A DNA stretch of 64,000 nucleotides from Allomuricauda sp. NBRC 101325. GTDB taxonomy: Bacteria > Bacteroidota > Bacteroidia > Flavobacteriales > Flavobacteriaceae. The stretch spans positions 230,649-294,648 of the forward strand of contig NZ_BSQF01000001.1 in assembly GCF_030268205.1 (NCBI RefSeq). The letters are read 5' to 3'. Shown here piece after piece: positions 1 to 64,000 of this stretch (position 1 is the first letter of the stretch; every line of letters begins with the position of its first letter). Position numbers and translations under genes: made by a program. A model generated the notes under the pieces. It was not told the origin of the DNA, did not search any database, and saw nothing but the letters and a program-made list of their open reading frames with translations.

Positions 1-947
1 CCAGCTTCCAAACCACCTTTTACTTCAAAAGCAACTACACATCCGCCAGCTTTCATTTGCTTTTTGGCAACCTCATGCATTGGGTGCGATTTTAGGAACG
101 GATATTTTACCCATTCAATTTTATCATGACCCTCTAAAAAAGAGGCCAATTTTAAGGCATTCTCACAATGACGGTCCACTCGAATGGCCAGAGTTTCCAG
201 ACTTCTTGATAATACCCATGCATTGAAAGGAGATAACGCAGGACCCGTAATTCTTGAAAAACGATATACCTTATCCATCAACTCACCACTACCAACTGTA
301 ATTCCTGCCAAAACCCTGCCTTGACCATCCATCAACTTCGTCCCTGAATGAATTACCAAATCAGCACCAAACTTAATGGGCTGTTGTAGGTAAGGTGTTG
401 CAAAGCAATTGTCGATGATAAAAATGAGTCCGTGCTTCTTGGCAATCTTCCCCAATGCTTCCAAATCCAAAACATCCACGCCTGGATTGGTTGGGGATTC
501 AGCATAAATGATTTTGGTGTTGTGCTGAATCATTCCCTCGATGGAATCCAAATCATCCACATCAAAATAACTGGTACTGATATTCCACTTTGGAAAAAAG
601 TTGGTAAAAAGCGTATGCGTGGAACCAAAAATACTTTTGGAAGAAATTACATGATCACCAGCATCCAAAAGGGCTGCCAAAGTTGAAAAAACAGCTGCCA
701 TTCCAGAAGCATATGCAAATCCATTTTCAGCACCCTCCATCTTACAAACCTTTTCAATCAGTTCATTGTTATTGGGATTGGAATACCTGGAATAAATATT
801 ACGTTCCTTTTCCTCCGCAAACGAAGCACGCATATCTTCCGCATCTTCAAAAACAAAGCTGGAAGTCATATAAATGGGGCTGGAATGCTCCAAATTCTGA
901 CTACGCTCCATTTGTGTGCGAATTGCTTCTGTTTCAAATTTTTTCAT
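1..947 (-). CDS. Trans-sulfuration PLP enzyme (MetB/MetZ family), 3' end outside window
   Basis: PLP-dependent Cys/Met metabolism enzyme that joins sulfide or cysteine to activated homoserine in the cytoplasm. I translated 315 codons from the ATG at 947; the frame is open to the window edge, so the C-terminus is missing. Visible: SRYSNP near residue 53 (phosphate/PLP contact), YASGMAAV near 79, IIDNCFATP near 177, and HSGTK with the Schiff-base lysine K204 followed by DGQGRVL. That wording is closest to O-succinyl/O-acetylhomoserine sulfhydrylases (MetZ-like), but cystathionine gamma-synthase or lyase cannot be excluded. It lies downstream of metX-thrA on the same strand, so it is probably the distal gene of the SAM-I controlled operon, separated from it by the hairpin/GIY-YIG insert. 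Confidence 0.85.
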   Translation of the reverse strand, partial: MKKFETEAIRTQMERSQNLEHSSPIYMTSSFVFEDAEDMRASFAEEKERNIYSRYSNPNNNELIEKVCKMEGAENGFAYASGMAAVFSTLAALLDAGDHVISSKSIFGSTHTLFTNFFPKWNISTSYFDVDDLDSIEGMIQHNTKIIYAESPTNPGVDVLDLEALGKIAKKHGLIFIIDNCFATPYLQQPIKFGADLVIHSGTKLMDGQGRVLAGITVGSGELMDKVYRFSRITGPALSPFNAWVLSRSLETLAIRVDRHCENALKLASFLEGHDKIEWVKYPFLKSHPMHEVAKKQMKAGGCVVAFEVKGGLEA

Positions 948-963
948 CTTTATAATCTTTTAT

Positions 964-988
964 GTGGCTTCGACTACGCTCAGTCACC
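964..988 (+). repeat. REP-like hairpin, copy 1 (forward)
   Basis: Stem GTGGCT (964-969), T, CG, loop ACTA, CG, bulge CTC, then AGTCAC (982-987) pairing with the first arm (one G.T pair). Same architecture as the other copies. Together with 1048-1075 it forms an inverted pair about 60 bp apart. Confidence 0.75.
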
Positions 989-1047
989 GAATTATCCAAT
1001 TTATTTTAAAGCAATGACTATGTCAGCCATCCAGATACCATTAACTA

Positions 1048-1075
1048 GGGTAGTTGAGCGTAGTCGAAACTACCC
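1048..1075 (-). repeat. REP-like hairpin, copy 2 (reverse)
   Basis: Arms GGGTAGTT (1048-1055) and AACTACCC (1068-1075) pair perfectly around the invariant core GAG-CG-TAGT-CG-A. The stem differs from that of copy 1 but is still fully paired, which indicates selection on structure. Confidence 0.8.
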
Positions 1076-1103
1076 CTTCAAAACCCAAAATAAATAATCA
1101 ATT

Positions 1104-1128
1104 GTGTCATCGACTACGCTCAGCCACC
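1104..1128 (+). repeat. REP-like hairpin, copy 3 (forward, weakened stem)
   Basis: Core T-CG-ACTA-CG-CTC is intact (1110-1121). The arms GTGTCA and AGCCAC pair at only 4 of 6 positions, so this copy is partly decayed. It is paired with the reverse copy at 1149-1167, just 3' of the GIY-YIG gene. Confidence 0.7.
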
Positions 1129-1148
1129 TAAAACATACAGTTCTGGAA

Positions 1149-1167
1149 ACTTGAGCGGAGTCGAAAC
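1149..1167 (-). repeat. REP-like hairpin, copy 4 (reverse, degenerate)
   Basis: Core GAG-CG-GAGT-CG-A (1153-1164) with one loop change (TAGT to GAGT) and only two flanking base pairs left. It lies immediately downstream of the GIY-YIG stop codon. Confidence 0.6.
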
Positions 1168-1171
1168 AACT

Positions 1172-1486
1172 TTATATTACTTCTTTAAAATATTTAAAAT
1201 TCGTCTCGTTCTTGCATTCAGACAATTGAGGCAAAACCCCAAATTCTTCATTCATCAACGCCTCTTTCTTTGCTCTCGACCAACCTTGAATTTGTTTTTC
1301 TCGTTCAAATGCTGAAGTAATACTTAAGTATTCTTCAACATATAACAATTTAACTGGCAATCTTTTCTTTGTATGGTTTGCACCTCTACCATCTTGATGC
1401 TCGTTTATACGTTTGTCCAAATCGATGGTACTGCCTGTGTAATAGCTGTCATCTGAACAATGTAATATGTAAACGAAACCTTTCAC
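1172..1486 (-). CDS. Small GIY-YIG endonuclease-domain protein
   Basis: GIY-YIG fold nuclease of the short stand-alone (YhbQ/UPF0213-like) type, about 104 residues. Numbering from the GTG at 1486: VYI at 5-7, YYTGS at 15-19, arginine R26 and histidine H30 in the DLDKRINEH stretch, and the metal-binding glutamate E61 in AFEREK, followed by GWSRAKK. Catalytic positions appear intact. The frame can be extended to a TTG at 1525, but the extra 13 residues (VAERSRSH...) are a translation of the flanking hairpin, so I prefer the GTG, which starts at the conserved domain. No Shine-Dalgarno is visible. The gene is enclosed by hairpin pairs on both sides. A role in moving or processing those hairpins is inference; the cellular substrate is unknown. 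Confidence 0.8.
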   Translation of the reverse strand: MKGFVYILHCSDDSYYTGSTIDLDKRINEHQDGRGANHTKKRLPVKLLYVEEYLSITSAFEREKQIQGWSRAKKEALMNEEFGVLPQLSECKNETNFKYFKEVI

Positions 1487-1498
1487 GAACCAATTATT

Positions 1499-1523
1499 GT
1501 GGCTTCGACTACGCTCAGCCACC
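1499..1523 (+). repeat. REP-like hairpin, copy 5 (forward)
   Basis: Perfect arms GTGGCT (1499-1504) and AGCCAC (1517-1522) around T-CG-ACTA-CG-CTC. It covers the possible upstream TTG and GTG starts of the GIY-YIG gene. Inverted partner at 1541-1564, 17 bp away. Confidence 0.8.
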
Positions 1524-1540
1524 AAACTAATCTAGAATCG

Positions 1541-1564
1541 GTAGCTGAGCGTAGTCGAAGCTAT
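1541..1564 (-). repeat. REP-like hairpin, copy 6 (reverse) carrying the metX-thrA stop
   Basis: Arms TAGCT (1542-1546) and AGCTA (1559-1563) around GAG-CG-TAGT-CG-A. The TAG stop codon of metX-thrA (complement 1561-1563) is formed by the hairpin arm, so the repeat boundary lies exactly at the end of that gene. Confidence 0.8.
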
Positions 1565-4500
1565 ATCTTTTCTGCTATTCTTAATATATCACCAAAAACT
1601 CCTCTTGCGGTCACAGCAGCACCTGCCCCTGCACCTTGAATCACCAATGGATTTTCTCCATAGGATTCTGTATAAATTTCGATAATGGAATCGGAACCTT
1701 TGATCTGTCCCAAGGCACTTTCCTTTGGAACCGAAATCAATTTCACATCCAAAATCCCTTTATCCTGTTGAAGATCTCCATGTAAATCGCCCACATAGCG
1801 AAGCACATGGCCTACTTCTTGTTCACTCTTGATTTCGGAATACACCTCATCCATCTCACCAATGCGAGTCATAAAATCATCAAATTGGAGGGGTTGAAGT
1901 TGTTCAGGAATCAAATTCTGCACATTAATATCCGAAAATTCATTTTGAAGATCGAGCTCGCGGGCCAAAATCAACAATTTTCTACCCACATCATTTCCTG
2001 ACAAATCCTCTCTTGGATCTGGTTCGGTATAGCCATTTTCCATCGCTTCCTTAACAATGGTGGAAAAAGCTGTTTCTTTCTCCGAAAATGCATTGAAAAT
2101 ATAGCTCAACGAGCCTGAAAACACCCCTTTGATTCTTGTGATGTTTTCTCCAGACAGGTGTAATAATTTGATCGTATCGATCAATGGAAGCCCTGCCCCA
2201 ACATTAGTTTCATACAAGTATTGTTTTTGATTCGCATCCAAACATTTACGGAGGCTTTTATAGGTATCAAAACTCAATGTATTCGCAATTTTATTGGATG
2301 AAACCAAGTCAAAACCATGTTTTACCAAAGGCTCATAATTCTCTACAAAGGTGTTGCTAGCGGTGTTGTCCACAGCAATCAAGTTCTCCAAATGATTCCT
2401 TTTAGCAAAGGCAATGATGTCTAAAACTTCATAGGGAACTCCCTCCTTTTCCAATCTTTCTTTCCAATTGGAACCGATGCCTTTGGCATCCAACAAAACC
2501 TTTCTGGAGTTGGAAACCGAAAAAATGCGCAAGTCCAAACTTTTGCGTTCTTCAATGCTCTTTTCTGAATTCAGGATTTGGTCAATCAAAGTACCTCCAA
2601 CCGTTCCATGACCGAACAAGGCCAAATTGATTTTCTTCGCGATTCCGAAAATCTGTCCATGAATCACATTGATGGCTTTATGAAGATCGGATTTCTTCAC
2701 CACCATACTCACATTCTTCCCTGTCACCGTGTTATTGAACAACAACGGAATCACCTGGTTTTTCACCAAAGCGTTAAACGGCTTGTGAAAACTGCTCAAA
2801 TCCATTCCCACAATGGAAATCACCGAAACATCTTTTACCACTGTTATTTGGTTGATGTCTTGACTTGAATAATCCGTCTCAAATTCTTGATCGAGAACTT
2901 TTTTGGCTTTTTCGGCTTTGGACTCATCCACCACCAAACCAATACCTCGCTCGGAAGAACCCTGCGAAATAATTCCCACACTGATGCCATTCTGGCCCAA
3001 TGCACGGAAAATTCGCATGTCGACTCCAACTTTACCGAGCAATCCCCTACCTTCAAGATTAATTAGAGCCATATTGTCCAGCACCGAAAGTGATTTGATT
3101 CCTCCATTATCGGTTTTAGGGCCAATCAAAGTTCCCTCATTATCGTCGTTGAACGTATTGCAAATGCGCAGTGGAATGTTTTTCTCGATAAGCGGAATTA
3201 TGGTCTTAGCATGCAAAATATTGGCCCCAAAATTGGCCAGCTCATTGGCTTCGCTATAAGAAATCACATCAATCAACTTGGCATCGCTCACCAAATCGGG
3301 ATTAGCCGTAAAAATCCCATCTACGTGGGTGTAATTGATCAATTCGGAAGCATCCAAATAATTCGCCAACAAAGCAGCGGAGTAATTACTTCCGTTTCTT
3401 CCCAAAGTGGTGGTTGAACCATCTCGATTAGACCCGATAAATCCAGTTACGACAGGAATAGTATCTGCTTCCAATTCATGGAAATAACGAAGTACATTTT
3501 CTTTGGATGCACCTTGGTCTACCTCCGCATTGCTATAATTATCGTCCGTGGTAATCAACTTTCTGGAATCGAAAAGCTTTGCTTTTAACCCAGATGCTTT
3601 GAGTGCGGCAGTTACATATTTGGCGGACAACAACTCCCCAAAAGACAACATTTCGTCCTTGGTTTTGAGACTGTAATCCCCAGTCAAGGAAACCCCGTTC
3701 AATATTTTTTCAATGGCATTGAGCTCATCAGAAATATCAACATCAAAGTTGTTTTTTTGATAGGCTGCGAACTTCTTTAAATCTTCTTGGAAATCCTTGC
3801 CATCAGCAGCTTTGTCCAATAAATTTTCCAACTGATCTGTTGCTTTGCCCCTAGCGGAAACCACCACGGCAAAATGTTCATTGGCATCAGCTCTTTTAGA
3901 AATGATGTTGAGCACTCTTTCAATGCCCTCACCATTGGCCAAGGATTTACCACCAAACTTTAATATTTTGATGCGCTCCTTTTTTGCTTCAGGCTGAAAA
4001 ACGGGTTGCAACAATTTTTCCAACTGCTCAAATTCCATCAAAAAGGCATCGTGACCATGCAGCGATTGCACTTCTCCATAGGTAACATTGGCATTGGCTT
4101 GGGCCAATCGCTTAAAGGTTTCCTTGTTTTCCTCCGCGGTAAAGAACAAATCGGAATTCACTCCGATGATATGAATTTTCATTTCACTTTCTTGAAGTGC
4201 TTTGAAAGCTTCATCCCCATTTCGAGTAATGTCGATGGACTTCAATAATTGGTTCATCAACTTATAGGCGGATAGCTGAAAACGCTCCTGTAATTTTTTC
4301 CCGTGGTGCATCAACCAACTTTCCACATTGAACACTTTCAGCTCTTCATTGGTACTGCGTTTGAATCGTTCTTTGAAAGATTCTGGGGTACGATAACACA
4401 ACATGGCATGCATACGGGCATCGTGAACTGGCTGTTTGGAATTCACCAAAAACTGCTCCTGAATCTGACAGTTGGCAATCAACCAATCCGTAGATTTCCA

Positions 4501-4947
4501 ATCGGATGCCACTGGAATCAAATGTTCTGTGATATTCGGATCAAAAGCGGTCATTTCCCAAGCGATTCCACCACCCAATGAACCTCCGATAATAGCAAAC
4601 AGCTTTTCAATTTCAAGTTGCTTTAACCCCAACAAAAAGATTTTGGCTATGTCTCCAGCCACAAAATCCTTATAATTTTCTATGACAAAACCATCGTATC
4701 CATTTCCAGGGATATTAAAGGAAAGAACTGTATAAATATTGGTGTCGATGCATTTTCCTTCACCTATCAAATCGGTCCACCAACCACCTTCGCCTGCCAC
4801 ATTGGAGTTCCCCGTAAGTGCATGGTTCACCAACACAATGGGTGCCGAATGCAAGGGCTGTCCAAAAATTTCATAGGAAAGTTTCAGGTCTTGAACGGAC
4901 CCGCTTATCGTTTCAAATTGTTCTATGGCCAAATGCCTTAATTCCAT
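1561..4947 (-). CDS. MetX-ThrA triple fusion: homoserine acetyltransferase, aspartokinase, homoserine dehydrogenase
   Basis: One 1128-residue protein holding three steps of the aspartate pathway. Residues 1-320 are a MetX-type alpha/beta hydrolase: ALTGNSN near 43, nucleophile S123 in GGSLGGG, acid D266 and H299 in GHDAFL; it acetylates homoserine for methionine synthesis. From residue 328 comes an aspartokinase (KFGGKSLA 330-337), then tandem ACT-type regulatory segments, and from about 790 an NAD(P)-binding homoserine dehydrogenase (ALFGHGTVGG). The AK-HSD part of about 800 residues matches ThrA of enterobacteria (about 820). ATG start at 4947, 82 nt after a SAM-I aptamer, so expression should fall when SAM is high. 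The last codons run into a REP-like hairpin. Fusion order is read directly; feedback effectors are not visible. Confidence 0.92.
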   Translation of the reverse strand: MELRHLAIEQFETISGSVQDLKLSYEIFGQPLHSAPIVLVNHALTGNSNVAGEGGWWTDLIGEGKCIDTNIYTVLSFNIPGNGYDGFVIENYKDFVAGDIAKIFLLGLKQLEIEKLFAIIGGSLGGGIAWEMTAFDPNITEHLIPVASDWKSTDWLIANCQIQEQFLVNSKQPVHDARMHAMLCYRTPESFKERFKRSTNEELKVFNVESWLMHHGKKLQERFQLSAYKLMNQLLKSIDITRNGDEAFKALQESEMKIHIIGVNSDLFFTAEENKETFKRLAQANANVTYGEVQSLHGHDAFLMEFEQLEKLLQPVFQPEAKKERIKILKFGGKSLANGEGIERVLNIISKRADANEHFAVVVSARGKATDQLENLLDKAADGKDFQEDLKKFAAYQKNNFDVDISDELNAIEKILNGVSLTGDYSLKTKDEMLSFGELLSAKYVTAALKASGLKAKLFDSRKLITTDDNYSNAEVDQGASKENVLRYFHELEADTIPVVTGFIGSNRDGSTTTLGRNGSNYSAALLANYLDASELINYTHVDGIFTANPDLVSDAKLIDVISYSEANELANFGANILHAKTIIPLIEKNIPLRICNTFNDDNEGTLIGPKTDNGGIKSLSVLDNMALINLEGRGLLGKVGVDMRIFRALGQNGISVGIISQGSSERGIGLVVDESKAEKAKKVLDQEFETDYSSQDINQITVVKDVSVISIVGMDLSSFHKPFNALVKNQVIPLLFNNTVTGKNVSMVVKKSDLHKAINVIHGQIFGIAKKINLALFGHGTVGGTLIDQILNSEKSIEERKSLDLRIFSVSNSRKVLLDAKGIGSNWKERLEKEGVPYEVLDIIAFAKRNHLENLIAVDNTASNTFVENYEPLVKHGFDLVSSNKIANTLSFDTYKSLRKCLDANQKQYLYETNVGAGLPLIDTIKLLHLSGENITRIKGVFSGSLSYIFNAFSEKETAFSTIVKEAMENGYTEPDPREDLSGNDVGRKLLILARELDLQNEFSDINVQNLIPEQLQPLQFDDFMTRIGEMDEVYSEIKSEQEVGHVLRYVGDLHGDLQQDKGILDVKLISVPKESALGQIKGSDSIIEIYTESYGENPLVIQGAGAGAAVTARGVFGDILRIAEKI

Positions 4948-5028
4948 AATAGCAAAATAAACCCAAAAGGGTCAATTAGTAATAAATAGTATGGTTATAA
5001 GAAAGTGGGGCAGAGACTACCTGTTTTC

Positions 5029-5131
5029 GTTATCTATTCCCGTTGGGATAGAATGTAGCACCTTCTTGGTCATGGACACCAAGGGTTGCTAAGGCTTCAA
5101 CGGGTCTATTCCCTCCGCCTTTCTTGATAAC
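5029..5131 (-). ncRNA. SAM-I (S-box) riboswitch
   Basis: Read on the minus strand. P1 arms GTTATC and GATAAC pair perfectly at the two ends. Between them: AAGAAAGGCGGAGGGA, then GACCCGTTGAAGCC, TTAGCAACC, a CTTGGT/ACCAAG P3 hairpin, GGTGCTA, and a P4 hairpin ATTC...GAAT. This order and wording match the S-box consensus. It lies 82 nt upstream of metX-thrA. The expression platform is not obvious: a short GACCC-TTTT-GGGTT hairpin near 4963-4976, followed by a T-rich stretch, could act as a weak terminator or mask initiation. Confidence 0.93.
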
Positions 5132-5160
5132 TTACAATACGTGTTTGAACTTCGTTGGGA

Positions 5161-5168
5161 CAAAGATA
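5161..5168 (-). promoter_or_regulatory. Probable promoter -7 element (TATCTTTG) for the SAM-I leader
   Basis: TATCTTTG fits the Bacteroidota -7 consensus TAnnTTTG and lies about 30 nt before the P1 stem of the SAM-I aptamer. No clear TTG was found about 20 nt upstream, so the -33 element is weak. Confidence 0.5.
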
Positions 5169-5251
5169 CTGATGGAAATATAGATTTTCCTAATCTTTTC
5201 GGATTTTTTCACCGAAGATCAATCTTTGTCCCAAGGTTCAATTATTAAATT

Positions 5252-7186
5252 TTATTTCAAGACGGTAAACTCAATATTGGAATCCGTGAAAACGGTATGC
5301 GTCTGTGTTTTAAAGTCTGATGCATCCGCCTTAAAGATGTTGTCCACATAGGTTTGCGGGTTCAAATCGATAAGTGGGAACCAAGTACTCTGCACCTGAA
5401 TCTGCAATTTGTGTCCTTTTTTTATAGTATGGAACACATCTTGAAGCTTGATGTTCACATCCGTTTTCTCATTGGGCGTAAACGGCTCAGGGTCAGAAAA
5501 ACTATTTCTAAAACGACCACGAAGCACTTCACTTCGCACCATTAAATGGTAATTGCTCATCTTCAAGTGATCTTGCATTTCATCATTTGTTTCCGCATCA
5601 GCAGGGTGCACATCAATCACCTTTACAATCCAATCGGCTGCAGTACCCGTGGTGGCCACTTTTAAATGAGCCATAATATCACCGGCCAAGGTAAAATCTT
5701 TGTCCATCACCTCAGTTTCAAAAACCAAAACATCGGAACGGCGGGCCGCAAAACGCTGATCATCCGTCATGTATTTTCTTGGTGTGAAAACCGTTTTCAC
5801 ATCCTCGGAATAAGGTACTGGCTTTTTTATATCACTTATAAATTGAATTCCGCTCACTCCTTTTGAGTCTGTAGTGAGTTCTTGATCTTCGGAAAGGTAC
5901 ATGGTCTGTTTCGCTGCATTTGCAGGTGGCCATGTATCGTAAGTTTTCCATTCTTTTTTACCAGTATCGAACACATAGGCTTCGGGCAACCCAGAATTTG
6001 GACTTCCATCCCCCTTTAAAAAGTGGTTGAAGAATTTGGTCTCGATATCTTTCTGGAAAAACAACGAAATGGAATCGCCGAAGTAGTAGTTACCCACCAC
6101 ATTTCTTTCACGATCTCTGGCCCAACCTCCATGGTCCCAAGGTCCGAACACCATTGTGTTATAGTTACCATCGTTGTATTTTTCAATGTTTTTATAGGTC
6201 TCCAATGGCCCATAAAGATCTTCGGCATCAAACCAACCACCCACGATCATAGTAGCTACACTGCTCTTCACATTTTTTAAATGTTGAATCAAACCGCGAC
6301 TCTGCCACATCTCGTCATAATTTGGATGCTCTTTCAGTTCATTCCAAAAATAATCATCGGTCACACCTTCTGGACGCATTTTAGGCGTATCGGCTGTTTC
6401 GTATTCAAAAAAGTGGTCTAGATTTTTCAACGGTCCTGCATCCAAAAAGTACTGATATTGATCTTCGGTTGGCAGACTTGGCAAAGTATACCAAGCGGTG
6501 TCCACGGGTTGATCACCATTAGGTCTTGGTGTTCCAAATAAGGAAGTTGCTCTAAAATAACTCAACAAATAGGCTCCGTTATGGTGGAAATCATCAAAAA
6601 AGAAATCTCCAATACAAGCTTGAGGTGAAGCGGCCTTTAAGGCAGGGTGCGCATCCACCGTAGCATAGGTGGCATAATGTCCTGGGTATGAAATCCCCCA
6701 AATCCCGACATTGCCGTTGTTGTTTTCCACATTGTTTACCAACCATTCAATGGTATCGTAGGTATCGGAACTTTCGTCCACCTGATCATTGGATGTTTTA
6801 TTGGGAATATAAGCTCGCATGTTTACGTAATGCCCTTCACTGAGCCATCTTCCTCGCACATCTTGATACACAATAATGTTCCCCTCTTTCATCAAATGCT
6901 CATTAGGGCCAATCTTTGTTCTAAAATTTCCCTCACCATAAGGTTGTGAGCTATAAGGCGTACGCTGCATGATGATGGGATACTTCTTTGAGGTATCTTT
7001 TGGGGAGTAAATGGTGGTGTGCAAAGTGATGCCATCACGCATCTCAATATCCACTTCTTTTTTAGTGTAATTATCGGCCACGTAGGTATCTACCTCGGCC
7101 ACTTCGGTCTTTGTTGTTTTATTACAACTGACTACGGCAAACATCATGCCGATACTTAAGAAAAGAATTTTGAAATTGAATTTCAT
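5252..7186 (-). CDS. CocE/NonD family hydrolase lipoprotein (peptidase S15 type)
   Basis: Secreted alpha/beta hydrolase of the X-Pro dipeptidyl-peptidase / alpha-amino-acid ester hydrolase / acylase group, 644 residues. The N-terminal signal ends in a lipobox VVSC with C21, so it is predicted to be a lipoprotein. Catalytic triad candidates: S166 in GISYPG, D320 in GGWFDAED, H352 in GPWDHGG. The C-terminal third resembles the X-Pro dipeptidase C-terminal jelly-roll (RRSDVLVFET around the domain start). The substrate (N-terminal amino acids, beta-lactam side chains or glutaryl groups) cannot be told from sequence. It is monocistronic: metK's terminator precedes it and the SAM-I leader region follows it. 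Confidence 0.85.
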   Translation of the reverse strand: MKFNFKILFLSIGMMFAVVSCNKTTKTEVAEVDTYVADNYTKKEVDIEMRDGITLHTTIYSPKDTSKKYPIIMQRTPYSSQPYGEGNFRTKIGPNEHLMKEGNIIVYQDVRGRWLSEGHYVNMRAYIPNKTSNDQVDESSDTYDTIEWLVNNVENNNGNVGIWGISYPGHYATYATVDAHPALKAASPQACIGDFFFDDFHHNGAYLLSYFRATSLFGTPRPNGDQPVDTAWYTLPSLPTEDQYQYFLDAGPLKNLDHFFEYETADTPKMRPEGVTDDYFWNELKEHPNYDEMWQSRGLIQHLKNVKSSVATMIVGGWFDAEDLYGPLETYKNIEKYNDGNYNTMVFGPWDHGGWARDRERNVVGNYYFGDSISLFFQKDIETKFFNHFLKGDGSPNSGLPEAYVFDTGKKEWKTYDTWPPANAAKQTMYLSEDQELTTDSKGVSGIQFISDIKKPVPYSEDVKTVFTPRKYMTDDQRFAARRSDVLVFETEVMDKDFTLAGDIMAHLKVATTGTAADWIVKVIDVHPADAETNDEMQDHLKMSNYHLMVRSEVLRGRFRNSFSDPEPFTPNEKTDVNIKLQDVFHTIKKGHKLQIQVQSTWFPLIDLNPQTYVDNIFKADASDFKTQTHTVFTDSNIEFTVLK

Positions 7187-7242
7187 GCTGAGTTAGTTTT
7201 TGAGTTTCTAAAGCTACTAAAGAATGAAGAGGGAGACAATAA

Positions 7243-7271
7243 AAAAAGGAGCCCGTTTTGGACTCCTTTTT
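7243..7271 (-). terminator. Rho-independent terminator of metK
   Basis: Arms AAAAAGGAG and CTCCTTTTT with an 11-nt loop. On the minus strand the hairpin ends in a T run, directly after metK. Confidence 0.8.
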
Positions 7272-7291
7272 CATTTTATATTGTTAATAGA

Positions 7292-8545
7292 TTATAGACC
7301 AAAGGCTTCTTTCACATGATCTACCATATCCAATTTTTCCCAAGTGAAAAGTTCCACTTCTTTTTCGATTCTACCATTATATGGAGATTCAAAAATCTTG
7401 GTCAAGGTTTGTGGTTGCTTGCCCATGTGCCCGTATGCTGCAGTTTCCAAATAAATGGGATTGCGCAATTTTAAGCGTTCTTCAATCGCAAAAGGTCGCA
7501 TATCGAACAATTCCGATGCCTTTTTGGCGATTTCGCCATCACTCAATCCAAGCTTGGAAGTTCCATAGGTTTCCACAAAAATAGATGTAGGTTCCACTAC
7601 TCCAATGGCATAACTTACTTGCACCAAAATTTCGTCTGCCACTCCTGCTGCCACCAAGTTTTTGGCTACGTGACGTGCTGCATAAGCGGCACTTCTATCC
7701 ACTTTACTCGGATCCTTCCCGCTAAAGGCACCGCCACCATGAGCTCCTTTGCCCCCGTATGTGTCCACAATAATTTTTCTACCCGTAAGTCCTGTATCTC
7801 CGTGAGGTCCACCGATTACAAACTTGCCTGTAGGGTTGATGTGGTATTTAATTTGATCATTGAAAAGTTTCTGAATTCCTTCCGGCAACAATTTGATGAC
7901 TTCCGGGATCAAAATCTTGATGATATCTTCTTTGATCTTGGCCAACATCACCTCATCAGCATCAAACTCATCATGTTGGGTTGAAACTACGATGGTATCA
8001 ATACGCTGTGGCACATTATCATCGGAATATTCAATGGTCACCTGAGCTTTTGCATCGGGTCTTAAATAGGGAATACGGGTTCCCTCCCTTCTCAATTCGG
8101 CCAACACCTGAAGTATTTTATGGGAAATATCCAATGCCAAAGGCATATAGTTTTCGGTTTCCTTGGTGGCATAACCGAACATCATTCCTTGATCACCTGC
8201 ACCCTGCTCCTCTTTGCTTCCTCGGTCTACCCCTTGGTTAATATCTTGGGATTGCTCATGAATCAAAGAAATCACACCACATGAATCACCACTGAACTGA
8301 TATTCACCCTTGGTGTATCCTATTTTATTGATCACCTCACGGGCTATGCTCTGCAAATCCACATAGGTATGACTTTTTACCTCCCCAGCAAGCACTACCT
8401 GTCCTGTGGTCACCAACGTTTCACAGGCTACCTTACTTTCTGGGTCAAAGGCCAAAAAATTATCCAACAATGCATCACTTATCTGATCCGCAATCTTATC
8501 TGGATGTCCTTCGCTAACGGATTCTGATGTAAATAAATATGACAT
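7292..8545 (-). CDS. metK: S-adenosylmethionine synthetase
   Basis: Makes SAM from ATP and methionine in the cytoplasm. 417 residues, starting [16 protein letters not shown] (GHPDK binds ATP/methionine); later [19 protein letters not shown] with the glycine-rich loop, and [16 protein letters not shown] are all present. An upstream TTG at 8554 would add three residues, but the ATG at 8545 gives the normal family N-terminus. The 5' leader carries a SAM-II-type aptamer, so the gene is probably shut off by its own product. A strong terminator follows. Its neighbour beyond the S15 hydrolase is metX-thrA with a SAM-I switch, so both arms of the pathway sense SAM through different RNA folds. Confidence 0.96.
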
Positions 8546-8614
8546 TACGTTCAATTAATGGGAAATCTTGACTTAGACGTGCAACCGAAGCTCTCAATCA
8601 TCGATGAAGAGGAG

Positions 8615-8634
8615 TCAAACCACCATGGGTTTGA
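8615..8634 (-). promoter_or_regulatory. Hairpin next to the metK aptamer (possible expression platform)
   Basis: On the minus strand, TCAAACC and GGTTTGA pair around CATGGT. The 5' arm starts inside the last bases of the aptamer, so it could compete with the pseudoknot stem. There is no T run after it, so translational or structural coupling is more likely than termination. This is inference. Confidence 0.5.
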
Positions 8635-8704
8635 ACTGCTTTAGCATTTTTCTTGTGCCCTCTTTACTGGCATCTGAGGTTGCAATCAGTCAAATCTTTC
8701 CTCG
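8633..8704 (-). ncRNA. SAM-II-type riboswitch upstream of metK
   Basis: Minus strand: P1 arms GAGG (5') and CCTC enclose loop AAAGATTTGACTGATTGCAA, which lines up with the SAM-II loop wording (GAUUU...AUUGCAA). After P1 comes an inserted TGCC/GGCA hairpin (8656-8672), an A-rich linker, the conserved GCTAAAG (8639-8645) and CAGT, which can pair with ACTG in the first loop to make the H-type pseudoknot. The position directly before metK supports the call. The inserted hairpin makes it longer than the compact forms I know. A covariance search is needed for certainty. Confidence 0.7.
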
Positions 8705-8714
8705 TTTTGTGAGG

Positions 8715-8722
8715 CAAAAGTA
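8715..8722 (-). promoter_or_regulatory. metK promoter -7 element (TACTTTTG)
   Basis: TACTTTTG matches TAnnTTTG and lies about 10 nt before the first stem of the metK aptamer, so the transcript would start at the riboswitch. The -33 region is TTTT rather than TTG. Confidence 0.6.
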
Positions 8723-8873
8723 CATATTTGCAACATATTTTAAAACTTTGTTGACGATGCTTTTTTATAAAGGCTATTTAACCAGTTTTTTTTCGTCTAC
8801 TGGATATACTTTGTATATTGCGGCGATTAGAATTTCCCTGATCATAAACACCAACTTTTAAACACTCACCCCT

Positions 8874-9491
8874 ATGCATATTGCAGTTGCAGGTAACATT
8901 GGCGCTGGCAAAACCACTCTAACTAATCTATTGGCCAAACACTATAAGTGGGATGCCCATTTTGAGGATGTGGTGGACAACCCTTATTTGGATGATTTTT
9001 ATACCCAAATGGAACGTTGGAGTTTTAACCTGCAGATATACTTTTTAAACAGTAGATACCGTCAAATCCTAAAAATTAGGGAGAGCGGCATGAATGTGAT
9101 CCAAGATCGTACCATTTACGAGGATGCGCACATTTTTGCACCCAACTTGCATGCCATGGGGTTGATGACCAACCGTGATTTTGAAAATTACCGCAGTCTT
9201 TTTGAGTTGATGGAGAGTTTGGTACAACCACCAGATTTATTGATTTACTTGAGAAGCACCATTCCCAATTTGGTAAAGCAAATCCATAAACGTGGTCGGG
9301 ATTATGAAAATTCCATTTCCATTGATTACCTCAGCCGTTTGAACGAACGCTATGAAGCCTGGGTAAATACCTATGCCAAAGGAAAGCTGATCATTTTTGA
9401 TGTGGACAATCTGGATTTTGTGGACAATCCCGAAGATTTGGGTGAAGTGATCAACCGCATCGATGGGGAGATTCACGGGTTGTTTGAATAG
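8874..9491 (+). CDS. Deoxynucleoside kinase (dNK family)
   Basis: Salvage kinase that phosphorylates deoxynucleosides with ATP. 205 residues, the usual size. P-loop GNIGAGKT at 7-14, acid E31 and D32 after it, D78-R79 (DRS-like motif: DRTIYED), and the arginine-rich lid RGRDYE around 140-145. Base specificity (dA/dG versus dC/dT) cannot be read reliably. The gene is divergent from metK. A second dNK domain, fused to FolK, occurs at 56026-57171 with the same RGRDYE lid. Confidence 0.88.
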   Translation: MHIAVAGNIGAGKTTLTNLLAKHYKWDAHFEDVVDNPYLDDFYTQMERWSFNLQIYFLNSRYRQILKIRESGMNVIQDRTIYEDAHIFAPNLHAMGLMTNRDFENYRSLFELMESLVQPPDLLIYLRSTIPNLVKQIHKRGRDYENSISIDYLSRLNERYEAWVNTYAKGKLIIFDVDNLDFVDNPEDLGEVINRIDGEIHGLFE

Positions 9492-9598
9492 TTCCCATTT
9501 CTATATTTCCAATTACTTTATTTTCCATTCTTTTGATTGAAAGAATATTGGGTATATTTAATGGTATTTGCATTTCCAAATAACCAAAAAGCACTACC

Positions 9599-10876
9599 AT
9601 GACAACTAAACATCCAATCCCATTTAAAGTATTCTTCATTGTTCTGTTTTTACAGGTTTTTACCTATGCGCAAGAACTAGCCAAAGTACCCGCAGAACAA
9701 GTGGGCATGTCCTCGGATCGCCTTGCATATTTAACTCAAACTTTTCAAGGGTATGTGGATCAGAACAGATTGCCTGGTGCATCCATTTTGGTAGCTCGCA
9801 AAGGCAAAATTGCCTATTTCGAAACCTTTGGGAAAAACGACATTGAGAATAATATTCCGATGACCGAAGGTTCGATTTTTCGGATTGCATCACAAACCAA
9901 AGCTATTGTAAGTGTTGGGGTGATGATACTTCAGGAACGAGGCAAATTATTGATTACCGATCAGGTTGGTAAGTTTATGCCCGCATTTCAAAAAACCAAG
10001 GTAGCTGTTCGCAAGGATGATGGCGGTTATGACATTGTTAATGCAGAGCGAGCCATCACTATTCGAGATTTGTTGACACATACTTCTGGAGTTTCTTATG
10101 GTAGTGGTATTTCGGCAGATCTTTGGGAAAAAGCAGGAATTCAAGGATGGTATTTTGCCGATCGGAAAGAACCCATTCAAACAACTATTAATCGAATGGG
10201 AGACCTACCGTTTGAAGCACAACCCGGCGAAAAATTTGAATACGGATACAATACGGATATTCTTGGAGCACTAATCGAAGTGGTTTCAGGAGAGCCTTTG
10301 GATGTTTTTCTAAAGAAAAATATCCTTGACCCACTGGGCATGACAGACACCCATTTTTATCTTCCCGAAGCAAAAAGAGAGCGATTGGCCGTGGTGTACT
10401 CCCCTACTGAAAATGGATTGGAGCCAGCCCCAACACCAGGTGGCATGGTTGGTCAAGGGGCTTATGTAGATGGCCCGAGAACTAGTTTTTCAGGTGGAGC
10501 TGGACTTTTGAGCACTTCGATGGATTATGCCAAATTCCTGCAAATGATGCTGAACAACGGAACTTTCAACGGAAATCGTGTCCTTTCCAGAAAATCAGTG
10601 GAACTGATGACCGTTAACCATTTGGGCAAGGCACAATTCCCTTGGGTAGGTGGAACTGGTTTTGGTTTGGGCTTTTCGGTGGTTGAAGATTTAGGAAATT
10701 TGGGCACCCTAGGTTCTGTTGGCGAATACGGTTGGGGCGGTGCTTATCACTCCTCCTATTGGGTAGATCCCCAAGAAGAAATGGTGGTGGTCTATTTTAC
10801 ACAATTGATTCCATCTGGAGATATTGATGACCATGGAAAATTGCGCGCTTTGATCTATCAGGCCATTGTGGATTAA
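9599..10876 (+). CDS. Exported serine hydrolase, beta-lactamase/esterase family VIII
   Basis: Class-C beta-lactamase-like hydrolase, 425 residues, with an N-terminal signal peptide ending near TYAQ (residue 25). S98-Q-T-K101 is the SxxK catalytic motif, Y215 in the EYGYN stretch is the likely base, and YGWGGAYHS near residue 380 replaces the KTG motif. Members are mostly esterases, transacylases or D-aminopeptidases rather than true lactamases; the substrate is unknown. It stands alone between the dNK gene and the TonB gene. Confidence 0.82.
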   Translation: MTTKHPIPFKVFFIVLFLQVFTYAQELAKVPAEQVGMSSDRLAYLTQTFQGYVDQNRLPGASILVARKGKIAYFETFGKNDIENNIPMTEGSIFRIASQTKAIVSVGVMILQERGKLLITDQVGKFMPAFQKTKVAVRKDDGGYDIVNAERAITIRDLLTHTSGVSYGSGISADLWEKAGIQGWYFADRKEPIQTTINRMGDLPFEAQPGEKFEYGYNTDILGALIEVVSGEPLDVFLKKNILDPLGMTDTHFYLPEAKRERLAVVYSPTENGLEPAPTPGGMVGQGAYVDGPRTSFSGGAGLLSTSMDYAKFLQMMLNNGTFNGNRVLSRKSVELMTVNHLGKAQFPWVGGTGFGLGFSVVEDLGNLGTLGSVGEYGWGGAYHSSYWVDPQEEMVVVYFTQLIPSGDIDDHGKLRALIYQAIVD

Positions 10877-11016
10877 AAAATAATTCCCGTTTACTCATTC
10901 AGGAGGTTCGTTCCCTCATTGGCACTTTATTTCGGTTGTTTTTGAAGTTAGTTTAGGATTGGGATTTACCCATCACTATTAACTATGCCTTTTATAGGCT
11001 CAAAAACTTTGAAATT

Positions 11017-11733
11017 ATGAGACCGAAAAAGAACCCACAGTTAGACCTGAGAAAAAACAGTTTGCTGTATTTTATGGTTGGAATGACCGTTATTTTACTC
11101 CTCACCTTTTTGGCGTTGGAATGGAAAACCTTTGATACCAATTCGGATTGGGATGTAGGTATATTAAAAGTCGATAAGGATTTAATCGAGGAAGCAACCA
11201 TCCTAAAGCTTAAAATTCCAGAACCTCCAAAACCCAAAATTCAAACTCCGCCAAAAATTGAAATTGCGGAAGATGATGAAAAAGTAGAGGAAACTTTTAT
11301 TGAGTCCAACGATATTGATTATGATACTCCTGTAGCTGAAGTTGAATCCATTGAGGTTGCAGAAGTCGATGTGCCCGATGAAATTCCCTTTATGTTGATT
11401 GAAAATGCCCCTATTTTTCCTGGGTGCGAAGGAGAAACCACAGAAGAGGGAAAACGGAATTGTTTTCAAGAAATGATGCTAAAGCATATCCGTAAAAATT
11501 TTAGATACCCTGAACCTGCGCAAGAATTAGGCTTAGAGGGCAGGGTTAATGTCATTTTTACTGTTCAAAAAGATGGAAGTATTGGGAATGTGATGTTACG
11601 TGGTCCCCATGAAAGTTTGGAGAAAGAAGCTGCTAGAATCATCTCCAAACTACCAAAACTGACCCCAGGAAAACAAAGAGGAACACCCGTAAAGGTTCCG
11701 TATTCCATTCCGATTACTTTTATATTGAATTAA
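11017..11733 (+). CDS. Energy transducer TonB
   Basis: Inner-membrane anchored TonB-type protein, 238 residues: short cytoplasmic start, one membrane segment at about 17-35, a Pro/Lys and acidic linker (EPPKPKIQTPPK near 66), and a C-terminal TonB domain from about 150 (FRYPEPAQELGLEGRVNV, ending VPYSIPITFILN). It would couple the proton gradient to TonB-dependent receptors. ExbB/ExbD are not nearby, as is common for the many TonB paralogues of Bacteroidota. A REP-like hairpin and a bidirectional terminator follow. Confidence 0.85.
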   Translation: MRPKKNPQLDLRKNSLLYFMVGMTVILLLTFLALEWKTFDTNSDWDVGILKVDKDLIEEATILKLKIPEPPKPKIQTPPKIEIAEDDEKVEETFIESNDIDYDTPVAEVESIEVAEVDVPDEIPFMLIENAPIFPGCEGETTEEGKRNCFQEMMLKHIRKNFRYPEPAQELGLEGRVNVIFTVQKDGSIGNVMLRGPHESLEKEAARIISKLPKLTPGKQRGTPVKVPYSIPITFILN

Positions 11734-11737
11734 ATAG

Positions 11738-11759
11738 ATATCTCGACTGCGCTCGATAT
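11738..11759 (+). repeat. REP-like hairpin, solitary copy 7
   Basis: Arms ATATC (11738-11742) and GATAT (11755-11759) around T-CG-ACTG-CG-CTC. The stem is different and the loop has one change, but the bulge and CG pairs are the same as near 1 kb. Confidence 0.75.
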
Positions 11760-11781
11760 GACATTCAAATCAATAAAATAA

Positions 11782-11809
11782 AAAAACCACGCCGTTGGGC
11801 GTGGTTTTT
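11782..11809. terminator. Bidirectional terminator between tonB and hppA
   Basis: Arms AAAAACCACGCC and GGCGTGGTTTTT pair perfectly around GTTG, with A and T runs on the two sides. It serves both convergent genes. Confidence 0.88.
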
Positions 11810-11830
11810 CCAGCTTTATTAAAGCGCGAG

Positions 11831-14233
11831 CTAATCCTTTGCCTCGGCACTCTTGTATTCTTGAATCTTTTTTTCCAATTCTTCTTTGGTTGCGGCCGTA
11901 AACTCTTCTGTTTCTTCCACCAACTCCCCGTTTATTTCTGTACTGGTGGTCACAACGGCTTTAAAAGTTCCGTCCTCCATATTGCTCACTTCCACACGGA
12001 TTTGCTTTTCAACTGCTTTGGTTTCCATCATCCCATGATCTGTCACAGTAATAACCGTTCCATCTTCTTTGGTCATGGAAATTTCATCAGCGGGTGCCAA
12101 ACTCACCAAACTTGGAGCGATAACCAACGCCACAACAGACATCAATTTAAGCAAAATATTTAAAGATGGGCCAGAAGTATCCTTAAAAGGATCCCCAACC
12201 GTATCACCTACTACGGCAGCTTTGTGTGCATCGCTTCCTTTTCTACCTTCACTTTCAATGGTTTTTTTGGCATTGTCCCATGCTCCACCGGCATTGGATT
12301 GGAAAATAGCCATCAAAACTCCAGCAGTAGTCACGCCTGCCAAAAGTCCTCCCAGCATTTCGGCTCCACCAATAAAACCAACAGCTACGGGAACTGCAAT
12401 TGCCAATAATCCTGGCATTACCATTTCCTTAATGGATGCTTGCGTGGATATTTCCACACATTTATCATATTCTGCCACACCGTCGGCGGCTTCAAAAATT
12501 TCCAAATCTTCTTTACTTGCCTTGGACAGGTCTGCATCGTACTTGCGCATTACCTCCAAAGCAGCTTTTAACTTAGGAATATCCCTAAACTGGCGACGTA
12601 CTTCTTCGATCATGGACATTGCTGCTCTACCTACTGCATTCATGGACAATGCTGAGAACACAAAAGGAAGCATTCCTCCTACTAAAAGTCCTGCCATTAT
12701 ATCGGGTTGGGATACGTCGATGGATTTAACCCCTGCCGTTTTCATAAAGGCTGCGAACAAGGCCAAAGCAGTCAACGCGGCTGAGGCAATCGCAAATCCT
12801 TTTCCAATGGCGGCAGTGGTATTTCCAACAGCGTCCAATTTATCTGTTCTTTCACGAACTTCACTTGGCAATTCGGCCATTTCGGCAATACCTCCAGCAT
12901 TATCGGAAATAGGTCCGTATGCATCGACCGCCAACTGGATTCCTGTATTGGCCAACATTCCCACAGCTGCGATGGCGATTCCATACAATCCTGCAAAATA
13001 ATGGGATACCAAAATCGCGGCAGCGATCAAAATAATCGGAATAGCTGTGGACATCATACCCACACCCAAACCTGCAATTATATTTGTAGCTGAACCTGTA
13101 TCGGATTGACGAACAATCGAGTTTACGGGTTTTGTTCCGGTTCCCGTGTAATATTCGGTAACCTTACCCACCAAAAGTCCTGCTACCAATCCAGCGATAG
13201 TGGCCCAGAATACTCCCATAGAGGAATACTCAATTCCACCCTCCATCCAAGATTCTGGAAGCATGGCATTAATTATAAAATAAGAAGCCACCAACATTAA
13301 ACCAGCTGAACCAAATTCACCAATGTTCAATGCGGTTTGAGGATTTCCTCCATCCTTTACCTTAACAAAGAAAGTACCGATAATGGACATCACAATTCCA
13401 ACCGCAGCTAAGGCCAAAGGCAAATACACGGCACCCAAACCATCATAAGCTGCTTGAAATTCAGGCAAACCAGCAAAAACAGCACCTAAAACCATAGTAC
13501 CAATAATGGAACCTACGTAGGATTCAAAAAGGTCAGCGCCCATACCGGCTACATCCCCAACATTATCCCCAACGTTATCCGCAATGGTTGCAGGGTTCAA
13601 CGGGTGATCTTCCGGGATTCCTGCTTCCACTTTACCCACCAAATCAGCACCAACATCAGCAGCCTTGGTATAAATTCCACCACCAACACGTGCAAAAAGT
13701 GCAATGGATGAGGCTCCAAGGGAGAAACCAGAAAGTACGTTCAATACCTCACCTAGTTCCCATCCTTGTCCGCTATAGATCATAAAAAGTCCACTCAACC
13801 CCAAAACACCAAGACCCACAACACCAAGTCCCATTACGGCTCCACCTGCAAAGGCCACTTCCAAGGCTTTGCCCAAAGAAGTTCTAGCTGCATTTGTGGT
13901 TCGTACGTTGGCTTTGGTTGCGACTTTCATTCCAATAAAACCAGCTAGAGCGGAACAAACGGCCCCTACCACAAAGGATACGGCCACCATTCCATTGGAA
14001 CCGGCTTCGTTGCTTCCTTTAAAGAAAAGCAAGGCTGCAACGGCCACAACAAATATGCTCAGTATTTTGTATTCTGCCTTTAAGAATGACATTGCCCCAT
14101 CGGCAATGTTCTTGGCGATTCTTGCCATTTTTTCGTCCCCGACCTCTTGTTTGGTGATCCATACATTTTTAATAAAAACGTACAATAGGCCCAAGACACC
14201 GAAAATGGGCAAAAACTTCACGATTAATTCCAT
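11831..14233 (-). CDS. hppA: Membrane-bound Na+/H+-pumping pyrophosphatase
   Basis: Integral membrane enzyme that hydrolyses pyrophosphate and pumps cations out. 800 residues with about 16 hydrophobic segments. Active-site stretch at 191-227 (DVGADLVGK, then EDHPLNP and DNVGDNVGD), a second Asp-rich stretch at [12 protein letters not shown] (437-448), and [15 protein letters not shown] near the end. GNTTAA at 470-475 has alanine where K+-independent enzymes carry lysine, so this is the K+-dependent class, usually Na+ transporting. Unusual: about 85 polar residues follow the last membrane helix (ending KSAEAKD) and should lie outside the cytoplasm. The soluble pyrophosphatase gene ends upstream on the same strand. 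Confidence 0.93.
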
Positions 14234-14291
14234 AGATTGAGTTGTTTAGTATTTTACAATGGTAGCTAATGTAGTAAAATACGAAGTAATA

Positions 14292-14330
14292 AAAAAAATG
14301 CGCTTTTAATTAATAAAAGCGCATTTTTTT
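14292..14330 (-). terminator. Terminator of ppa
   Basis: Arms AAAAAAATGCGCTTTTA and TAAAAGCGCATTTTTTT form a long hairpin with T runs in both directions. It separates ppa from hppA, so they are not simply co-transcribed. Confidence 0.85.
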
Positions 14331-14349
14331 AATGTTATTATTAGGTAAT

Positions 14350-14877
14350 CTATATCGTAAACGTGCGTCTCTTTTTATGATCGCTATCATCGTAACGTTT
14401 TACACATTCTTCATAGATTTTTATGGCTTCGGTTACATCGCCCCATCCACCTGTATCTACTTTCTTCTGTTCCAAATCTTTATATACTTGGAAGAAGTGC
14501 TCAATCTCTTTTAAACGGTGTGGGTTCAATTCACTTATATCATCCCTCTTACTCCAAATAGGGTCAGACACAGGCACACAGATCAATTTTTCATCCGGTC
14601 CTTTTTCATCGGTCATATGGAAAACCCCAACAGGCTTCACTTCTATAACCACCATTGGGTAGGTTGGCTCGGTGCTCAATACCAAAACATCCAACGGGTC
14701 ACCATCCAAGGCCAAGGTTTCTGGAATAAAACCATAATCCCCAGGGTACATCATGGATGAAAAAAGGGTTCTGTCAAATCTGATTTTGTTTAAAGTAAAG
14801 TCGTATTCGTACTTATTTCGGCTACCTTTTGGAATTTCTACCAGTACATCGAAGGTAATACTCGGTTTTTTAGACAT
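14350..14877 (-). CDS. ppa: Soluble inorganic pyrophosphatase (family I)
   Basis: Cytoplasmic Mg2+-dependent hydrolysis of pyrophosphate. 175 residues, normal for bacterial family I. EIPKGSRNKYEYD at 14-26 carries substrate-binding residues, YPGDYGFIPE at 44-53, and metal ligands D58, D60 and D63 in LDGDPLDV. The enzyme competes with the neighbouring pump for the same substrate. Confidence 0.95.
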   Translation of the reverse strand: MSKKPSITFDVLVEIPKGSRNKYEYDFTLNKIRFDRTLFSSMMYPGDYGFIPETLALDGDPLDVLVLSTEPTYPMVVIEVKPVGVFHMTDEKGPDEKLICVPVSDPIWSKRDDISELNPHRLKEIEHFFQVYKDLEQKKVDTGGWGDVTEAIKIYEECVKRYDDSDHKKRRTFTI

Positions 14878-14953
14878 TTTAGAGATTTATATTTGTTGCA
14901 AAAATAACTAGTACAACTGGAAAAAACCGAATAAATTGCTCATTTCATTATAA

Positions 14954-17449
14954 TTAAAAACTAAATCCGAAGCTACCGGTAACACCAAAACGTCTTGCAT
15001 CGGGATTCTCGAGGTAATTCCCCCTAAAATTGAAATCTATCCTAAATATTTTAAGGATGTTCCCGACACCAAAGGAATACTCCCAATACAATTTATCGGT
15101 TGGGGCTTGAAGTGGAATATTCGTCGGCGAACTCATTGCAATATTCTCTTCGGACAGTTCTCCCCATGCTCCCCGAACACCAACGATCTCCCTTAAATTA
15201 AGTTTACGCAACAATGGAATCCTTGAAAACAACCTTCCATTAAAGTTATGCTCCAAATGAACGGTTGCATAGGTATCGGTCACGAATTCGTAGAAATCCA
15301 AATTGGGAAAAACGTTGTAAATGGTGAACAAGGTTTGGTTCCCTGGAATTACGCTGAGCAAACTTAAAGGAACTGCCCCGAAGGTCTTACCTGCCTCTAT
15401 ACTTGTGGTCAAGCGTCCAAAACCACCAACTTGCCAAGGCTGGGTATATGAAAACTGTAGTTTCTTAAAATCGAAATCACTTTCCAAAAACCCGTCGATT
15501 CCGTGGGTGTATTTTATAAAGATAGTACTGTAGTCGTCATTGATATCGGAACGTTCCACGCCATAACCTATGGTTCGCTTTCCTGGCGTATAGATCAAGG
15601 TGGTGCTGATATCAAATTGTTTTACTTCGGAAGAGATGCCCGTAGGCGAAGTCGGATCTACATAATCCAAACTAAAAGCATTGGGCAATGCCGAACTCAA
15701 TTCCCGATAAGAACTTCCAATGTTCAATTTTACATTGGTGAAGGGCTCTATTTCTATATTAAAGGTAGAAAGATTGATATTGCTCAACCTATCATTGGTG
15801 CCAACAGTGACCAAAGATGAAGAAGCTATACTTCTTCCCATTACATCATTAGTACTGGTCAAACTTAATCCCAATTGTTCAATATCGCGCCGATTACCCC
15901 CAGAAATGATCAAACGGTTCTTTCTGTCCAACAAAAACTTGCCTTGAAAACCATGCTTAAATTTTCTATCATCAAAACCGTAGGCCATATACCCTTCCAG
16001 TCTCCACATATCGTTCTGACCAAAATAGGTTCGGGCCCCGCCCCGTAAACGAATGCCTTCGGCATCGTTAAAACCAACGGAACTATAAATATCCCCAAGG
16101 TCAATGTTCCATTTATCAATTTCAATATATCCCGAACCTAAAATACTGACCAGGTCGTAATAGGTTCTGAACTTTGGCACTGTTTTTAACGTATCGAGCA
16201 GTTTAAAGATTCCTGACTCGTCATCATTCAGCTGTTCCAATCGTGCATTTTTCCAAAAAGTACTGTCCTTTTCAAAAACCCTAGGATCGTAAGGGTCTGA
16301 AACAGCTTTATAAAAATCCTCAGACCTCGGCATATTGAAACCATAATTATCAAAAACCGTGGTTCGCTTGCCATAAACCCCTTTGGACTTTTCTTTCTTG
16401 TTGAAACTGAAATCACTCAACATATAATCCCGCTTCAACAAAAACACCGAATCGTTGACCACTTCAAAATCCTGTTCAATATAAATATCCTTTACCCAGT
16501 TGATATTGGCACTCTTGGTAACCTGAAGATTTATCTTCTTGATGGCAAAAGTGGTATCGTTCACCCAAAAATCACCTTTAAAGGTAAGCTCGTTCTTACG
16601 TCTCGGGTAATAAATGATATTGTAGCACCATTTGTTGTCTATAAACGTACTATCGGACAACACATAATTGTACACATCAACTCCTGTTTTGGATAACGGA
16701 CTGGTAAAACTCTTGTCGAAAAACTTAAGGTAATTGTTGTAGATGTTATAGTCGGAATATAAGTCCTCAACAAAAGCGGTAATAGCTTGGTTACCGCTAA
16801 ATCCTGAATTTTTGTTCCCTAAAACATCCTCCTTTTCGCGATCCAGAATGTTATCACCATATACTTTGGAGAAGGTTTCATTCAAGAAAATGGGCAAATA
16901 GGTTTTTCCCGTAATTCTTGACGTATCCAAATCTTCGAACATAAATTCCAATCCTTTGAACAGCTTGCTCTTGATCATGGCACTGTCGATGGTATTGAGG
17001 TCGAATTCTATTTTTTCGTACTTATCGTATTGGTATTGGTCGAACATTCGAACCCCATTCTGCCTTTTTTTAGCCCATATTTTTTTAAGGATATCGATGG
17101 CTGGATTGTTCTTTTTGGATTGTTTTCCCGTGTAAACCACTACTTCTTGGAGTGCTTCGGCCGATTCGGCAAGTACGATCTCCAAACCATAATTTACCTT
17201 TTGGGTCAATTGGACCTCCTTAGTCTCATAACCAATAAAAGATATTCTAATGGTGTCATAGGTTTCATCAGATTCCAGATAAAAGTGGCCATTATCGTTG
17301 GTAATGGTTCCTTCAGAAGAATTTACGAAGATGATATTGGCAAAAGCCACAGGCATACCATAATCATCGGTAACCATACCTTCTACCTTGGTTTGACCAA
17401 AAGCAGCGATACCTATTAGAAAAAATAAGGGTAGTAGGAATTTTTTCAT
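14954..17449 (-). CDS. DUF5686 outer-membrane protein with carboxypeptidase-like regulatory domain
   Basis: 831 residues. Signal peptide (cleavage near AFGQ, residue 19), then a CarboxypepD_reg beta-sandwich at about 21-105 (VEGMVTDDYGMPVAFANI), followed by the long DUF5686 region with alternating aromatic strands that looks like an outer-membrane barrel; it ends in a typical aromatic residue (GSFGFSF). The N-terminal part resembles the first domain of SusC-like receptors, but there is no TonB-dependent plug. The function of this Bacteroidota family is not established. Confidence 0.8.
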   Translation of the reverse strand: MKKFLLPLFFLIGIAAFGQTKVEGMVTDDYGMPVAFANIIFVNSSEGTITNDNGHFYLESDETYDTIRISFIGYETKEVQLTQKVNYGLEIVLAESAEALQEVVVYTGKQSKKNNPAIDILKKIWAKKRQNGVRMFDQYQYDKYEKIEFDLNTIDSAMIKSKLFKGLEFMFEDLDTSRITGKTYLPIFLNETFSKVYGDNILDREKEDVLGNKNSGFSGNQAITAFVEDLYSDYNIYNNYLKFFDKSFTSPLSKTGVDVYNYVLSDSTFIDNKWCYNIIYYPRRKNELTFKGDFWVNDTTFAIKKINLQVTKSANINWVKDIYIEQDFEVVNDSVFLLKRDYMLSDFSFNKKEKSKGVYGKRTTVFDNYGFNMPRSEDFYKAVSDPYDPRVFEKDSTFWKNARLEQLNDDESGIFKLLDTLKTVPKFRTYYDLVSILGSGYIEIDKWNIDLGDIYSSVGFNDAEGIRLRGGARTYFGQNDMWRLEGYMAYGFDDRKFKHGFQGKFLLDRKNRLIISGGNRRDIEQLGLSLTSTNDVMGRSIASSSLVTVGTNDRLSNINLSTFNIEIEPFTNVKLNIGSSYRELSSALPNAFSLDYVDPTSPTGISSEVKQFDISTTLIYTPGKRTIGYGVERSDINDDYSTIFIKYTHGIDGFLESDFDFKKLQFSYTQPWQVGGFGRLTTSIEAGKTFGAVPLSLLSVIPGNQTLFTIYNVFPNLDFYEFVTDTYATVHLEHNFNGRLFSRIPLLRKLNLREIVGVRGAWGELSEENIAMSSPTNIPLQAPTDKLYWEYSFGVGNILKIFRIDFNFRGNYLENPDARRFGVTGSFGFSF

Positions 17450-17553
17450 GAGCAGATAGTAGGGACAAAGTGAAAACCAAAGGGTTTTCCTTCCTAACCT
17501 TAGTTCAAATTTGGATTAAATGAATTAGTTATCAAAAAATTGTTCCCAAAAAA

Positions 17554-17580
17554 AGCCCTATCAACTTAGTTGACAGGGCT
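17554..17580 (-). terminator. Terminator of pdhB
   Basis: AGCCCT and AGGGCT plus TCAAC and GTTGA pair around a short loop. On the minus strand it is followed by TTTTTTT, directly downstream of pdhB. Confidence 0.85.
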
Positions 17581-17605
17581 AATATACCTTACAAATATGA
17601 TTTTA

Positions 17606-18583
17606 CTACTTATATAACACCTTTTTAACAGCCTTGATCACATCATCGGCGTTTGGCAACCAATCGGCCAAAAGTACTGGCGAGTATGGTGCTGGTGTAT
17701 CTGCAGTGTTCAATTTTACGATAGGAGCATCCAAATAGTCGAATGCTTTATCCTGAACGTGATATATAATTTCGGTTGCTACGTTACCAAATGGCCAAGC
17801 TTCTTCCAAAATTACCATTCTGTTTGTTTTTTTAACTGAGTTCAAAATGGTGTCGTGATCCATTGGACGTACAGTTCTTAAATCGATGATTTCACAACTG
17901 ATACCTTCCTTCTCTAACTCTTCAGCAGCCTTGTAAGCTTCCTTGATGATTTTTCCGAAAGACACAATGGTCACATCGGTACCTTCTCTTTTGATTTCGG
18001 CCACACCCAACGGAATGGTGTATTCGCCTTCTGGCACTTCACCTTTATCTCCGTACATCTGCTCAGACTCCATGAAAATAACAGGATCGTCATCACGGAT
18101 AGCCGCTTTCAACAATCCCTTTGCATCGGCTGGGTTGGAAGGAACAACTACTTTCAAACCTGGACAGTTTGCGTACCAGCTTTCAAAAGCTTGGGAGTGC
18201 GTTGCTGCCAATTGGCCTGCAGAAGCTGTTGGCCCTCTAAATACGATAGGGCAATTAAATTGACCTGCCGACATCTGACGGATTTTTGCAGCGTTGTTTA
18301 TAATTTGGTCAATTCCCACCAAGGAGAAGTTGAAGGTCATAAATTCTATGATAGGTCTGTTGCCGTTCATGGCAGAACCAACACCGATTCCGGCAAAGCC
18401 CAACTCAGAAATCGGGGTATCCAGCACACGCTCCGGTCCAAATTCGTCCAACATTCCTTTTGAAGCTTTATAGGCACCGTTGTACTCGGCAACCTCTTCA
18501 CCCATTAAATAAATGGTATCATCTCTGCGCATTTCTTCGGACATTGCCTCCGCAATGGCTTCCCTAAACTGTAATGTTTTCAT
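17606..18583 (-). CDS. pdhB: Pyruvate dehydrogenase E1 component, beta subunit
   Basis: Thiamine-diphosphate enzyme subunit that with E1-alpha decarboxylates pyruvate for acetyl-CoA formation. 325 residues. Visible: GEEVAEYNGAYKASKGM near 28, DTPISELGFAGIGVG at about 55, EFMTFNFSL near 80, FRGPTASAGQLAATHSQ near 115, and VRPMDHDTI, EEAWPFG and TADTPAPYS in the C-terminal transketolase domain. The alpha subunit is not adjacent in this window. Branched-chain 2-oxoacid E1-beta is the main alternative, but the wording fits PdhB better. It is divergent from etfBA across a large palindrome. Confidence 0.88.
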   Translation of the reverse strand: MKTLQFREAIAEAMSEEMRRDDTIYLMGEEVAEYNGAYKASKGMLDEFGPERVLDTPISELGFAGIGVGSAMNGNRPIIEFMTFNFSLVGIDQIINNAAKIRQMSAGQFNCPIVFRGPTASAGQLAATHSQAFESWYANCPGLKVVVPSNPADAKGLLKAAIRDDDPVIFMESEQMYGDKGEVPEGEYTIPLGVAEIKREGTDVTIVSFGKIIKEAYKAAEELEKEGISCEIIDLRTVRPMDHDTILNSVKKTNRMVILEEAWPFGNVATEIIYHVQDKAFDYLDAPIVKLNTADTPAPYSPVLLADWLPNADDVIKAVKKVLYK

Positions 18584-18680
18584 TGAATCGTACTATAATT
18601 AGTTGGTGTGCTTAAAAACGCAAGCAAAAATAGCAAAAAGTACACGAACATTACCGCGCCTGAAACCAAAAAAACAACAA

Positions 18681-18706
18681 AATTTATTATGCATGCATAA
18701 TAAATT
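18681..18706. promoter_or_regulatory. 26-bp perfect palindrome before etfB (putative operator)
   Basis: Perfectly symmetrical about 18693/18694 with core ATTATGCATGCATAAT, extended by AATTT and AAATT. It occupies the -33 region of the etfB promoter. The 16-bp core recurs before the SGNH lipoprotein gene at 38423-38438. No cognate regulator is encoded in the window. Confidence 0.7.
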
Positions 18707-18720
18707 ATCAATTTTATCTT

Positions 18721-18728
18721 TATATTTG
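18721..18728 (+). promoter_or_regulatory. etfB promoter -7 element (TATATTTG)
   Basis: Matches TAnnTTTG, 22 nt before the etfB ATG. No TTG at the -33 position, which is taken by the palindrome; this fits a regulated promoter. Confidence 0.6.
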
Positions 18729-18750
18729 AGCAGATAAACCTAAAGTATAT

Positions 18751-19497
18751 ATGAAGATTTTAGTTTGCATTAGCAACGTACCGGATACTACTTCCAAAAT
18801 CAATTTTACGGAAGGCGACACCAAGTTTGACACAAACGGGGTGCAATTTGTGATTAATCCGAATGATGAATTTGGATTGACGCGTGCCATGTGGTTCAAA
18901 GAAAAGCAAGGTGCAACGGTTCATGTGGCCACTGTGGGTGGTGCACAGACCGAACCTACCATAAGAAAAGCCCTGGCCATTGGAGCCGATGAGGCCATTC
19001 GTGTGAATGCCGAACCAAAAGATGGTTTTTACGTAGCCCAACAATTGGCCGAAGTGATAAAAAATGGTGGTTACGACCTTGTAATTGCCGGACGTGAATC
19101 CATTGATTATAATGGCGGAATGGTTCCTGGAATCCTTGCTACACTGTTAGATATGAACTTTGTGAACATGTGTATCGGCTTGGAAGTTGACGGCACTTCA
19201 GCTACCGCCATTCGCGAAATTGATGGTGGAAAAGAAAAATTGAGCACCTCCCTACCCTTGGTAATCGGAGGTCAAAAAGGATTGGTTGAAGAAAGTGACC
19301 TGAAAATCCCCAACATGAGAGGAATTATGATGGCTCGCCAAAAAGCATTGAACGTTGTGGAACCCGTTGAAGCTTCACAACCTACCCAAGACCAAAAATT
19401 TGACAAACCCGCTGCCAAAGGCCCAGTTAAATTGGTTGATGCAGGTAACGTAGGAGAATTGGTCGAACTATTGCACAACGAAGCGAAAGTTATCTAA
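18751..19497 (+). CDS. etfB: Electron transfer flavoprotein, beta subunit
   Basis: Cytoplasmic ETF subunit that accepts electrons from acyl-CoA dehydrogenases. 248 residues, usual size. KILVCISNVPDT start, NPNDEFGLTRA near 36, GADEAIRV near 85, and DLVIAGRESIDYNGGMVPG near 110 are family landmarks; RGIMMARQKAL near 190 is the recognition-loop region. etfA follows 14 nt later. Promoter with a 26-bp palindrome, suggesting control with fatty or branched-chain acid use. Confidence 0.95.
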   Translation: MKILVCISNVPDTTSKINFTEGDTKFDTNGVQFVINPNDEFGLTRAMWFKEKQGATVHVATVGGAQTEPTIRKALAIGADEAIRVNAEPKDGFYVAQQLAEVIKNGGYDLVIAGRESIDYNGGMVPGILATLLDMNFVNMCIGLEVDGTSATAIREIDGGKEKLSTSLPLVIGGQKGLVEESDLKIPNMRGIMMARQKALNVVEPVEASQPTQDQKFDKPAAKGPVKLVDAGNVGELVELLHNEAKVI

Positions 19498-19511
19498 ACA
19501 AGAAAAAAATT

Positions 19512-20480
19512 ATGTCAGTATTAGTATATACCGAATCCCTAAAGGGAAAGTTCAAAAAGAATGCCTTTGAAGTGGCCTCTTACGCACATAAAGTGGCTCA
19601 AGACCTGGGCACAACGGTTACCGCTGTTTCTTTTAATGCAGAGGATGCTGCTGCCTTGGGCACCTACGGGGTTTCAAAAGTTTTAAAAGTTTCCAACGAT
19701 AGCTTGGCTACATTTAGCGCCAAAGCTTATGCCGATGTATTGGCCCAAGCGGTAAAAGCGGAGGATGCCAAAGTTGTTATTTTAAGTTCTACGGCAGACA
19801 CCAAATATTTGGCTCCCATTCTTGCTGCCAAATTAGGCGCAGGATATGCCCCAAATGTGGTTGCTGCACCCGACAGCACTTCTCCTTTTGTGGTAAAAAG
19901 AACGGCTTTCAGCAACAAAGGATTTGCCCATACCGAAATCTCTTCAGACATCAAGATTGTTGGAGTTTCCAACAATGCTTATGGTGTTACGGAAAATGCT
20001 GTTTCTGCATCTGTTGAAGAATTTAACCCCACTTTGGCCGATGGCGATTTTGCCGTGAAGTCCGTGGAAGTAGATAGAGTGGCAGGAAAAGTGACCATTG
20101 CCGATGCCGATATTGTGGTTTCTGGTGGTCGAGGTCTTAAAGGCCCTGAAAACTGGGGCATGGTCGAGGAATTGGCCGAAATTCTAGGTGCCGCAACCGC
20201 TTGTTCCAAGCCCGTTTCCGATTTGGGTTGGCGTCCGCATAGCGAACACGTTGGTCAAACTGGAAAACCTGTTGCCAGTAATCTTTATATCGCCATTGGT
20301 ATTTCTGGAGCGATTCAGCATTTGGCAGGGGTAAGTGCCTCCAAAGTAAAAGTGGTGATCAACAACGACCCAGAGGCACCTTTCTTTAAAGCTGCTGATT
20401 ATGGAATAGTTGGCGATGCCTTTGAGGTAGTGCCCGAACTCATCGAAAAATTAAAGGAATTTAAAGCCCAAAACGCTTAA
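19512..20480 (+). CDS. etfA: Electron transfer flavoprotein, alpha subunit
   Basis: FAD-binding partner of EtfB, 322 residues. The N-terminal domain resembles EtfB; the C-terminal FAD domain has VVSGGRGLKGPENWG near 195, SKPVSDLGWRPHSEHVGQTG near 233, and YIAIGISGAIQHLAG and INNDPEAPFF near the end. It passes electrons to the quinone pool through ETF-quinone oxidoreductase, which is not in this window. A terminator follows. Confidence 0.95.
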   Translation: MSVLVYTESLKGKFKKNAFEVASYAHKVAQDLGTTVTAVSFNAEDAAALGTYGVSKVLKVSNDSLATFSAKAYADVLAQAVKAEDAKVVILSSTADTKYLAPILAAKLGAGYAPNVVAAPDSTSPFVVKRTAFSNKGFAHTEISSDIKIVGVSNNAYGVTENAVSASVEEFNPTLADGDFAVKSVEVDRVAGKVTIADADIVVSGGRGLKGPENWGMVEELAEILGAATACSKPVSDLGWRPHSEHVGQTGKPVASNLYIAIGISGAIQHLAGVSASKVKVVINNDPEAPFFKAADYGIVGDAFEVVPELIEKLKEFKAQNA

Positions 20481-20506
20481 ATTTTGTTAATTTGCCCATT
20501 GCAAGG

Positions 20507-20554
20507 GGCTGTTCAGATAACTGGTTATGTCACTTATTTGAACAGCCTTTTTTG
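20507..20554 (+). terminator. Terminator of etfBA
   Basis: Arms GGCTGTTCA (20507-20515) and TGAACAGCC (20539-20547) with TTTTTTG after the second arm. Confidence 0.85.
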
Positions 20555-20558
20555 TTTT

Positions 20559-20564
20559 AGGAGG
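20559..20564 (+). promoter_or_regulatory. Strong Shine-Dalgarno (AGGAGG) before the DUF151 gene
   Basis: AGGAGG lies 5 nt before the ATG at 20570. Most genes here lack such a site, so this one stands out and fixes the start. Confidence 0.65.
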
Positions 20565-20569
20565 ATAAT

Positions 20570-21199
20570 ATGAGCTTAGTACGATTAAAAATAAAGGGAA
20601 TATCATACAGTCAAACACAAAATGGCGCGTATGCCCTTATTTTAAACGAAGTAGAGGGTGACCGAAAATTACCCATTGTCATTGGCGCATTCGAAGCACA
20701 ATCAATTGCCATTGCATTGGAAAAAGAAATAAAACCACCAAGACCTTTGACCCACGATCTTTTCAAGAATTTCGCGGATCGGTTTCAAATTGTGGTAAAG
20801 CAGGTCATCATCCATAAATTGGTCGATGGGGTTTTTTACTCCAGCATTATTTGCGAACGCGAAAATGTAGAGGAAATCATTGATGCTCGAACTAGCGACG
20901 CCATCGCATTGGCCCTTCGTTTTGACGCTCCTATTTTTACCTATAAAACCATTTTGGACAAGGCTGGAATCTTCTTGAAATTCTCATCCAAAGAAAAAGA
21001 GGAAGATGATAACGATAGCATTGTAGTGGATGAAATTCTTCAAGAAGGGGAAACCGTGGAAATTGAATCCAGTGCCGAAGCCCAAGGGTATCGTGAGTTG
21101 TCCCTAGAGGAACTCCACAAAGAATTGGATAAGGCAGTGGCCAACGAAGACTACGAAAAGGCTGCCAAATTAAGGGACGAAATTTCCAAGCGCAAATAA
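20570..21199 (+). CDS. Bifunctional nuclease family protein (DUF151) with UVR motif
   Basis: 209 residues. The N-terminal DUF151 domain runs to about 140 (LPIVIGAFEAQSIAIALE at 35-52, ARTSDAIALALRFDAPIF near 106). An acidic linker leads to a C-terminal UVR motif (LEELHKELDKAVANEDYEKA, then KLRDEI) of the type that contacts UvrA/UvrB or Clp partners. Some DUF151 proteins have reported DNase and RNase activity; the cellular role in Bacteroidota is unclear. It is separated from etfA by a terminator and lies 6 nt before the nucleoside transporter gene, so those two are co-transcribed. Confidence 0.85.
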   Translation: MSLVRLKIKGISYSQTQNGAYALILNEVEGDRKLPIVIGAFEAQSIAIALEKEIKPPRPLTHDLFKNFADRFQIVVKQVIIHKLVDGVFYSSIICERENVEEIIDARTSDAIALALRFDAPIFTYKTILDKAGIFLKFSSKEKEEDDNDSIVVDEILQEGETVEIESSAEAQGYRELSLEELHKELDKAVANEDYEKAAKLRDEISKRK

Positions 21200-21205
21200 A
21201 CTTAC

Positions 21206-22666
21206 ATGGCCAAAAAGACCCAAAGTTTCCTGATACTTTTACTCATTTGTTCGGTCGCTTTCGGCCAAAGTTCCATACCCACAGATTCCTTGAACGTCGC
21301 CATTGGCACCACCATTGTAGAGGAAGTTACCACAGCACAGACCGCTGAAATAATCCCCAACCAAGGATTTTCGGTGAGTACTTTGTTGCGTGGCGCATTG
21401 GGAATGGCTGTTTTGATCTTGATTTCATTTTTGTTCAGTTCCAACCGAAAAGCCATCAATTGGAAAACGGTAGGCATCGGATTGACACTTCAAGTTATTG
21501 TTGCAATTGGAGTTCTCAAGGTTAGCTTCATAAAATTGGTTTTTGAATGGATAGGTGAAAGATTTATCATTTTATTAGAATACACCCGAGCAGGAAGCCA
21601 ATTCCTATTTGAAGGTTTAGTGGTGGACATGGACACTTTTGGATACATTTTTGCCTTTCAAGTGTTGCCTACCATTGTATTTTTCTCCGCTTTGACCTCT
21701 GTACTGTATTACTTGGGAGTGATTCAGGTGGTGGTAAAATGGATGGCTTGGTTACTATCAAAGTCTTTGGGCATCTCTGGTGCTGAAAGTTTATCCGTTG
21801 CAGGAAATATCTTTTTGGGGCAAACGGAAGCTCCATTGCTCATCAAGGCCTATTTGGAAAAAATGAATCGTTCCGAAATCCTATTGGTAATGATCGGTGG
21901 AATGGCGACCGTAGCTGGAGCTGTTTTGGCCGCTTACATCGGGTTTTTGGGAGGAGATGACCCTGAACTCAGATTGGTATTTGCCAAACACCTTTTGGCC
22001 GCCTCCGTTATGGCTGCCCCTGGTGCTATTGTAATTTCAAAAATTCTATATCCTCAAACAGAAAAAGTAAACACAGATGTTACGGTTTCTGCAGAAAAAA
22101 TTGGATCCAATATTTTAGATGCCATTGCCAATGGCACTACCGAAGGTTTAAAATTGGCCTTGAACGTGGGTGCCATGCTTTTGGTATTCGTAGCTTTTAT
22201 TGCCATGATCAATGGCATTTTGGGTTGGGTAGGTGATTTGACCACCTTCAACGGTTGGATTGCAGCCAACTCCCCCTATGAAAGCTTTTCCATCGAAGCC
22301 ATTTTGGGTACCATCTTCGCACCTCTCATGTGGTTGATTGGGGTTGCCAACGAAGACGTCATGCTCATGGGTCAACTCCTCGGTATTAAATTGGCCGCCA
22401 GTGAATTTGTAGGTTACATTCAATTGGCCGATCTTAAAAACGTGGCCAACGGAGTTCATTTTTCATACAACAAATCGGTGATCATGGCCACCTATATGCT
22501 TTGTGGCTTTGCCAACTTTGCTTCCATCGGCATCCAGATTGGAGGTATTGGTTCTTTGGCGCCTGGTCAACGTAAAACCTTATCCGAATTCGGAATGAAA
22601 GCCGTTTTGGGCGGGTCTTTGGCCTCCTTGCTTTCTGCTACCATTGCTGGGATGATACTAGGGTAG
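21206..22666 (+). CDS. Concentrative nucleoside transporter (NupC/CNT family)
   Basis: Inner-membrane nucleoside:cation symporter, 486 residues. CNT landmarks: IFLGQTEAPLLI near 205 and repeated small-residue helices; the EAPL motif contributes to nucleoside and cation binding. Odd: an extra N-terminal signal-like stretch ending SVAFGQ (about residue 20) and about 35 polar residues come before the first transport helix, longer than E. coli NupC (about 400 residues). It follows DUF151 by 6 nt. Confidence 0.9.
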   Translation: MAKKTQSFLILLLICSVAFGQSSIPTDSLNVAIGTTIVEEVTTAQTAEIIPNQGFSVSTLLRGALGMAVLILISFLFSSNRKAINWKTVGIGLTLQVIVAIGVLKVSFIKLVFEWIGERFIILLEYTRAGSQFLFEGLVVDMDTFGYIFAFQVLPTIVFFSALTSVLYYLGVIQVVVKWMAWLLSKSLGISGAESLSVAGNIFLGQTEAPLLIKAYLEKMNRSEILLVMIGGMATVAGAVLAAYIGFLGGDDPELRLVFAKHLLAASVMAAPGAIVISKILYPQTEKVNTDVTVSAEKIGSNILDAIANGTTEGLKLALNVGAMLLVFVAFIAMINGILGWVGDLTTFNGWIAANSPYESFSIEAILGTIFAPLMWLIGVANEDVMLMGQLLGIKLAASEFVGYIQLADLKNVANGVHFSYNKSVIMATYMLCGFANFASIGIQIGGIGSLAPGQRKTLSEFGMKAVLGGSLASLLSATIAGMILG

Positions 22667-22680
22667 AGAGATGTGTGGAG

Positions 22681-22798
22681 CGTCAGTTCGAGTTTTTTCC
22701 TTAAGAAAAAGTATCGAGAACAAGCTTTATATAATTGAAATTCTAACTCTCGATACAATTTTTATTCGTTCACACTCTAAAAATCACTCGAGTTGACG
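22681..22798. repeat. Nested intergenic inverted repeat
   Basis: Inner arms GTATCGAGA (22711-22719) and TCTCGATAC (22748-22756) are exact. Outer arms CGTCAGTTCGAGT (22681-22693) and ACTCGAGTTGACG (22786-22798) match at 11 of 13 positions. A T-rich stretch follows the inner second arm, so it may also end the nupC transcript. The stretch 22800-22920 shows nothing else I can support. Confidence 0.6.
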
Positions 22799-22920
22799 AA
22801 TTCTTTTTACAAACGAAACTGGTTAATAAACTTTTCATAAGTCTTTGGATTTTCTATTTCAAAAACCTACGCTTTAGGGTAATTTCGATGGATTGATTTT
22901 TTGTCAGATTAGAGCTGGTA

Positions 22921-22940
22921 CCCTGAGCGTAGTCGAAGGG
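22921..22940 (-). repeat. REP-like hairpin, solitary copy 8
   Basis: Arms CCCT and AGGG around GAG-CG-TAGT-CG-A. The core is identical to the copies near 1 kb and the stem is different but paired. It lies about 70 bp upstream of thyA. Confidence 0.75.
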
Positions 22941-23010
22941 GCGAGCGAGATGTCTTAGATTTCTCCTCATTCCATTCGTTCGAAATGACATTTATAATGA
23001 ACTAGACAGC

Positions 23011-23835
23011 ATGAAACAATACCACGACCTTCTTACACATGTTTTGGAGCACGGCAACCAAAAAGGCGACCGTACAGGAACAGGAACTTTAAGTGTTTTT
23101 GGATATCAAATGCGGTTCGACCTTTCTGAGGGATTTCCGATGGTGACCACCAAAAAACTACACCTGAAATCCATTATCCATGAACTGTTGTGGTTTTTGA
23201 AAGGGGATACCAATATTGAATACCTCCAAGAAAACGGCGTGCGAATCTGGAACGAGTGGGCCGATGAAAATGGCGACCTTGGTCCTGTTTATGGACACCA
23301 ATGGCGTAATTGGAACAGCGAGGAAATCGACCAAATAAAAGAGGTAATCGACACCCTAAAAAACAATCCGAACAGCCGAAGAATGCTGGTTTCGGCATGG
23401 AACCCCAGTGTTTTGCCCGATACTTCAGTTTCTTTTTCTGAAAATGTGGCCAATGGAAAAGCAGCTTTACCACCATGTCATGCATTTTTCCAGTTTTATG
23501 TTGCCGATGGCAAACTTTCGTGCCAATTGTACCAACGTAGTGCGGATATCTTTTTAGGAGTTCCTTTCAACATTGCTTCCTACGCTTTGTTTACTATGAT
23601 GATGGCCCAAGTGTGCGGTTACCAACCCGGGGATTTTATCCACACCTTTGGTGATGCCCATATTTACAACAACCACATGGAGCAGGTGGAACTGCAATTG
23701 AGTCGTGACCCTCGCCCCTTGCCCACCATGAAAATAAACCCGGAAATAACAGATATTTTTGACTTTACCTTCGACGATTTTGAGTTGTTGAATTACGACC
23801 CGCATCCTCATATTAAGGGAATGGTTGCGGTGTAA
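23011..23835 (+). CDS. thyA: Thymidylate synthase
   Basis: Converts dUMP to dTMP with methylene-tetrahydrofolate. 274 residues. [11 protein letters not shown] at 21-31 (phosphate-binding arginine), nucleophile C156 in [29 protein letters not shown] near 176, and the C-terminus [10 protein letters not shown]. About ten residues longer than the E. coli enzyme because of an insert at about 140-150 ([10 protein letters not shown]) before the catalytic loop. The partner dihydrofolate reductase lies at 28258-28749 but is not in the same transcript. Confidence 0.97.
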
Positions 23836-23854
23836 TTATTTTTAAAATAATGAG

Positions 23855-23932
23855 CGTCACGCTGAACTTGTTTCAGCATCTCATAAAATCAGAGAATAGC
23901 TTTTGAGGCCATGAAACAAGTTCAGGGTGACG
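23855..23932. repeat. 21-bp inverted repeat downstream of thyA
   Basis: Arm 23855-23875 (CGTCACGCTGAACTTGTTTC plus A) and the reverse complement of 23912-23932 agree at 20 of 21 positions, with 36 bp between. This is a second intergenic repeat family, different in sequence from the CGACTACG hairpins. Confidence 0.75.
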
Positions 23933-23979
23933 AGAAATCAGTTTGGGTGGACGTAATACTGCTCTTAATAGAGAGGTTT

Positions 23980-24180
23980 TCATGTTCGATTACAATTACC
24001 CAACTCTTTCCTAATTCCATTCAAAGCTCTTGCTACATTTTGAATTTCTGTTCGAGAAAAACTCCCCTCTTCCACATAAAAAAGCATTTCTACTCCCAAT
24101 TGTAAAACTTCTGCAAGTTCCTTTGGTGAAGCATAGGCATCCTCAAATAATTTAGAAAAAATTCTGTTGTTTTGGGTCAT
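23980..24180 (-). CDS. Small hypothetical protein, 66 residues
   Basis: I do not recognise a family. The sequence looks like a compact all-helical protein (NRIFSKLFEDAYASPKELAE, then VLQLGVEMLFYVEEG) with a natural amino-acid mix, no membrane segment and no clear helix-turn-helix. A TACATTTG -7 element lies only 4 nt before the ATG, so the message would be leaderless or nearly so, and an 18-bp palindrome covers the -33 position. These features support a real gene, but size alone leaves doubt. Confidence 0.5.
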   Translation of the reverse strand: MTQNNRIFSKLFEDAYASPKELAEVLQLGVEMLFYVEEGSFSRTEIQNVARALNGIRKELGNCNRT

Positions 24181-24184
24181 GCTT

Positions 24185-24192
24185 CAAATGTA
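24185..24192 (-). promoter_or_regulatory. -7 element (TACATTTG) of the 66-residue gene
   Basis: Fits TAnnTTTG. Distance to the ATG (24180) is 4 nt, so transcription would begin at about the start codon. Confidence 0.45.
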
Positions 24193-24213
24193 ATGCAGCT
24201 GAATAAATAAAGC

Positions 24214-24231
24214 GTCATAATAAATTATGAC
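24214..24231. promoter_or_regulatory. 18-bp palindrome, putative operator
   Basis: GTCATAAT-AA-ATTATGAC, exact arms, 21 bp upstream of the -7 element of the small gene (minus strand) and about 100 bp before the methyltransferase gene (plus strand). Confidence 0.45.
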
Positions 24232-24333
24232 CTTTGACTCTGAACAACAGATATGCCGATTACCATCAAATTGTGCTAATTTAGAGCAAGTTATTGCCAA
24301 CTTTATATGGTTGATTACTTATAAATCTAAACT

Positions 24334-25104
24334 ATGGGACGCCTGCACTTATTCGAATTTGAAGACCAAAAATGGTTTCCGTCATTTTTACGGAACTACG
24401 GCACGGATTTCCTTCAATTTTTGTCGAACAAGACGAAAATGTACAAACCCGTTATCCCCATTATTTTAAAAGGGTTGGAAAAAAGTGGCACAAATCAAAT
24501 TGTGGATCTAGGTTCTGGCGGTGGTGGCGGATTGCTTTGGTTAAACTCAGAATTGAAAAAAGAGATTCCCGATTTAAATATTACCCTTACCGATTTTTAT
24601 CCCAACATCCCAGCCTTTGAATACACCAAAGCCCAAGCCGATAATTTTAAATATGTTTCCACACCAGTTGACGCCCGTAATGTGCCCGAAAATCTGAAAG
24701 GGCTTCGTACCCAATTTTTATCCCTACACCATTTTAAACCCGTAGACGCCAAGCGTATTTTGCAAAACGCTGTTGATACGGATAGCCCAATTGCCATTTT
24801 TGAAGGGCAGGAAAGAAGTGTTCCAAGTATATTGGCCATGCTGTTTTCTCCTTTGAGTGTTTTGCTTACCACTCCTTTTATCAGACCTTTTAAAATTGGC
24901 CGTATTATTTTCACTTACCTCATTCCCATTGTTCCCTTATTTGTATTGTGGGATGGTGTTGTTTCTTCTTTGCGCACCTATTCGGTAAAGGAAATGGAGC
25001 AATTGGTCGACTCGCTAGCCAACAAGGAAAAATTTGACTGGGAAATAGGCAGGGTAAAATCAGGCCCTGGGGTTGTGCTCTATCTTTTGGGCATCAAAAA
25101 ATAG
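24334..25104 (+). CDS. Class I SAM-dependent methyltransferase-like protein
   Basis: 256 residues. Motif I is visible as VDLGSGGGGG (about 57-66), with an acidic end of strand 2 (LTDFYPN near 84) and a later STPVDARN stretch near 109, so a Rossmann methyltransferase fold is likely. The C-terminal half has a long hydrophobic stretch (IGRIIFTYLIPIVPLFVLW near 200), unusual for a soluble enzyme and suggesting membrane contact. Substrate unknown; no operon partner. Confidence 0.65.
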   Translation: MGRLHLFEFEDQKWFPSFLRNYGTDFLQFLSNKTKMYKPVIPIILKGLEKSGTNQIVDLGSGGGGGLLWLNSELKKEIPDLNITLTDFYPNIPAFEYTKAQADNFKYVSTPVDARNVPENLKGLRTQFLSLHHFKPVDAKRILQNAVDTDSPIAIFEGQERSVPSILAMLFSPLSVLLTTPFIRPFKIGRIIFTYLIPIVPLFVLWDGVVSSLRTYSVKEMEQLVDSLANKEKFDWEIGRVKSGPGVVLYLLGIKK

Positions 25105-25183
25105 TTTTCTTAACAGGATTCTTTTCCAATTTCCGTAGAAAGGAATTTATACCTTAGTGGAAATTAGCTAACCGACCAACCTC

Positions 25184-25732
25184 ATGAAAAATACTTTGTT
25201 TATTCTAGTAGCATTGTTGACTTCCCTTATCACAGAGGCACAATTTATTAAAGAGAAAGCCCTTAACGTTCAAATTGGGTATGCCATCACGGCCCCATAC
25301 GATACTTGGAGCAATGCTGCCGATGATGGCTTTTTTGCCCAAGGAGAGCTAATTTTAAAAGCGGCCTCTTGGGTTGAATTCAGACCCTATGCCGGATTTA
25401 TTTTCACAAATGCAGATACCAATTCTGGAGAGGAATTTTCAGAGACCAAAGCATTTTTATTGGGCGGCAAAGCTAGATTAAGAGCCCCCATTCCATGGAT
25501 TGCCCCTTATGCTGAAATTGGAATCGGCACCTCCATTGGCTCTTTTAAAACATATACCTTTTTTGAATCCATTGATAAAAGCGGAATTATTTACCACATT
25601 CCCTTTGCTTTTGGATTGGAACTTGGTCCTGATCATAATGTGGACATAGGTTTGGCTTATTATTTTCAACCTACCGTGGAACAATTTGCCGGTGCTTTTG
25701 CCATTGGACTTACCATTCCTCTGCGGAATTAG
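25184..25732 (+). CDS. Predicted outer-membrane beta-barrel protein
   Basis: 182 residues with a signal peptide (cleavage near TEAQ, residue 20) and short alternating strands (LNVQIGYAI, VEFRPYAGFIF, IPFAFGLELG, FAIGLTIPL), typical of small OmpA/OmpX-like barrels. No peptidoglycan-binding domain. Function not recognised. Confidence 0.65.
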   Translation: MKNTLFILVALLTSLITEAQFIKEKALNVQIGYAITAPYDTWSNAADDGFFAQGELILKAASWVEFRPYAGFIFTNADTNSGEEFSETKAFLLGGKARLRAPIPWIAPYAEIGIGTSIGSFKTYTFFESIDKSGIIYHIPFAFGLELGPDHNVDIGLAYYFQPTVEQFAGAFAIGLTIPLRN

Positions 25733-25813
25733 ACCCAACAATATGTTATGTAATCAATCCATTACCCGCTTTTGTATTAATTTAGAACATTACAAACTTA
25801 AAAGCACATAACC

Positions 25814-26227
25814 ATGAAAACTGCACTGAGCACACTTTGCCTGATATTATTTTTGGTAGGATTTAGTATTCCTACGCATCAACCTGAAAGCACCAACAAC
25901 GTGAAAACCACCGTAACCACTTCCAGTAAATTACGCCATGTAGTTTTATTTAAATTTAAGGAGACATCAACCGAAGCAGATATCAAACAAGTAGAAGAAG
26001 CTTTTAATGCCCTTCCTTCCAAAATTGATTTGATAAAGGGATACGAATGGGGCACAAACAATAGCCCTGAAGGCTTGAACAAGGGGTTGACCCACTGCTA
26101 TTTTTTAACTTTTGACAGTGAAGAAGATCGGGATGCTTATCTTCCACATCCAGCACATCAAGCTTTTGGTGCTGTCGCCGGGCCACATATTGCAGATGTA
26201 GTGGTTGTCGACTATTGGACGAAGTAA
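25814..26227 (+). CDS. Dabb family protein (stress-responsive A/B barrel), exported
   Basis: 137 residues: an N-terminal hydrophobic segment (about 4-20) for export or anchoring, then a single dimeric alpha/beta-barrel domain from about 40 (LRHVVLFKFKETSTEADI, GYEWGTNNSPEG, CYFLTFDSEEDRDAYLPHP, then HQAF). Dabb domains dimerise; some are enzymes, many have no known reaction. The signal-bearing form is common in Bacteroidota and may act in the periplasm. Confidence 0.8.
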   Translation: MKTALSTLCLILFLVGFSIPTHQPESTNNVKTTVTTSSKLRHVVLFKFKETSTEADIKQVEEAFNALPSKIDLIKGYEWGTNNSPEGLNKGLTHCYFLTFDSEEDRDAYLPHPAHQAFGAVAGPHIADVVVVDYWTK

Positions 26228-26233
26228 AAAAGA

Positions 26234-26272
26234 AATCCGCCACCGAGGCTTGGGGAACTCCCGATGGCGATT
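26234..26272. terminator. Imperfect hairpin between convergent genes
   Basis: AATC-CGCCA-CCG and CGA-TGGCG-ATT pair imperfectly, followed by CTATTTTTT. Likely terminator for the Dabb gene and possibly for the opposite gene. Confidence 0.5.
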
Positions 26273-26279
26273 CTATTTT

Positions 26280-26576
26280 TTAAAGTTCTAATACGGCATT
26301 TTCGGTGCCAGCGTAATCGTTCCATTGGTAACGATCGGCCTCCTCATCGTTGGTATAAGTGCCGTCAATTAAATATCTAAATTCGTAACTGTTTTCCACA
26401 GGTAAATCGAACGTACCTTTAAAGGTTCCGTTTTTCAATTTCGTTAAGCTGCTCTTTTTAGGGTTCCATTTGTTGAAATCCCCAACTACCGCAACTGTCT
26501 CTGCCTCGTCTGCTGGAACAGTGAATGTTACTTTGCAAACAGGCTTGCTCTTTAAGTATTGTTTTTTAATTGCCAT
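26280..26576 (-). CDS. Isoamylase early-set / CBM48-like glycogen-binding domain protein
   Basis: 98 residues, a single immunoglobulin-like glycan-binding domain of the AMPK-beta/E-set type: VTFTVPADEAETVAVVGDFN, then KWN, FKGTFDLP and YEFRYLIDGTY are hallmarks. No catalytic domain. An upstream start at 26615 would add 13 residues, but the ATG at 26576 gives the common MAIKKQYLK beginning. It may bind glycogen or regulate a partner; partner not visible. Confidence 0.8.
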   Translation of the reverse strand: MAIKKQYLKSKPVCKVTFTVPADEAETVAVVGDFNKWNPKKSSLTKLKNGTFKGTFDLPVENSYEFRYLIDGTYTNDEEADRYQWNDYAGTENAVLEL

Positions 26577-26718
26577 GGTACCAGATAATTTTAATTCCGA
26601 TACAAAACAATACATAAAACCGTTTACTTACAATTAGTTAGCATCGATTTATCAAATTGATAAAATGCAGCTAACCCTAGGGTTACTTTTGTCAAATTTA
26701 ATTGTTGAATTTTACCAA

Positions 26719-27813
26719 TTATCGTTTTGAAGACCAACGCTTTAGAAGTGTTCCAATAACATCTATCTCCTCCTCGGTATTGTAAAAATGAAAGCTCAAA
26801 CGTATACCTCCTCCCCGGAGTGAAGCCACTACATCTTCTGCCGCCAATTGGTTAAAAAGCTTCTCATCCCCCTTTATACTGAAAATGGTACTGTGCTGTT
26901 TTCTCTGCGAAATAAAAGGTTCCAACAGCCCCAGTTCCGAGAAGGTTTCCATTCCCTTTTTGGACAATTTTTGCAATTGTGATTGAATATGTTCCTGGCC
27001 GATTTCATCCAAAAAATCAAGGGCAAACTCCATACTTCCAAAGTTGAAGGAATCCAAATGTCCAGGCTCCAAAAACTTACAGAAAGCTATATTGTTTCGT
27101 TGGGAGGCATCGTTGTTTACGGAACCATTTCCAATTCCTTTTAAATCAAATTGGTTCTTGACCTCATCCTTAACCAGAAAAAATCCATTACCATACCCCG
27201 CCAACAACCATTTATAGGCACTGGCCCCCAGAATATCGATTCCAGAATCTTCAAAGTGGAAAGGTTCCTGCCCACAATATTGGGTACCATCCGCAATGAT
27301 CATCAGGTTGGGAAAATCTTTTTTAAGTTGTTTTAAAAAGTCAAGATCAATCTTAACGCCATTGACCCATTGCACCAAACTGAGCACAAAGATGTCAATG
27401 TCATCCGATTTTACCTTTTCATAAATACGCTCCTCCATGTGTTCATCGATATCCACATAGGCGCGATCAAAATTACGGGTTTCGAAAGGCCAGTTTACAG
27501 AAGGATAATCGTTATTGAGCAACAACACTTTTTTATTCTTTTGCATCCCTTCCAACAACAAATTGAAGCCCAAACTAAAATTGGGCAACAAGGCTACATT
27601 TTCAGGTTTGCAATGAAAAAACTTCCCAACCGTTTTTTTGATTTGAGGCATATGGGCAAAACTTTTGTTTTTCATATCACTGCCGCCAATCAAAAAGTCT
27701 AAATCGTGTCCCTGCCTCCATTCCATCAAATCTTCACTTAAAAGTCCTGCGGAAGCGGTGTTGGCATAGATACTTTGGTTAAGAACGGGGAATTTTTTTC
27801 TTAGGTGTTGCAT
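26719..27813 (-). CDS. Class V-fold PLP aminotransferase / desulfurase-like protein
   Basis: 364 residues, fold type I. YANTASAGLLS near 16, IIADGTQYCGQEPF near 172, and the Schiff-base lysine in GASAYKWLLAGYGNG near 200; RGGGIRLSFHFYNTEEE close to the C-terminus is typical of the class V family. It is as close to selenocysteine lyase / isopenicillin epimerase-like proteins as to SufS, and no catalytic cysteine loop was recognised. Divergent from the 2TM-folA pair. Confidence 0.8.
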   Translation of the reverse strand: MQHLRKKFPVLNQSIYANTASAGLLSEDLMEWRQGHDLDFLIGGSDMKNKSFAHMPQIKKTVGKFFHCKPENVALLPNFSLGFNLLLEGMQKNKKVLLLNNDYPSVNWPFETRNFDRAYVDIDEHMEERIYEKVKSDDIDIFVLSLVQWVNGVKIDLDFLKQLKKDFPNLMIIADGTQYCGQEPFHFEDSGIDILGASAYKWLLAGYGNGFFLVKDEVKNQFDLKGIGNGSVNNDASQRNNIAFCKFLEPGHLDSFNFGSMEFALDFLDEIGQEHIQSQLQKLSKKGMETFSELGLLEPFISQRKQHSTIFSIKGDEKLFNQLAAEDVVASLRGGGIRLSFHFYNTEEEIDVIGTLLKRWSSKR

Positions 27814-27840
27814 TGCAAATGGCTTTGAATCTAATTACTT

Positions 27841-27848
27841 TATCTTTG
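27841..27848 (+). promoter_or_regulatory. -7 element (TATCTTTG) of the 2TM-folA operon
   Basis: Exact TAnnTTTG, 20 nt before the ATG at 27869. No TTG at about 20 bp upstream. Confidence 0.5.
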
Positions 27849-27868
27849 TTGATAAAGATAGCCATTCC

Positions 27869-28258
27869 ATGTTGTCATTCGGAAAAAAGAACAAACCCAA
27901 AATAGATTTGGAGCAGCATGAACTTTTGGAACATGCCCAAAAACGCATTGCCCAAAAGAAACGGTTGTTTACCCATTTCGTGATTTTTTTGATCGGGAGC
28001 ATCTTTTTACTTCTGGCCAATAAAGTTTTAAAATATGGTGAGGGTCATGATTGGTCGGTTTGGATCGTGCTTTTCTGGTTCTTCCTTCTTTGCCTACACA
28101 CATTCAATGTATTTGTGACCCAAAAATTTATGGGCAAGGAATGGGAGCGCAAACAACGGGAACGATTGGTGGCACTTCAAAAGAAAAAAATAGCTGAGAT
28201 CCAAAAGGAAATTGAAACGGATTTCCCGCTTTCCAAAATCAATAAAAAAAAAGAGTAG
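27869..28258 (+). CDS. 2TM domain-containing protein
   Basis: 129 residues with two membrane helices (FVIFLIGSIFLLLANKVL near 38 and WIVLFWFFLLCLHTFNVFV near 65) between charged ends; the C-terminus is a lysine-rich helix. This is the Bacteroidota 2TM family, known elsewhere from LytTR-type proteins and as stand-alone membrane proteins. Function unknown. Its TAG stop shares one base with the GTG start of folA, so they are translationally coupled. Confidence 0.75.
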   Translation: MLSFGKKNKPKIDLEQHELLEHAQKRIAQKKRLFTHFVIFLIGSIFLLLANKVLKYGEGHDWSVWIVLFWFFLLCLHTFNVFVTQKFMGKEWERKQRERLVALQKKKIAEIQKEIETDFPLSKINKKKE

Positions 28259-28749
28259 TGAAAAAATTGATCATTATTGCCGCGGCAGGTGAAAACAATG
28301 CCCTGGGCAAAGACAATGACCTCGTATGGCACCTTCCGGACGATTTTAAGCGGTTTAAGACCATAACATCGGGGCATAAGATCATTATGGGAAGAAAGAC
28401 GTTAGAGAGCTTTCCCAAGCCCTTGCCCAATCGTACACACATCGCGATTACCCGAGACACCGATTACACCCCTAAATTCCCCTGCACCATCGTGCATTCG
28501 TTGGAAGAGGCCATTGCACTGGTTGCACCTGATGAAACAGCCTTTATTATTGGTGGAGGTGAAATCTACAATCAATCGATGGCAGTTGCTACGGACATTG
28601 AATTGACGCGTGTTCATGAAACGTTTGAAGCGGATGCCTTTTTCCCAGAAATCGACCCAAAAAATTGGGAGTTGGTAAAAGAGGAGCATCATTTAAAGGA
28701 TGAAAGGCACCAATACGATTTTACCTATTTGACCTACCGCAGAAAATAA
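28258..28749 (+). CDS. folA: Dihydrofolate reductase
   Basis: Reduces dihydrofolate to tetrahydrofolate with NADPH. 163 residues. GKDNDLVWHLPDDFKRFK at 18-35 with the proton-donor D29, IIMGRKTLESFPKPLPNR near 42 (NADPH binding), and FIIGGGEIYNQ near 95. The start is GTG, forced by overlap with the preceding stop and by the N-terminus KKLIIIAAAG. It works with thyA about 4.4 kb upstream. Confidence 0.95.
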   Translation: MKKLIIIAAAGENNALGKDNDLVWHLPDDFKRFKTITSGHKIIMGRKTLESFPKPLPNRTHIAITRDTDYTPKFPCTIVHSLEEAIALVAPDETAFIIGGGEIYNQSMAVATDIELTRVHETFEADAFFPEIDPKNWELVKEEHHLKDERHQYDFTYLTYRRK

Positions 28750-28751
28750 GT

Positions 28752-29531
28752 TTAAAAGACCAAGAAGGAAATTTGCGCTGTTGGTGCATTGACCAATTGC
28801 TTAAGCACATCTATCTCTTTATTGCTGTAAAAAATATGGGTGGGTACATTATTTTCCTGTGCCAACAAGCTGTTGTGCTCCAAAACGGCCTTGGTCTGTC
28901 GTGCCACTGCCTCCCCTGAATCGATAATGGTAATGTTTGGTGGCAATAGTTGTTTTAGTACAGGGATCAAATAAGGATAGTGAGTGCAGCCCAACACCAG
29001 ACAATCGATATCTTGCTCTAACATGGGATCCAGAAATTGCTTTAGCAAGGTTTTCATTTCATCTGATTCGATATCCCCAGATTCAATGAGTTTAACCAAT
29101 CCTTTGCCTTCCTGTTCCAGCACTGTGATTCCTTCTGCGTAAAGTTTAGAGGTATTGTGAAAAAGACTACTTGAGAGTGTTCCCTTGGTGGCCAAAACCC
29201 CAACCTTTTTAGTTTTGGTCTGTAACGCCGCAGGTTTAATGGCAGGCTCTATGCCTATGAAGGGAACAGAGTAGTTGTCACGAAGGTAATCGATGGCATT
29301 GGTTGTGGCAGTGTTACACGCAACAACAATCAACTTACAGCCCCGATTTAAAAGAAACTCGGTATTCTTAATGCTAAGTTGCAGTATTTCTTCCTTGGAT
29401 TTTTCTCCGTAGGGTGCATTGGCGCTATCGGCCAAATAAATGGTACTTTCCAGTGGTAGCATTTTTGCCACTTCTTTCCAAATGGAGGTACCTCCTACTC
29501 CAGAATCGAAAACACCTATGGGTTTGACCAT
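28752..29531 (-). CDS. murI: Glutamate racemase
   Basis: Makes D-glutamate for peptidoglycan. 259 residues. FDSGVGG at 8-14 (D9), catalytic cysteines C72 in ACNTATTNAI and C182 in GCTHYPYLIP. It converges with folA two bases away and follows the OmpH genes on the minus strand after a terminator. Confidence 0.95.
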   Translation of the reverse strand: MVKPIGVFDSGVGGTSIWKEVAKMLPLESTIYLADSANAPYGEKSKEEILQLSIKNTEFLLNRGCKLIVVACNTATTNAIDYLRDNYSVPFIGIEPAIKPAALQTKTKKVGVLATKGTLSSSLFHNTSKLYAEGITVLEQEGKGLVKLIESGDIESDEMKTLLKQFLDPMLEQDIDCLVLGCTHYPYLIPVLKQLLPPNITIIDSGEAVARQTKAVLEHNSLLAQENNVPTHIFYSNKEIDVLKQLVNAPTAQISFLVF

Positions 29532-29565
29532 GATTAAAAATAGCTACTTTGAATTTTTCCCACAA

Positions 29566-29597
29566 AAAAACCGCTTTTTGATTAGAAAGCGGTTTTT
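29566..29597 (-). terminator. Terminator of the bamA-ompH operon
   Basis: Arms AAAAACCGCTTT and AAAGCGGTTTTT, symmetric with A/T runs, directly after the last ompH gene. Confidence 0.85.
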
Positions 29598-29618
29598 AAT
29601 TTTTTTAAAAAATCTGGA

Positions 29619-30128
29619 TTAGAATCCCAATTCTTTCTTTACAGCTGCCAATAAGTCTGGACCGTTTGATACGATCAAACTCAATCCTGGGCTAGCATCG
29701 ATCACATAATCGTAACCTTGTGCTGCGGCCACTTTTTCGATAGCTGCTTTTGCTTTATCGGAAATAGGAGCAAACAATTCTTGTTGCTTTTTCTGCATTT
29801 CTTGCATGGCAGCTTGTTCAGCCTCTTGAATATTTTTTTCGAAACCTTGAAGTTCAACGGCTCTTTGCTCGTTTTCCTCTCTAGTTTTGGAAGTAGCTTC
29901 GTTTTGGTATTGTGTGTATTTGTTTTGAAGCTCGGTCATTGAGCTTTGAATGTCCGCTCTGTAAGTTTCCTGCAACTTCTTCAATTCGGCCTGTGCAGAC
30001 TTCATTTCCGGCATATCTGTTAACAACTGCTGAACATTGATATGGGCAACCTTACTCTGAGCATTAACAAATCCAGTAGCCGCTACAAACAAAACAAGTG
30101 CTACCGCTATCCTTTTTACATTTTTCAT
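29619..30128 (-). CDS. OmpH/Skp family periplasmic chaperone
   Basis: 169 residues: signal peptide (cleavage near FVNAQ, residue 24), VAHINVQQLLTDMPEM at the start of the mature part, a central Gln/Glu/Lys-rich coiled coil (about 45-125), and a C-terminal return to the body (YDYVIDASPGLSLIVSNG). This is the Skp jellyfish layout; it carries unfolded outer-membrane proteins to BamA, encoded just upstream. Confidence 0.87.
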   Translation of the reverse strand: MKNVKRIAVALVLFVAATGFVNAQSKVAHINVQQLLTDMPEMKSAQAELKKLQETYRADIQSSMTELQNKYTQYQNEATSKTREENEQRAVELQGFEKNIQEAEQAAMQEMQKKQQELFAPISDKAKAAIEKVAAAQGYDYVIDASPGLSLIVSNGPDLLAAVKKELGF

Positions 30129-30177
30129 GATTCTCTCTGTTACTATTTTGACTTTAAATTTAGTGGTCCAATATACT

Positions 30178-31017
30178 TTATCCTATTGAATCTTTTTGTT
30201 GTTCTTGCGCTTTTTTTCGCTCTTCCAATTTAGCTTTACGACTGGCCTCGCGCTCTTCCAATAATTTTTGTCTTCTTTCTTCGTATGCTTTTTTGCGCTC
30301 TTCCCTTAATCGCAATTTTTCTTCCCTATCCGCTTCTGCCTGCTTTTCCTTTTCAGCTTGTGCCGTAGCGGCATTTTCTTGTCGTTCTCTTAGGGCATCG
30401 CTTATCTCATCATCTGCTTCGGCTTCCTCGGCCTCGAACTGTTCCAATCGGCTAATTTCCTCCTGTTTTTTGTTCGATGCACTAATTTTCCTTGTTCGAC
30501 CGATCTCACGCAACACCAAGTCACTGATATCGTGCCTTTTTTCGGAGTACAACATTACAACATCTGCCGATTTATCAAAAATAAAATCGTATCTTTTATT
30601 GCCTCCGATTTTCTGTACCTCGTTAAAAACTTGGTCTTGGATGGGCTGAATCAATAACTGCTTTTGAAGCACCAAATCGCCACGTGGTCCAAAGCGGTCT
30701 TGCTGATAATCCAGCATTTCCTTTTCCAAGATTTGTATCTCTTCTTCCCTTTCTGCAATAAGTTCGTCGGTAAGCAGTACTTTTTCGGCCATAAGGTCCT
30801 TTTTCATCTGCTCCACCACACTTTGTTTCAAATCGATTTCTTGCTTCCACTTTTCAGCTTTGGCATTTAATTGCTTTGTGGCTTCCCTATACTCCTCTAC
30901 ATTCTCAAGAATGTATTCCATATCTACATAACCAATTCGCACACCTCTTGTTGTTTGGGAAAAACCAAACAAGGAGGTCATCAAAACAAGTAATACTAAA
31001 AGAACTTTTGAATTCAT
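30178..31017 (-). CDS. OmpH/Skp family protein with long charged C-terminal tail
   Basis: 279 residues, a longer paralogue of the next gene. Signal peptide (LFGFSQ, about 21), RIGYVDMEYILENVEEY at the start of the Skp body, coiled coil at about 45-110, FIFDKSADVVMLYSEKRHDI closing the body, and then about 100 residues of Glu/Arg/Lys-rich helix (EKQAEADREEKLRLREERKK) with no counterpart in E. coli Skp. The tail may form an extended coiled coil; its role is unknown. Lies between bamA and the short ompH. Confidence 0.85.
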   Translation of the reverse strand: MNSKVLLVLLVLMTSLFGFSQTTRGVRIGYVDMEYILENVEEYREATKQLNAKAEKWKQEIDLKQSVVEQMKKDLMAEKVLLTDELIAEREEEIQILEKEMLDYQQDRFGPRGDLVLQKQLLIQPIQDQVFNEVQKIGGNKRYDFIFDKSADVVMLYSEKRHDISDLVLREIGRTRKISASNKKQEEISRLEQFEAEEAEADDEISDALRERQENAATAQAEKEKQAEADREEKLRLREERKKAYEERRQKLLEEREASRKAKLEERKKAQEQQKDSIG

Positions 31018-31115
31018 CTTTGATTCCGCATTTTACATAGAAAATATCGTGCCAAATTAATCAAATCCTTTTAAATGAGTTGTTTACGGATTGTTAAGAC
31101 ACGATTTCCCATTGA

Positions 31116-33785
31116 TTAAAACTGCTGCCCGATGATGAAGTGCGTTTGCCAGCCACTTGGTCCGACCGATGTTGGTCTGGAGTCGGTATCGAATCCATAT
31201 CCAAAATCAATCCCCAAAAGTCCGAATGCCGGCATAAAAATACGTAGCCCCACTCCGGCAGATCTTTTTAATTCAAACGGATTATATGCCTTAAAATTGT
31301 TGTATGCATTACCCGCCTCTAAAAAAGTAAGGGCATAGATGGATGCGGATGGCTTTAAGGTTAATGGATAACGTAGCTCCAAGGAGAATTTATTATAGAT
31401 GGTACCACCGTCTTGTTCTAAATTACCTGTGATTGGATTCGTACTGTATGGGGTCAAGGATTGGTTTTCATAACCACGTAGCTGAATCACATCCCTACCA
31501 TCTAAGGTAAAGTTTCCAAGTCCGTCACCACCTACATAGAAACGCTCAAAAGGAACATCCCCGATATCGTGGTTGTAAGCACCCAAGAATCCGAATTCTG
31601 CATTGGTTCTCAATACCAATTTATCCACCAAAGTGGTATACCAGTCACCTTTAAATTTGATCTTAAAATATTCCAAAAGTTTGAAACGCTCTTCTTCCAT
31701 ACGTTCCAAATCCTCACTCAATCTTGCGAACTCCAATTGACCCTCGGTTGAGTCGTCATCACTTAGCTCCAACAATCTTCTTGTGGTGTCATCGATATCC
31801 TCCTTCAACTGCTTGTAATCCTTACCACTGAACAAGGAATAAGGCGGCGTCATTTTAGCGGTCAATTCAAAATTGGAACCCGTCATTGGGAAAATTCTAC
31901 TTGGCCCTTGTGAACTTCTGGAAATACCCAATGTGTAGCTCAACGAGTTGGAACTACCGTTACCAAAGTTGAACAATCCACTGTTGTAATTGTTAAAGTC
32001 ATACAACTGATAACTTACAGCATGGGAAATGGTAAAGAAATCATCTGGCCATTGTACCCTTTTTGCCAAACCTGCAGATATACCTGTAATGGCAAAACCT
32101 CTTGTCTTATCCACATCCAATCTACCACTGCTGGTATAACTTGTTCCAAATTGTTGGGTTCTTGATAATGAGAAATTGAACCTTACCGGTTTTTTACCCC
32201 CCAACCAAGGCTCGGAGAAGTTTAAACTGTATACCCTAAATGTTCTACTTGCCTGTAAACGCAAAGCAAAGGTTTGACCATCTCCCATTGGAACGGGCTT
32301 GTATGCATCTTTATTAAAGATGTTCTTCAGCGAGAAATTACTGAATGAAAGTCCCAATGTTCCAATAAAACCACCACCACCAAATCCACCTTGAAGCTCA
32401 ATTTGGCTTGAACCGGACTCCACTAGACTATAGTTGATATCAACGGTACCTGCATTTGGATCAGGGTTTTGGATATCTGGAACAATCTGCTCTGCATCAA
32501 AAAATCCCATTTGACCCAATTCGCGAATACTACGTACAATATTGGACTTGCTATATTTTTGACCTGGACGGGTACGCAATTCCCTAAAGATTACGTGGTC
32601 GTTGGTCTTATCGTTTCCTGAAACGGTCACGTGATCCAAGAAGGTCTCCTTACCTTCTATGATCCTGATCTCAAAATCGATGGTATCGTTGACAGCTGAA
32701 ACCTCAACAGGGTTAATGGTTGAAAACAAATAACCATTGTTCTGATATAGGTTGGTAATATCGTTGGCATCGGGATCGGATGCATCCGCTACCCTTTCTT
32801 TTAACAATACACCATTATAGGTATCCCCTTTTTTGATTCCCATTACTTGGGCCAAAACCCTATCGGAATAGACTGTGTTACCTACAAAATCAATATTTCC
32901 AAAATAGTATTTGTCTCCTTCTTCCACTTTAATGGTCAGGTCAATACTTTTTTCGTTCACTTTTACGAAGGTATCCGAGAGTACCCGGGCATCCCTATAC
33001 CCTCTTTCCGCATAGGCTTCCACCAACTTGTCCAAATCTTCCTGAAAATCAGCATCTATATATTTAGATTTTTTCCAGAAACGACCTGGTTTTCTTTTCT
33101 TGGTATTTTTTAAGGACTTGGCCAGTCTTTTATTTGACAATTTCTCGTTACCGATAAAATTGATCTTTCTAACCTTTACCTTATCGCCCTTTTTTACATT
33201 GATCACCATGTTCTGGGTGTTGGTGCCCGACGTATCGGCTACCGTGGCAATGTTTACGTTGGCATTAAGGTATCCTTGTTTTTTGTATTTGTTTTGAAGG
33301 AAGTTTTTGGTGTTGGCAATTAAACTCTCGGTGATTTTCTTCCCCTTTTTAAGGTCGGTGTCATCGATAATATCTTGAACCTTGCGCTTTTTGACCCCGT
33401 AAACGGTTACATTGTTCAAAGTTGGACGCTCCAATATGTTCAATTCCAAAAAGATTTGGTCCCCCTCGATCTTGGTATAGTACATCTCTACATTGCTGAA
33501 CAAATCTAGGTTCCACAATTTTTTGATGACCGCACTGATCTCATCACCCGGCACTCTAATGGGTTGTCCCACGCGCAATCCGGTGTAAGTGACCACGGTT
33601 TGCTCGTTGTAACTTTGTAGTCCAGTTACGGTTAGTCCGCCCAGAATATAGTTTTTACCATCCTCCAAGTTGGTTTCTTGGGCTAGGCCAGGAACTGAGA
33701 ATAGCAGTAGGGGAATTAATATTTTAAGGTGGTTACGTAAAGAATCTACAATACCTTTAAGTGAGTTGTTCGCTAGTTTTTCCAA
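31116..33785 (-). CDS. bamA: Outer-membrane protein assembly factor BamA
   Basis: 889 residues; inserts beta-barrel proteins into the outer membrane. Signal peptide ends near PGLAQ (35), then POTRA repeats to about 440 (LTVTGLQSYNEQTV, INFIGNEKLSNKRL, IDFVGNTVYSDRVL, VTVSGNDKTNDHVI), then a 16-strand barrel with YVGGDGLGNFTLDGRDVIQL, ending GWQTHFIIGQQF. The barrel has an extra acidic helical insert at about residues 670-705. The only fitting start is TTG at 33785, which overlaps the 3' end of uppS by 29 bp. Followed by two ompH chaperone genes. Confidence 0.95.
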   Translation of the reverse strand: MEKLANNSLKGIVDSLRNHLKILIPLLLFSVPGLAQETNLEDGKNYILGGLTVTGLQSYNEQTVVTYTGLRVGQPIRVPGDEISAVIKKLWNLDLFSNVEMYYTKIEGDQIFLELNILERPTLNNVTVYGVKKRKVQDIIDDTDLKKGKKITESLIANTKNFLQNKYKKQGYLNANVNIATVADTSGTNTQNMVINVKKGDKVKVRKINFIGNEKLSNKRLAKSLKNTKKRKPGRFWKKSKYIDADFQEDLDKLVEAYAERGYRDARVLSDTFVKVNEKSIDLTIKVEEGDKYYFGNIDFVGNTVYSDRVLAQVMGIKKGDTYNGVLLKERVADASDPDANDITNLYQNNGYLFSTINPVEVSAVNDTIDFEIRIIEGKETFLDHVTVSGNDKTNDHVIFRELRTRPGQKYSKSNIVRSIRELGQMGFFDAEQIVPDIQNPDPNAGTVDINYSLVESGSSQIELQGGFGGGGFIGTLGLSFSNFSLKNIFNKDAYKPVPMGDGQTFALRLQASRTFRVYSLNFSEPWLGGKKPVRFNFSLSRTQQFGTSYTSSGRLDVDKTRGFAITGISAGLAKRVQWPDDFFTISHAVSYQLYDFNNYNSGLFNFGNGSSNSLSYTLGISRSSQGPSRIFPMTGSNFELTAKMTPPYSLFSGKDYKQLKEDIDDTTRRLLELSDDDSTEGQLEFARLSEDLERMEEERFKLLEYFKIKFKGDWYTTLVDKLVLRTNAEFGFLGAYNHDIGDVPFERFYVGGDGLGNFTLDGRDVIQLRGYENQSLTPYSTNPITGNLEQDGGTIYNKFSLELRYPLTLKPSASIYALTFLEAGNAYNNFKAYNPFELKRSAGVGLRIFMPAFGLLGIDFGYGFDTDSRPTSVGPSGWQTHFIIGQQF

Positions 33786-34497
33786 ATCTTCGTTCTCTAT
33801 TTTGGTAACTTAATATGGCTTCTACCAAATGATTTTCTCTAAAATCCGGCCAAAATACATCAATAAAATATAATTCAGCGTATGCAATCTGCCAAAGTAA
33901 AAAATTACTGATCCTACATTCGCCACTTGTGCGTATAAGTAGGTCTACATCAGGCAAAAAGTGCGCGTAAAGATGTGTATTAATAACCGCTTCGTCAATA
34001 TTTTCAGGTGAAATTATATTATTTTTAACTTTGACCGCAATCTCCTGAACTGCTGTTTTAATCTCTTCCCTAGATCCATAACTCAAGGCCAAGGTCAAAG
34101 TCATTCCCGTATTGTTTTCCGTTTTTGACATTACCTCGTTGAGCTCTTTAAAAGCCTTTTCGGGCAAGGTGTCTATTTTTCCAATGGCCCTTAACCGAAT
34201 ATTGTGCTTGTTCAAGGTTTTTAATTCCCGCTTCAATGCTGTGACCAATAACTTCATTAAAGTCTCAATCTCGACTTGTGGTCGATTCCAGTTTTCAGTG
34301 GAGAAAGCGTATAAGGTTAAAAAGGGAATTTGAAGCTTGGCGCAGCTTTCCACGGTCTTGTTCACTGCCTCCACGCCATTTTCATGGCCAAACATTCGGA
34401 GTTTACCGCGTTGTTGGGCCCAACGGCCGTTACCGTCCATGATTACGGCAACGTGTTTTGGCAATTTGTCTTTGTTAACGTCTTCTAGCGTGTACAT
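33757..34497 (-). CDS. uppS: Undecaprenyl diphosphate synthase
   Basis: Cis-prenyltransferase making the lipid carrier for cell-wall and polysaccharide synthesis. About 246 residues from the ATG at 34497: HVAVIMDGNGRWAQQRG at 15-31 with catalytic D21, TLYAFSTENWNRP near 65, and DLLIRTSGECRISNFLLWQ near 190. A longer frame to 34533 would reach into the preceding gene; the chosen ATG lies one base after that gene's stop. Overlaps bamA by 29 bp. Confidence 0.95.
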   Translation of the reverse strand: MYTLEDVNKDKLPKHVAVIMDGNGRWAQQRGKLRMFGHENGVEAVNKTVESCAKLQIPFLTLYAFSTENWNRPQVEIETLMKLLVTALKRELKTLNKHNIRLRAIGKIDTLPEKAFKELNEVMSKTENNTGMTLTLALSYGSREEIKTAVQEIAVKVKNNIISPENIDEAVINTHLYAHFLPDVDLLIRTSGECRISNFLLWQIAYAELYFIDVFWPDFRENHLVEAILSYQNRERRFGKTSEQLT

Positions 34498-34498
34498 T

Positions 34499-35191
34499 TT
34501 ATTGAAAACAATCCTGGCAAGGTTTACGTCCAAAGGTATAAGTCAATGTTACACCTGAGAAAACGTACCAGTCGTCGCTCAATATATTTCCGAATCGGAA
34601 TTGCTCAAAATTGGAACCTTCTGGGTTACTCGCGTCCAAATTGTCCGTAAAAGTATATCTGGCCCCAATCTCGGCTCCTAGAATCAAAAATCGATTTAAA
34701 CGATACTTAGCCCCAACCGTCATTGGAATTGCAAAACTACCTTCTTTTTGGTTAATATCCTGCACTTGAAGGGCATCAATATAATTAAAATCGTACCTAA
34801 AGTAGGTTAAACCCGTATATAAGTAGGGTGTAAAGGCAGGTCCGAGCTTATGAAGATTGTATTCAACAAAGTTAATTTCGAGCCCAGCAGAGAATTCCAG
34901 CACCGAATTATCGACCACATAGCCACGTTGTTGCCTGGACTGCATGTGCGATTTATTGTCGTTTGCCGTAAAACTTCCGTAGGTTACGCTTCCCCTCCAC
35001 GCATAGCGTTTTCCCGCATTCCATTTAAAGATTCCTCCAAAAGCAGGCCCCGTTGGAATAAGGTAATTGGTTCTTCCCACATCACCGATCATGTTTACAC
35101 CTCCTGCAAACACACCAATCTCATAGGTTTGCGCACTTACCTTGATCACACAGCACAGAAAGACTGCTAAAATTATCCGCATTTTATCCAC
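34499..35191 (-). CDS. DUF6089 outer-membrane barrel protein (PorG-like)
   Basis: 230 residues with a signal peptide (KVSAQ, about 21), EIGVFAGGVNMIGDVGRTNY near 24, repeated aromatic strands (YLYTGLTYFRYDF), and a C-terminus rich in cysteine (CQDC). The family lies upstream of uppS-bamA in many Bacteroidota, and a homologue is linked to type IX secretion as PorG; that role here is inferred from family and position. Coupled to uppS (one base apart). Confidence 0.75.
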   Translation of the reverse strand: MDKMRIILAVFLCCVIKVSAQTYEIGVFAGGVNMIGDVGRTNYLIPTGPAFGGIFKWNAGKRYAWRGSVTYGSFTANDNKSHMQSRQQRGYVVDNSVLEFSAGLEINFVEYNLHKLGPAFTPYLYTGLTYFRYDFNYIDALQVQDINQKEGSFAIPMTVGAKYRLNRFLILGAEIGARYTFTDNLDASNPEGSNFEQFRFGNILSDDWYVFSGVTLTYTFGRKPCQDCFQ

Positions 35192-35294
35192 TAAATTTCA
35201 GTAATTAAGAGTAAAGGAAGGTCAATAAACACTGATTTATGATTGTACTCCTTTGTTAAACAGATTTTCGCCGCTTTTATTGTTTCTGATGTGT

Positions 35295-36176
35295 TCAATT
35301 GCGTCGATCTTCGCCCCAAAGCAGTTTATTGCGCAGTGTTTTTAAAAAGCTTTCGGATTTATATTCGATCATTTTAATAGTAAAATCGGATTTTCTGATT
35401 CTGATTTCCTTGCCATTGGGGATATCCGCAATTCTGGAATCCAACGAAACCAAATGCGTTTGTTCCCTACCCGAAACCTTCAAGCGTATTTTGGTATTGT
35501 CGGAAATAACCAAGGGACGGGCATTTAAATTATGTGGAGCAATGGGTGTAAGCACCAACGACTTTGCTGTAGGTTCGATTACCGGACCACCGCAACTCAA
35601 CGAATAGCCCGTAGAACCTGTAGGTGTTGAGACAATAAGTCCATCCGACCAATAGGCAGTTAAATATTCATCGTTCAACCAAGTTTCCACCGTGATCATG
35701 GATGTAGTATCCTTTCGGCTCACCGTGATCTCATTCAAGGCAAAATTGAGACCGTTGAACTCATCCTTTTCAGAATTCAAGTCCACTTCGACCAAACTGC
35801 GTTGCTCAATAGTATAATGACCAGCCACAAACTCAGTGACCAGTTTTCGTACATTTTCCTTTTTAAAGGTGGATAAAAATCCGAGCCTTCCTGTGTTCAC
35901 TCCAACAATGGGAATACCCAAGTCCTTCACATAGGTTACGGCACGCAACATGGTTCCGTCGCCACCAAAGCTCACGAACATATCAAAAAAACGATCCAAA
36001 CCTTTGGTTTGGTTAAACTCGCCTTTAATATGTCCTTTTGAAATTTCTGATATGTGTTTGTTGAAACCCTCTTCCACATAAATGGAAGCACTGTGCTTTT
36101 TGAGCTCATCGATCAGCTCTTCCACACATTGTTTATCCCCTTCTTGAAAAGTTTGACCGTAGATGGCTACTTTCAT
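35295..36176 (-). CDS. nadK: NAD kinase
   Basis: Makes NADP+ from NAD+ and ATP. 293 residues. GGDGTMLRAV at 71-80 with catalytic D73, GVNTGRLGFLS near 96, and SDGLIVSTPTGSTGYSLSCGG near 180 with the NAD-binding NE/TxS landmarks. Starts two bases after the CBS gene's stop, so translation is coupled. Confidence 0.95.
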   Translation of the reverse strand: MKVAIYGQTFQEGDKQCVEELIDELKKHSASIYVEEGFNKHISEISKGHIKGEFNQTKGLDRFFDMFVSFGGDGTMLRAVTYVKDLGIPIVGVNTGRLGFLSTFKKENVRKLVTEFVAGHYTIEQRSLVEVDLNSEKDEFNGLNFALNEITVSRKDTTSMITVETWLNDEYLTAYWSDGLIVSTPTGSTGYSLSCGGPVIEPTAKSLVLTPIAPHNLNARPLVISDNTKIRLKVSGREQTHLVSLDSRIADIPNGKEIRIRKSDFTIKMIEYKSESFLKTLRNKLLWGEDRRN

Positions 36177-36177
36177 G

Positions 36178-36834
36178 CTATACGTTAAGATATTTTTCGA
36201 GATAGTCGGAACGCTGTTTCAAATCTTCCAAGAACTGATCATCACTGTTGCCGAAATCAATAATGTAGTTGTAGCGCCTAAAGGTCTGAGCCACCTCGTT
36301 CATATTTTGCGTCCCGATCTTTAAGGTAATCTGTACCATATCATTTTCCGCATTGGTAATAAAGGCTCCCAATAAACGGGCGTTGTTACTTTCCACTATC
36401 TGGGCCATTTCACTAAAAGAGTAATCCTTTACCCCGGTTGATACCACAATAATGGAACCAGGTTCCTTAAAAAATGGAGTATCTATGAACAGATCAACAA
36501 TATCATCCAAACTATAATACCCCAATACCAATTGATCATTATCCAAAATGGGCAGCAGATTGGCCTCATTTCTAGAGAACATTTCCAAAACATCCAACCA
36601 AAAGGTCTCCTTCTTCACAAAAAAATGCTCCATTTCGTACCTGAAATCCTCTATCTTTTTTTCAGGCTCAAAGCAAGCAAGGTCGTTTTCGGACAACAAC
36701 CCTAAATAAATGCCATTTTCGGTAACGGCCACATGGGAATAGGTGGTGTCCTCAAAAAAGGCAATAACATCTTTCAAGGTTTCCGAAACCTCGAAGACAG
36801 GCACTGTATGGTTAATTCTGTCGTGGATGTACAT
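36178..36834 (-). CDS. CBS domain-containing protein
   Basis: 218 residues. Two CBS motifs at about 1-60 (VAVTENGIYLGLLSENDL) and 70-125 (NLLPILDNDQLVLGYYSLDD), then an ACT-like C-terminal region (IIVVSTGVKDYSFSEMAQIV). Such proteins bind adenine nucleotides; sitting directly before nadK, a regulatory link with NAD(P) or ATP status is possible but unproven. First gene of the operon leading to bamA. Confidence 0.85.
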   Translation of the reverse strand: MYIHDRINHTVPVFEVSETLKDVIAFFEDTTYSHVAVTENGIYLGLLSENDLACFEPEKKIEDFRYEMEHFFVKKETFWLDVLEMFSRNEANLLPILDNDQLVLGYYSLDDIVDLFIDTPFFKEPGSIIVVSTGVKDYSFSEMAQIVESNNARLLGAFITNAENDMVQITLKIGTQNMNEVAQTFRRYNYIIDFGNSDDQFLEDLKQRSDYLEKYLNV

Positions 36835-36892
36835 ATCACAGCTATTAGGTGCAAAATACTAATTATAAATGGCAAAAGGCATGCCGAATTCT

Positions 36893-36900
36893 TATTTTTG
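36893..36900 (+). promoter_or_regulatory. -7 element (TATTTTTG) of pdxJ
   Basis: Exact TAnnTTTG, 20 nt before the pdxJ ATG at 36921. No TTG at the -33 position. Confidence 0.5.
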
Positions 36901-36920
36901 ACAATCTAAAAAAGAACTAC

Positions 36921-37637
36921 ATGACAAAGTTAAGTGTCAATATAAATAAGCTGGCCACATTGCGAAATTCTAGAGGTGGCAATGTTCCCAATTTAATTGA
37001 AGCAACAAAGGACATCGAATCTTTTGGCGCCCAAGGCATTACCATTCACCCAAGACCCGATGAGCGTCATATCCGTTACCAAGATGCACGCGACCTTAAA
37101 AAGGTAGTGACCACAGAATTCAATATTGAAGGAAATCCCGTGCCCAAGTTCATCGATTTGGTTTTGGAAGTAAAGCCCACGCAGGTAACTTTGGTACCAG
37201 ATGCCGAGAATGCCATTACCTCCAATGCGGGTTGGAATACCCTTATGCACAAAGATTTTTTGGTTGATGTGATCAAAACATTCAAAGAAAATGGTATCCG
37301 AACTTCCATTTTTGTAGATCCAGATGTTGAGATGGTAAAAGGTGCCGCTGAAACGGGCACTGACCGTATTGAGCTGTACACCGAAAGTTTTGCCATTGAA
37401 TTTGCCAAGGGCAACAAGGATGGCAGCGTAAAACTTTTTGCCGAAGCTGCCGAAATGGCACACCAACTGGGGTTAGGAATCAATGCAGGCCACGACTTAA
37501 GTTTGGACAACATCAAATTCTTTAAAGAACATATTCCAAACCTTTTGGAAGTTTCCATTGGTCACGCACTTATTTGCGAGTCGCTATATATGGGATTGGA
37601 AAATGTAATTAATATGTACTTGCATCGATTAAAATAA
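36921..37637 (+). CDS. pdxJ: Pyridoxine 5'-phosphate synthase
   Basis: Last ring-closing step of DXP-dependent vitamin B6 synthesis. 238 residues, TIM barrel. LSVNINKLATLRNSRGGNVP at 3-22, GITIHPRPDERHIRYQDARDL near 38 (catalytic glutamate/histidine region), FVDPDVEMVKGA near 128, and GLGINAGHDLSLDN near 182. An in-frame start at 36849 would lie before the promoter, so the ATG at 36921 is used. The last base overlaps the ATG of the next hydrolase gene. Confidence 0.95.
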   Translation: MTKLSVNINKLATLRNSRGGNVPNLIEATKDIESFGAQGITIHPRPDERHIRYQDARDLKKVVTTEFNIEGNPVPKFIDLVLEVKPTQVTLVPDAENAITSNAGWNTLMHKDFLVDVIKTFKENGIRTSIFVDPDVEMVKGAAETGTDRIELYTESFAIEFAKGNKDGSVKLFAEAAEMAHQLGLGINAGHDLSLDNIKFFKEHIPNLLEVSIGHALICESLYMGLENVINMYLHRLK

Positions 37638-38407
37638 TGGAGTTATTACATTCTAAAATACTGGGAGAGGGAAAACCTTTCATTATTCTGCATGGCTTTT
37701 TGGGCATGTCCGACAATTGGAAAACATTAGGCTCAGAATATGCAGAACAGGGGTATCAAGTTCATTTGGTGGACCAGCGCAACCATGGCAAAAGTTTTCA
37801 TTCACCAGATTTCGATTACGAACTCCTAGCCCAAGACGCCATTAATTATATGGACCACCATGGAATTAAGTCCGCTTATGTGCTTGGGCATTCCATGGGT
37901 GGAAAAACGGCCATGCAGGTGGCGACCTCCCATCCAGAACGGGTTAAGAAATTAATTGTGGCCGACATTGCCCCCAAGTTTTATCCACCGCACCACGACT
38001 TTATTTTCAATGGGCTGTCCAAATTAAATTTTGATGAAATCTCCAATCGCCGCGAAGCCGATGAAGAATTGGCAAAACATATTAAGGACATGGGCATTCG
38101 CATGTTTTTGCTCAAAAATTTATATTGGGAAGAACAAGGAAAGCTAGGTTTCCGCTTTAATTATGAAATTTTAAAAGAAAAAATGGGCGAAATCGGCGAG
38201 AACATTGCACCAACGGCCATTTATGAAGGACCCAGCCTGTTTTTACGTGGAGACCGATCGGAATACATTATGCCCAATGACTATCCAGAAATAAAAAGAC
38301 ACTTCCCGAATTCAGAAATTGAGACCATAGATAAAGCGGGGCACTGGCTTCATGCAGAAAATCCAAAGCAGTTTTTCGAAAAGAGCCTAAGATTTCTGAA
38401 TTCTTAA
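37637..38407 (+). CDS. Alpha/beta hydrolase (YbfF-like esterase)
   Basis: 256 residues, cytoplasmic. Oxyanion stretch LHGFLGMSDNWKTLG at 18-32, DQRNHGKS at 46-53, nucleophile S86 in GHSMGGKTA, and a C-terminal histidine in KAGHWLHAENP. Similar to the YbfF acyl-CoA/ester hydrolase group; substrate unknown. Overlaps pdxJ by one base, so it is co-translated. Confidence 0.85.
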   Translation: MELLHSKILGEGKPFIILHGFLGMSDNWKTLGSEYAEQGYQVHLVDQRNHGKSFHSPDFDYELLAQDAINYMDHHGIKSAYVLGHSMGGKTAMQVATSHPERVKKLIVADIAPKFYPPHHDFIFNGLSKLNFDEISNRREADEELAKHIKDMGIRMFLLKNLYWEEQGKLGFRFNYEILKEKMGEIGENIAPTAIYEGPSLFLRGDRSEYIMPNDYPEIKRHFPNSEIETIDKAGHWLHAENPKQFFEKSLRFLNS

Positions 38408-38422
38408 AATCACACCCTTTTT

Positions 38423-38438
38423 ATTATGCATGCATAAT
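38423..38438. promoter_or_regulatory. 16-bp palindrome, second copy of the etfB operator
   Basis: ATTATGCATGCATAAT, perfect. Centre lies about 47 bp before the -7 box, against about 27 bp at etfB; the 20-bp difference is close to two helical turns. Confidence 0.7.
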
Positions 38439-38454
38439 TTTTTTACCCTTTTTA

Positions 38455-38485
38455 TTGTCTGTATAACAAATTTAATATAGATTTG
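38455..38485 (+). promoter_or_regulatory. Promoter of the SGNH lipoprotein gene
   Basis: TTG (38455-38457), 20-bp spacer, TAGATTTG (38478-38485): a full Bacteroidota promoter, 56 nt before the ATG. Confidence 0.75.
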
Positions 38486-38541
38486 GTTCATTCTGAATTT
38501 ACCAAAAGATTAACGTATACAAACTCTAACTGCTTATTGAT

Positions 38542-40041
38542 ATGAAAAAGTTTTATGCCCTAATTCCAATACTAGGCTTATTCTTGATTGCATGTGAAGA
38601 CGATACCCCCATAGTTGAAAACCCCGAACCCACCCCCGAATACACTGCCGGGTCTGCAGATTTTACCAAATATGTCGCCGTAGGAAACTCACTTACCGCA
38701 GGATATTCGGATAATGCCCTTTTTGTTGATGGGCAAACCGCATCCATGCCCAATATGTTGGCCAGTAATTTTGCCTTGGTCGGCGGAGGCAATTTCGAAA
38801 TACCTTTTATGGCAGACAACTTAGGTGGGATGACCTTGGGAGGAACACCTATTTCAAGCAACAGATTGTATTTGGCATTTGCGGCAGATGGCCCTGCCCC
38901 TACACCCGTTGCCGGGCAAGGAAGCACCGAAGTAACCAATAAATTGAGTGGACCTTTTAACAATATGGGAATCCCAGGTGCCAAGAGTTACGAACTTTTG
39001 GCCGAAGGTTACGGAAGTGTTGCAGGAGTCGCCATGCAAACTGCAAACCCCTATTTTGCCCGCATCTCTTCATCGGAAACTGCAACAGTACTTGGCGATG
39101 CGGCAGCACAGGAACCCACCTTCTTTTCGTTATGGGTAGGATCAAACGATATTTTATTGTATGCCACTGGTGGAGGAACTGGAGTTGATAGAACAGGCAA
39201 CTTGAACCCAGCTTCCTATTCCAGAAACGATATTACAGATCCCAATGTTTTTGCATCTGTTCTTAATGGCATTTTGCAAACTATGACCGCAAATGGTGCC
39301 GAGGGCGTAATTGCTAACCTTCCCAATGTAACAGACGTTCCTTATTTCACTACCGTACCTCATAATCCAATTCCTTTGGATGCTGCAACCGCAGCCTATT
39401 TAAATAGTGAGGCAGCATACGGTGCTTACAATGCGGGATTGGCGCAATTACAATTAGGAGGTTTTATCACTGAAGATGAATTGGCTAAAAGAACTATTTC
39501 GTTTTCTGCTGGAGAAGGGAATGCAGTTGTGATCATGGATGAGGACTTGACAGACCTTACAGGATTTAATCCTGCCTTGATCAATATGAGACAAGCTACA
39601 GCAGATGACCTTTTGGTTTTGACCTCAAGCACCTTTATCGGAACCTTGGCCGATCCTGCGAACCCAACATCCATTAATGGCGTTGCCGTTCCTTTGGCGG
39701 ACCAGTGGGTATTAACACCAGAAGAACAGACCTTGGTTGAAACTGCTGTTACATCCTATAACCAAACCATTGCTGCTTTGGCAACACAATATGACATTGC
39801 CTTTGTTGATGTAAATTCCCTTTTGGCCGAGTTAAATTCAGGAGGATTTCAACTATCAGATGGGAGTGTGGTAACCGCCACATTTGCCACTGGAGGTGGA
39901 TTCTCTTTGGATGGGGTTCACCCAGCACCTAGAGGCTATGCCATTTTGGCCAATGCGTTTATAGAAGCAATCAATACGAAATACGGATCGAATTTGCCCG
40001 GGGTTAATCCTTTGGATTATACCGGACTATATATTAACTAA
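38542..40041 (+). CDS. SGNH/GDSL-type lipolytic lipoprotein
   Basis: 499 residues. Lipobox LIAC with C18. Block I is VAVGNSLTAGYS with nucleophile S50, block III is WVGSNDIL with asparagine near residue 200, and block V is DGVHPAPRGYAI near 455 supplying Asp and His. Long inserts rich in Ala/Gly lie between blocks. Probably an outer-membrane or surface esterase on lipids. The palindrome shared with etfBA suggests joint control with acyl oxidation (inference). Confidence 0.82.
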   Translation: MKKFYALIPILGLFLIACEDDTPIVENPEPTPEYTAGSADFTKYVAVGNSLTAGYSDNALFVDGQTASMPNMLASNFALVGGGNFEIPFMADNLGGMTLGGTPISSNRLYLAFAADGPAPTPVAGQGSTEVTNKLSGPFNNMGIPGAKSYELLAEGYGSVAGVAMQTANPYFARISSSETATVLGDAAAQEPTFFSLWVGSNDILLYATGGGTGVDRTGNLNPASYSRNDITDPNVFASVLNGILQTMTANGAEGVIANLPNVTDVPYFTTVPHNPIPLDAATAAYLNSEAAYGAYNAGLAQLQLGGFITEDELAKRTISFSAGEGNAVVIMDEDLTDLTGFNPALINMRQATADDLLVLTSSTFIGTLADPANPTSINGVAVPLADQWVLTPEEQTLVETAVTSYNQTIAALATQYDIAFVDVNSLLAELNSGGFQLSDGSVVTATFATGGGFSLDGVHPAPRGYAILANAFIEAINTKYGSNLPGVNPLDYTGLYIN

Positions 40042-40063
40042 GCAAACATTAATTTTTTTATCT

Positions 40064-40092
40064 TAAAGGCACCGCAATGCGGTGCTTTTTTA
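40064..40092 (+). terminator. Terminator of the SGNH lipoprotein gene
   Basis: GCACCGC-AAT-GCGGTGC followed by TTTTTT. Confidence 0.85.
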
Positions 40093-40116
40093 TTTATAAA
40101 CCTTAATCATTAACAT

Positions 40117-40461
40117 ATGAAACTTATTCTTAGACTTTTGCTCAATGCCATCGCTGTGGTAATCCTTTCTTATATATTGCCAGGGGTCGGGGTCGATTCC
40201 ATGATGACCGCCATCATCGTTGCAGTGGTACTCAGTGTTCTTAACTTTTTGGTAAAGCCCATTCTAGTGATATTAACCCTTCCCATAACTATCCTCACCT
40301 TGGGATTGTTCCTTTTGGTTATCAATGCCATCATCATACTTTTTGCTGCAAATTTGATTGATGGATTTCAAGTGGTAAGCTTCTGGTGGGCCGTAATTTT
40401 CAGTTTATTGTTATCCGTTTTACAGGCAATTTTACACTCCGTTTTAAAGGAAGACCAATAA
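40117..40461 (+). CDS. Small four-helix membrane protein (PF04020, 'phage holin family 4')
   Basis: 114 residues, almost entirely hydrophobic with four predicted membrane helices (NAIAVVILSYILPGV, MTAIIVAVVLSVLNFLVKP, ITILTLGLFLLVINAIIILF, WWAVIFSLLLSVLQAIL). The database name mentions holins, but members are chromosomal in most bacteria and no phage genes are near. Function unknown. Confidence 0.8.
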   Translation: MKLILRLLLNAIAVVILSYILPGVGVDSMMTAIIVAVVLSVLNFLVKPILVILTLPITILTLGLFLLVINAIIILFAANLIDGFQVVSFWWAVIFSLLLSVLQAILHSVLKEDQ

Positions 40462-40496
40462 AAATCGTACGGTTTGAAAGTCAACAGTTTAAAAAG

Positions 40497-40527
40497 TTGT
40501 TAGCAACCTAAAAAAGCATTACTTTTG
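40497..40527 (+). promoter_or_regulatory. Promoter of tig
   Basis: TTG (40497-40499), 20-bp spacer, TACTTTTG (40520-40527), 33 nt before the ATG. Confidence 0.8.
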
Positions 40528-40560
40528 CATCCCATTTTTGAAAAGCAAATTAGGTAGGAG

Positions 40561-41883
40561 ATGAATATAACCAAAGAGCAGATTGACGATCTTAATGCAG
40601 TAGTAAAAGTAGCAATCAGCAAAGAAGACTATCAAGATAAGGTAGAACAAATCCTAAAGGATTATAGAAAACAGGCCAACATTCCTGGTTTCAGAAAAGG
40701 TCAGGTTCCCATGGGCCTTATTAAAAAGCAGTACGGAAAAGCTGTTTTGGTTGATGAAGTGAACAAATTGCTTCAAGACAATCTGAACAAGTACCTTACC
40801 GAAGAAAAACTGGATGTTTTGGGCAACCCACTTCCAAAACAACAAGACAATTTTGACTGGGACAGCGAGAACTTGGATTTCGAATTTGAATTGGGATTGG
40901 CTCCTGATTTTGCAGTGAACTTGAAAACCAAAAAAGCGGTTACCCAATACAAGATCGTTGCCGATAAAAAAATGATCGACGACCAAGTTGAACGTATCCA
41001 AAAACAATACGGCAAATTGGTTTCCAAAACCGAAGTAGGTAAAAAAGACGAGATCACAGGTTTCTTTGCCAACGAAGCAGAAGAAATCGATCACAAGACC
41101 ACTTTGGAGTTGGATAAAATCAAAAGCAAAAAAGCCATTGATGCCCTTGAAGGCAAAAAAGTAGGCGATGCAGTGACCTTGAACACCAAAGGTTTGTTCA
41201 AAGAGGACTACCTGCTTTCCAGCTCATTGGGAATCACACCCGACAAAGCTGAAAAATTGGCCATCGATGTTACTTTTACCATTGAGGAAATCAACGAAAG
41301 ACAGCCTGCGGAATTGAACCAAGAATTGTTCGATAAATTGTTCGGGGAAGGAAAAGTTTCCTCTGAAAAAGAATTGAAGGACAAAATCAAGGAAGATTCT
41401 GAAAAGCAGTTCGAGCAACAATCCGACCAAAAATTATTGAACGACATCACTGAAAAATTGATTGAGGAAACCACTTTCGAACTTCCTGCCGAATTCTTGC
41501 AAAAATGGATTCAGGTAAGCGGCGAAGAAATGTTGACCGATGATCAGGCAAAAGAGGAATACGAAAAGTCTGAGCAAGGTCTTCGCTACCAATTGATTGA
41601 AGGTAAAATCATTAAAGAAAATGATTTGCAAGTTCAATTTGACGAGTTGAAAGAGTTTGCCAAAGGATTCATTAAGGCACAGATGGCACAGTATGGTCAT
41701 TTGGATCCGAAAGAAGAGGAATTGGATGGTATTGCTGCAAGAGTTTTGGGCAATCAAGAAGAGGTAAGAAGACTATCCGAGCAATTGATGAGCCAAAAGC
41801 TTTTGGACCTTTACAAGGAAAAAGCAAACCTAAAGGTGAAGGAAGTGTCTTATGACGACTTCATCAAGGAAGCATATAGCTAG
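40561..41883 (+). CDS. tig: Trigger factor
   Basis: Ribosome-associated chaperone, 440 residues. Ribosome-docking motif PGFRKGQVP at 42-50. The middle peptidyl-prolyl isomerase region is poorly conserved, as often in Bacteroidota (KKDEITGFFANEAEEIDHKT near 161). Rich in Lys and Glu, with C-terminal helical arms from about 260. It opens the tig-clpP-clpX group but has its own terminator. Confidence 0.93.
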   Translation: MNITKEQIDDLNAVVKVAISKEDYQDKVEQILKDYRKQANIPGFRKGQVPMGLIKKQYGKAVLVDEVNKLLQDNLNKYLTEEKLDVLGNPLPKQQDNFDWDSENLDFEFELGLAPDFAVNLKTKKAVTQYKIVADKKMIDDQVERIQKQYGKLVSKTEVGKKDEITGFFANEAEEIDHKTTLELDKIKSKKAIDALEGKKVGDAVTLNTKGLFKEDYLLSSSLGITPDKAEKLAIDVTFTIEEINERQPAELNQELFDKLFGEGKVSSEKELKDKIKEDSEKQFEQQSDQKLLNDITEKLIEETTFELPAEFLQKWIQVSGEEMLTDDQAKEEYEKSEQGLRYQLIEGKIIKENDLQVQFDELKEFAKGFIKAQMAQYGHLDPKEEELDGIAARVLGNQEEVRRLSEQLMSQKLLDLYKEKANLKVKEVSYDDFIKEAYS

Positions 41884-41914
41884 GCTTCGCTAAAAGAAAA
41901 ATAAGTATCTTTAC

Positions 41915-41950
41915 GGTGCCGGAAAACTAAGTTTTCGGCACCTTTTTTTT
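41915..41950 (+). terminator. Terminator of tig
   Basis: GGTGCCG-G-AAAAC and GTTTTCGGCACC pair, followed by eight T. It lies only 23 nt before clpP, so some readthrough to clpP is possible. Confidence 0.85.
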
Positions 41951-41972
41951 AAGATAAATCGATTTAAATCCT

Positions 41973-42650
41973 ATGGATTACGGAAAAGAATTCAGAAAAT
42001 ATGCTACCCAGCATCACGGAATAAACAGCATGCACTATGACCAGATCATGAGTACCATGTATCCCATGAACATGACCCCGAACATTATCGAGGAAAGACA
42101 GTTGAACGCTGTGGCCATGGATGTTTTCTCCAGATTGATGATGGACCGTATTATTTTTATGGGTACTGGTATCAATGATCAAGTAGCCAATATTGTACAA
42201 GCCCAATTATTGTTCTTGGAAAGTGCAGACGCCTCCAAAGACATCCAGATTTATATCAACTCCCCTGGCGGAAGCGTTTATGCCGGTTTGGGTATTTACG
42301 ACACCATGCAGTTTATTAAACCAGATGTAGCTACGATCTGTACTGGAATTGCAGCGTCCATGGCAGCCGTATTGCTTTGTGCAGGTCAAAAAGGAAAGCG
42401 TAGTGGATTGCCACATTCAAGGGTTATGATCCACCAACCATTATCTGGTGCTCAAGGTCAAGCGAGCGATATCGAAATTGCTGCCAAAGAGGTGCTAAAG
42501 ATCAAAGATGAATTGTACGAGATCATTTCCAACCACTCTGGCCAAACGTTTGAAAAAGTATACGAAGATAGCGATCGCGATTACTGGATGAAGGCTGAAG
42601 AGGCCAAAGCATACGGTATGATCGACGAAATTTTGGTGAGGGAAAAATAA
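41973..42650 (+). CDS. clpP: ATP-dependent Clp protease proteolytic subunit
   Basis: Serine protease barrel subunit, 225 residues. Catalytic S129 in GIAASMAAVLLCAG, H154 in RVMIHQP, D203 in DRDYWM. YINSPGGSVYAGLGIYD at 94-110 is typical. The N-terminus is about 30 residues longer than the mature E. coli form and Met-rich (STMYPMNMT), probably a propeptide. Partner ClpX is encoded next. Confidence 0.96.
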   Translation: MDYGKEFRKYATQHHGINSMHYDQIMSTMYPMNMTPNIIEERQLNAVAMDVFSRLMMDRIIFMGTGINDQVANIVQAQLLFLESADASKDIQIYINSPGGSVYAGLGIYDTMQFIKPDVATICTGIAASMAAVLLCAGQKGKRSGLPHSRVMIHQPLSGAQGQASDIEIAAKEVLKIKDELYEIISNHSGQTFEKVYEDSDRDYWMKAEEAKAYGMIDEILVREK

Positions 42651-42739
42651 AAAACCAACAGCAAATAATTTAAAAACAGCCACTTATCGCAGAACAAATC
42701 GAAAATTTTTGCGTTATTGTGGGTGAATAGTGTTTACAT

Positions 42740-43975
42740 ATGGCAAAGGAAAACTTGGAATGTTCATTTTGTGGTAGAAAAAAACCGGAGACCAATTTGT
42801 TGATCGCTGGTTTGGATGCGCACATTTGCGATAGATGTATTGAACAAGCCCACAGTATTGTTGCAGAGGAATCCAAACAATCCAAAAACCAAGACCTTTC
42901 TTCGGAACTGGTATTGAAAAAGCCCATGGAAATCCGTGATTTCCTGGACACATTCGTTATCGGACAGGAGCGTACCAAAAAAGTGATGTCCGTGGCAGTG
43001 TACAACCATTATAAAAGGTTACTTCAACCCAAGGGAAAAGACGACGAGGTTGAAATCCAAAAAAGTAACATTATCATGGTGGGGCAAACAGGGACAGGTA
43101 AAACCCTTATTGCCAAAACCATAGCAAGAATGCTCAACGTGCCTTTGGCCATTGTGGATGCCACCGTACTTACAGAGGCAGGTTACGTAGGTGAAGATGT
43201 GGAGAGCATCCTAACTCGATTGTTACAGGCTGCCGACTACAATTTGGAAAAAGCGGAGCGTGGCATTGTTTTTATAGATGAGATCGATAAAATTGCACGT
43301 AAGAGTGACAATCCATCCATCACGCGTGATGTATCCGGTGAAGGCGTTCAACAAGGACTATTGAAATTATTGGAAGGAACCACTGTTAATGTTCCACCTA
43401 AAGGTGGTCGTAAGCATCCCGACCAAAAATTCATCGAGGTAAATACGGAAAATATCTTATTTGTGGCTGGAGGGGCCTTTGATGGCATCGAAAGAATCAT
43501 TACCAAACGCTTGAACATGCAAGCCGTTGGTTATAGCGCTTCCAAAGCTGAAGATAATTTGGACAATGAAAACATTCTCCAATACATCATTCCAAAAGAT
43601 TTAAAGGAGTTCGGACTAATCCCAGAGATCATTGGGCGACTTCCTGTATTGACCCATATGAATCCTTTGGATGCCAAAACATTGAGAGCTATTCTTACAG
43701 AACCAAAGAATGCCATCATCAAACAATATGAAAAATTGTTTGCCATGGACGACATCACTTTTACCATTACAGAACAAGCTTTGGACTACATTGTTGAAAA
43801 AGCAGTTGAATATAAATTGGGTGCAAGGGGATTGCGTTCCTTGTGCGAAGCTGTTTTTACCGATGCCATGTTCGATTTACCGAGCAGCGATGAAACAGAA
43901 TTCAAGGTGACCAAATCCTATGCAGAGAAAAAGTTATCGTTTGAAACGATCAAAAAATTAAAAGCAGTTTCTTAA
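42740..43975 (+). CDS. clpX: ATP-dependent Clp protease ATP-binding subunit ClpX
   Basis: AAA+ unfoldase, 411 residues. N-terminal zinc finger C8, C11, C30, C33; Walker A GQTGTGKT near 115; Walker [12 protein letters not shown] near 178; sensor and arginine-finger regions follow (RLPVLTHM near 298). Its TAA lies in the loop of a hairpin shared with the converging hydrolase gene. Confidence 0.97.
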
Positions 43976-43983
43976 ACTGCTTT
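43961..43983. terminator. Bidirectional terminator containing both stop codons
   Basis: Arms AAAGCAGTTT and AAACTGCTTT with loop CTT. The clpX stop (43973-43975) and the opposite gene's stop (43972-43974) overlap in the loop; T runs follow on both strands. Confidence 0.8.
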
Positions 43984-44511
43984 TTTTGTGACCTTTTCCA
44001 AAAGCTCCAGGCACACCTCAGAAATAATTTTTTCGTCGGAATACAACATGTGTCCAAAATTGGATACTATGTTAAGGTCAGCTCCTACTTCTCTAGACCA
44101 AGAACCATTTGGTTTGAACTCATCCCGCTCACCAAAAATCAAATTAAGATCGGTATCTGGTTTTTTGTTCTCCAGTCTAATTCGAGTTGCCGAGATGGCA
44201 GTCAATGATTTCATGGGCAAACCTTTCAATGCCGCTTTATAAGCGATGGTTCCACCTGTACTGAAAGCCAGATAATGCGCCGGTTCATTTTCCTTGCGCA
44301 ATAAACTGTTCACTGCCGTTTCAATTCCTCCATCCACAAAAGCATTGTATACGTTCTCTTCAGAAGATATGGCGACATCGATATTCCCCAGTTGTTGGCT
44401 ATCATAAAATTCGATGTCATAATACTGTTGAAGGTATCCAAAATAAGAAGTAATCCAAAGTCCCTTTTTTGCGCCCCACATATCGGAGACAACAATTAGC
44501 TTTTCTGACAT
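43972..44511 (-). CDS. Small alpha/beta-hydrolase-like protein
   Basis: 179 residues. The fold is suggested by the nucleophile elbow [10 protein letters not shown] near 91-100 (S in place of the middle of GxSxG), an acid in FGERDEF near 138, and H in NFGHMLY near 163. Much shorter than ordinary hydrolases (about 250), with no lid, so a minimal or degenerate member. Overlaps clpX by 4 bp at the 3' end. Promoter with a LacI-type palindrome lies about 110 bp upstream. Confidence 0.6.
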
Positions 44512-44621
44512 AATCTGTATGGTTTTGTGTTTATTATAGATTTGTTGCCGTGAATTTCTTTCTTAAACAACTGATTTCCATTTTTATTTGTTCAAAAGTG
44601 ACCTTTCCACGACGAAAGGGC

Positions 44622-44629
44622 CAAATCTA
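44622..44629 (-). promoter_or_regulatory. -7 element (TAGATTTG) of the small hydrolase gene
   Basis: Matches TAnnTTTG; its first two bases are the end of the adjacent palindrome. 5' leader of about 100 nt with a CCTTTC/GAAAGG hairpin. Confidence 0.55.
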
Positions 44630-44645
44630 CGAAAACGTTTTCGTA
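44628..44645. promoter_or_regulatory. LacI/GalR-type operator-like palindrome
   Basis: TACGAAAACGTTTTCGTA, perfect 18 bp with a central CG, the usual form of LacI-family sites. It covers the spacer of the hydrolase promoter, so a repressor is likely. No LacI gene is in the window. Confidence 0.55.
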
Positions 44646-44708
44646 AACACCTCATAATAGTACAACCAACCTATAATCTTGTATAAATGGTCAAAAATAG
44701 CAGCTGAT

Positions 44709-46217
44709 TTAGTTCATCTCCAGCAGTTCTTCTATGTAACAACGTTCATTGGAAAGTCGGGGAATCTTATGCTGGCCACCGAGCTTATTCTTGGACTTTA
44801 ACCAGTCATGAAAAAGGTTTTTACGTGCCACATGTACCTTGGGCATATTCAAGGTAATATTGTTGTATCGCTTGGCCTCGTAGTCAGAATTCAAGGATTT
44901 TAGGGCATTATCCAATACCTCTGTAAAATAAGCCACATCTAAAGGAGGTTTTCTAAATTCAATGACCCATTCGTGACCGCCTTTTTCCTTTCCCTCCATA
45001 AAAATGGGGGCCGCAGTATAATCCATAATTTCTGCATCGGTCTTCAGGCAAATCTGTTTTAAGGCCTCTTCCGCATTTTCAATGATCAACTCCTCTCCAA
45101 ATACATTAATGTGATGTTTGGTCCGACCTGTTATTCGAATTCGATAAGGGTTTTTGGAAGTGAACCGAACCGTATCTCCAATTTTATAACGCCAAAGCCC
45201 TGCATTGGTCGTGATGACCATAGCGTAGTTGATGCCCAATTCCACATTCCACAAAGGAACTGCTTGCGACGCCTCCCCGTATGCCCCGATGGGAATAAAC
45301 TCATAAAATATCCCATAATCCAACATCAGCAAAAGGTCATTGGAATTATTGCGGTCCTGAATGGCAAAGAAACCCTCCGAAGCATTATAGGATTCATAAT
45401 AATTGAAATTCTTTCGAGGAAGCAGCTTTTTGTACTGGTTTTTATAAGGAGTAAAACTTACCCCTCCATGAAAATAGACTTCCAGATTTTCCCAAATCTC
45501 GAACAAGTGGTTTTTTCCCGTTTTTTCGAGCACTTGGTTCAATAATACCAACATCCACGAGGGAACTCCAGCCAAACTGGTCACATTTTCACGAATGCTT
45601 TCTTCTATGATGGCCTCCAATTTGGATTCCCATTCGCTCATGAGCGACACCTTATTGCTGGGTGTACTGCTATACTCCGCCCAAAGCGGCATGTTGTCAA
45701 TCAAAATGGCCGATAAGTCCCCAAAAAAGGTACCGTTGTCTTCATAAAGTTCCTTACTGCCACCCAACCGAAGACTTTTACCTGTGAACAATTGCGAATT
45801 CTCATTGTTGTTTAAATACAGACACAAAAAATCCTTGCTGGAATTATAATGGCAATCTTCCAAAGCTTCATTACTGACAGGAATAAATTTGCTCTTGGCA
45901 TTGGTGGTTCCACTGCTCTTGGCAAACCATTTAATGGTGGTGGGCCAAAATATATTTTGCTCTCCCTTTCGTGTTCGTTCGATCATTGGAGCAATATCCT
46001 CGTAACCTACAATAGGCACCCTATTCCTAAACTCTTCATACTTGGGCAGATCTTCAAAACCATACTGTTTGCCGATCAAAGTGTCCTGTGAAAAATCCAA
46101 TAACTGATGTAATACCTCATCCTGAACTTCTGAAGGGTACTTCAAAAAAAGTTCTATTTGGTGGTATCGCTTTCGCAACAACCAAGAAGCGATGGAATTG
46201 AATAATGGTATTGGCAT
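44709..46217 (-). CDS. GH3 family acyl-adenylating enzyme
   Basis: 502 residues, the bacterial branch of the GH3 (auxin-responsive promoter) family, acyl-acid-amido synthetase fold. KWFAKSSGTTNAKSKFIPVS near 95 is the ATP-binding loop, YNASEGFFAIQD near 280 the acyl-adenylate motif, and TNAGLWRYKIGDTVRF near 335 the third adenylation motif; GRTKHHINVFGEELIIE near 365 marks the hinge. In plants these conjugate hormones with amino acids; the bacterial substrate is unknown. Alone on its strand. Confidence 0.85.
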   Translation of the reverse strand: MPIPLFNSIASWLLRKRYHQIELFLKYPSEVQDEVLHQLLDFSQDTLIGKQYGFEDLPKYEEFRNRVPIVGYEDIAPMIERTRKGEQNIFWPTTIKWFAKSSGTTNAKSKFIPVSNEALEDCHYNSSKDFLCLYLNNNENSQLFTGKSLRLGGSKELYEDNGTFFGDLSAILIDNMPLWAEYSSTPSNKVSLMSEWESKLEAIIEESIRENVTSLAGVPSWMLVLLNQVLEKTGKNHLFEIWENLEVYFHGGVSFTPYKNQYKKLLPRKNFNYYESYNASEGFFAIQDRNNSNDLLLMLDYGIFYEFIPIGAYGEASQAVPLWNVELGINYAMVITTNAGLWRYKIGDTVRFTSKNPYRIRITGRTKHHINVFGEELIIENAEEALKQICLKTDAEIMDYTAAPIFMEGKEKGGHEWVIEFRKPPLDVAYFTEVLDNALKSLNSDYEAKRYNNITLNMPKVHVARKNLFHDWLKSKNKLGGQHKIPRLSNERCYIEELLEMN

Positions 46218-46314
46218 TTTAGGTATCTTTAACCAAGAAATTTAGCTAGGTATCTTAGCTAAAATAGCTTTTCTAGCTTTCATTTTCAAATAAGATCAAA
46301 ACATAAATTTCATT

Positions 46315-47115
46315 ATGCTATACGAAGGAGTCTTGCGCAAAATGCAAACCGAAAACGGTAAACCCATCCAATATTTTTTGGTTTTTGAAAACGATTTCAT
46401 CAACATGAACCAAGTGCTGGACAAGGAACTCCAAATTGATTTTATAAAATTTCAATGTTTGAACTGTGGGGAGGACAAACCCATTTACCGCCAAGGGTTT
46501 TGCAGAAACTGCTTTTTTGAAACACCAACCGCTGGCGACTGGATCATGAAGCCTGAATTGAGTACTGCTCATTTGGATAAGGAAGACCGTGATCTTGAAT
46601 TTGAAAAACGCATGCAATTGCAACCGCATATTGTGTATTTGGCGAATTCGAGCAATGTAAAAGTCGGGGTAACCCGAAAATCGCAGGTTCCTACCCGTTG
46701 GATCGATCAAGGCGCCCACGAAGCCTTGGAAATCGTGGAAGTTCCCAATCGATATTTGGCAGGAATCACCGAAGTGGCCCTAAAAGAGTTTGTGAGCGAT
46801 AAGACCAGTTGGCAAAAAATGCTCAAAAATGAAATCGAAGATGTGGATTTGTTGGAATGGCGTGAAAAATTGAAAGCCAGCATTCCCGATGAAGTAGCTG
46901 ACTATTTCTTGAAAGATAAAGAAGAAACCCATTTGGACTTCCCTGTGTTGCAATATCCAAATAAGGTGTCAAGTCTGAATTTGGACAAAACCCCAAGTTA
47001 CAAGGGTGTTCTCAAAGGTATTAAAGGTCAATACCTTATTTTTGAGGATAACACCGTATTCAATGTTCGTGGTAGTGAGGGCTATTATGTGGGCATTGAT
47101 GTAAATCCTAAATAA
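46315..47115 (+). CDS. DUF2797 domain protein
   Basis: 266 residues. A treble-clef-like zinc site is visible: C48, C51, C63, C66 (CLNCGEDKP...CRNC). VYLANSSNVKVGVTRKSQVP near 108 has a GIY-YIG-like flavour (start of a strand, then VGVT..R), followed by RWIDQGAHEALEI, so a remote nuclease-like fold is possible, but I would not assign activity. The APC permease gene starts 6 nt later, hence co-transcribed. Confidence 0.75.
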   Translation: MLYEGVLRKMQTENGKPIQYFLVFENDFINMNQVLDKELQIDFIKFQCLNCGEDKPIYRQGFCRNCFFETPTAGDWIMKPELSTAHLDKEDRDLEFEKRMQLQPHIVYLANSSNVKVGVTRKSQVPTRWIDQGAHEALEIVEVPNRYLAGITEVALKEFVSDKTSWQKMLKNEIEDVDLLEWREKLKASIPDEVADYFLKDKEETHLDFPVLQYPNKVSSLNLDKTPSYKGVLKGIKGQYLIFEDNTVFNVRGSEGYYVGIDVNPK

Positions 47116-47121
47116 AAACCC

Positions 47122-48411
47122 ATGGCCAAAAAAATTGGACTTACCGAGGCCATCTCCATTGGAATTGGAGGTATGGTGGGTGGTGGTATTTTTGCCGTTT
47201 TGGGACTTGCCGTTTCATTGGCAGCTGGCGGAACTCCTGTTGCTTTCCTTTTTGCAGGTCTTATTGCCCTGATCACATCCTATAGTTATGTAAAACTTTC
47301 CAAAACCTATCCCGATCGAGGAGGTACCGTAAAATTCATTAACCAAGGATTTGGGGAAAACATTTTTAGTGGCGGCATCAACAACCTGTTATGGGTAAGT
47401 TACATCATCATGCTGTCGCTCTATGCTTCGGCCTTTGGCTCCTATGCGCCCAATTTATTAAAGATTACCGATGGTCCATTGGATTTTCATATCTACGCTA
47501 GTGCAATCATTATTTTGGCCTCTGCCATTAATTATTACAGCATAAAAGTAGTTGGAGCCATAGAATCGTATGCGGTCATCATTAAATTGATAATTCTTAT
47601 TTCTTTTATCGGAGTTGGTATTTATGGGCTGATGGGCAATCCGAATCTGGAACAATTATCCATAGCCAATTGGGAAACACCTCTCAAACTTGTCACTGGA
47701 GGTATGGTCATTTTTGTGGCCTATGAAGGTTTTGAACTCATAGCCAATGCTGCTCCAGACATCGACCTACCTGAAAAGAATATTCCCAGGGCCTATTATA
47801 TTTCCCTCATTTTTGTGATTCTACTATACATCATCATTGCCATTGTTACAGTGGGATCTTTGCCTTTTAAAGAAATTGCTTCCGCACAGGATTATGTTTT
47901 GGCCGAAGCTGCGAAGCCGATGCTGGGTAAAATTGGCTTCTCCATTATTACGGTTGCAGCACTAATTTCCACTTTTTCAGCTATTAATGCTTCGCTCTAT
48001 GGTGGTAGTCGGGTAAGTTTTGAAATTGCGGAAGATGACGAACTGCCACATCAATTCACCTATAAATTGTGGAACCAACCCATAGGGTTGCTTATTACCG
48101 CAATTTTAACCTTGGTGCTTACCAATACCTTAAAATTGGAAAGTATTTCCACTGCCGGCAGTGTAGGTTTTCTGCTCATTTTTGCGGCGGTAAATTATGT
48201 AGGGTATAAATTGGCACCTCAAACCAAGAGCAGTAAATCGTTGCCGCTAGTTGGTTTCATTTTGTGCACGGCAGCAACCCTTGTTTTGTTGGTTCAGCAA
48301 TATAACTCAAATAAAATGGGAGTCATCGTTGCCCTATCCATTATAGCTGTTTGTTTTATAATTGAAACGTTATATAAAAAAACAGAGCGATGTAAAAAGC
48401 CACCAGAATAG
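47122..48411 (+). CDS. APC family amino-acid permease
   Basis: 429 residues with about 12 membrane helices. The first helix has the APC signature SIGIGGMVGGGIFAVLG at 11-27; VAYEGFELIANAAPDIDLPE near 198 is the conserved helix 6 to loop region. Substrate not predictable. Second gene after DUF2797; a weak terminator follows. Confidence 0.87.
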   Translation: MAKKIGLTEAISIGIGGMVGGGIFAVLGLAVSLAAGGTPVAFLFAGLIALITSYSYVKLSKTYPDRGGTVKFINQGFGENIFSGGINNLLWVSYIIMLSLYASAFGSYAPNLLKITDGPLDFHIYASAIIILASAINYYSIKVVGAIESYAVIIKLIILISFIGVGIYGLMGNPNLEQLSIANWETPLKLVTGGMVIFVAYEGFELIANAAPDIDLPEKNIPRAYYISLIFVILLYIIIAIVTVGSLPFKEIASAQDYVLAEAAKPMLGKIGFSIITVAALISTFSAINASLYGGSRVSFEIAEDDELPHQFTYKLWNQPIGLLITAILTLVLTNTLKLESISTAGSVGFLLIFAAVNYVGYKLAPQTKSSKSLPLVGFILCTAATLVLLVQQYNSNKMGVIVALSIIAVCFIIETLYKKTERCKKPPE

Positions 48412-48447
48412 CATCGCAACTAGTATAAATGTCTGATTTTTAAATAA

Positions 48448-48476
48448 AAAGAATTACTTTAAAGGAGTAATTCTTT
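48448..48476 (+). terminator. Hairpin after the APC permease gene
   Basis: AAAGAATTACT and AGTAATTCTTT with a 7-nt loop; only a short T run. Confidence 0.55.
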
Positions 48477-48565
48477 CCAGACCATGCAGTTGACCACGTT
48501 TTTAGGGAAAGCATACCAAGTTATTTACACTTGAAGTAACCAAACCCTATATAAACCAACTTCAC

Positions 48566-49900
48566 ATGAAAAAATTCCCGAATGCATTCGTCATTTTGCT
48601 TGCGGTTATCTTTTTGGCTTGGATATTCACCTACATTATTCCCCAAGGATCCTACGAACGAGTGATTGATCCAGAAACTGGTATCACTCGAGTGGTCGAT
48701 GATTCGTATCATCAAATAAGTACCGAACACCCATCGTTTTTTGACTTTATGGTTGCAATTCCAAATGGCATTGCTGGACGGGCCGAACTTATTGTACTCA
48801 TCCTTTTGATCGGCGGATGCTTTTACCTCATTGAAAAAACCGACACTTTTAATCAAGGTCTGGTGCAATTGGTTTCAGTACTAAAAGGAAAAGAAAGTCT
48901 GGCTCTTGTCATCATTGCTACCATATTTACAGCAGGAGGTGTTTCTATCGGTTTGCAGGAAGAGGTAGTTGCCATGACCCCTGTTCTGTTATTGTTTGGC
49001 AAAAGTTTGGGCTACAATACCCTTACTATGATCTTCGCCAGTTATGGTTCTTCTGTTGTGGGAAGCTCCTTTAGTCCTTCCAATCCCTTTGCGGTGATCA
49101 TTGCACAAAAAGAGGCGGCATTACCGTTGTTGTCCGGCAGCACATTGCGTATCATCGCTCTCCTTATTGCCTTTTTGGTCTGGGTGGCCTATCTGCTGTA
49201 TTATGCCAAAAACAACCGTATTGAAAAAATAGAAATGCCCACCCAAAGTGCCATGATGAGCTCACGAAGTAAACTTATCTTGGCCTTATTGGCCATTACA
49301 TTTGTGATAGTCATTTATGGCATCATTCTGTTTGATTGGGGCTTTATGCAAATGTCCGCTTGTTTTTTTGTTCTTGGAATTTCAGCAGGTCTAATTTCCA
49401 AATTTGGTTGGAACAAAACCGGGGAAACTTACATTGCTGGAATGAAAGAAATGTTGTTTGCCGCCATCATCATTGGTTTGGCCAATAGCATTTCTCTTTT
49501 ATTGAAAGATGGGATGATCATGGACACCATTGTGTTTGGACTTTTTGCCCCGTTACAAAATTTGCCACCTGCCATCTCTGGGGTAATGATGATGGTTTCC
49601 CATGTGTTTTTGCACTTCCCCGTGCCCAGTTATTCGGGTCAAGCAATATTAACGCTCCCTATTTTGGTGCCACTTTCCGATTTGATCGGATTATCACGAC
49701 AAACCTGCGTGTTGGCCTACCAATATGGCGCTGTAATGGCAGATTTTATAATGCCCACCAATGGAGCTTTGATGGCCGTTTTAGCCCTCGGTAATATATC
49801 ATACAACAAATGGTTCAAATTTGCATTGAAACCTGCTTTGCTAATGCTGTTGATTGGAGCCATTTCCATTGTAGTTGCGGTGCTTACAGGTTACAACTAA
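48566..49900 (+). CDS. YfcC family integral membrane transporter
   Basis: 444 residues, about 12 helices, ion-transporter superfamily (PF03606, once called C4-dicarboxylate anaerobic carrier). Begins FPNAFVILLAVIFLAW followed by IIPQGSYERV; internal repeats GGVSIGLQEEVVAMTP near 130 and SSFSPSNPFAVIIAQK near 171; DFIMPTNGALMAVLAL near 393. Such proteins are thought to carry carboxylates, amino acids or peptides; substrate unproven. Confidence 0.83.
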   Translation: MKKFPNAFVILLAVIFLAWIFTYIIPQGSYERVIDPETGITRVVDDSYHQISTEHPSFFDFMVAIPNGIAGRAELIVLILLIGGCFYLIEKTDTFNQGLVQLVSVLKGKESLALVIIATIFTAGGVSIGLQEEVVAMTPVLLLFGKSLGYNTLTMIFASYGSSVVGSSFSPSNPFAVIIAQKEAALPLLSGSTLRIIALLIAFLVWVAYLLYYAKNNRIEKIEMPTQSAMMSSRSKLILALLAITFVIVIYGIILFDWGFMQMSACFFVLGISAGLISKFGWNKTGETYIAGMKEMLFAAIIIGLANSISLLLKDGMIMDTIVFGLFAPLQNLPPAISGVMMMVSHVFLHFPVPSYSGQAILTLPILVPLSDLIGLSRQTCVLAYQYGAVMADFIMPTNGALMAVLALGNISYNKWFKFALKPALLMLLIGAISIVVAVLTGYN

Positions 49901-49937
49901 AAAAAGTATTTGTAAGTTTAGGTCTTGAAAACCAACC

Positions 49938-50702
49938 ATGCTCAAGTTTTTTAGAAACATCAGAAAAAAAATGCTGGCTGAAAAGAAAGTCAGCAACTAC
50001 CTATTATACGCCATTGGCGAAATTGTTTTGGTGGTAATTGGGATATTGATTGCACTTGCTATCAACAATGCCAATGAAAACAGCGTTAAAAGAGAAAAGG
50101 AACAAATCTATCTTTTGGGTCTTCAGGATGAGTTCCAAACCAGCAAACTCAAACTTGAAGAGTTGATCAAGGTCAACAAACAAAGCTATGGGGATGCGAA
50201 AAAAATCTTGGAATTTATGGAAACAGATTCCTTGCCTACCGAGTCCACCCTTTCCAATTTATTTTTGAATGCCTTTGCTTTTGACATTTCTTTTAACCCG
50301 AACAACTCACTTCTCAATGAAATGATCAATTCAGGGAGTTTAAAAGATGTAAGAAACCCCAGGTTACGGTTATTGCTTACCAATTGGGTCTCCAACATAG
50401 ATGATATCACCAAACAAGAAGTGATGCTCGATGTTGAAAGGACCAAAATCATTGATATGTTCCGAAGAGAGGAACAAAGCATTAAAACCATCTTTAATCT
50501 TACGGGTGTTTCTGGAGATCTGGGCCTGCCCAATGCTTCTGAAACTCAAAGCAACCTCTCGATTTTAAGTTCAACGGAATTTGAGAACAATTTGCTCATC
50601 TTCATTCTCACAAGTATGAGTACAGAAACCACACATTACACACCACTAATGCAAAGCATGGATGTAATTTTGGAAACCATTGTGGGAGAAATAAAGGAAT
50701 AA
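49938..50702 (+). CDS. DUF6090 family membrane protein
   Basis: 254 residues. Family N-terminus FFRNIRKKMLAEKKVSNYLL, then one membrane helix IVLVVIGILIALAINNANE at about 30-48, then a long helical extracytoplasmic part. Bacteroidota-only family of unknown role, often in several copies per genome. Lies 37 nt after the YfcC gene, possibly co-transcribed. Confidence 0.78.
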   Translation: MLKFFRNIRKKMLAEKKVSNYLLYAIGEIVLVVIGILIALAINNANENSVKREKEQIYLLGLQDEFQTSKLKLEELIKVNKQSYGDAKKILEFMETDSLPTESTLSNLFLNAFAFDISFNPNNSLLNEMINSGSLKDVRNPRLRLLLTNWVSNIDDITKQEVMLDVERTKIIDMFRREEQSIKTIFNLTGVSGDLGLPNASETQSNLSILSSTEFENNLLIFILTSMSTETTHYTPLMQSMDVILETIVGEIKE

Positions 50703-50703
50703 A

Positions 50704-50728
50704 AAAGGGCGATTTTAAATCGCCCTTT
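50704..50728. terminator. Bidirectional terminator between DUF6090 and AsmA genes
   Basis: AAAGGGCGATTT and AAATCGCCCTTT; symmetrical with T-rich tails. Confidence 0.83.
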
Positions 50729-50733
50729 CGTTT

Positions 50734-53448
50734 TTAGTTTACGGTATCCTTTTTCTTTTTACCGAGCAGTCCGCCTAAAATGGATTTGGCTGCATCTTCC
50801 ACCTTATCCTCTTTCTTTGTAGTAGTAGTAGCGGTAGAATCAGTGGTTTTGGTCTTATCACCTCCCAACAAATTACCGATGGTCTCCCCTACACTGGATT
50901 TGGTAGCTGTGGAATCCTTGGAATTTTTATTGAGTGCGTCGGACAATAATTTACTGGCAGATTCTTTTCCTTGGTTCACCAATTTCTGTTTTTGAACCTC
51001 GACCAATTGGGTGGTCAATGTCTTTACGCCAGAAGTTAAATCGGTGGTCACAGTCGGATTGGTAAAACTTCCTCCTATGTTCGCCGTAACGGGAATGGTC
51101 ATTTCCTTTAAGCTGTCATCGTTCAATTTGGCAATTAAATTGTTCACTTCGGCACCCATATATTTAGCGGGTACATCCAAAGTAGCGGTGTATTGCATTT
51201 GCTTATCGAACGAGTGGCTTCCATCCACATTGATGGCAATATCCTTATATTTTAAAGTGAAAGGCTTCACTTTTACGGTACCATTATCAAAACTCAAAGC
51301 GGTTTTCAATCCATCCAAGTTGATTTCCTTGGTGTTCAAAAAGTTCAACTTGCTATCCAAAGAAGACACCAATGGTGCTTTTTGGGTATCGATGGTTGGA
51401 GACAACAGCTCGGCCAATAAATTCCCTGAAATGGTCGCCAAATTTGGTGTAAAATCCTCATTCAAATTACCCGATAAATTAATATCAGAATTCAATTTCC
51501 CTTGAAGGGCAGCCGCCAAAGGCGTTAAGGTTTTCAACAAATCCAATCCTGCGAAAGATTCCCCGATATTGAAATTGCTCATCCCCAAATCCACATCAAA
51601 AGTGGAGCTTTCCCCTTTGGTGGACACCGATCCTTTTAAGCCAAGCGTTCCGCCAAATAAGTCAGAGGTCAAATTCTGAATGGTGGCCGTTTCATCTTTG
51701 ATGGTCATGGTACCCTTAACATTTTTCAGCTTCAGGTTATCATAGATCACGGTATTTGCCGCAGCTTCCAAAGTACAATCCAAGAATGATGGAATTTTGA
51801 TGCGTTCATCGCCCGTGCTAGAAATGGTTCCCTCTTCCTGCGAAGTTTCACCACTTTCCCCAGCTTCGGTATCCTCCATCATAAAATCGTTCAAAGCAAA
51901 TTGGTTCGAACTCAATTTAAAGTTCCCTTGAATGTTCTCGTCATTGAACATAAATCCAAGCAAGTTGGTCAAGGTTCCACTGGCATTAAAATCAGTGCTT
52001 CCTGTTTTCCCCTCAAAAGAATTCAAGGCCACAGTTTGCGGATTGAATGTCATGGCCGCTTTGGTGATAGCTACAGGATATTTCAGTTCTGGGGAAGCAT
52101 ATTCAAACCCAGTCAACTCAAAATTACCGCTCATTTTGGTGTTTTGGTATTGGTGTTTCTCCAAAGAGGCCATATCAAAACTAGTCGTGGCATCGGCGTT
52201 CAAAATGCCTTTTAGGTTGTACTCATCTGGCACTGGATACGCTTTGGAAATATTGGCCAAATTCACACGGCCATCCATATGGGCGTTCACTTTGGTGTTG
52301 CCCATCAACTCCCTGATCTTTGCATTCAGGTTGAACTTATCTTGATCAATGGTAAAAGAAAGCCTGTTGATGTTCACATAAGTATCCTCAACAATTCCAG
52401 TTTCGTTATTGATTTCGGTATCGATAAACACATTACTCACCGATTTTGGCAGATCTGGATATTTGAAAGAGGCATTGTCCGAATTGATCTTGATGTTGAA
52501 CGCAGGAATATGCTCCTCATCCACAATACCTTTAAATGCACCGTTTACTTCAAAATTACCCGTGGTCTGCACGGTTTCAATATTGGAAGCATAGGCTTCT
52601 GGAATCACGGCCAAAAAGTTTTTAAAATCGGACGATGGCGTTTTAAAAGTAATATCCACTTCTTGGTTGTCATCGTTCAACTTTACAAATCCGTCAAAAA
52701 CCAAGGCCAATTGATTTACCATGGCTTTGTTGTCCAAAAAGGTGTACTTACTTTCGGCCAAATCAATACCGATCAGGGCATCCAAATTGATTTTATTGTT
52801 GTTCAAATATTTGGAACCATCCATTTCAAAAGAGACCAATGCCTCGGTCAAGGTTTTGAGTTCAGATTTTTCCAAGGAAAGGTCACCAGAGCCCGAATGG
52901 TTCATATCGGTAATGGCCAATTTCATTCCACTGGCCAGATCTTCGTAAATAATATCGGTGTTGGTAATAGAATACGAATCCATTTCCAAGGTAAAATTAC
53001 CACCAGATTCGTCTGTTGATGTTTCTGCAGGTGTACCCTCACTCTCTTTAGCGATATCGTAGTTGGCATTCCCCTCCTCATCTGCCTTGATGTGGATTTT
53101 TGCGCCATCAATATTGAAGGTTTTGATCACCAAGGGTTCATCGGCAGCTTTGAAAAACTCTTTGATGGACATGGCCAATTCTATTTCACCTGCTGAAAAC
53201 AGGGTATCTCCCTCAAAAGGAGCCTTGTTTACCAAGGATAATTTGGAAAGTTCCACATTGGCATACGGAAAGCTTTTGAGCAAGCTTAAACTTGCATCTT
53301 CAAAATCGAGCGTAGCATTGATGTTCTCATTGACCTTCTCCTTTATCAAGCCTTCAATTTTACCTCGAAGGAAGATGGGAAGTACAATGATCAGAACAAG
53401 TAGGACAAGTAGGGTTATACTGGTAATCTTCAGGATTTTTTTCTTCAT
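50734..53448 (-). CDS. AsmA family protein
   Basis: 904 residues: one N-terminal membrane helix (ITSITLLVLLVLIIVLPIFL at 9-28), followed by a long beta-rich repeat region of the AsmA/TamB/YhdP type (lipid-transfer bridge fold), ending in a low-complexity Lys/Thr/Asp tail (TTTTKKEDKVEDA). AsmA-like proteins shape outer-membrane lipid or protein insertion. It is the last gene after sppA and yhhQ on this strand, 36 nt after yhhQ. Confidence 0.83.
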   Translation of the reverse strand: MKKKILKITSITLLVLLVLIIVLPIFLRGKIEGLIKEKVNENINATLDFEDASLSLLKSFPYANVELSKLSLVNKAPFEGDTLFSAGEIELAMSIKEFFKAADEPLVIKTFNIDGAKIHIKADEEGNANYDIAKESEGTPAETSTDESGGNFTLEMDSYSITNTDIIYEDLASGMKLAITDMNHSGSGDLSLEKSELKTLTEALVSFEMDGSKYLNNNKINLDALIGIDLAESKYTFLDNKAMVNQLALVFDGFVKLNDDNQEVDITFKTPSSDFKNFLAVIPEAYASNIETVQTTGNFEVNGAFKGIVDEEHIPAFNIKINSDNASFKYPDLPKSVSNVFIDTEINNETGIVEDTYVNINRLSFTIDQDKFNLNAKIRELMGNTKVNAHMDGRVNLANISKAYPVPDEYNLKGILNADATTSFDMASLEKHQYQNTKMSGNFELTGFEYASPELKYPVAITKAAMTFNPQTVALNSFEGKTGSTDFNASGTLTNLLGFMFNDENIQGNFKLSSNQFALNDFMMEDTEAGESGETSQEEGTISSTGDERIKIPSFLDCTLEAAANTVIYDNLKLKNVKGTMTIKDETATIQNLTSDLFGGTLGLKGSVSTKGESSTFDVDLGMSNFNIGESFAGLDLLKTLTPLAAALQGKLNSDINLSGNLNEDFTPNLATISGNLLAELLSPTIDTQKAPLVSSLDSKLNFLNTKEINLDGLKTALSFDNGTVKVKPFTLKYKDIAINVDGSHSFDKQMQYTATLDVPAKYMGAEVNNLIAKLNDDSLKEMTIPVTANIGGSFTNPTVTTDLTSGVKTLTTQLVEVQKQKLVNQGKESASKLLSDALNKNSKDSTATKSSVGETIGNLLGGDKTKTTDSTATTTTKKEDKVEDAAKSILGGLLGKKKKDTVN

Positions 53449-53484
53449 ACTTTAATGTTTTACAACAAATTAAAGGAGAAGTTG

Positions 53485-54192
53485 TTAATCCAATGAAATT
53501 TCTTCCCCTATTTTTAAGTTAAATCTTTTCCGCATTAGATAAACGAAAAAGTACAACAGTGGCGTATCCAAAAGGGCAATAATCATTTTAAAAACTACAC
53601 CACTGATCAAAAGTCCATAAAATTTATCCCAAGGGAGTACCCCAAAAAGACAGAGCAATGTGATAACGGTAAGAGTATCAATAAATTGAGATGAAAAGGT
53701 TGAGAAATTATTCCGCAGCCAGAGCATTCTACCCTCAGTTACCCGTTTCCAATAATGATAAATGGTAATATCAATATACTGGGCCGCCAAATAGGCCAAC
53801 ATTGAAGCCAAAACACCTAAAGGTGACAACCCGAAAACTTTGGTAAAGGTTTCATCTCCTACGGGTGAAGAGGGAATGGCGGTTGAATAGTTGGCAATCA
53901 AAATAATCCCCATGGAGAAAAAGGAAGCAAAGATTCCTGCCGTTACCACTTGATTGGCCTTTTTTTGACCAAAAATCTCTGAAACCAAATCCGTGATCAA
54001 AAAAGTAATGGGATAGGGTAAAATACCTACTGAAAGCTCGAACAAGGGTGCCCCAAAAACAGTGACATCCCCAAACGGGCTCCACGAGAAAAACTTTTGA
54101 AATATGAGATTGGACACCACCAAGGAAGTGATGAACAGGGCTCCTAGGTACAGATATATCGAAAAGGCAAGTTTCTTGTCTTTTGGCGTCAT
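53485..54192 (-). CDS. Queuosine precursor transporter (YhhQ/VUT family)
   Basis: 235 residues with six membrane helices; PITFLITDLVSEIFGQKKAN near 57 is the family motif. Imports preQ0/preQ1-type precursors for the queuosine tRNA modification in E. coli. Starts 3 nt after the stop of sppA, so coupled to it. Confidence 0.85.
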   Translation of the reverse strand: MTPKDKKLAFSIYLYLGALFITSLVVSNLIFQKFFSWSPFGDVTVFGAPLFELSVGILPYPITFLITDLVSEIFGQKKANQVVTAGIFASFFSMGIILIANYSTAIPSSPVGDETFTKVFGLSPLGVLASMLAYLAAQYIDITIYHYWKRVTEGRMLWLRNNFSTFSSQFIDTLTVITLLCLFGVLPWDKFYGLLISGVVFKMIIALLDTPLLYFFVYLMRKRFNLKIGEEISLD

Positions 54193-54195
54193 CCT

Positions 54196-55956
54196 TTATT
54201 TGATGTTTAAGCTAAACGGCATTTTGGCCTGAATGCCCTTCTGCTCGCTGAATTGTTTAAACTCCTTTAAAATTTTGTAGGCCTCTGCCCCAATTTCTTC
54301 TTGAATCAAACTTTCACTGATTTTGGCTTTGGCGCCTCCCAAACTTTCCTGGAACTGTTCAAATCCAGATTTGTACTTGGGATACTTTTGAATGCTGTAA
54401 CTCCCTATATCGGCCATGTCGGCTGCCATGGCAATGGCATCGTCCAAGTTTCCGAGTTCATCCACCAGACCAAGCGCCTGGGCATCTATCCCACTCCAAA
54501 CGCGACCTTGGGCAATTTTATCAACTTCGGCCGTGCTCATGTTTCGGCCTTGGGCCACACGTTCCAAAAAGGTGTTATAAGTTTCCTCGATACTTTCCTG
54601 CATTTGAATACGGAAGGTATCGGTCATCGGTTCAAAAAAGGAATAATCCACTGAATTTTTGTTTGTTCCCACTTGTTCAGCATTCACTCCAATGTTCTCA
54701 GCTAGCTGGTTGATGTTGGGAATGGTTCCGAACACACCAATGGAACCTGTTATGGTGGTGGGTTCTGCTACAATTTTGTCACCACCGACCCCAATATAAT
54801 AACCACCCGATGCGGCTACATTTCCAAAGGAAACCACCAAGGGTTTATCTTTTTTGGCCAATTGAATTTCTCTCCAAATTATGTCGGACACCAAAGCATT
54901 GCCTCCTGGAGAGTCTACACGGAGTACAATGGCTTTAACTTTTTCGTTCTTGGCGGCCTTTTGTAAGGCATCAACAATTAGGCCTTGCCCAATGTAATCC
55001 TTACCACCCTCACCGAACAAAATTTCACCTTGGGCATAAATCACCGCAATCTTATCGGTTCCTGTTCTCAAATTCTTGTTTTTGGCCTTGTACATATAAT
55101 CGGTAAGGGACACATACTCCAATTCATCAGACTCGGCAAGCCCAATTTTTTCCTTTAATATGGATTCGTAGACATCGTAGTGAACGGCACCATCCAAAAG
55201 TCCAGAAGCAACAGCATAATTCGGGGTTCTTCCGCCAAGGGTGTCGGCAATTATATTCAAATCCGAAGTGGAAATTTTCCTTGATGTTGAAATATCATTG
55301 ATGAGCACATCCCAAATAGAAGTGATCAATTCCTTGATCTGGGTACGGTTTTCATCGCTCATGGTATTGGACAAAAAGGGCTCAACGGCACTTTTGTATT
55401 TTCCATGTCGAATCACTTCCATTTTGATTCCCGATTTTTCCTGTAGATCTTTATAATAAAGCACCTCACTGGCCAATCCTTTAAAATCCATGGTTCCCAC
55501 CGGGTTGATGTACACCTCATCGGCCACGCTGGCCAAGTAATAATCCTTTTGGGTATAAAAATCAGAATGGGCCGTAACAAACTTGCCCGAAGATTTAAAA
55601 TCTTCCAAAGCCTGACGTATTTCACTGGTCTGTGCAATCCCTGCTTGCAGAATGCCGGTTGTTATGCTTATTCCAGCAATATTTTCATCGGTCTTGGCCA
55701 CTTCAATGGCATGTAAAATTTCGTCCAACCCAAGTTCTTCTGCCCAAAAACTGGCAAAGGGGTCGGTATCATCTTGTCCTGTATAATCCAAAACAGGTGC
55801 CACAAAACTTAGCTCAAGCACACTGTTATTTTTCACAACCACTCCATCTTCCATATTGCCTATCAGCATCATAAAGATGAAAAACATGCCCACAACGATC
55901 ATAAATGCCACAAGGCTCCCCAAAATAGAGGCAAGTAGGTTTCTCAAAAACTTCAT
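54196..55956 (-). CDS. sppA: Signal peptide peptidase SppA, 67K type
   Basis: 586 residues, tandem S49 domains anchored by an N-terminal helix (about 10-32). The Ser/Lys dyad is split between the repeats as in E. coli: lysine K188 in KYKSAVEPF and serine S383 in NVAASGGYY. Degrades cleaved signal peptides in the membrane. First gene of sppA-yhhQ-(asmA). Confidence 0.92.
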   Translation of the reverse strand: MKFLRNLLASILGSLVAFMIVVGMFFIFMMLIGNMEDGVVVKNNSVLELSFVAPVLDYTGQDDTDPFASFWAEELGLDEILHAIEVAKTDENIAGISITTGILQAGIAQTSEIRQALEDFKSSGKFVTAHSDFYTQKDYYLASVADEVYINPVGTMDFKGLASEVLYYKDLQEKSGIKMEVIRHGKYKSAVEPFLSNTMSDENRTQIKELITSIWDVLINDISTSRKISTSDLNIIADTLGGRTPNYAVASGLLDGAVHYDVYESILKEKIGLAESDELEYVSLTDYMYKAKNKNLRTGTDKIAVIYAQGEILFGEGGKDYIGQGLIVDALQKAAKNEKVKAIVLRVDSPGGNALVSDIIWREIQLAKKDKPLVVSFGNVAASGGYYIGVGGDKIVAEPTTITGSIGVFGTIPNINQLAENIGVNAEQVGTNKNSVDYSFFEPMTDTFRIQMQESIEETYNTFLERVAQGRNMSTAEVDKIAQGRVWSGIDAQALGLVDELGNLDDAIAMAADMADIGSYSIQKYPKYKSGFEQFQESLGGAKAKISESLIQEEIGAEAYKILKEFKQFSEQKGIQAKMPFSLNIK

Positions 55957-55977
55957 TCAATAAAATTTAATACACTT

Positions 55978-55985
55978 CAAATATA
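55978..55985 (-). promoter_or_regulatory. -7 element (TATATTTG) of sppA
   Basis: Fits TAnnTTTG, 21 nt before the sppA ATG; the divergent folK-dNK gene starts at 56026. Confidence 0.45.
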
Positions 55986-56025
55986 ACCATTGTAGTATTG
56001 TTTTGTTTATTTTGTCTATTCGATT

Positions 56026-57171
56026 ATGGTAAGAAAACATAAGGTATATCTTTCTTTGGGAAGCAATATGGGCAACCGTTTGTCCACCCTTCAAAAGGCT
56101 ATTTTTCGCATTCAGAAGGAGGTGGGACAAGTATTGGACATTTCCAAGGTGTATGAAAACCCGGCCGTGGGTTTTGAAGGGGATGATTTTTTGAATATTG
56201 TGATTTCCCTTTTGACCGAATTAAAACCATCGGCCCTGTTGGATTCTTTATTGCAGATTGAAACTGATTTCGGCAGAACAAGAAGTGCGGATGAAGGCTA
56301 CAGTTCCCGAACCTTGGATATCGATATTATTTATTACGGCAACGAGGTATTGAACGAGGATCATTTGGTGGTGCCCCACCCTCAAATGCAACACCGCAAT
56401 TTTGTATTGAAGCCGTTGAGCGATATTGCGCCTCAGTTTTATCACCCCGTTTTGGGAAAGGACACTCGGAACTTGCTCCAAGAATGTAAGGATAGAAGTC
56501 AGCTTACCAAAACCCACCATAAATTGTTCAAGGACAGAACCGGATTGTTTACCCAACTACAACTCATTGCCATTGAAGGGAATATCGGGGCTGGAAAAAC
56601 AACGCTTTCCAAAATGATCTCGAACGACTTTAATGCCAAATTGGTTTTGGAACGTTTTGCGGACAACCCCTTTTTGCCCAAATTTTATGAAGACCAATCT
56701 AGATATGCATTTCCTTTAGAAATGTCCTTTTTGGCGGACCGCTACCAACAATTTATGGACGACACCTCCCAGTTCGACCTTTTCAAAAGTTTCATGGTAA
56801 GTGATTATGACATTTTCAAGTCGCTCATATTTGCCAAGATTACCTTACAAAAAGAGGAATACAACCTATACCGAAAGGTTTTTAATTTTATGTACAAGGA
56901 GGTAAAAAAACCTGAAATTTATCTTTATCTCTATCAAAATACAGAACGGTTGCTTTTCAATATTAAAAAAAGAGGAAGGGATTACGAGCAGAAAATAGAC
57001 CCTATGTATCTAGAAAAAATCAACAGGGGCTATCTGGATTTCATTAAGAGCCATCCCAGTCAGAATAGCATAATCATTGATATTAGTGAGCTTGATTTTG
57101 TGCAAAATCCTGCCGATTACGAACATATTTTACAGCAGTTGGAAAACAATATATTAACTACAATCATTTAA
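56026..57171 (+). CDS. FolK-deoxynucleoside kinase fusion
   Basis: 381 residues with two enzymes. Residues 1-160 are HPPK (FolK), which pyrophosphorylates hydroxymethyl-dihydropterin for folate synthesis: LSLGSNMGNR at 9-18, and SRTLDIDII at 94-102 with metal ligands D98 and D100. Residues 180-381 are a deoxynucleoside kinase: P-loop EGNIGAGKTT at 184-193, ERFADNPFLPKFY near 213, and RGRDYEQ in the lid near 315. The usual DRS-type triplet is less clear than in the stand-alone dNK at 8.9 kb. The fusion joins folate and dNTP supply. Confidence 0.9.
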   Translation: MVRKHKVYLSLGSNMGNRLSTLQKAIFRIQKEVGQVLDISKVYENPAVGFEGDDFLNIVISLLTELKPSALLDSLLQIETDFGRTRSADEGYSSRTLDIDIIYYGNEVLNEDHLVVPHPQMQHRNFVLKPLSDIAPQFYHPVLGKDTRNLLQECKDRSQLTKTHHKLFKDRTGLFTQLQLIAIEGNIGAGKTTLSKMISNDFNAKLVLERFADNPFLPKFYEDQSRYAFPLEMSFLADRYQQFMDDTSQFDLFKSFMVSDYDIFKSLIFAKITLQKEEYNLYRKVFNFMYKEVKKPEIYLYLYQNTERLLFNIKKRGRDYEQKIDPMYLEKINRGYLDFIKSHPSQNSIIIDISELDFVQNPADYEHILQQLENNILTTII

Positions 57172-57263
57172 CAGAATTATTGTAAAATGTTTGGATATAA
57201 CGAATGGTTTTATTTTATTAGCACCCTCGATTCGAGAAACTAACTAACTCAGATTTTATATAT

Positions 57264-57287
57264 GGCCCTGTTGATCAGGGCCTTTTT
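57264..57287 (+). terminator. Terminator of folK-dNK
   Basis: GGCCCTG-TTGAT-CAGGGCC followed by TTTTT. Confidence 0.85.
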
Positions 57288-57292
57288 ATTTG

Positions 57293-57826
57293 TCAGGAAT
57301 TGAGTTTTGACCAAAGATCCCACACCACTACCCCGGCACTTACCGAAATATTCAAGGAATGCTTTGTGCCGAATTGGGGAATCTCTAAAACCACATCACT
57401 GGCACTAACCACTTCTTGGGCAACACCTTTGACTTCATTTCCAAAGATCAGGGCGATGGTTTTAGTTGGTTCCGGTTTAAAATTGTTGAGCATAACGGCA
57501 TTTTCGGCTTGCTCCACCGAAACAATCTGAACGCCTTTTTGTTTTAATTCCTCAACCAACTCCATTGTATTTTTTTTGTATTCCCAATCCACACTTTCGG
57601 TGGCACCCAAGGCAGTTTTTCTAATGTCCTTGTGCGGCGGTGTTGCCGTAATGCCACAGAGATAGATTTTCTCCACCAGAAAAGCATCAGCTGTTCTAAA
57701 TACCGAACCAATATTGTTCAAGGATCGGATATTGTCCAAAATAATGATAATAGGGTTTTTTTCTGCCTGTTTAAACTCTTCAACATCCAATCGTTCCAGC
57801 TCGCTATTCTCCAGTTTTCTACTCAT
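57293..57826 (-). CDS. TrmH/SpoU-family RNA methyltransferase
   Basis: 177 residues, SPOUT fold. NIGSVFRTADAF near 36 (motif 1), LIFGNEVKGV near 127 (motif 2) and IPQFGTKHSLNISVSAGVV near 149 (motif 3, knot and SAM binding). No N-terminal substrate-binding domain, so closer to TrmL/TrmH small forms; probably 2'-O-methylation of a tRNA or rRNA ribose. Target not known. Confidence 0.87.
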   Translation of the reverse strand: MSRKLENSELERLDVEEFKQAEKNPIIIILDNIRSLNNIGSVFRTADAFLVEKIYLCGITATPPHKDIRKTALGATESVDWEYKKNTMELVEELKQKGVQIVSVEQAENAVMLNNFKPEPTKTIALIFGNEVKGVAQEVVSASDVVLEIPQFGTKHSLNISVSAGVVVWDLWSKLNS

Positions 57827-57943
57827 TTTTTAAACATTGAGGGTAAAATATCAACAATTATTTTTGGTGGAAGATGAAAACGATATATTCGTTTTTCCCA
57901 TTTATCGGGCAAAAATAAAAGAAATATCCGCTAGGGAATGTCA

Positions 57944-57961
57944 TTCCTGTGAAAACAGGAA
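57944..57961. repeat. Small intergenic hairpin (TTCCTGT-GAAA-ACAGGAA)
   Basis: Exact 7-bp arms around a GAAA tetraloop, 23 bp before the composite hairpin. Likely part of the same intergenic repeat. Confidence 0.6.
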
Positions 57962-57984
57962 TCCATTCAACAGAATAAAATAGA

Positions 57985-58044
57985 TTCCGCATCTAGCTTC
58001 GACTTCCTGCCTGCCGCAGGCGGGCGCTCAGCAGCCGTGCGGAA
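57985..58044 (+). repeat. Expanded REP-like hairpin, copy 9
   Basis: Outer arms TTCCGCA (57985-57991) and TGCGGAA (58038-58044). Inside, GCT-T-CG-ACT and CG-CTC-AGC repeat the core design of the other copies, with a second hairpin (CCTGCCTGCCGCAGGCGGG) inserted in the loop. Lies between the RNA methyltransferase and mutS genes. Confidence 0.65.
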
Positions 58045-58086
58045 TGACAATATGCTAATTATTGTTTAACGACTAAAGAGTTTGCT

Positions 58087-60708
58087 TTGGCAGCCAATAA
58101 CAAAACAAAGAAGGTTACTCCTTTAATGCAGCAGTACAACACAATCAAGACCAAACATCCTGATGCCTTGTTGTTGTTCCGAGTGGGAGATTTTTACGAA
58201 ACCTTTGGCGATGATGCCGTGAAGGCAGCCAAAATATTGGGGATAATTCTCACCCACCGTAACAATGGCGGAGATAAAACAGAGTTGGCAGGTTTTCCAC
58301 ATCATTCGTTGAACACCTATTTACCTAAATTGGTTAAAGCAGGTCAGCGTGTGGCCATTTGTGACCAACTGGAAGACCCAAAACAAACCAAAAGTATTGT
58401 AAAGCGTGGGGTAACCGAATTGGTAACTCCAGGTGTAGCCTTGAACGATGATATTCTTTCGGCCAAGAGCAATAATTTTTTAAGTGCAGTTCATTTTGGA
58501 AGGACCAAATTGGGGGTTTCTTTTTTGGATATATCCACAGGGGAGTTTTTAACCGCTGAAGGTTCATCGGAACAGGTGGATAAATTGCTTCAGAATTTTT
58601 CACCCAATGAAATTTTGGTTTCCAAAAAACATAAAAAGGAGTTCATGGAACTTTTTGGAAATCAATTGCACAGTTTCTTTTTAGAGGATTGGATTTTTCA
58701 AGAGGATTATGCCCAAGAAAGTCTGAACAATCATTTTGGGACTAAAACCCTTAAGGGTTTTGGAATTGACCATCTCAACCATGGTATTATCGCATCGGGA
58801 GCGATTTTGTATTACCTCTCCGAAACCCAGCATAGCCGATTACAGCACATCAACAATATTCAACGTATTGCGGAAGAGGAATATGTGTGGATGGACCGTT
58901 TTACCATCCGTAATTTGGAATTGTACCATTCGCCCCACCAAAATGCCGTGACCTTATTGGATATTATCGACAATACCCTTTCTCCCATGGGGGGACGCAT
59001 GTTGAAACGTTGGCTGGCACTTCCTTTAAAGAATAAAGACAAAATTCAGCAACGTCATGAGGTGGTGGCCTATTTGAAAGAGGAAACGCAACAGCTTGAA
59101 AAAGCACAACATTGGATCAAGCCTATGGGCGACTTGGAACGTTTGATCTCCAAATTGGCCACGGGAAAAATCAATCCAAGAGAGGTGGTTCAACTTAAAA
59201 ATTCCTTGGAAGCCCTAGTTCCCATAAAAATATTGGCTCAGGAAAGCAGCAATAGCTCTCTTCAACAAATCGGACAGAATTTGGATGCCTGTGAAGTGCT
59301 TCGCTCCAAAATTAAAGAGGTGTTGAACGAGGAAGCGCCCATCAACATTGCCAAAGGCAACACCATTGCCAAGGGCTATTCCGAAGAATTGGACGAATTG
59401 CGCAATTTGGCCTTTTCAGGAAAGGATTATTTGGATAAAATGTTGGAGCGTGAAACGGAGCAAACTGGAATCACTTCTTTGAAAATTGCATCCAACAATG
59501 TTTTTGGCTACTATATCGAGGTTCGAAATACGCATAAAGATAAAGTCCCAGAAACTTGGATTCGAAAACAGACATTGGTAAATGCCGAACGCTATATTAC
59601 CGAAGAATTAAAAGAATACGAATCCAAAATATTAGGTGCAGAGGAACGCATTTACAATTTGGAACAGCAACTTTTTGAGCAGTTAATGGTGTGGATGCAG
59701 GAATATATATCCCCAGTGCAGCGTAATGCCAACCTTATTGCGCAATTGGATTGCTTGTGTGGGTTTGCACAATTGGCCAAAGAAAACAATTATGTGCAAC
59801 CTTTGGTTGATGATTCTACAGCGCTTAACATTAAAGACGGAAGGCACCCTGTAATCGAGAAACAACTTCCGCTTGGAGAAAGCTATGTAACCAATGATGT
59901 GACCCTCAATCGAGAGGAGCAACAGATTATTATGATCACGGGCCCCAACATGAGTGGTAAGTCGGCTCTATTACGACAAACCGCTTTAATTGTGTTGTTG
60001 GCACAAATGGGAAGTTTTGTTCCTGCTTCGGAAGCACAAATTGGGTTGGTTGACAAAATATTTACACGCGTTGGCGCCAGTGATAACATTTCGATGGGCG
60101 AATCGACCTTTATGGTTGAAATGAACGAAACTGCCTCTATTTTGAACAATCTTTCGGAACGTAGTTTGGTACTATTGGATGAAATTGGAAGGGGAACCAG
60201 CACCTATGATGGAATTTCCATCGCTTGGGCGATTTCGGAATATTTGCATGAACATCCAGCTCGGGCCAAAACCCTTTTTGCGACCCATTATCACGAGCTC
60301 AATGAAATGACCAGTACGTTTTCGCGAATTAAAAACTTTAATGTTTCGGTAAAGGAATTGGAAGACAATGTACTTTTTCTCCGAAAATTAACTCCCGGTG
60401 GCAGTGAGCATAGTTTTGGAATCCATGTGGCAAAAATGGCGGGAATGCCCCAACAGGTAATCCAGAAAGCGAACAAAATCTTGAAAAAGCTGGAAAAATC
60501 CCATTCCAGCGAAGAGATGACAGGCAAGCTTCAAGCCTCACAAAGTGAAATGCAATTGAGTTTCTTTAATTTGGACGACCCCTTGTTAGAGGAAATCAAA
60601 GAGGAAATTTTGCACTTGGACATTGATACTCTGACACCTGTGGAGGCTTTGATGAAATTGAACGAGATCAAAAGATTGTTGGGCAAAAAGAAAAAGGCGA
60701 CTTCCTGA
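58087..60708 (+). CDS. mutS: DNA mismatch repair protein MutS
   Basis: 873 residues. Mismatch-reading motif F36-Y37-E38 in [12 protein letters not shown], Walker A GPNMSGKS at 619-626, Walker B with [14 protein letters not shown] near 697, HYHELNEMT signature near 738, and the C-terminal dimer region. Start is TTG (58087); no ATG fits the conserved N-terminus ([11 protein letters not shown]). Monocistronic; tRNA genes follow. Confidence 0.96.
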
Positions 60709-60738
60709 AAAAATTCTTTTTTGTTTAAAGAAATGTAT

Positions 60739-60746
60739 TAAATTTG
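60739..60746 (+). promoter_or_regulatory. -7 element (TAAATTTG) of the tRNA genes
   Basis: Matches TAnnTTTG, 38 nt before the mature tRNA-Gly 5' end. A TTG 15 bp upstream is closer than the usual 19-21 bp. Confidence 0.55.
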
Positions 60747-60783
60747 CATCCGCGCTTGGGAAAAGTGCAATGTTCTTTAAAAT

Positions 60784-60856
60784 GCGAAAATAGCTCAGTT
60801 GGTAGAGCATCACCTTGCCAAGGTGGAGGTCGCGGGTTCGAATCCCGTTTTTCGCT
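60784..60856 (+). tRNA. tRNA-Gly (GCC)
   Basis: Acceptor arms GCGAAAA and TTTTCGC, D-arm AGCTCAGTTGGTAGAGC, anticodon loop TTGCCAA with GCC at 60817-60819, T-loop TTCGAAT. 73 nt; CCA is not encoded. Confidence 0.95.
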
Positions 60857-60860
60857 CGAA

Positions 60861-60887
60861 AAAAAACGCTGCTTGCAGCGTTTTTTT
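60861..60887 (+). terminator. Hairpin between the two tRNA genes
   Basis: AAAAAACGCTGC-TT-GCAGCGTTTTTT, a strong terminator shape, so tRNA-Leu may need readthrough or its own promoter. Confidence 0.8.
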
Positions 60888-60898
60888 GTTTAAGTCCT

Positions 60899-60983
60899 GC
60901 TCGAGTGGTGGAATTGGTAGACACGCCGGACTTAAAATCCTGTGGGCACTATGCCCGTGCGGGTTCAAGTCCCGCCTCGAGTA
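60899..60983 (+). tRNA. tRNA-Leu (TAA)
   Basis: Acceptor arms GCTCGAG and CTCGAGT (G.T first pair), loop CTTAAAA with anticodon TAA at 60933-60935, long variable arm TGGGCACTATGCCCG, T-loop TTCAAGT. 85 nt; CCA not encoded. Confidence 0.94.
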
Positions 60984-60984
60984 C

Positions 60985-61024
60985 AAAAATCCCTTTTAAC
61001 TTATTGGTTATCAGGGGTTTTTTT
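60985..61024 (+). terminator. Terminator after tRNA-Leu
   Basis: AAAAATCCC and GGGGTTTTT pair (one G.T) around a long loop, followed by TTT. The rest, to 61119, shows nothing I can support. Confidence 0.6.
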
Positions 61025-61119
61025 GTTTCTATTTCTAAATACCCCTAAGACCTTTAATAGTACAATCACCAAGCTTCAAAATAATTCTTTAAATTCATAA
61101 AGGGTTTATTTTCAAAGGA

Positions 61120-63360
61120 ATGGTTCAAATATTATTAAAATACAAGTATAGCTTTCTTTTACTTTTAATTGTTTTGACCCTTTGGGCAGTTTCTCTATTA
61201 CCTTCGATTAAAATAAATACAGATTTCTCCCAATTTCTACCCGGCAACGATCCAGAGTATGTGTATTACCAAAGTGTGAAATCCCAATTAAAGGACGACC
61301 ATGCTCTTTTAATTTTTGGAATAGAACATACGGAAACCATCTATGAAAAAAAGTTCTTAAACCATGTTGATTCCTTTGTTAACGACCTAAAAAGCATCGA
61401 TGGAAGAAATAACATCCGCTCACTTACAAATCTTGCGTACCCAATAAAAATACCCATGGGACTTGTTTGGATTCCGTATCTCGACCAAAACCAAGATCTA
61501 CAGACCCAAAAAAAGAGGGTTGACCGTGATTATTTATTTACCAAAAACTTTATAAACGAGAAGGGCAATGTTCTTTTCATCTATTTTGAACTGGAAGAAC
61601 CTTCGAATGATGCATTGGTGGAACAAACCCTGAATTCAATCGACTCAATTGTAAACACAAATGAAAACTTGTCCATTCACCAATGGGGAAAGACCTATCT
61701 ACAAAAGGAACTAAATGAGATCACAAAACGTGAAACCCAAAAAATTACGCTCTGGGCCTTTTTGTTTTTGGCACTGACACTACTATTTATTTTCCGAAAG
61801 TTACAGGCAGTTCTTTATTCCCTGATACTTGTTTGTATATCCCTGTTCCTTTTTATGGGGGGAATGGTACTTTTCAACAAGCCTTTCAATATTATGTCCA
61901 ATTTGTTCCCCACCATTGTGCTTATTGTCGGCATCTCGGATATCATACATCTATCCATTAAATTCAACCATGAAATAAAATTTGGACATGATTCAAAAAC
62001 TGCTTTTAAACTTGCCTTAAAAGAAATAAGCTGGGCACTTTTTATCACCTCCTTCACAACCGCCATCGGTTTTTTTATTTTGAGAATATCGCCAATGCAG
62101 GTACTAAGGGAATTTGGACTTCAGGCTGGAATCGCTGTAATTCTCACCTTTTTAATTACCCTGCTTTTGGCCCCAACCTATTTTTCAGGTTCCAGGAGCC
62201 ACCAAAGATTTTTGTTGCGTACGGGGTTTTCAAGATTTACCTACCAATTGCTCCATTATTTTCAAAGACTTCATGAAAAACCAAAATTGGTCTTTTCACT
62301 AACCGGGCTTCTGGTATTGGTGTCCCTTTTCGGAGTTTTCTCGATAAACACCAACAACATCCAGTATTCCATCCCTAAAAACAGTGATTTAAAATCGGAT
62401 CATACATTTTTTGAAAACCAGATGGGCGGTTCCCGATCTTTTGAAATGCTTTTGGAATCAAAAAACGATATCTCATTGGACAATCCAGAACTCCTACGGC
62501 AATTGGAAAAAGTACATACTTATTTGACTGGCATCCCATATTTGGACCGAGTAAAATCCCCTGTCATCCTTTATAAAATGATGCAGGAAGCCTATTTACC
62601 GACTTTGAAATTCAACACCGAATTGAATCTCACTAACGAGGCAATTGAGGATTACAACAAGAGCATCAATCGCTTGTCTTCCACCAATTATTTGATGAAT
62701 AAGGAAAGGACATTGTTTAAAATCAATGCGCAAATGAAGGATTTTGGCAGGCATGAAGTTACCGCCAAAACAAAGGAAATACTTGAAAACAGTCTGCAAT
62801 TGATAGACACCTCAAAAGTATCGCTACGCATTTCGGGAATGGACCATTTGTTCGACCGAGCCCATGAAAAGCGTATTTCAGAAATGGTGGAAGGGCTTAT
62901 GCTCGCTCTAATTTTGGTCGCCGTGGTATTGGGCTTTATTTTTAAAAAATGGAGCTATACCTTGCTGGCGTTGCTTTTGAATCTTCTTCCCATCATTATA
63001 GGTGCGGGAATATTGGGATTTACCCAATTGGAATTGCGGGCCGGTTCATCCATCATCTTTACCATAGCTTTTGTAATCGCCGTTGATGACACCATTCATC
63101 TATTGAGCAAATACCAATGGGAACGAAAAAAAGGAGCATCGGTTGATGTAGCTCTAAACACTGCATTTGCCCAATGTGGCAAGGCCATTATAGCGACCAC
63201 AATTATTTTACTGGGCGGTTTTTCCATTTTAATGCTCTCCAGCTATAATGAAATGTTCACTTTTGGTTTGTTAATGACCTTGATATTGGTCATCACTCTG
63301 TTAGTCGACCTCATATTGGCACCCGTGCTAATCAAAACCCTGTTTAAAAAGCATCTTTAA
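61120..63360 (+). CDS. RND superfamily (MMPL-like) membrane exporter
   Basis: 746 residues with 12 predicted helices in two related halves. The TM4-type motif occurs in both: VGISDIIHLS near 268 and IAVDDTIHLLSKY near 653, each with the Asp and His used for proton relay. Two large periplasmic loops (about 35-205 and 425-590) lie after TM1 and TM7. No partner fusion protein is adjacent. Similar proteins export lipids, hopanoids or sterols; the cargo here is unknown. Its 3' end overlaps the P450 gene by 17 bp on the opposite strand. Confidence 0.85.
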   Translation: MVQILLKYKYSFLLLLIVLTLWAVSLLPSIKINTDFSQFLPGNDPEYVYYQSVKSQLKDDHALLIFGIEHTETIYEKKFLNHVDSFVNDLKSIDGRNNIRSLTNLAYPIKIPMGLVWIPYLDQNQDLQTQKKRVDRDYLFTKNFINEKGNVLFIYFELEEPSNDALVEQTLNSIDSIVNTNENLSIHQWGKTYLQKELNEITKRETQKITLWAFLFLALTLLFIFRKLQAVLYSLILVCISLFLFMGGMVLFNKPFNIMSNLFPTIVLIVGISDIIHLSIKFNHEIKFGHDSKTAFKLALKEISWALFITSFTTAIGFFILRISPMQVLREFGLQAGIAVILTFLITLLLAPTYFSGSRSHQRFLLRTGFSRFTYQLLHYFQRLHEKPKLVFSLTGLLVLVSLFGVFSINTNNIQYSIPKNSDLKSDHTFFENQMGGSRSFEMLLESKNDISLDNPELLRQLEKVHTYLTGIPYLDRVKSPVILYKMMQEAYLPTLKFNTELNLTNEAIEDYNKSINRLSSTNYLMNKERTLFKINAQMKDFGRHEVTAKTKEILENSLQLIDTSKVSLRISGMDHLFDRAHEKRISEMVEGLMLALILVAVVLGFIFKKWSYTLLALLLNLLPIIIGAGILGFTQLELRAGSSIIFTIAFVIAVDDTIHLLSKYQWERKKGASVDVALNTAFAQCGKAIIATTIILLGGFSILMLSSYNEMFTFGLLMTLILVITLLVDLILAPVLIKTLFKKHL

Positions 63361-64000
63361 AATTGACTTTTTGGATCATTAACCGAATACCCCCTTTGGC
63401 TTTTAATGTGATATTCGGTTCTATCTCCGGCTGAAACCCAGCGGGAACATCGAAATCAAAATTCTTGACCAATTCCAACAATACCACCTGCATGGTCATC
63501 ATGGCAAAGCCACTTCCAATACAATATCTGGGGCCACCACCAAATGGAAAAAACACAAATGATGGCCTATTTTTATCCGCCTCTATAGTAAAACGTTCAG
63601 GATCAAATTTTTCAGGGTGCCCCCAATAATCGGGATGGTGGTGCATCCCATAGATGTTGATGAGAAAATTTGCAGAAGGGCCGATTCGGATGTCATTCAA
63701 TTCAACTTCCTTTTTTGGTTTTCGCATCACAGCACTAATTGCGGGATAATGCCGTAACCCTTCCTTGATCACTTGATTGGTATATGTGAATTGCTGAAGC
63801 GTATCCGCAGTAAATGGTCGGGGGTCTTGTGTTTTATTCAATTCAACCCTTATTTTTTGACTTATGGATGGGTTCAATGCCAATTCATACAAAATCCAAC
63901 CCAAGGTTTGGGAAGTAGTATCGTGACCAGCCATAAAAATAGTGGTAACCTCGTCGCGCAATTGCCTGTCCGACATTCCTTCCCCTGATTCCGCATTTTT
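63344..64000 (-). CDS. Cytochrome P450, 5' part outside window
   Basis: The 219 visible residues are the C-terminal half of a P450; the frame is still open at 64000 (upstream residues KNAESGEG precede the internal Met at 63976). Visible: I-helix oxygen-activation motif AGHDTT, K-helix ExxR as EGLR, PERF further on, and the heme loop FGGGPRYCIG with the axial cysteine. All essential elements are present. Substrate unknown; heme monooxygenases of this CYP102/CYP4-like form often act on fatty acids. Confidence 0.93.
   Translation of the reverse strand, partial: KNAESGEGMSDRQLRDEVTTIFMAGHDTTSQTLGWILYELALNPSISQKIRVELNKTQDPRPFTADTLQQFTYTNQVIKEGLRHYPAISAVMRKPKKEVELNDIRIGPSANFLINIYGMHHHPDYWGHPEKFDPERFTIEADKNRPSFVFFPFGGGPRYCIGSGFAMMTMQVVLLELVKNFDFDVPAGFQPEIEPNITLKAKGGIRLMIQKVNFKDAF

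Follow-up and report, generated by a model that had tools for sequence, protein, structure and literature searches.

The short hairpins dispersed through the window (the whole 64,000-nucleotide stretch analyzed here) and the rest of its genome probably belong to a small mobile element, either as its ends or as dispersed copies lacking its gene, and a GIY-YIG nuclease that reads hairpin structure probably mobilizes them. The hairpins are REPs in the broad sense: short, dispersed palindromes that are mainly intergenic and often occur as dimers. Two of them bracket a GIY-YIG nuclease gene, a point that goes beyond the sequence-only reading of this DNA, which had claimed that compensatory changes in the hairpin arms reveal selection on the folded form.

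Hairpin copies and covariation of their arms

The hairpin at positions 1048 to 1075 (minus strand) reads GGGTAGTT-GAGCGTAGTCGA-AACTACCC and has 8-bp arms, two CG pairs, a 4-nt loop, and a GAG/A bulge (T/CTC on the reverse strand). Around it are an A-class copy at 964 to 988 (plus strand; GTGGCT, core, AGTCAC, and a C tail, with one mismatched pair), a copy with a decayed stem at 1104 to 1128 (plus strand; GTGTCA/AGCCAC), a second decayed stem with the loop variant ACTC at 1147 to 1170 (minus strand), a canonical GTGGCT/AGCCAC copy with a C tail at 1499 to 1523 (plus strand; arms at 1499 to 1522), and a TAGCT/AGCTA copy at 1540 to 1563 (minus strand; arms at 1542 to 1563). Farther along the window are a G-class copy at 11738 to 11763 (plus strand; ATATC/GATAT, arms at 11738 to 11759), whose TGACA tail is a TGTCA tag read on the other strand, and an A-class copy at 22921 to 22940 (minus strand; CCCT/AGGG). 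The arm pairs that had been quoted are thus all present, as is the bulged hairpin at 1048 to 1075. The window contains eight matches to the core with two or fewer mismatches, compared with a mean of 0.82 and a maximum of 4 in 100 shuffled sequences, and the genome contains 117 matches with at most one mismatch, compared with 6 for a reversed control. Opposite-orientation doublets are present among the genomic copies. Elsewhere in the window, two riboswitches lie within 3.7 kb of each other on the minus strand: a SAM (S-box) riboswitch at 5027 to 5133, just upstream of the minus-strand open reading frame (ORF) at 1561 to 4947, and a SAM-II riboswitch at 8631 to 8709, just upstream of the minus-strand ORF at 7292 to 8554.

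For the analysis of covariation, 107 distinct copies were recovered of the 117 counted, and 103 remained after four with outer flanks at least 60% alike were dropped. The arms were read in a fixed register to the core, and the controls were shuffled 3' letters and a partner slid by 1 or 2 positions. Watson-Crick pairs were present at arm positions 1 to 6 in 98, 99, 93, 86, 68, and 43 of the 103 copies, compared with shuffle expectations, which ignore the kinship of the copies, of 57, 51, 31, 31, 32, and 28; position 1 is partly set by the search pattern, and past position 6 there was no clear excess of pairing. At positions 2 to 5, pairing in register accounted for 346 of 412 cells and pairing with the slid partner for 67 to 121. 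At positions 3 and 4, each of the four Watson-Crick types is represented. The signal is retained within the A-class (loop ACTA, ACTC, or ACTT), in which position 3 is paired in 54 of 63 copies (22 expected), and within the G-class (loop ACTG), in which it is paired in 24 of 25 (6.5 expected), and therefore is not due to subclass structure alone. Nor are the arm pairs shared only by descent, because the 36 fully paired A-class copies (of 63) have 21 distinct 5-bp arms and the 21 fully paired G-class copies (of 25) have 9 distinct 4-bp arms.

These results support selection on the folded form, with strong covariation in both subclasses that is significant in a shuffle test ignoring kinship and is plainest at positions 2 to 4. 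Two parts of the earlier claim need to be qualified. The arms do vary while most cells remain paired, but three of the six copies between 964 and 1563 (cores at 970, 1110, and 1153) are mismatched somewhere in the innermost 5 bp. The bulge and the two CG pairs are as described, but their fixity is partly a product of searching by core.

It is probably as DNA that the fold matters. G-T pairs at positions 2 to 4 numbered 0, 2, and 3, compared with 23, 10, and 15 expected, and, over the stem positions of both classes, G-T mismatches (7 cells) and A-C mismatches (12 cells) were about equally rare. T-runs, a feature of intrinsic terminators, stood beside only 1 and 4 of the 103 stems on the two sides. 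The depletion of G-T pairs and the scarcity of T-runs make the constraint look like one on DNA and not on RNA. An explanation in which the hairpins are terminators or mRNA stabilizers, with arms that covary to conserve an RNA fold, is consistent with the location of most copies outside long ORFs (85 of 103 outside and 18 inside ORFs of at least 150 amino acids), and such roles are among those hypothesized for REPs in the available text of Di Nocera 2013 (PMC3733652). It is nevertheless unlikely because it conflicts with the wobble and T-run counts, no hairpin site had a gathering-score match in Rfam, and it leaves class-specific nuclease genes between the repeats unexplained.

Arm states can also be compared across species at single sites. 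The hairpin at the right junction of the window site has the arms TAGCT/AGCTA in four genus loci (L172, L174, L178, and L180) and TAACT/AGTTA in another (L185), and it is one-sided or broken in two more (L177 and L187). The second hairpin of a different doublet (L050) could be read as changing stepwise by species (CCTC/GAGG, CCTC/GAGA, TTTC/GAGA, and TCTC/GAGA), a reading that is weakened because the two hairpins of this doublet overlap in genomes G000 and G067.

Complementary arms might arise with no functional selection at all if template-switch (quasi-palindrome) repair copied one arm onto the other. Pairing that is almost entirely Watson-Crick, with wobble states scarce, fits such repair, and the overlapping hairpins at the L050 doublet indicate that arm rearrangement occurs. 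Template-switch repair may contribute to arm turnover. As the main explanation it has a small chance of being correct, because other species have one-sided and mismatched states at these sites, the asymmetric T/CTC bulge persists although template switching should tend to erase it, and the pairing of the hairpins with nuclease genes would be left unexplained.

The GIY-YIG gene and its bracketing hairpins

The GIY-YIG endonuclease gene (PF01541) is located at 1172 to 1486 on the minus strand and encodes about 104 amino acids if the putative start is the GTG at 1486. The mechanically called ORF (1172 to 1525, minus strand, 117 amino acids) extends to 1525 and reads through the hairpin, and the 117-amino-acid query in the searches for relatives therefore includes 13 N-terminal residues read from it. 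The ORF matched PF01541 with an E value of 2.5e-18 as a stand-alone GIY-YIG domain. In 117-residue numbering, Y19, Y29, H43, and E76 are invariant over the 22 rows of the alignment, and R39 is present in at least 90% of them. The predicted fold (mean pLDDT of 74, with the last 22 residues below 50) is nearest to UPF0213 and then to the branched-DNA nuclease Slx1. Padloc gave no match for the protein, and the sole NCBIfam match was a sub-threshold one to a group I intron endonuclease.

The gene sits between a minus-strand REP copy at its left (1147 to 1170) and a plus-strand copy at its right (1499 to 1523), with the tags pointing outward. The common form of this element in the genus is GGTGGCTGAGCGTAGTCGAAGCCAC, the gene, and GTGGCTTCGACTACGCTCAGCCACC. 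At the place equivalent to the left-end copy, the loci L174 to L179 and L191 have GTGGCT/AGCCAC, and the left stem is decayed in two of the 10 occupied loci (L172 and L180). In three occupied genus genomes the match contains a stop, located either in the gene itself or in the leader derived from the hairpin.

Presence of the element at this site is polymorphic. The region was matched in all 40 genus genomes, and among the 30 loci examined, the window's own included, 10 had the element, 1 had only a doublet, 16 were empty, and 3 had another short sequence. At empty sites 8 bases separate the two flanking alignments, and the TAGCT/AGCTA copy at 1540 to 1563 is at the junction with sequence that occupied and empty sites have in common. 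The most similar of the relatives examined (92% identical) has an empty site. Two gene-less doublets are also polymorphic, with empty sites in 12 of 30 loci (8 without one flank) and 14 of 30 loci (5 without one flank). Such occupied and empty versions of orthologous sites are a feature of mobile elements. When a target-site duplication was looked for, one doublet had a 5-base overlap, within a T-rich stretch.

In 8 of 30 genus loci (L348, L349, L351, L357 to L360, and L363), the intergenic site that a doublet occupies in the window's own genome is taken by other inserts, which frequently belong to other palindrome classes; this suggests that it is a reused landing site.

REP subclasses and nuclease lineages

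The subclasses differ in their tags. Of the 63 A-class copies, 38 have a C at tail position +6 and 54 have one at +7 (GG when the tag strand is read), and farther out there is no consensus. The G-class consensus is TGTCA, two free bases, TC, GAG CG CAGT CG A, GA, and two free bases; position 2 is T-A in 22 of 25 copies, and each of the five positions of the TGACA tail is kept in 23 to 24 of 25. Different GIY-YIG lineages accompany these classes within the genus. The lineage of the window gene pairs with the GG-tagged class, a lineage 41 to 42% identical to it pairs with the TGTCA class (L337, L338, and L340), and a third pairs with another ACTG class (L335). Counting against the nuclease-REP reading, 14 of 29 further genus GIY-YIG loci had no window-type core nearby. 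Among the other small GIY-YIG genes of the window's own genome, only one (L034) passed the flanking-palindrome score described below, with 21.5; two others (L033 and L035) lie, by eye, among TGACA/GTCATT-type palindromes, yet scored 12 and 13, and a further one (L036) had no paired palindromes. The L035 gene (G000:C1:1574125-1574352), situated among many palindromes, has an in-frame stop and looks decayed. A genus relative has three small GIY-YIG matches in tandem (G077:C1:510133-511117).

Across the family, five or more hairpin copies were present in 18 of 23 genomes with a window-like GIY-YIG gene, compared with 4 of 36 without one (p = 3e-6, with window-like defined by E ≤ 1e-15, a cut-off picked after the data were seen). 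Two copy-rich genomes, G081 (60 copies) and G069 (26 copies), had no GIY-YIG match at E ≤ 1e-3; such genomes require either loss of the nuclease after the copies had spread or the action of another nuclease. An alternative to the nuclease-REP reading is that a RAYT or IS200-type Y1 transposase mobilizes the REPs in trans, the GIY-YIG gene being incidental. Y1_Tnp matches were found in 9 of 20 genomes examined, and GTAG REPs are hypothesized to be RAYT-mobilized (Di Nocera 2013, PMC3733652). This explanation is very improbable, because PF01797 (Y1_Tnp), the HuH domain of RAYT-type genes that the REP/RAYT system calls for, had no match in the window's own genome, which is 99.6% complete and has more than 100 copies, and because no RAYT with flanking CGTC REPs was found by Di Nocera et al. 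(PMC3733652).

The association of GIY-YIG genes with palindromes extends beyond the genus. We scored flanking inverted palindromes (score of at least 16) and used shifted positions or the flanks of neighboring ORFs as controls. A GIY-YIG relative is carried by 39 of 60 family genomes, the window's own included. After ten matches that were the weakest or lay at contig edges were left out, 40 of 102 family matches (two of them long ORFs, and a few being split or repeated ORFs from a single locus) reached the score, compared with 6 of 416 shifted controls; against neighboring ORFs, the figures were 25 of 94 and 3 of 299. A scan of the collection with an 8-row CGTC-type alignment yielded at least 585 confirmed candidate relatives, the best 80 of which are the named loci; because of the alignment used, these sample the CGTC-type lineage and not the window lineage. 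Seven were too near contig ends to score. Among the remaining 73 of these best 80 loci, 45 reached a score of 16 (3 of 528 shifted controls), 44 did so in the comparison with neighboring ORFs (3 of 279), and 40 reached 18 (0 of 528). Hairpins with stems of at least 8 occurred at 6.2 per kb near the genes of these best 80 loci, compared with 0.76 per kb, both strands counted, and GTC at the 5' foot was in modest excess (102 of 296 near and 51 of 250 far strand-hairpins). Scores below 16 in 28 of the 73 loci scored among the best 80 and in 62 of the 102 family matches count against the reading.

The same arrangement, with other palindrome classes that include CGTC-tagged REPs, is present in several phyla. 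Record titles with scores of at least 18 among the best 80 of at least 585 relatives include Bradyrhizobium, Caulobacter, Hoeflea, Niveispirillum, Desulfosarcina, Scalindua, Chloroflexota, Armatimonadota, Cloacimonadota, Moraniibacteriota, and Gastranaerophilales; many of these records are metagenome bins, and single taxon assignments are therefore uncertain. Fifteen named plasmid stretches were examined. CGTC repeats flank GIY-YIG genes on plasmids of Azospirillum lipoferum 4B, Rhizobium CIAT894, Shinella, Novosphingobium aromaticivorans, and Sphingobium, and other palindromes do so in S. meliloti and two Methylobacterium stretches. Planktothrix and Spirosoma stretches scored 17 to 17.5, and R. 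rhododendri, Photobacterium, Cupriavidus, and the B. subtilis yazA control scored at control level. On the A. lipoferum 4B plasmid AZO_p3 (L203), the REP/GIY-YIG/REP unit lies between sufB and sufC. On a Sphingomonas parapaucimobilis plasmid (L207), window-type core hairpins (TCGACTTCGCTC) are found on one side only, upstream of a GIY-YIG gene (the flank upstream of 2007) whose product is 37% identical to that of the window, in a different phylum.

Nuclease and palindrome co-diverge. Protein identity correlated with the similarity of near-flank palindromes (Mantel r of 0.53, 0 of 999 permutations, 167 of 187 loci), also below 70% protein identity (r of 0.45). The correlation with far flanks was 0.10 (0 of 999), falling to 0.03 below 70% identity, so that part of the co-divergence signal is shared locus history. 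Among 1056 pairs with 60 to 70% protein identity, the near-flank palindrome was common to 36.8% and the far-flank palindrome to 0.4%.

One possibility is that the GIY-YIG genes are passengers in REP-rich intergenic landing zones, as the site with inserts that differ by species might indicate. Neighboring ORFs in these loci, however, seldom have paired palindromes in either the family or the best 80 loci. This low frequency, the co-divergence of nuclease and palindrome, and the occurrence of different nuclease lineages with different subclasses inside one genus make it distinctly unlikely that the genes are passengers.

Proposed mechanism and comparison with known systems

If the GIY-YIG nuclease mobilizes the REPs, it would act on a REP folded as a DNA hairpin, whether as a cruciform or in single-stranded DNA. 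Recognition would rest on the CG-loop-CG and bulge core, the fixed stem length, and the foot tag (GG for the window class and TGTCA for the sister class), and not on the letters of the middle stem pairs. These letters would then be free to drift, with the two arms forced to change together. Once the REP had been cut near its foot, new REPs, doublets, or REP-gene-REP units would arise elsewhere through copying or repair. We know of no strand joining by GIY-YIG nucleases, and integration would therefore have to rely on host repair.

The evidence leans slightly toward a broader proposal, that GIY-YIG proteins supply, across bacteria, the dedicated enzyme that CGTC-type and related REPs have seemed to lack. 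REP/GIY-YIG/REP units would then be minimal transposable elements that employ hairpin cutting and host repair with neither a transposase nor a reverse transcriptase, and arm covariation would be the footprint of an enzyme that reads shape and not letters. How CGTC REPs spread was left open in 2013, and what is proposed here is a small, testable enzyme family paired with them class by class. If correct, the proposal would explain why stem letters vary while pairing is constant, and it would suggest a function for many genes annotated "GIY-YIG nuclease family protein" (at least 585 candidate relatives in one scan). A literature search over titles and the starts of abstracts, with most subscription papers and all bioRxiv preprints outside its scope, found no link between GIY-YIG proteins and REPs; in the available text of one study, a RAYT and a GIY-YIG gene appear in one list of clade-specific genes with no link drawn (PMC9465073).

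CGTC REPs are found in five phyla, Bacteroidetes included, predominantly as HH dimers, and, in the available text of Di Nocera et al. 2013 (PMC3733652), seem to have no dedicated transposase. A. lipoferum, S. meliloti, and N. aromaticivorans are among the species named there, and in all three we found GIY-YIG genes between palindromes. Like CGTC REPs, the window hairpins are short and palindromic, bear a tag at one foot of the stem (TGTCA for the sister G-class), and form opposite-orientation dimers. In Azospirillum, Rhizobium, and Shinella, the repeats that adjoin GIY-YIG genes combine CGTC with an AT-opening stem and a CCA tail; the A. lipoferum repeat, which consists of CGTC, ATCCCCGC, GAAG, GCGGGGAT, and CCA, has the stem expected of a CGTC REP. 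The window class, in contrast, has arms that vary greatly, a GG tag, and a bulged stem of 5 to 6 bp. An unpaired terminal tag of the CGTC or TGTC/CCTC type is present in the G-class but not in the A-class, and neither class has the 8- to 9-bp stem with an AT opening, a loop of 4 to 5, and a mostly CCA tail. Thus, the window class is best placed as a sibling that would work in a similar way and not as a member.

The predicted nuclease has the fold and size of UPF0213 (YazA type) proteins, the nearest solved structures being 1zg2 and 1ywl. However, the one yazA tested, from a B. subtilis plasmid record, lies among housekeeping genes and has no paired palindromes. Slx1 is the next nearest match by profile and fold, and PDB titles describe its substrate as branched DNA; it differs in having longer chains and the partner Slx4, and its identity in fold alignments is 18 to 23%. 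The closest parallel in organization is REP/RAYT (TnpA-REP), which likewise combines a REP-flanked nuclease gene, few such genes with many gene-less copies, and co-divergence of nuclease and repeat. The enzyme and tag are different, a HuH single-tyrosine nuclease with GTAG there and a GIY-YIG nuclease here. If mobilization by the GIY-YIG nuclease is correct, REP propagation would have a second, unrelated nuclease solution beside the RAYTs.
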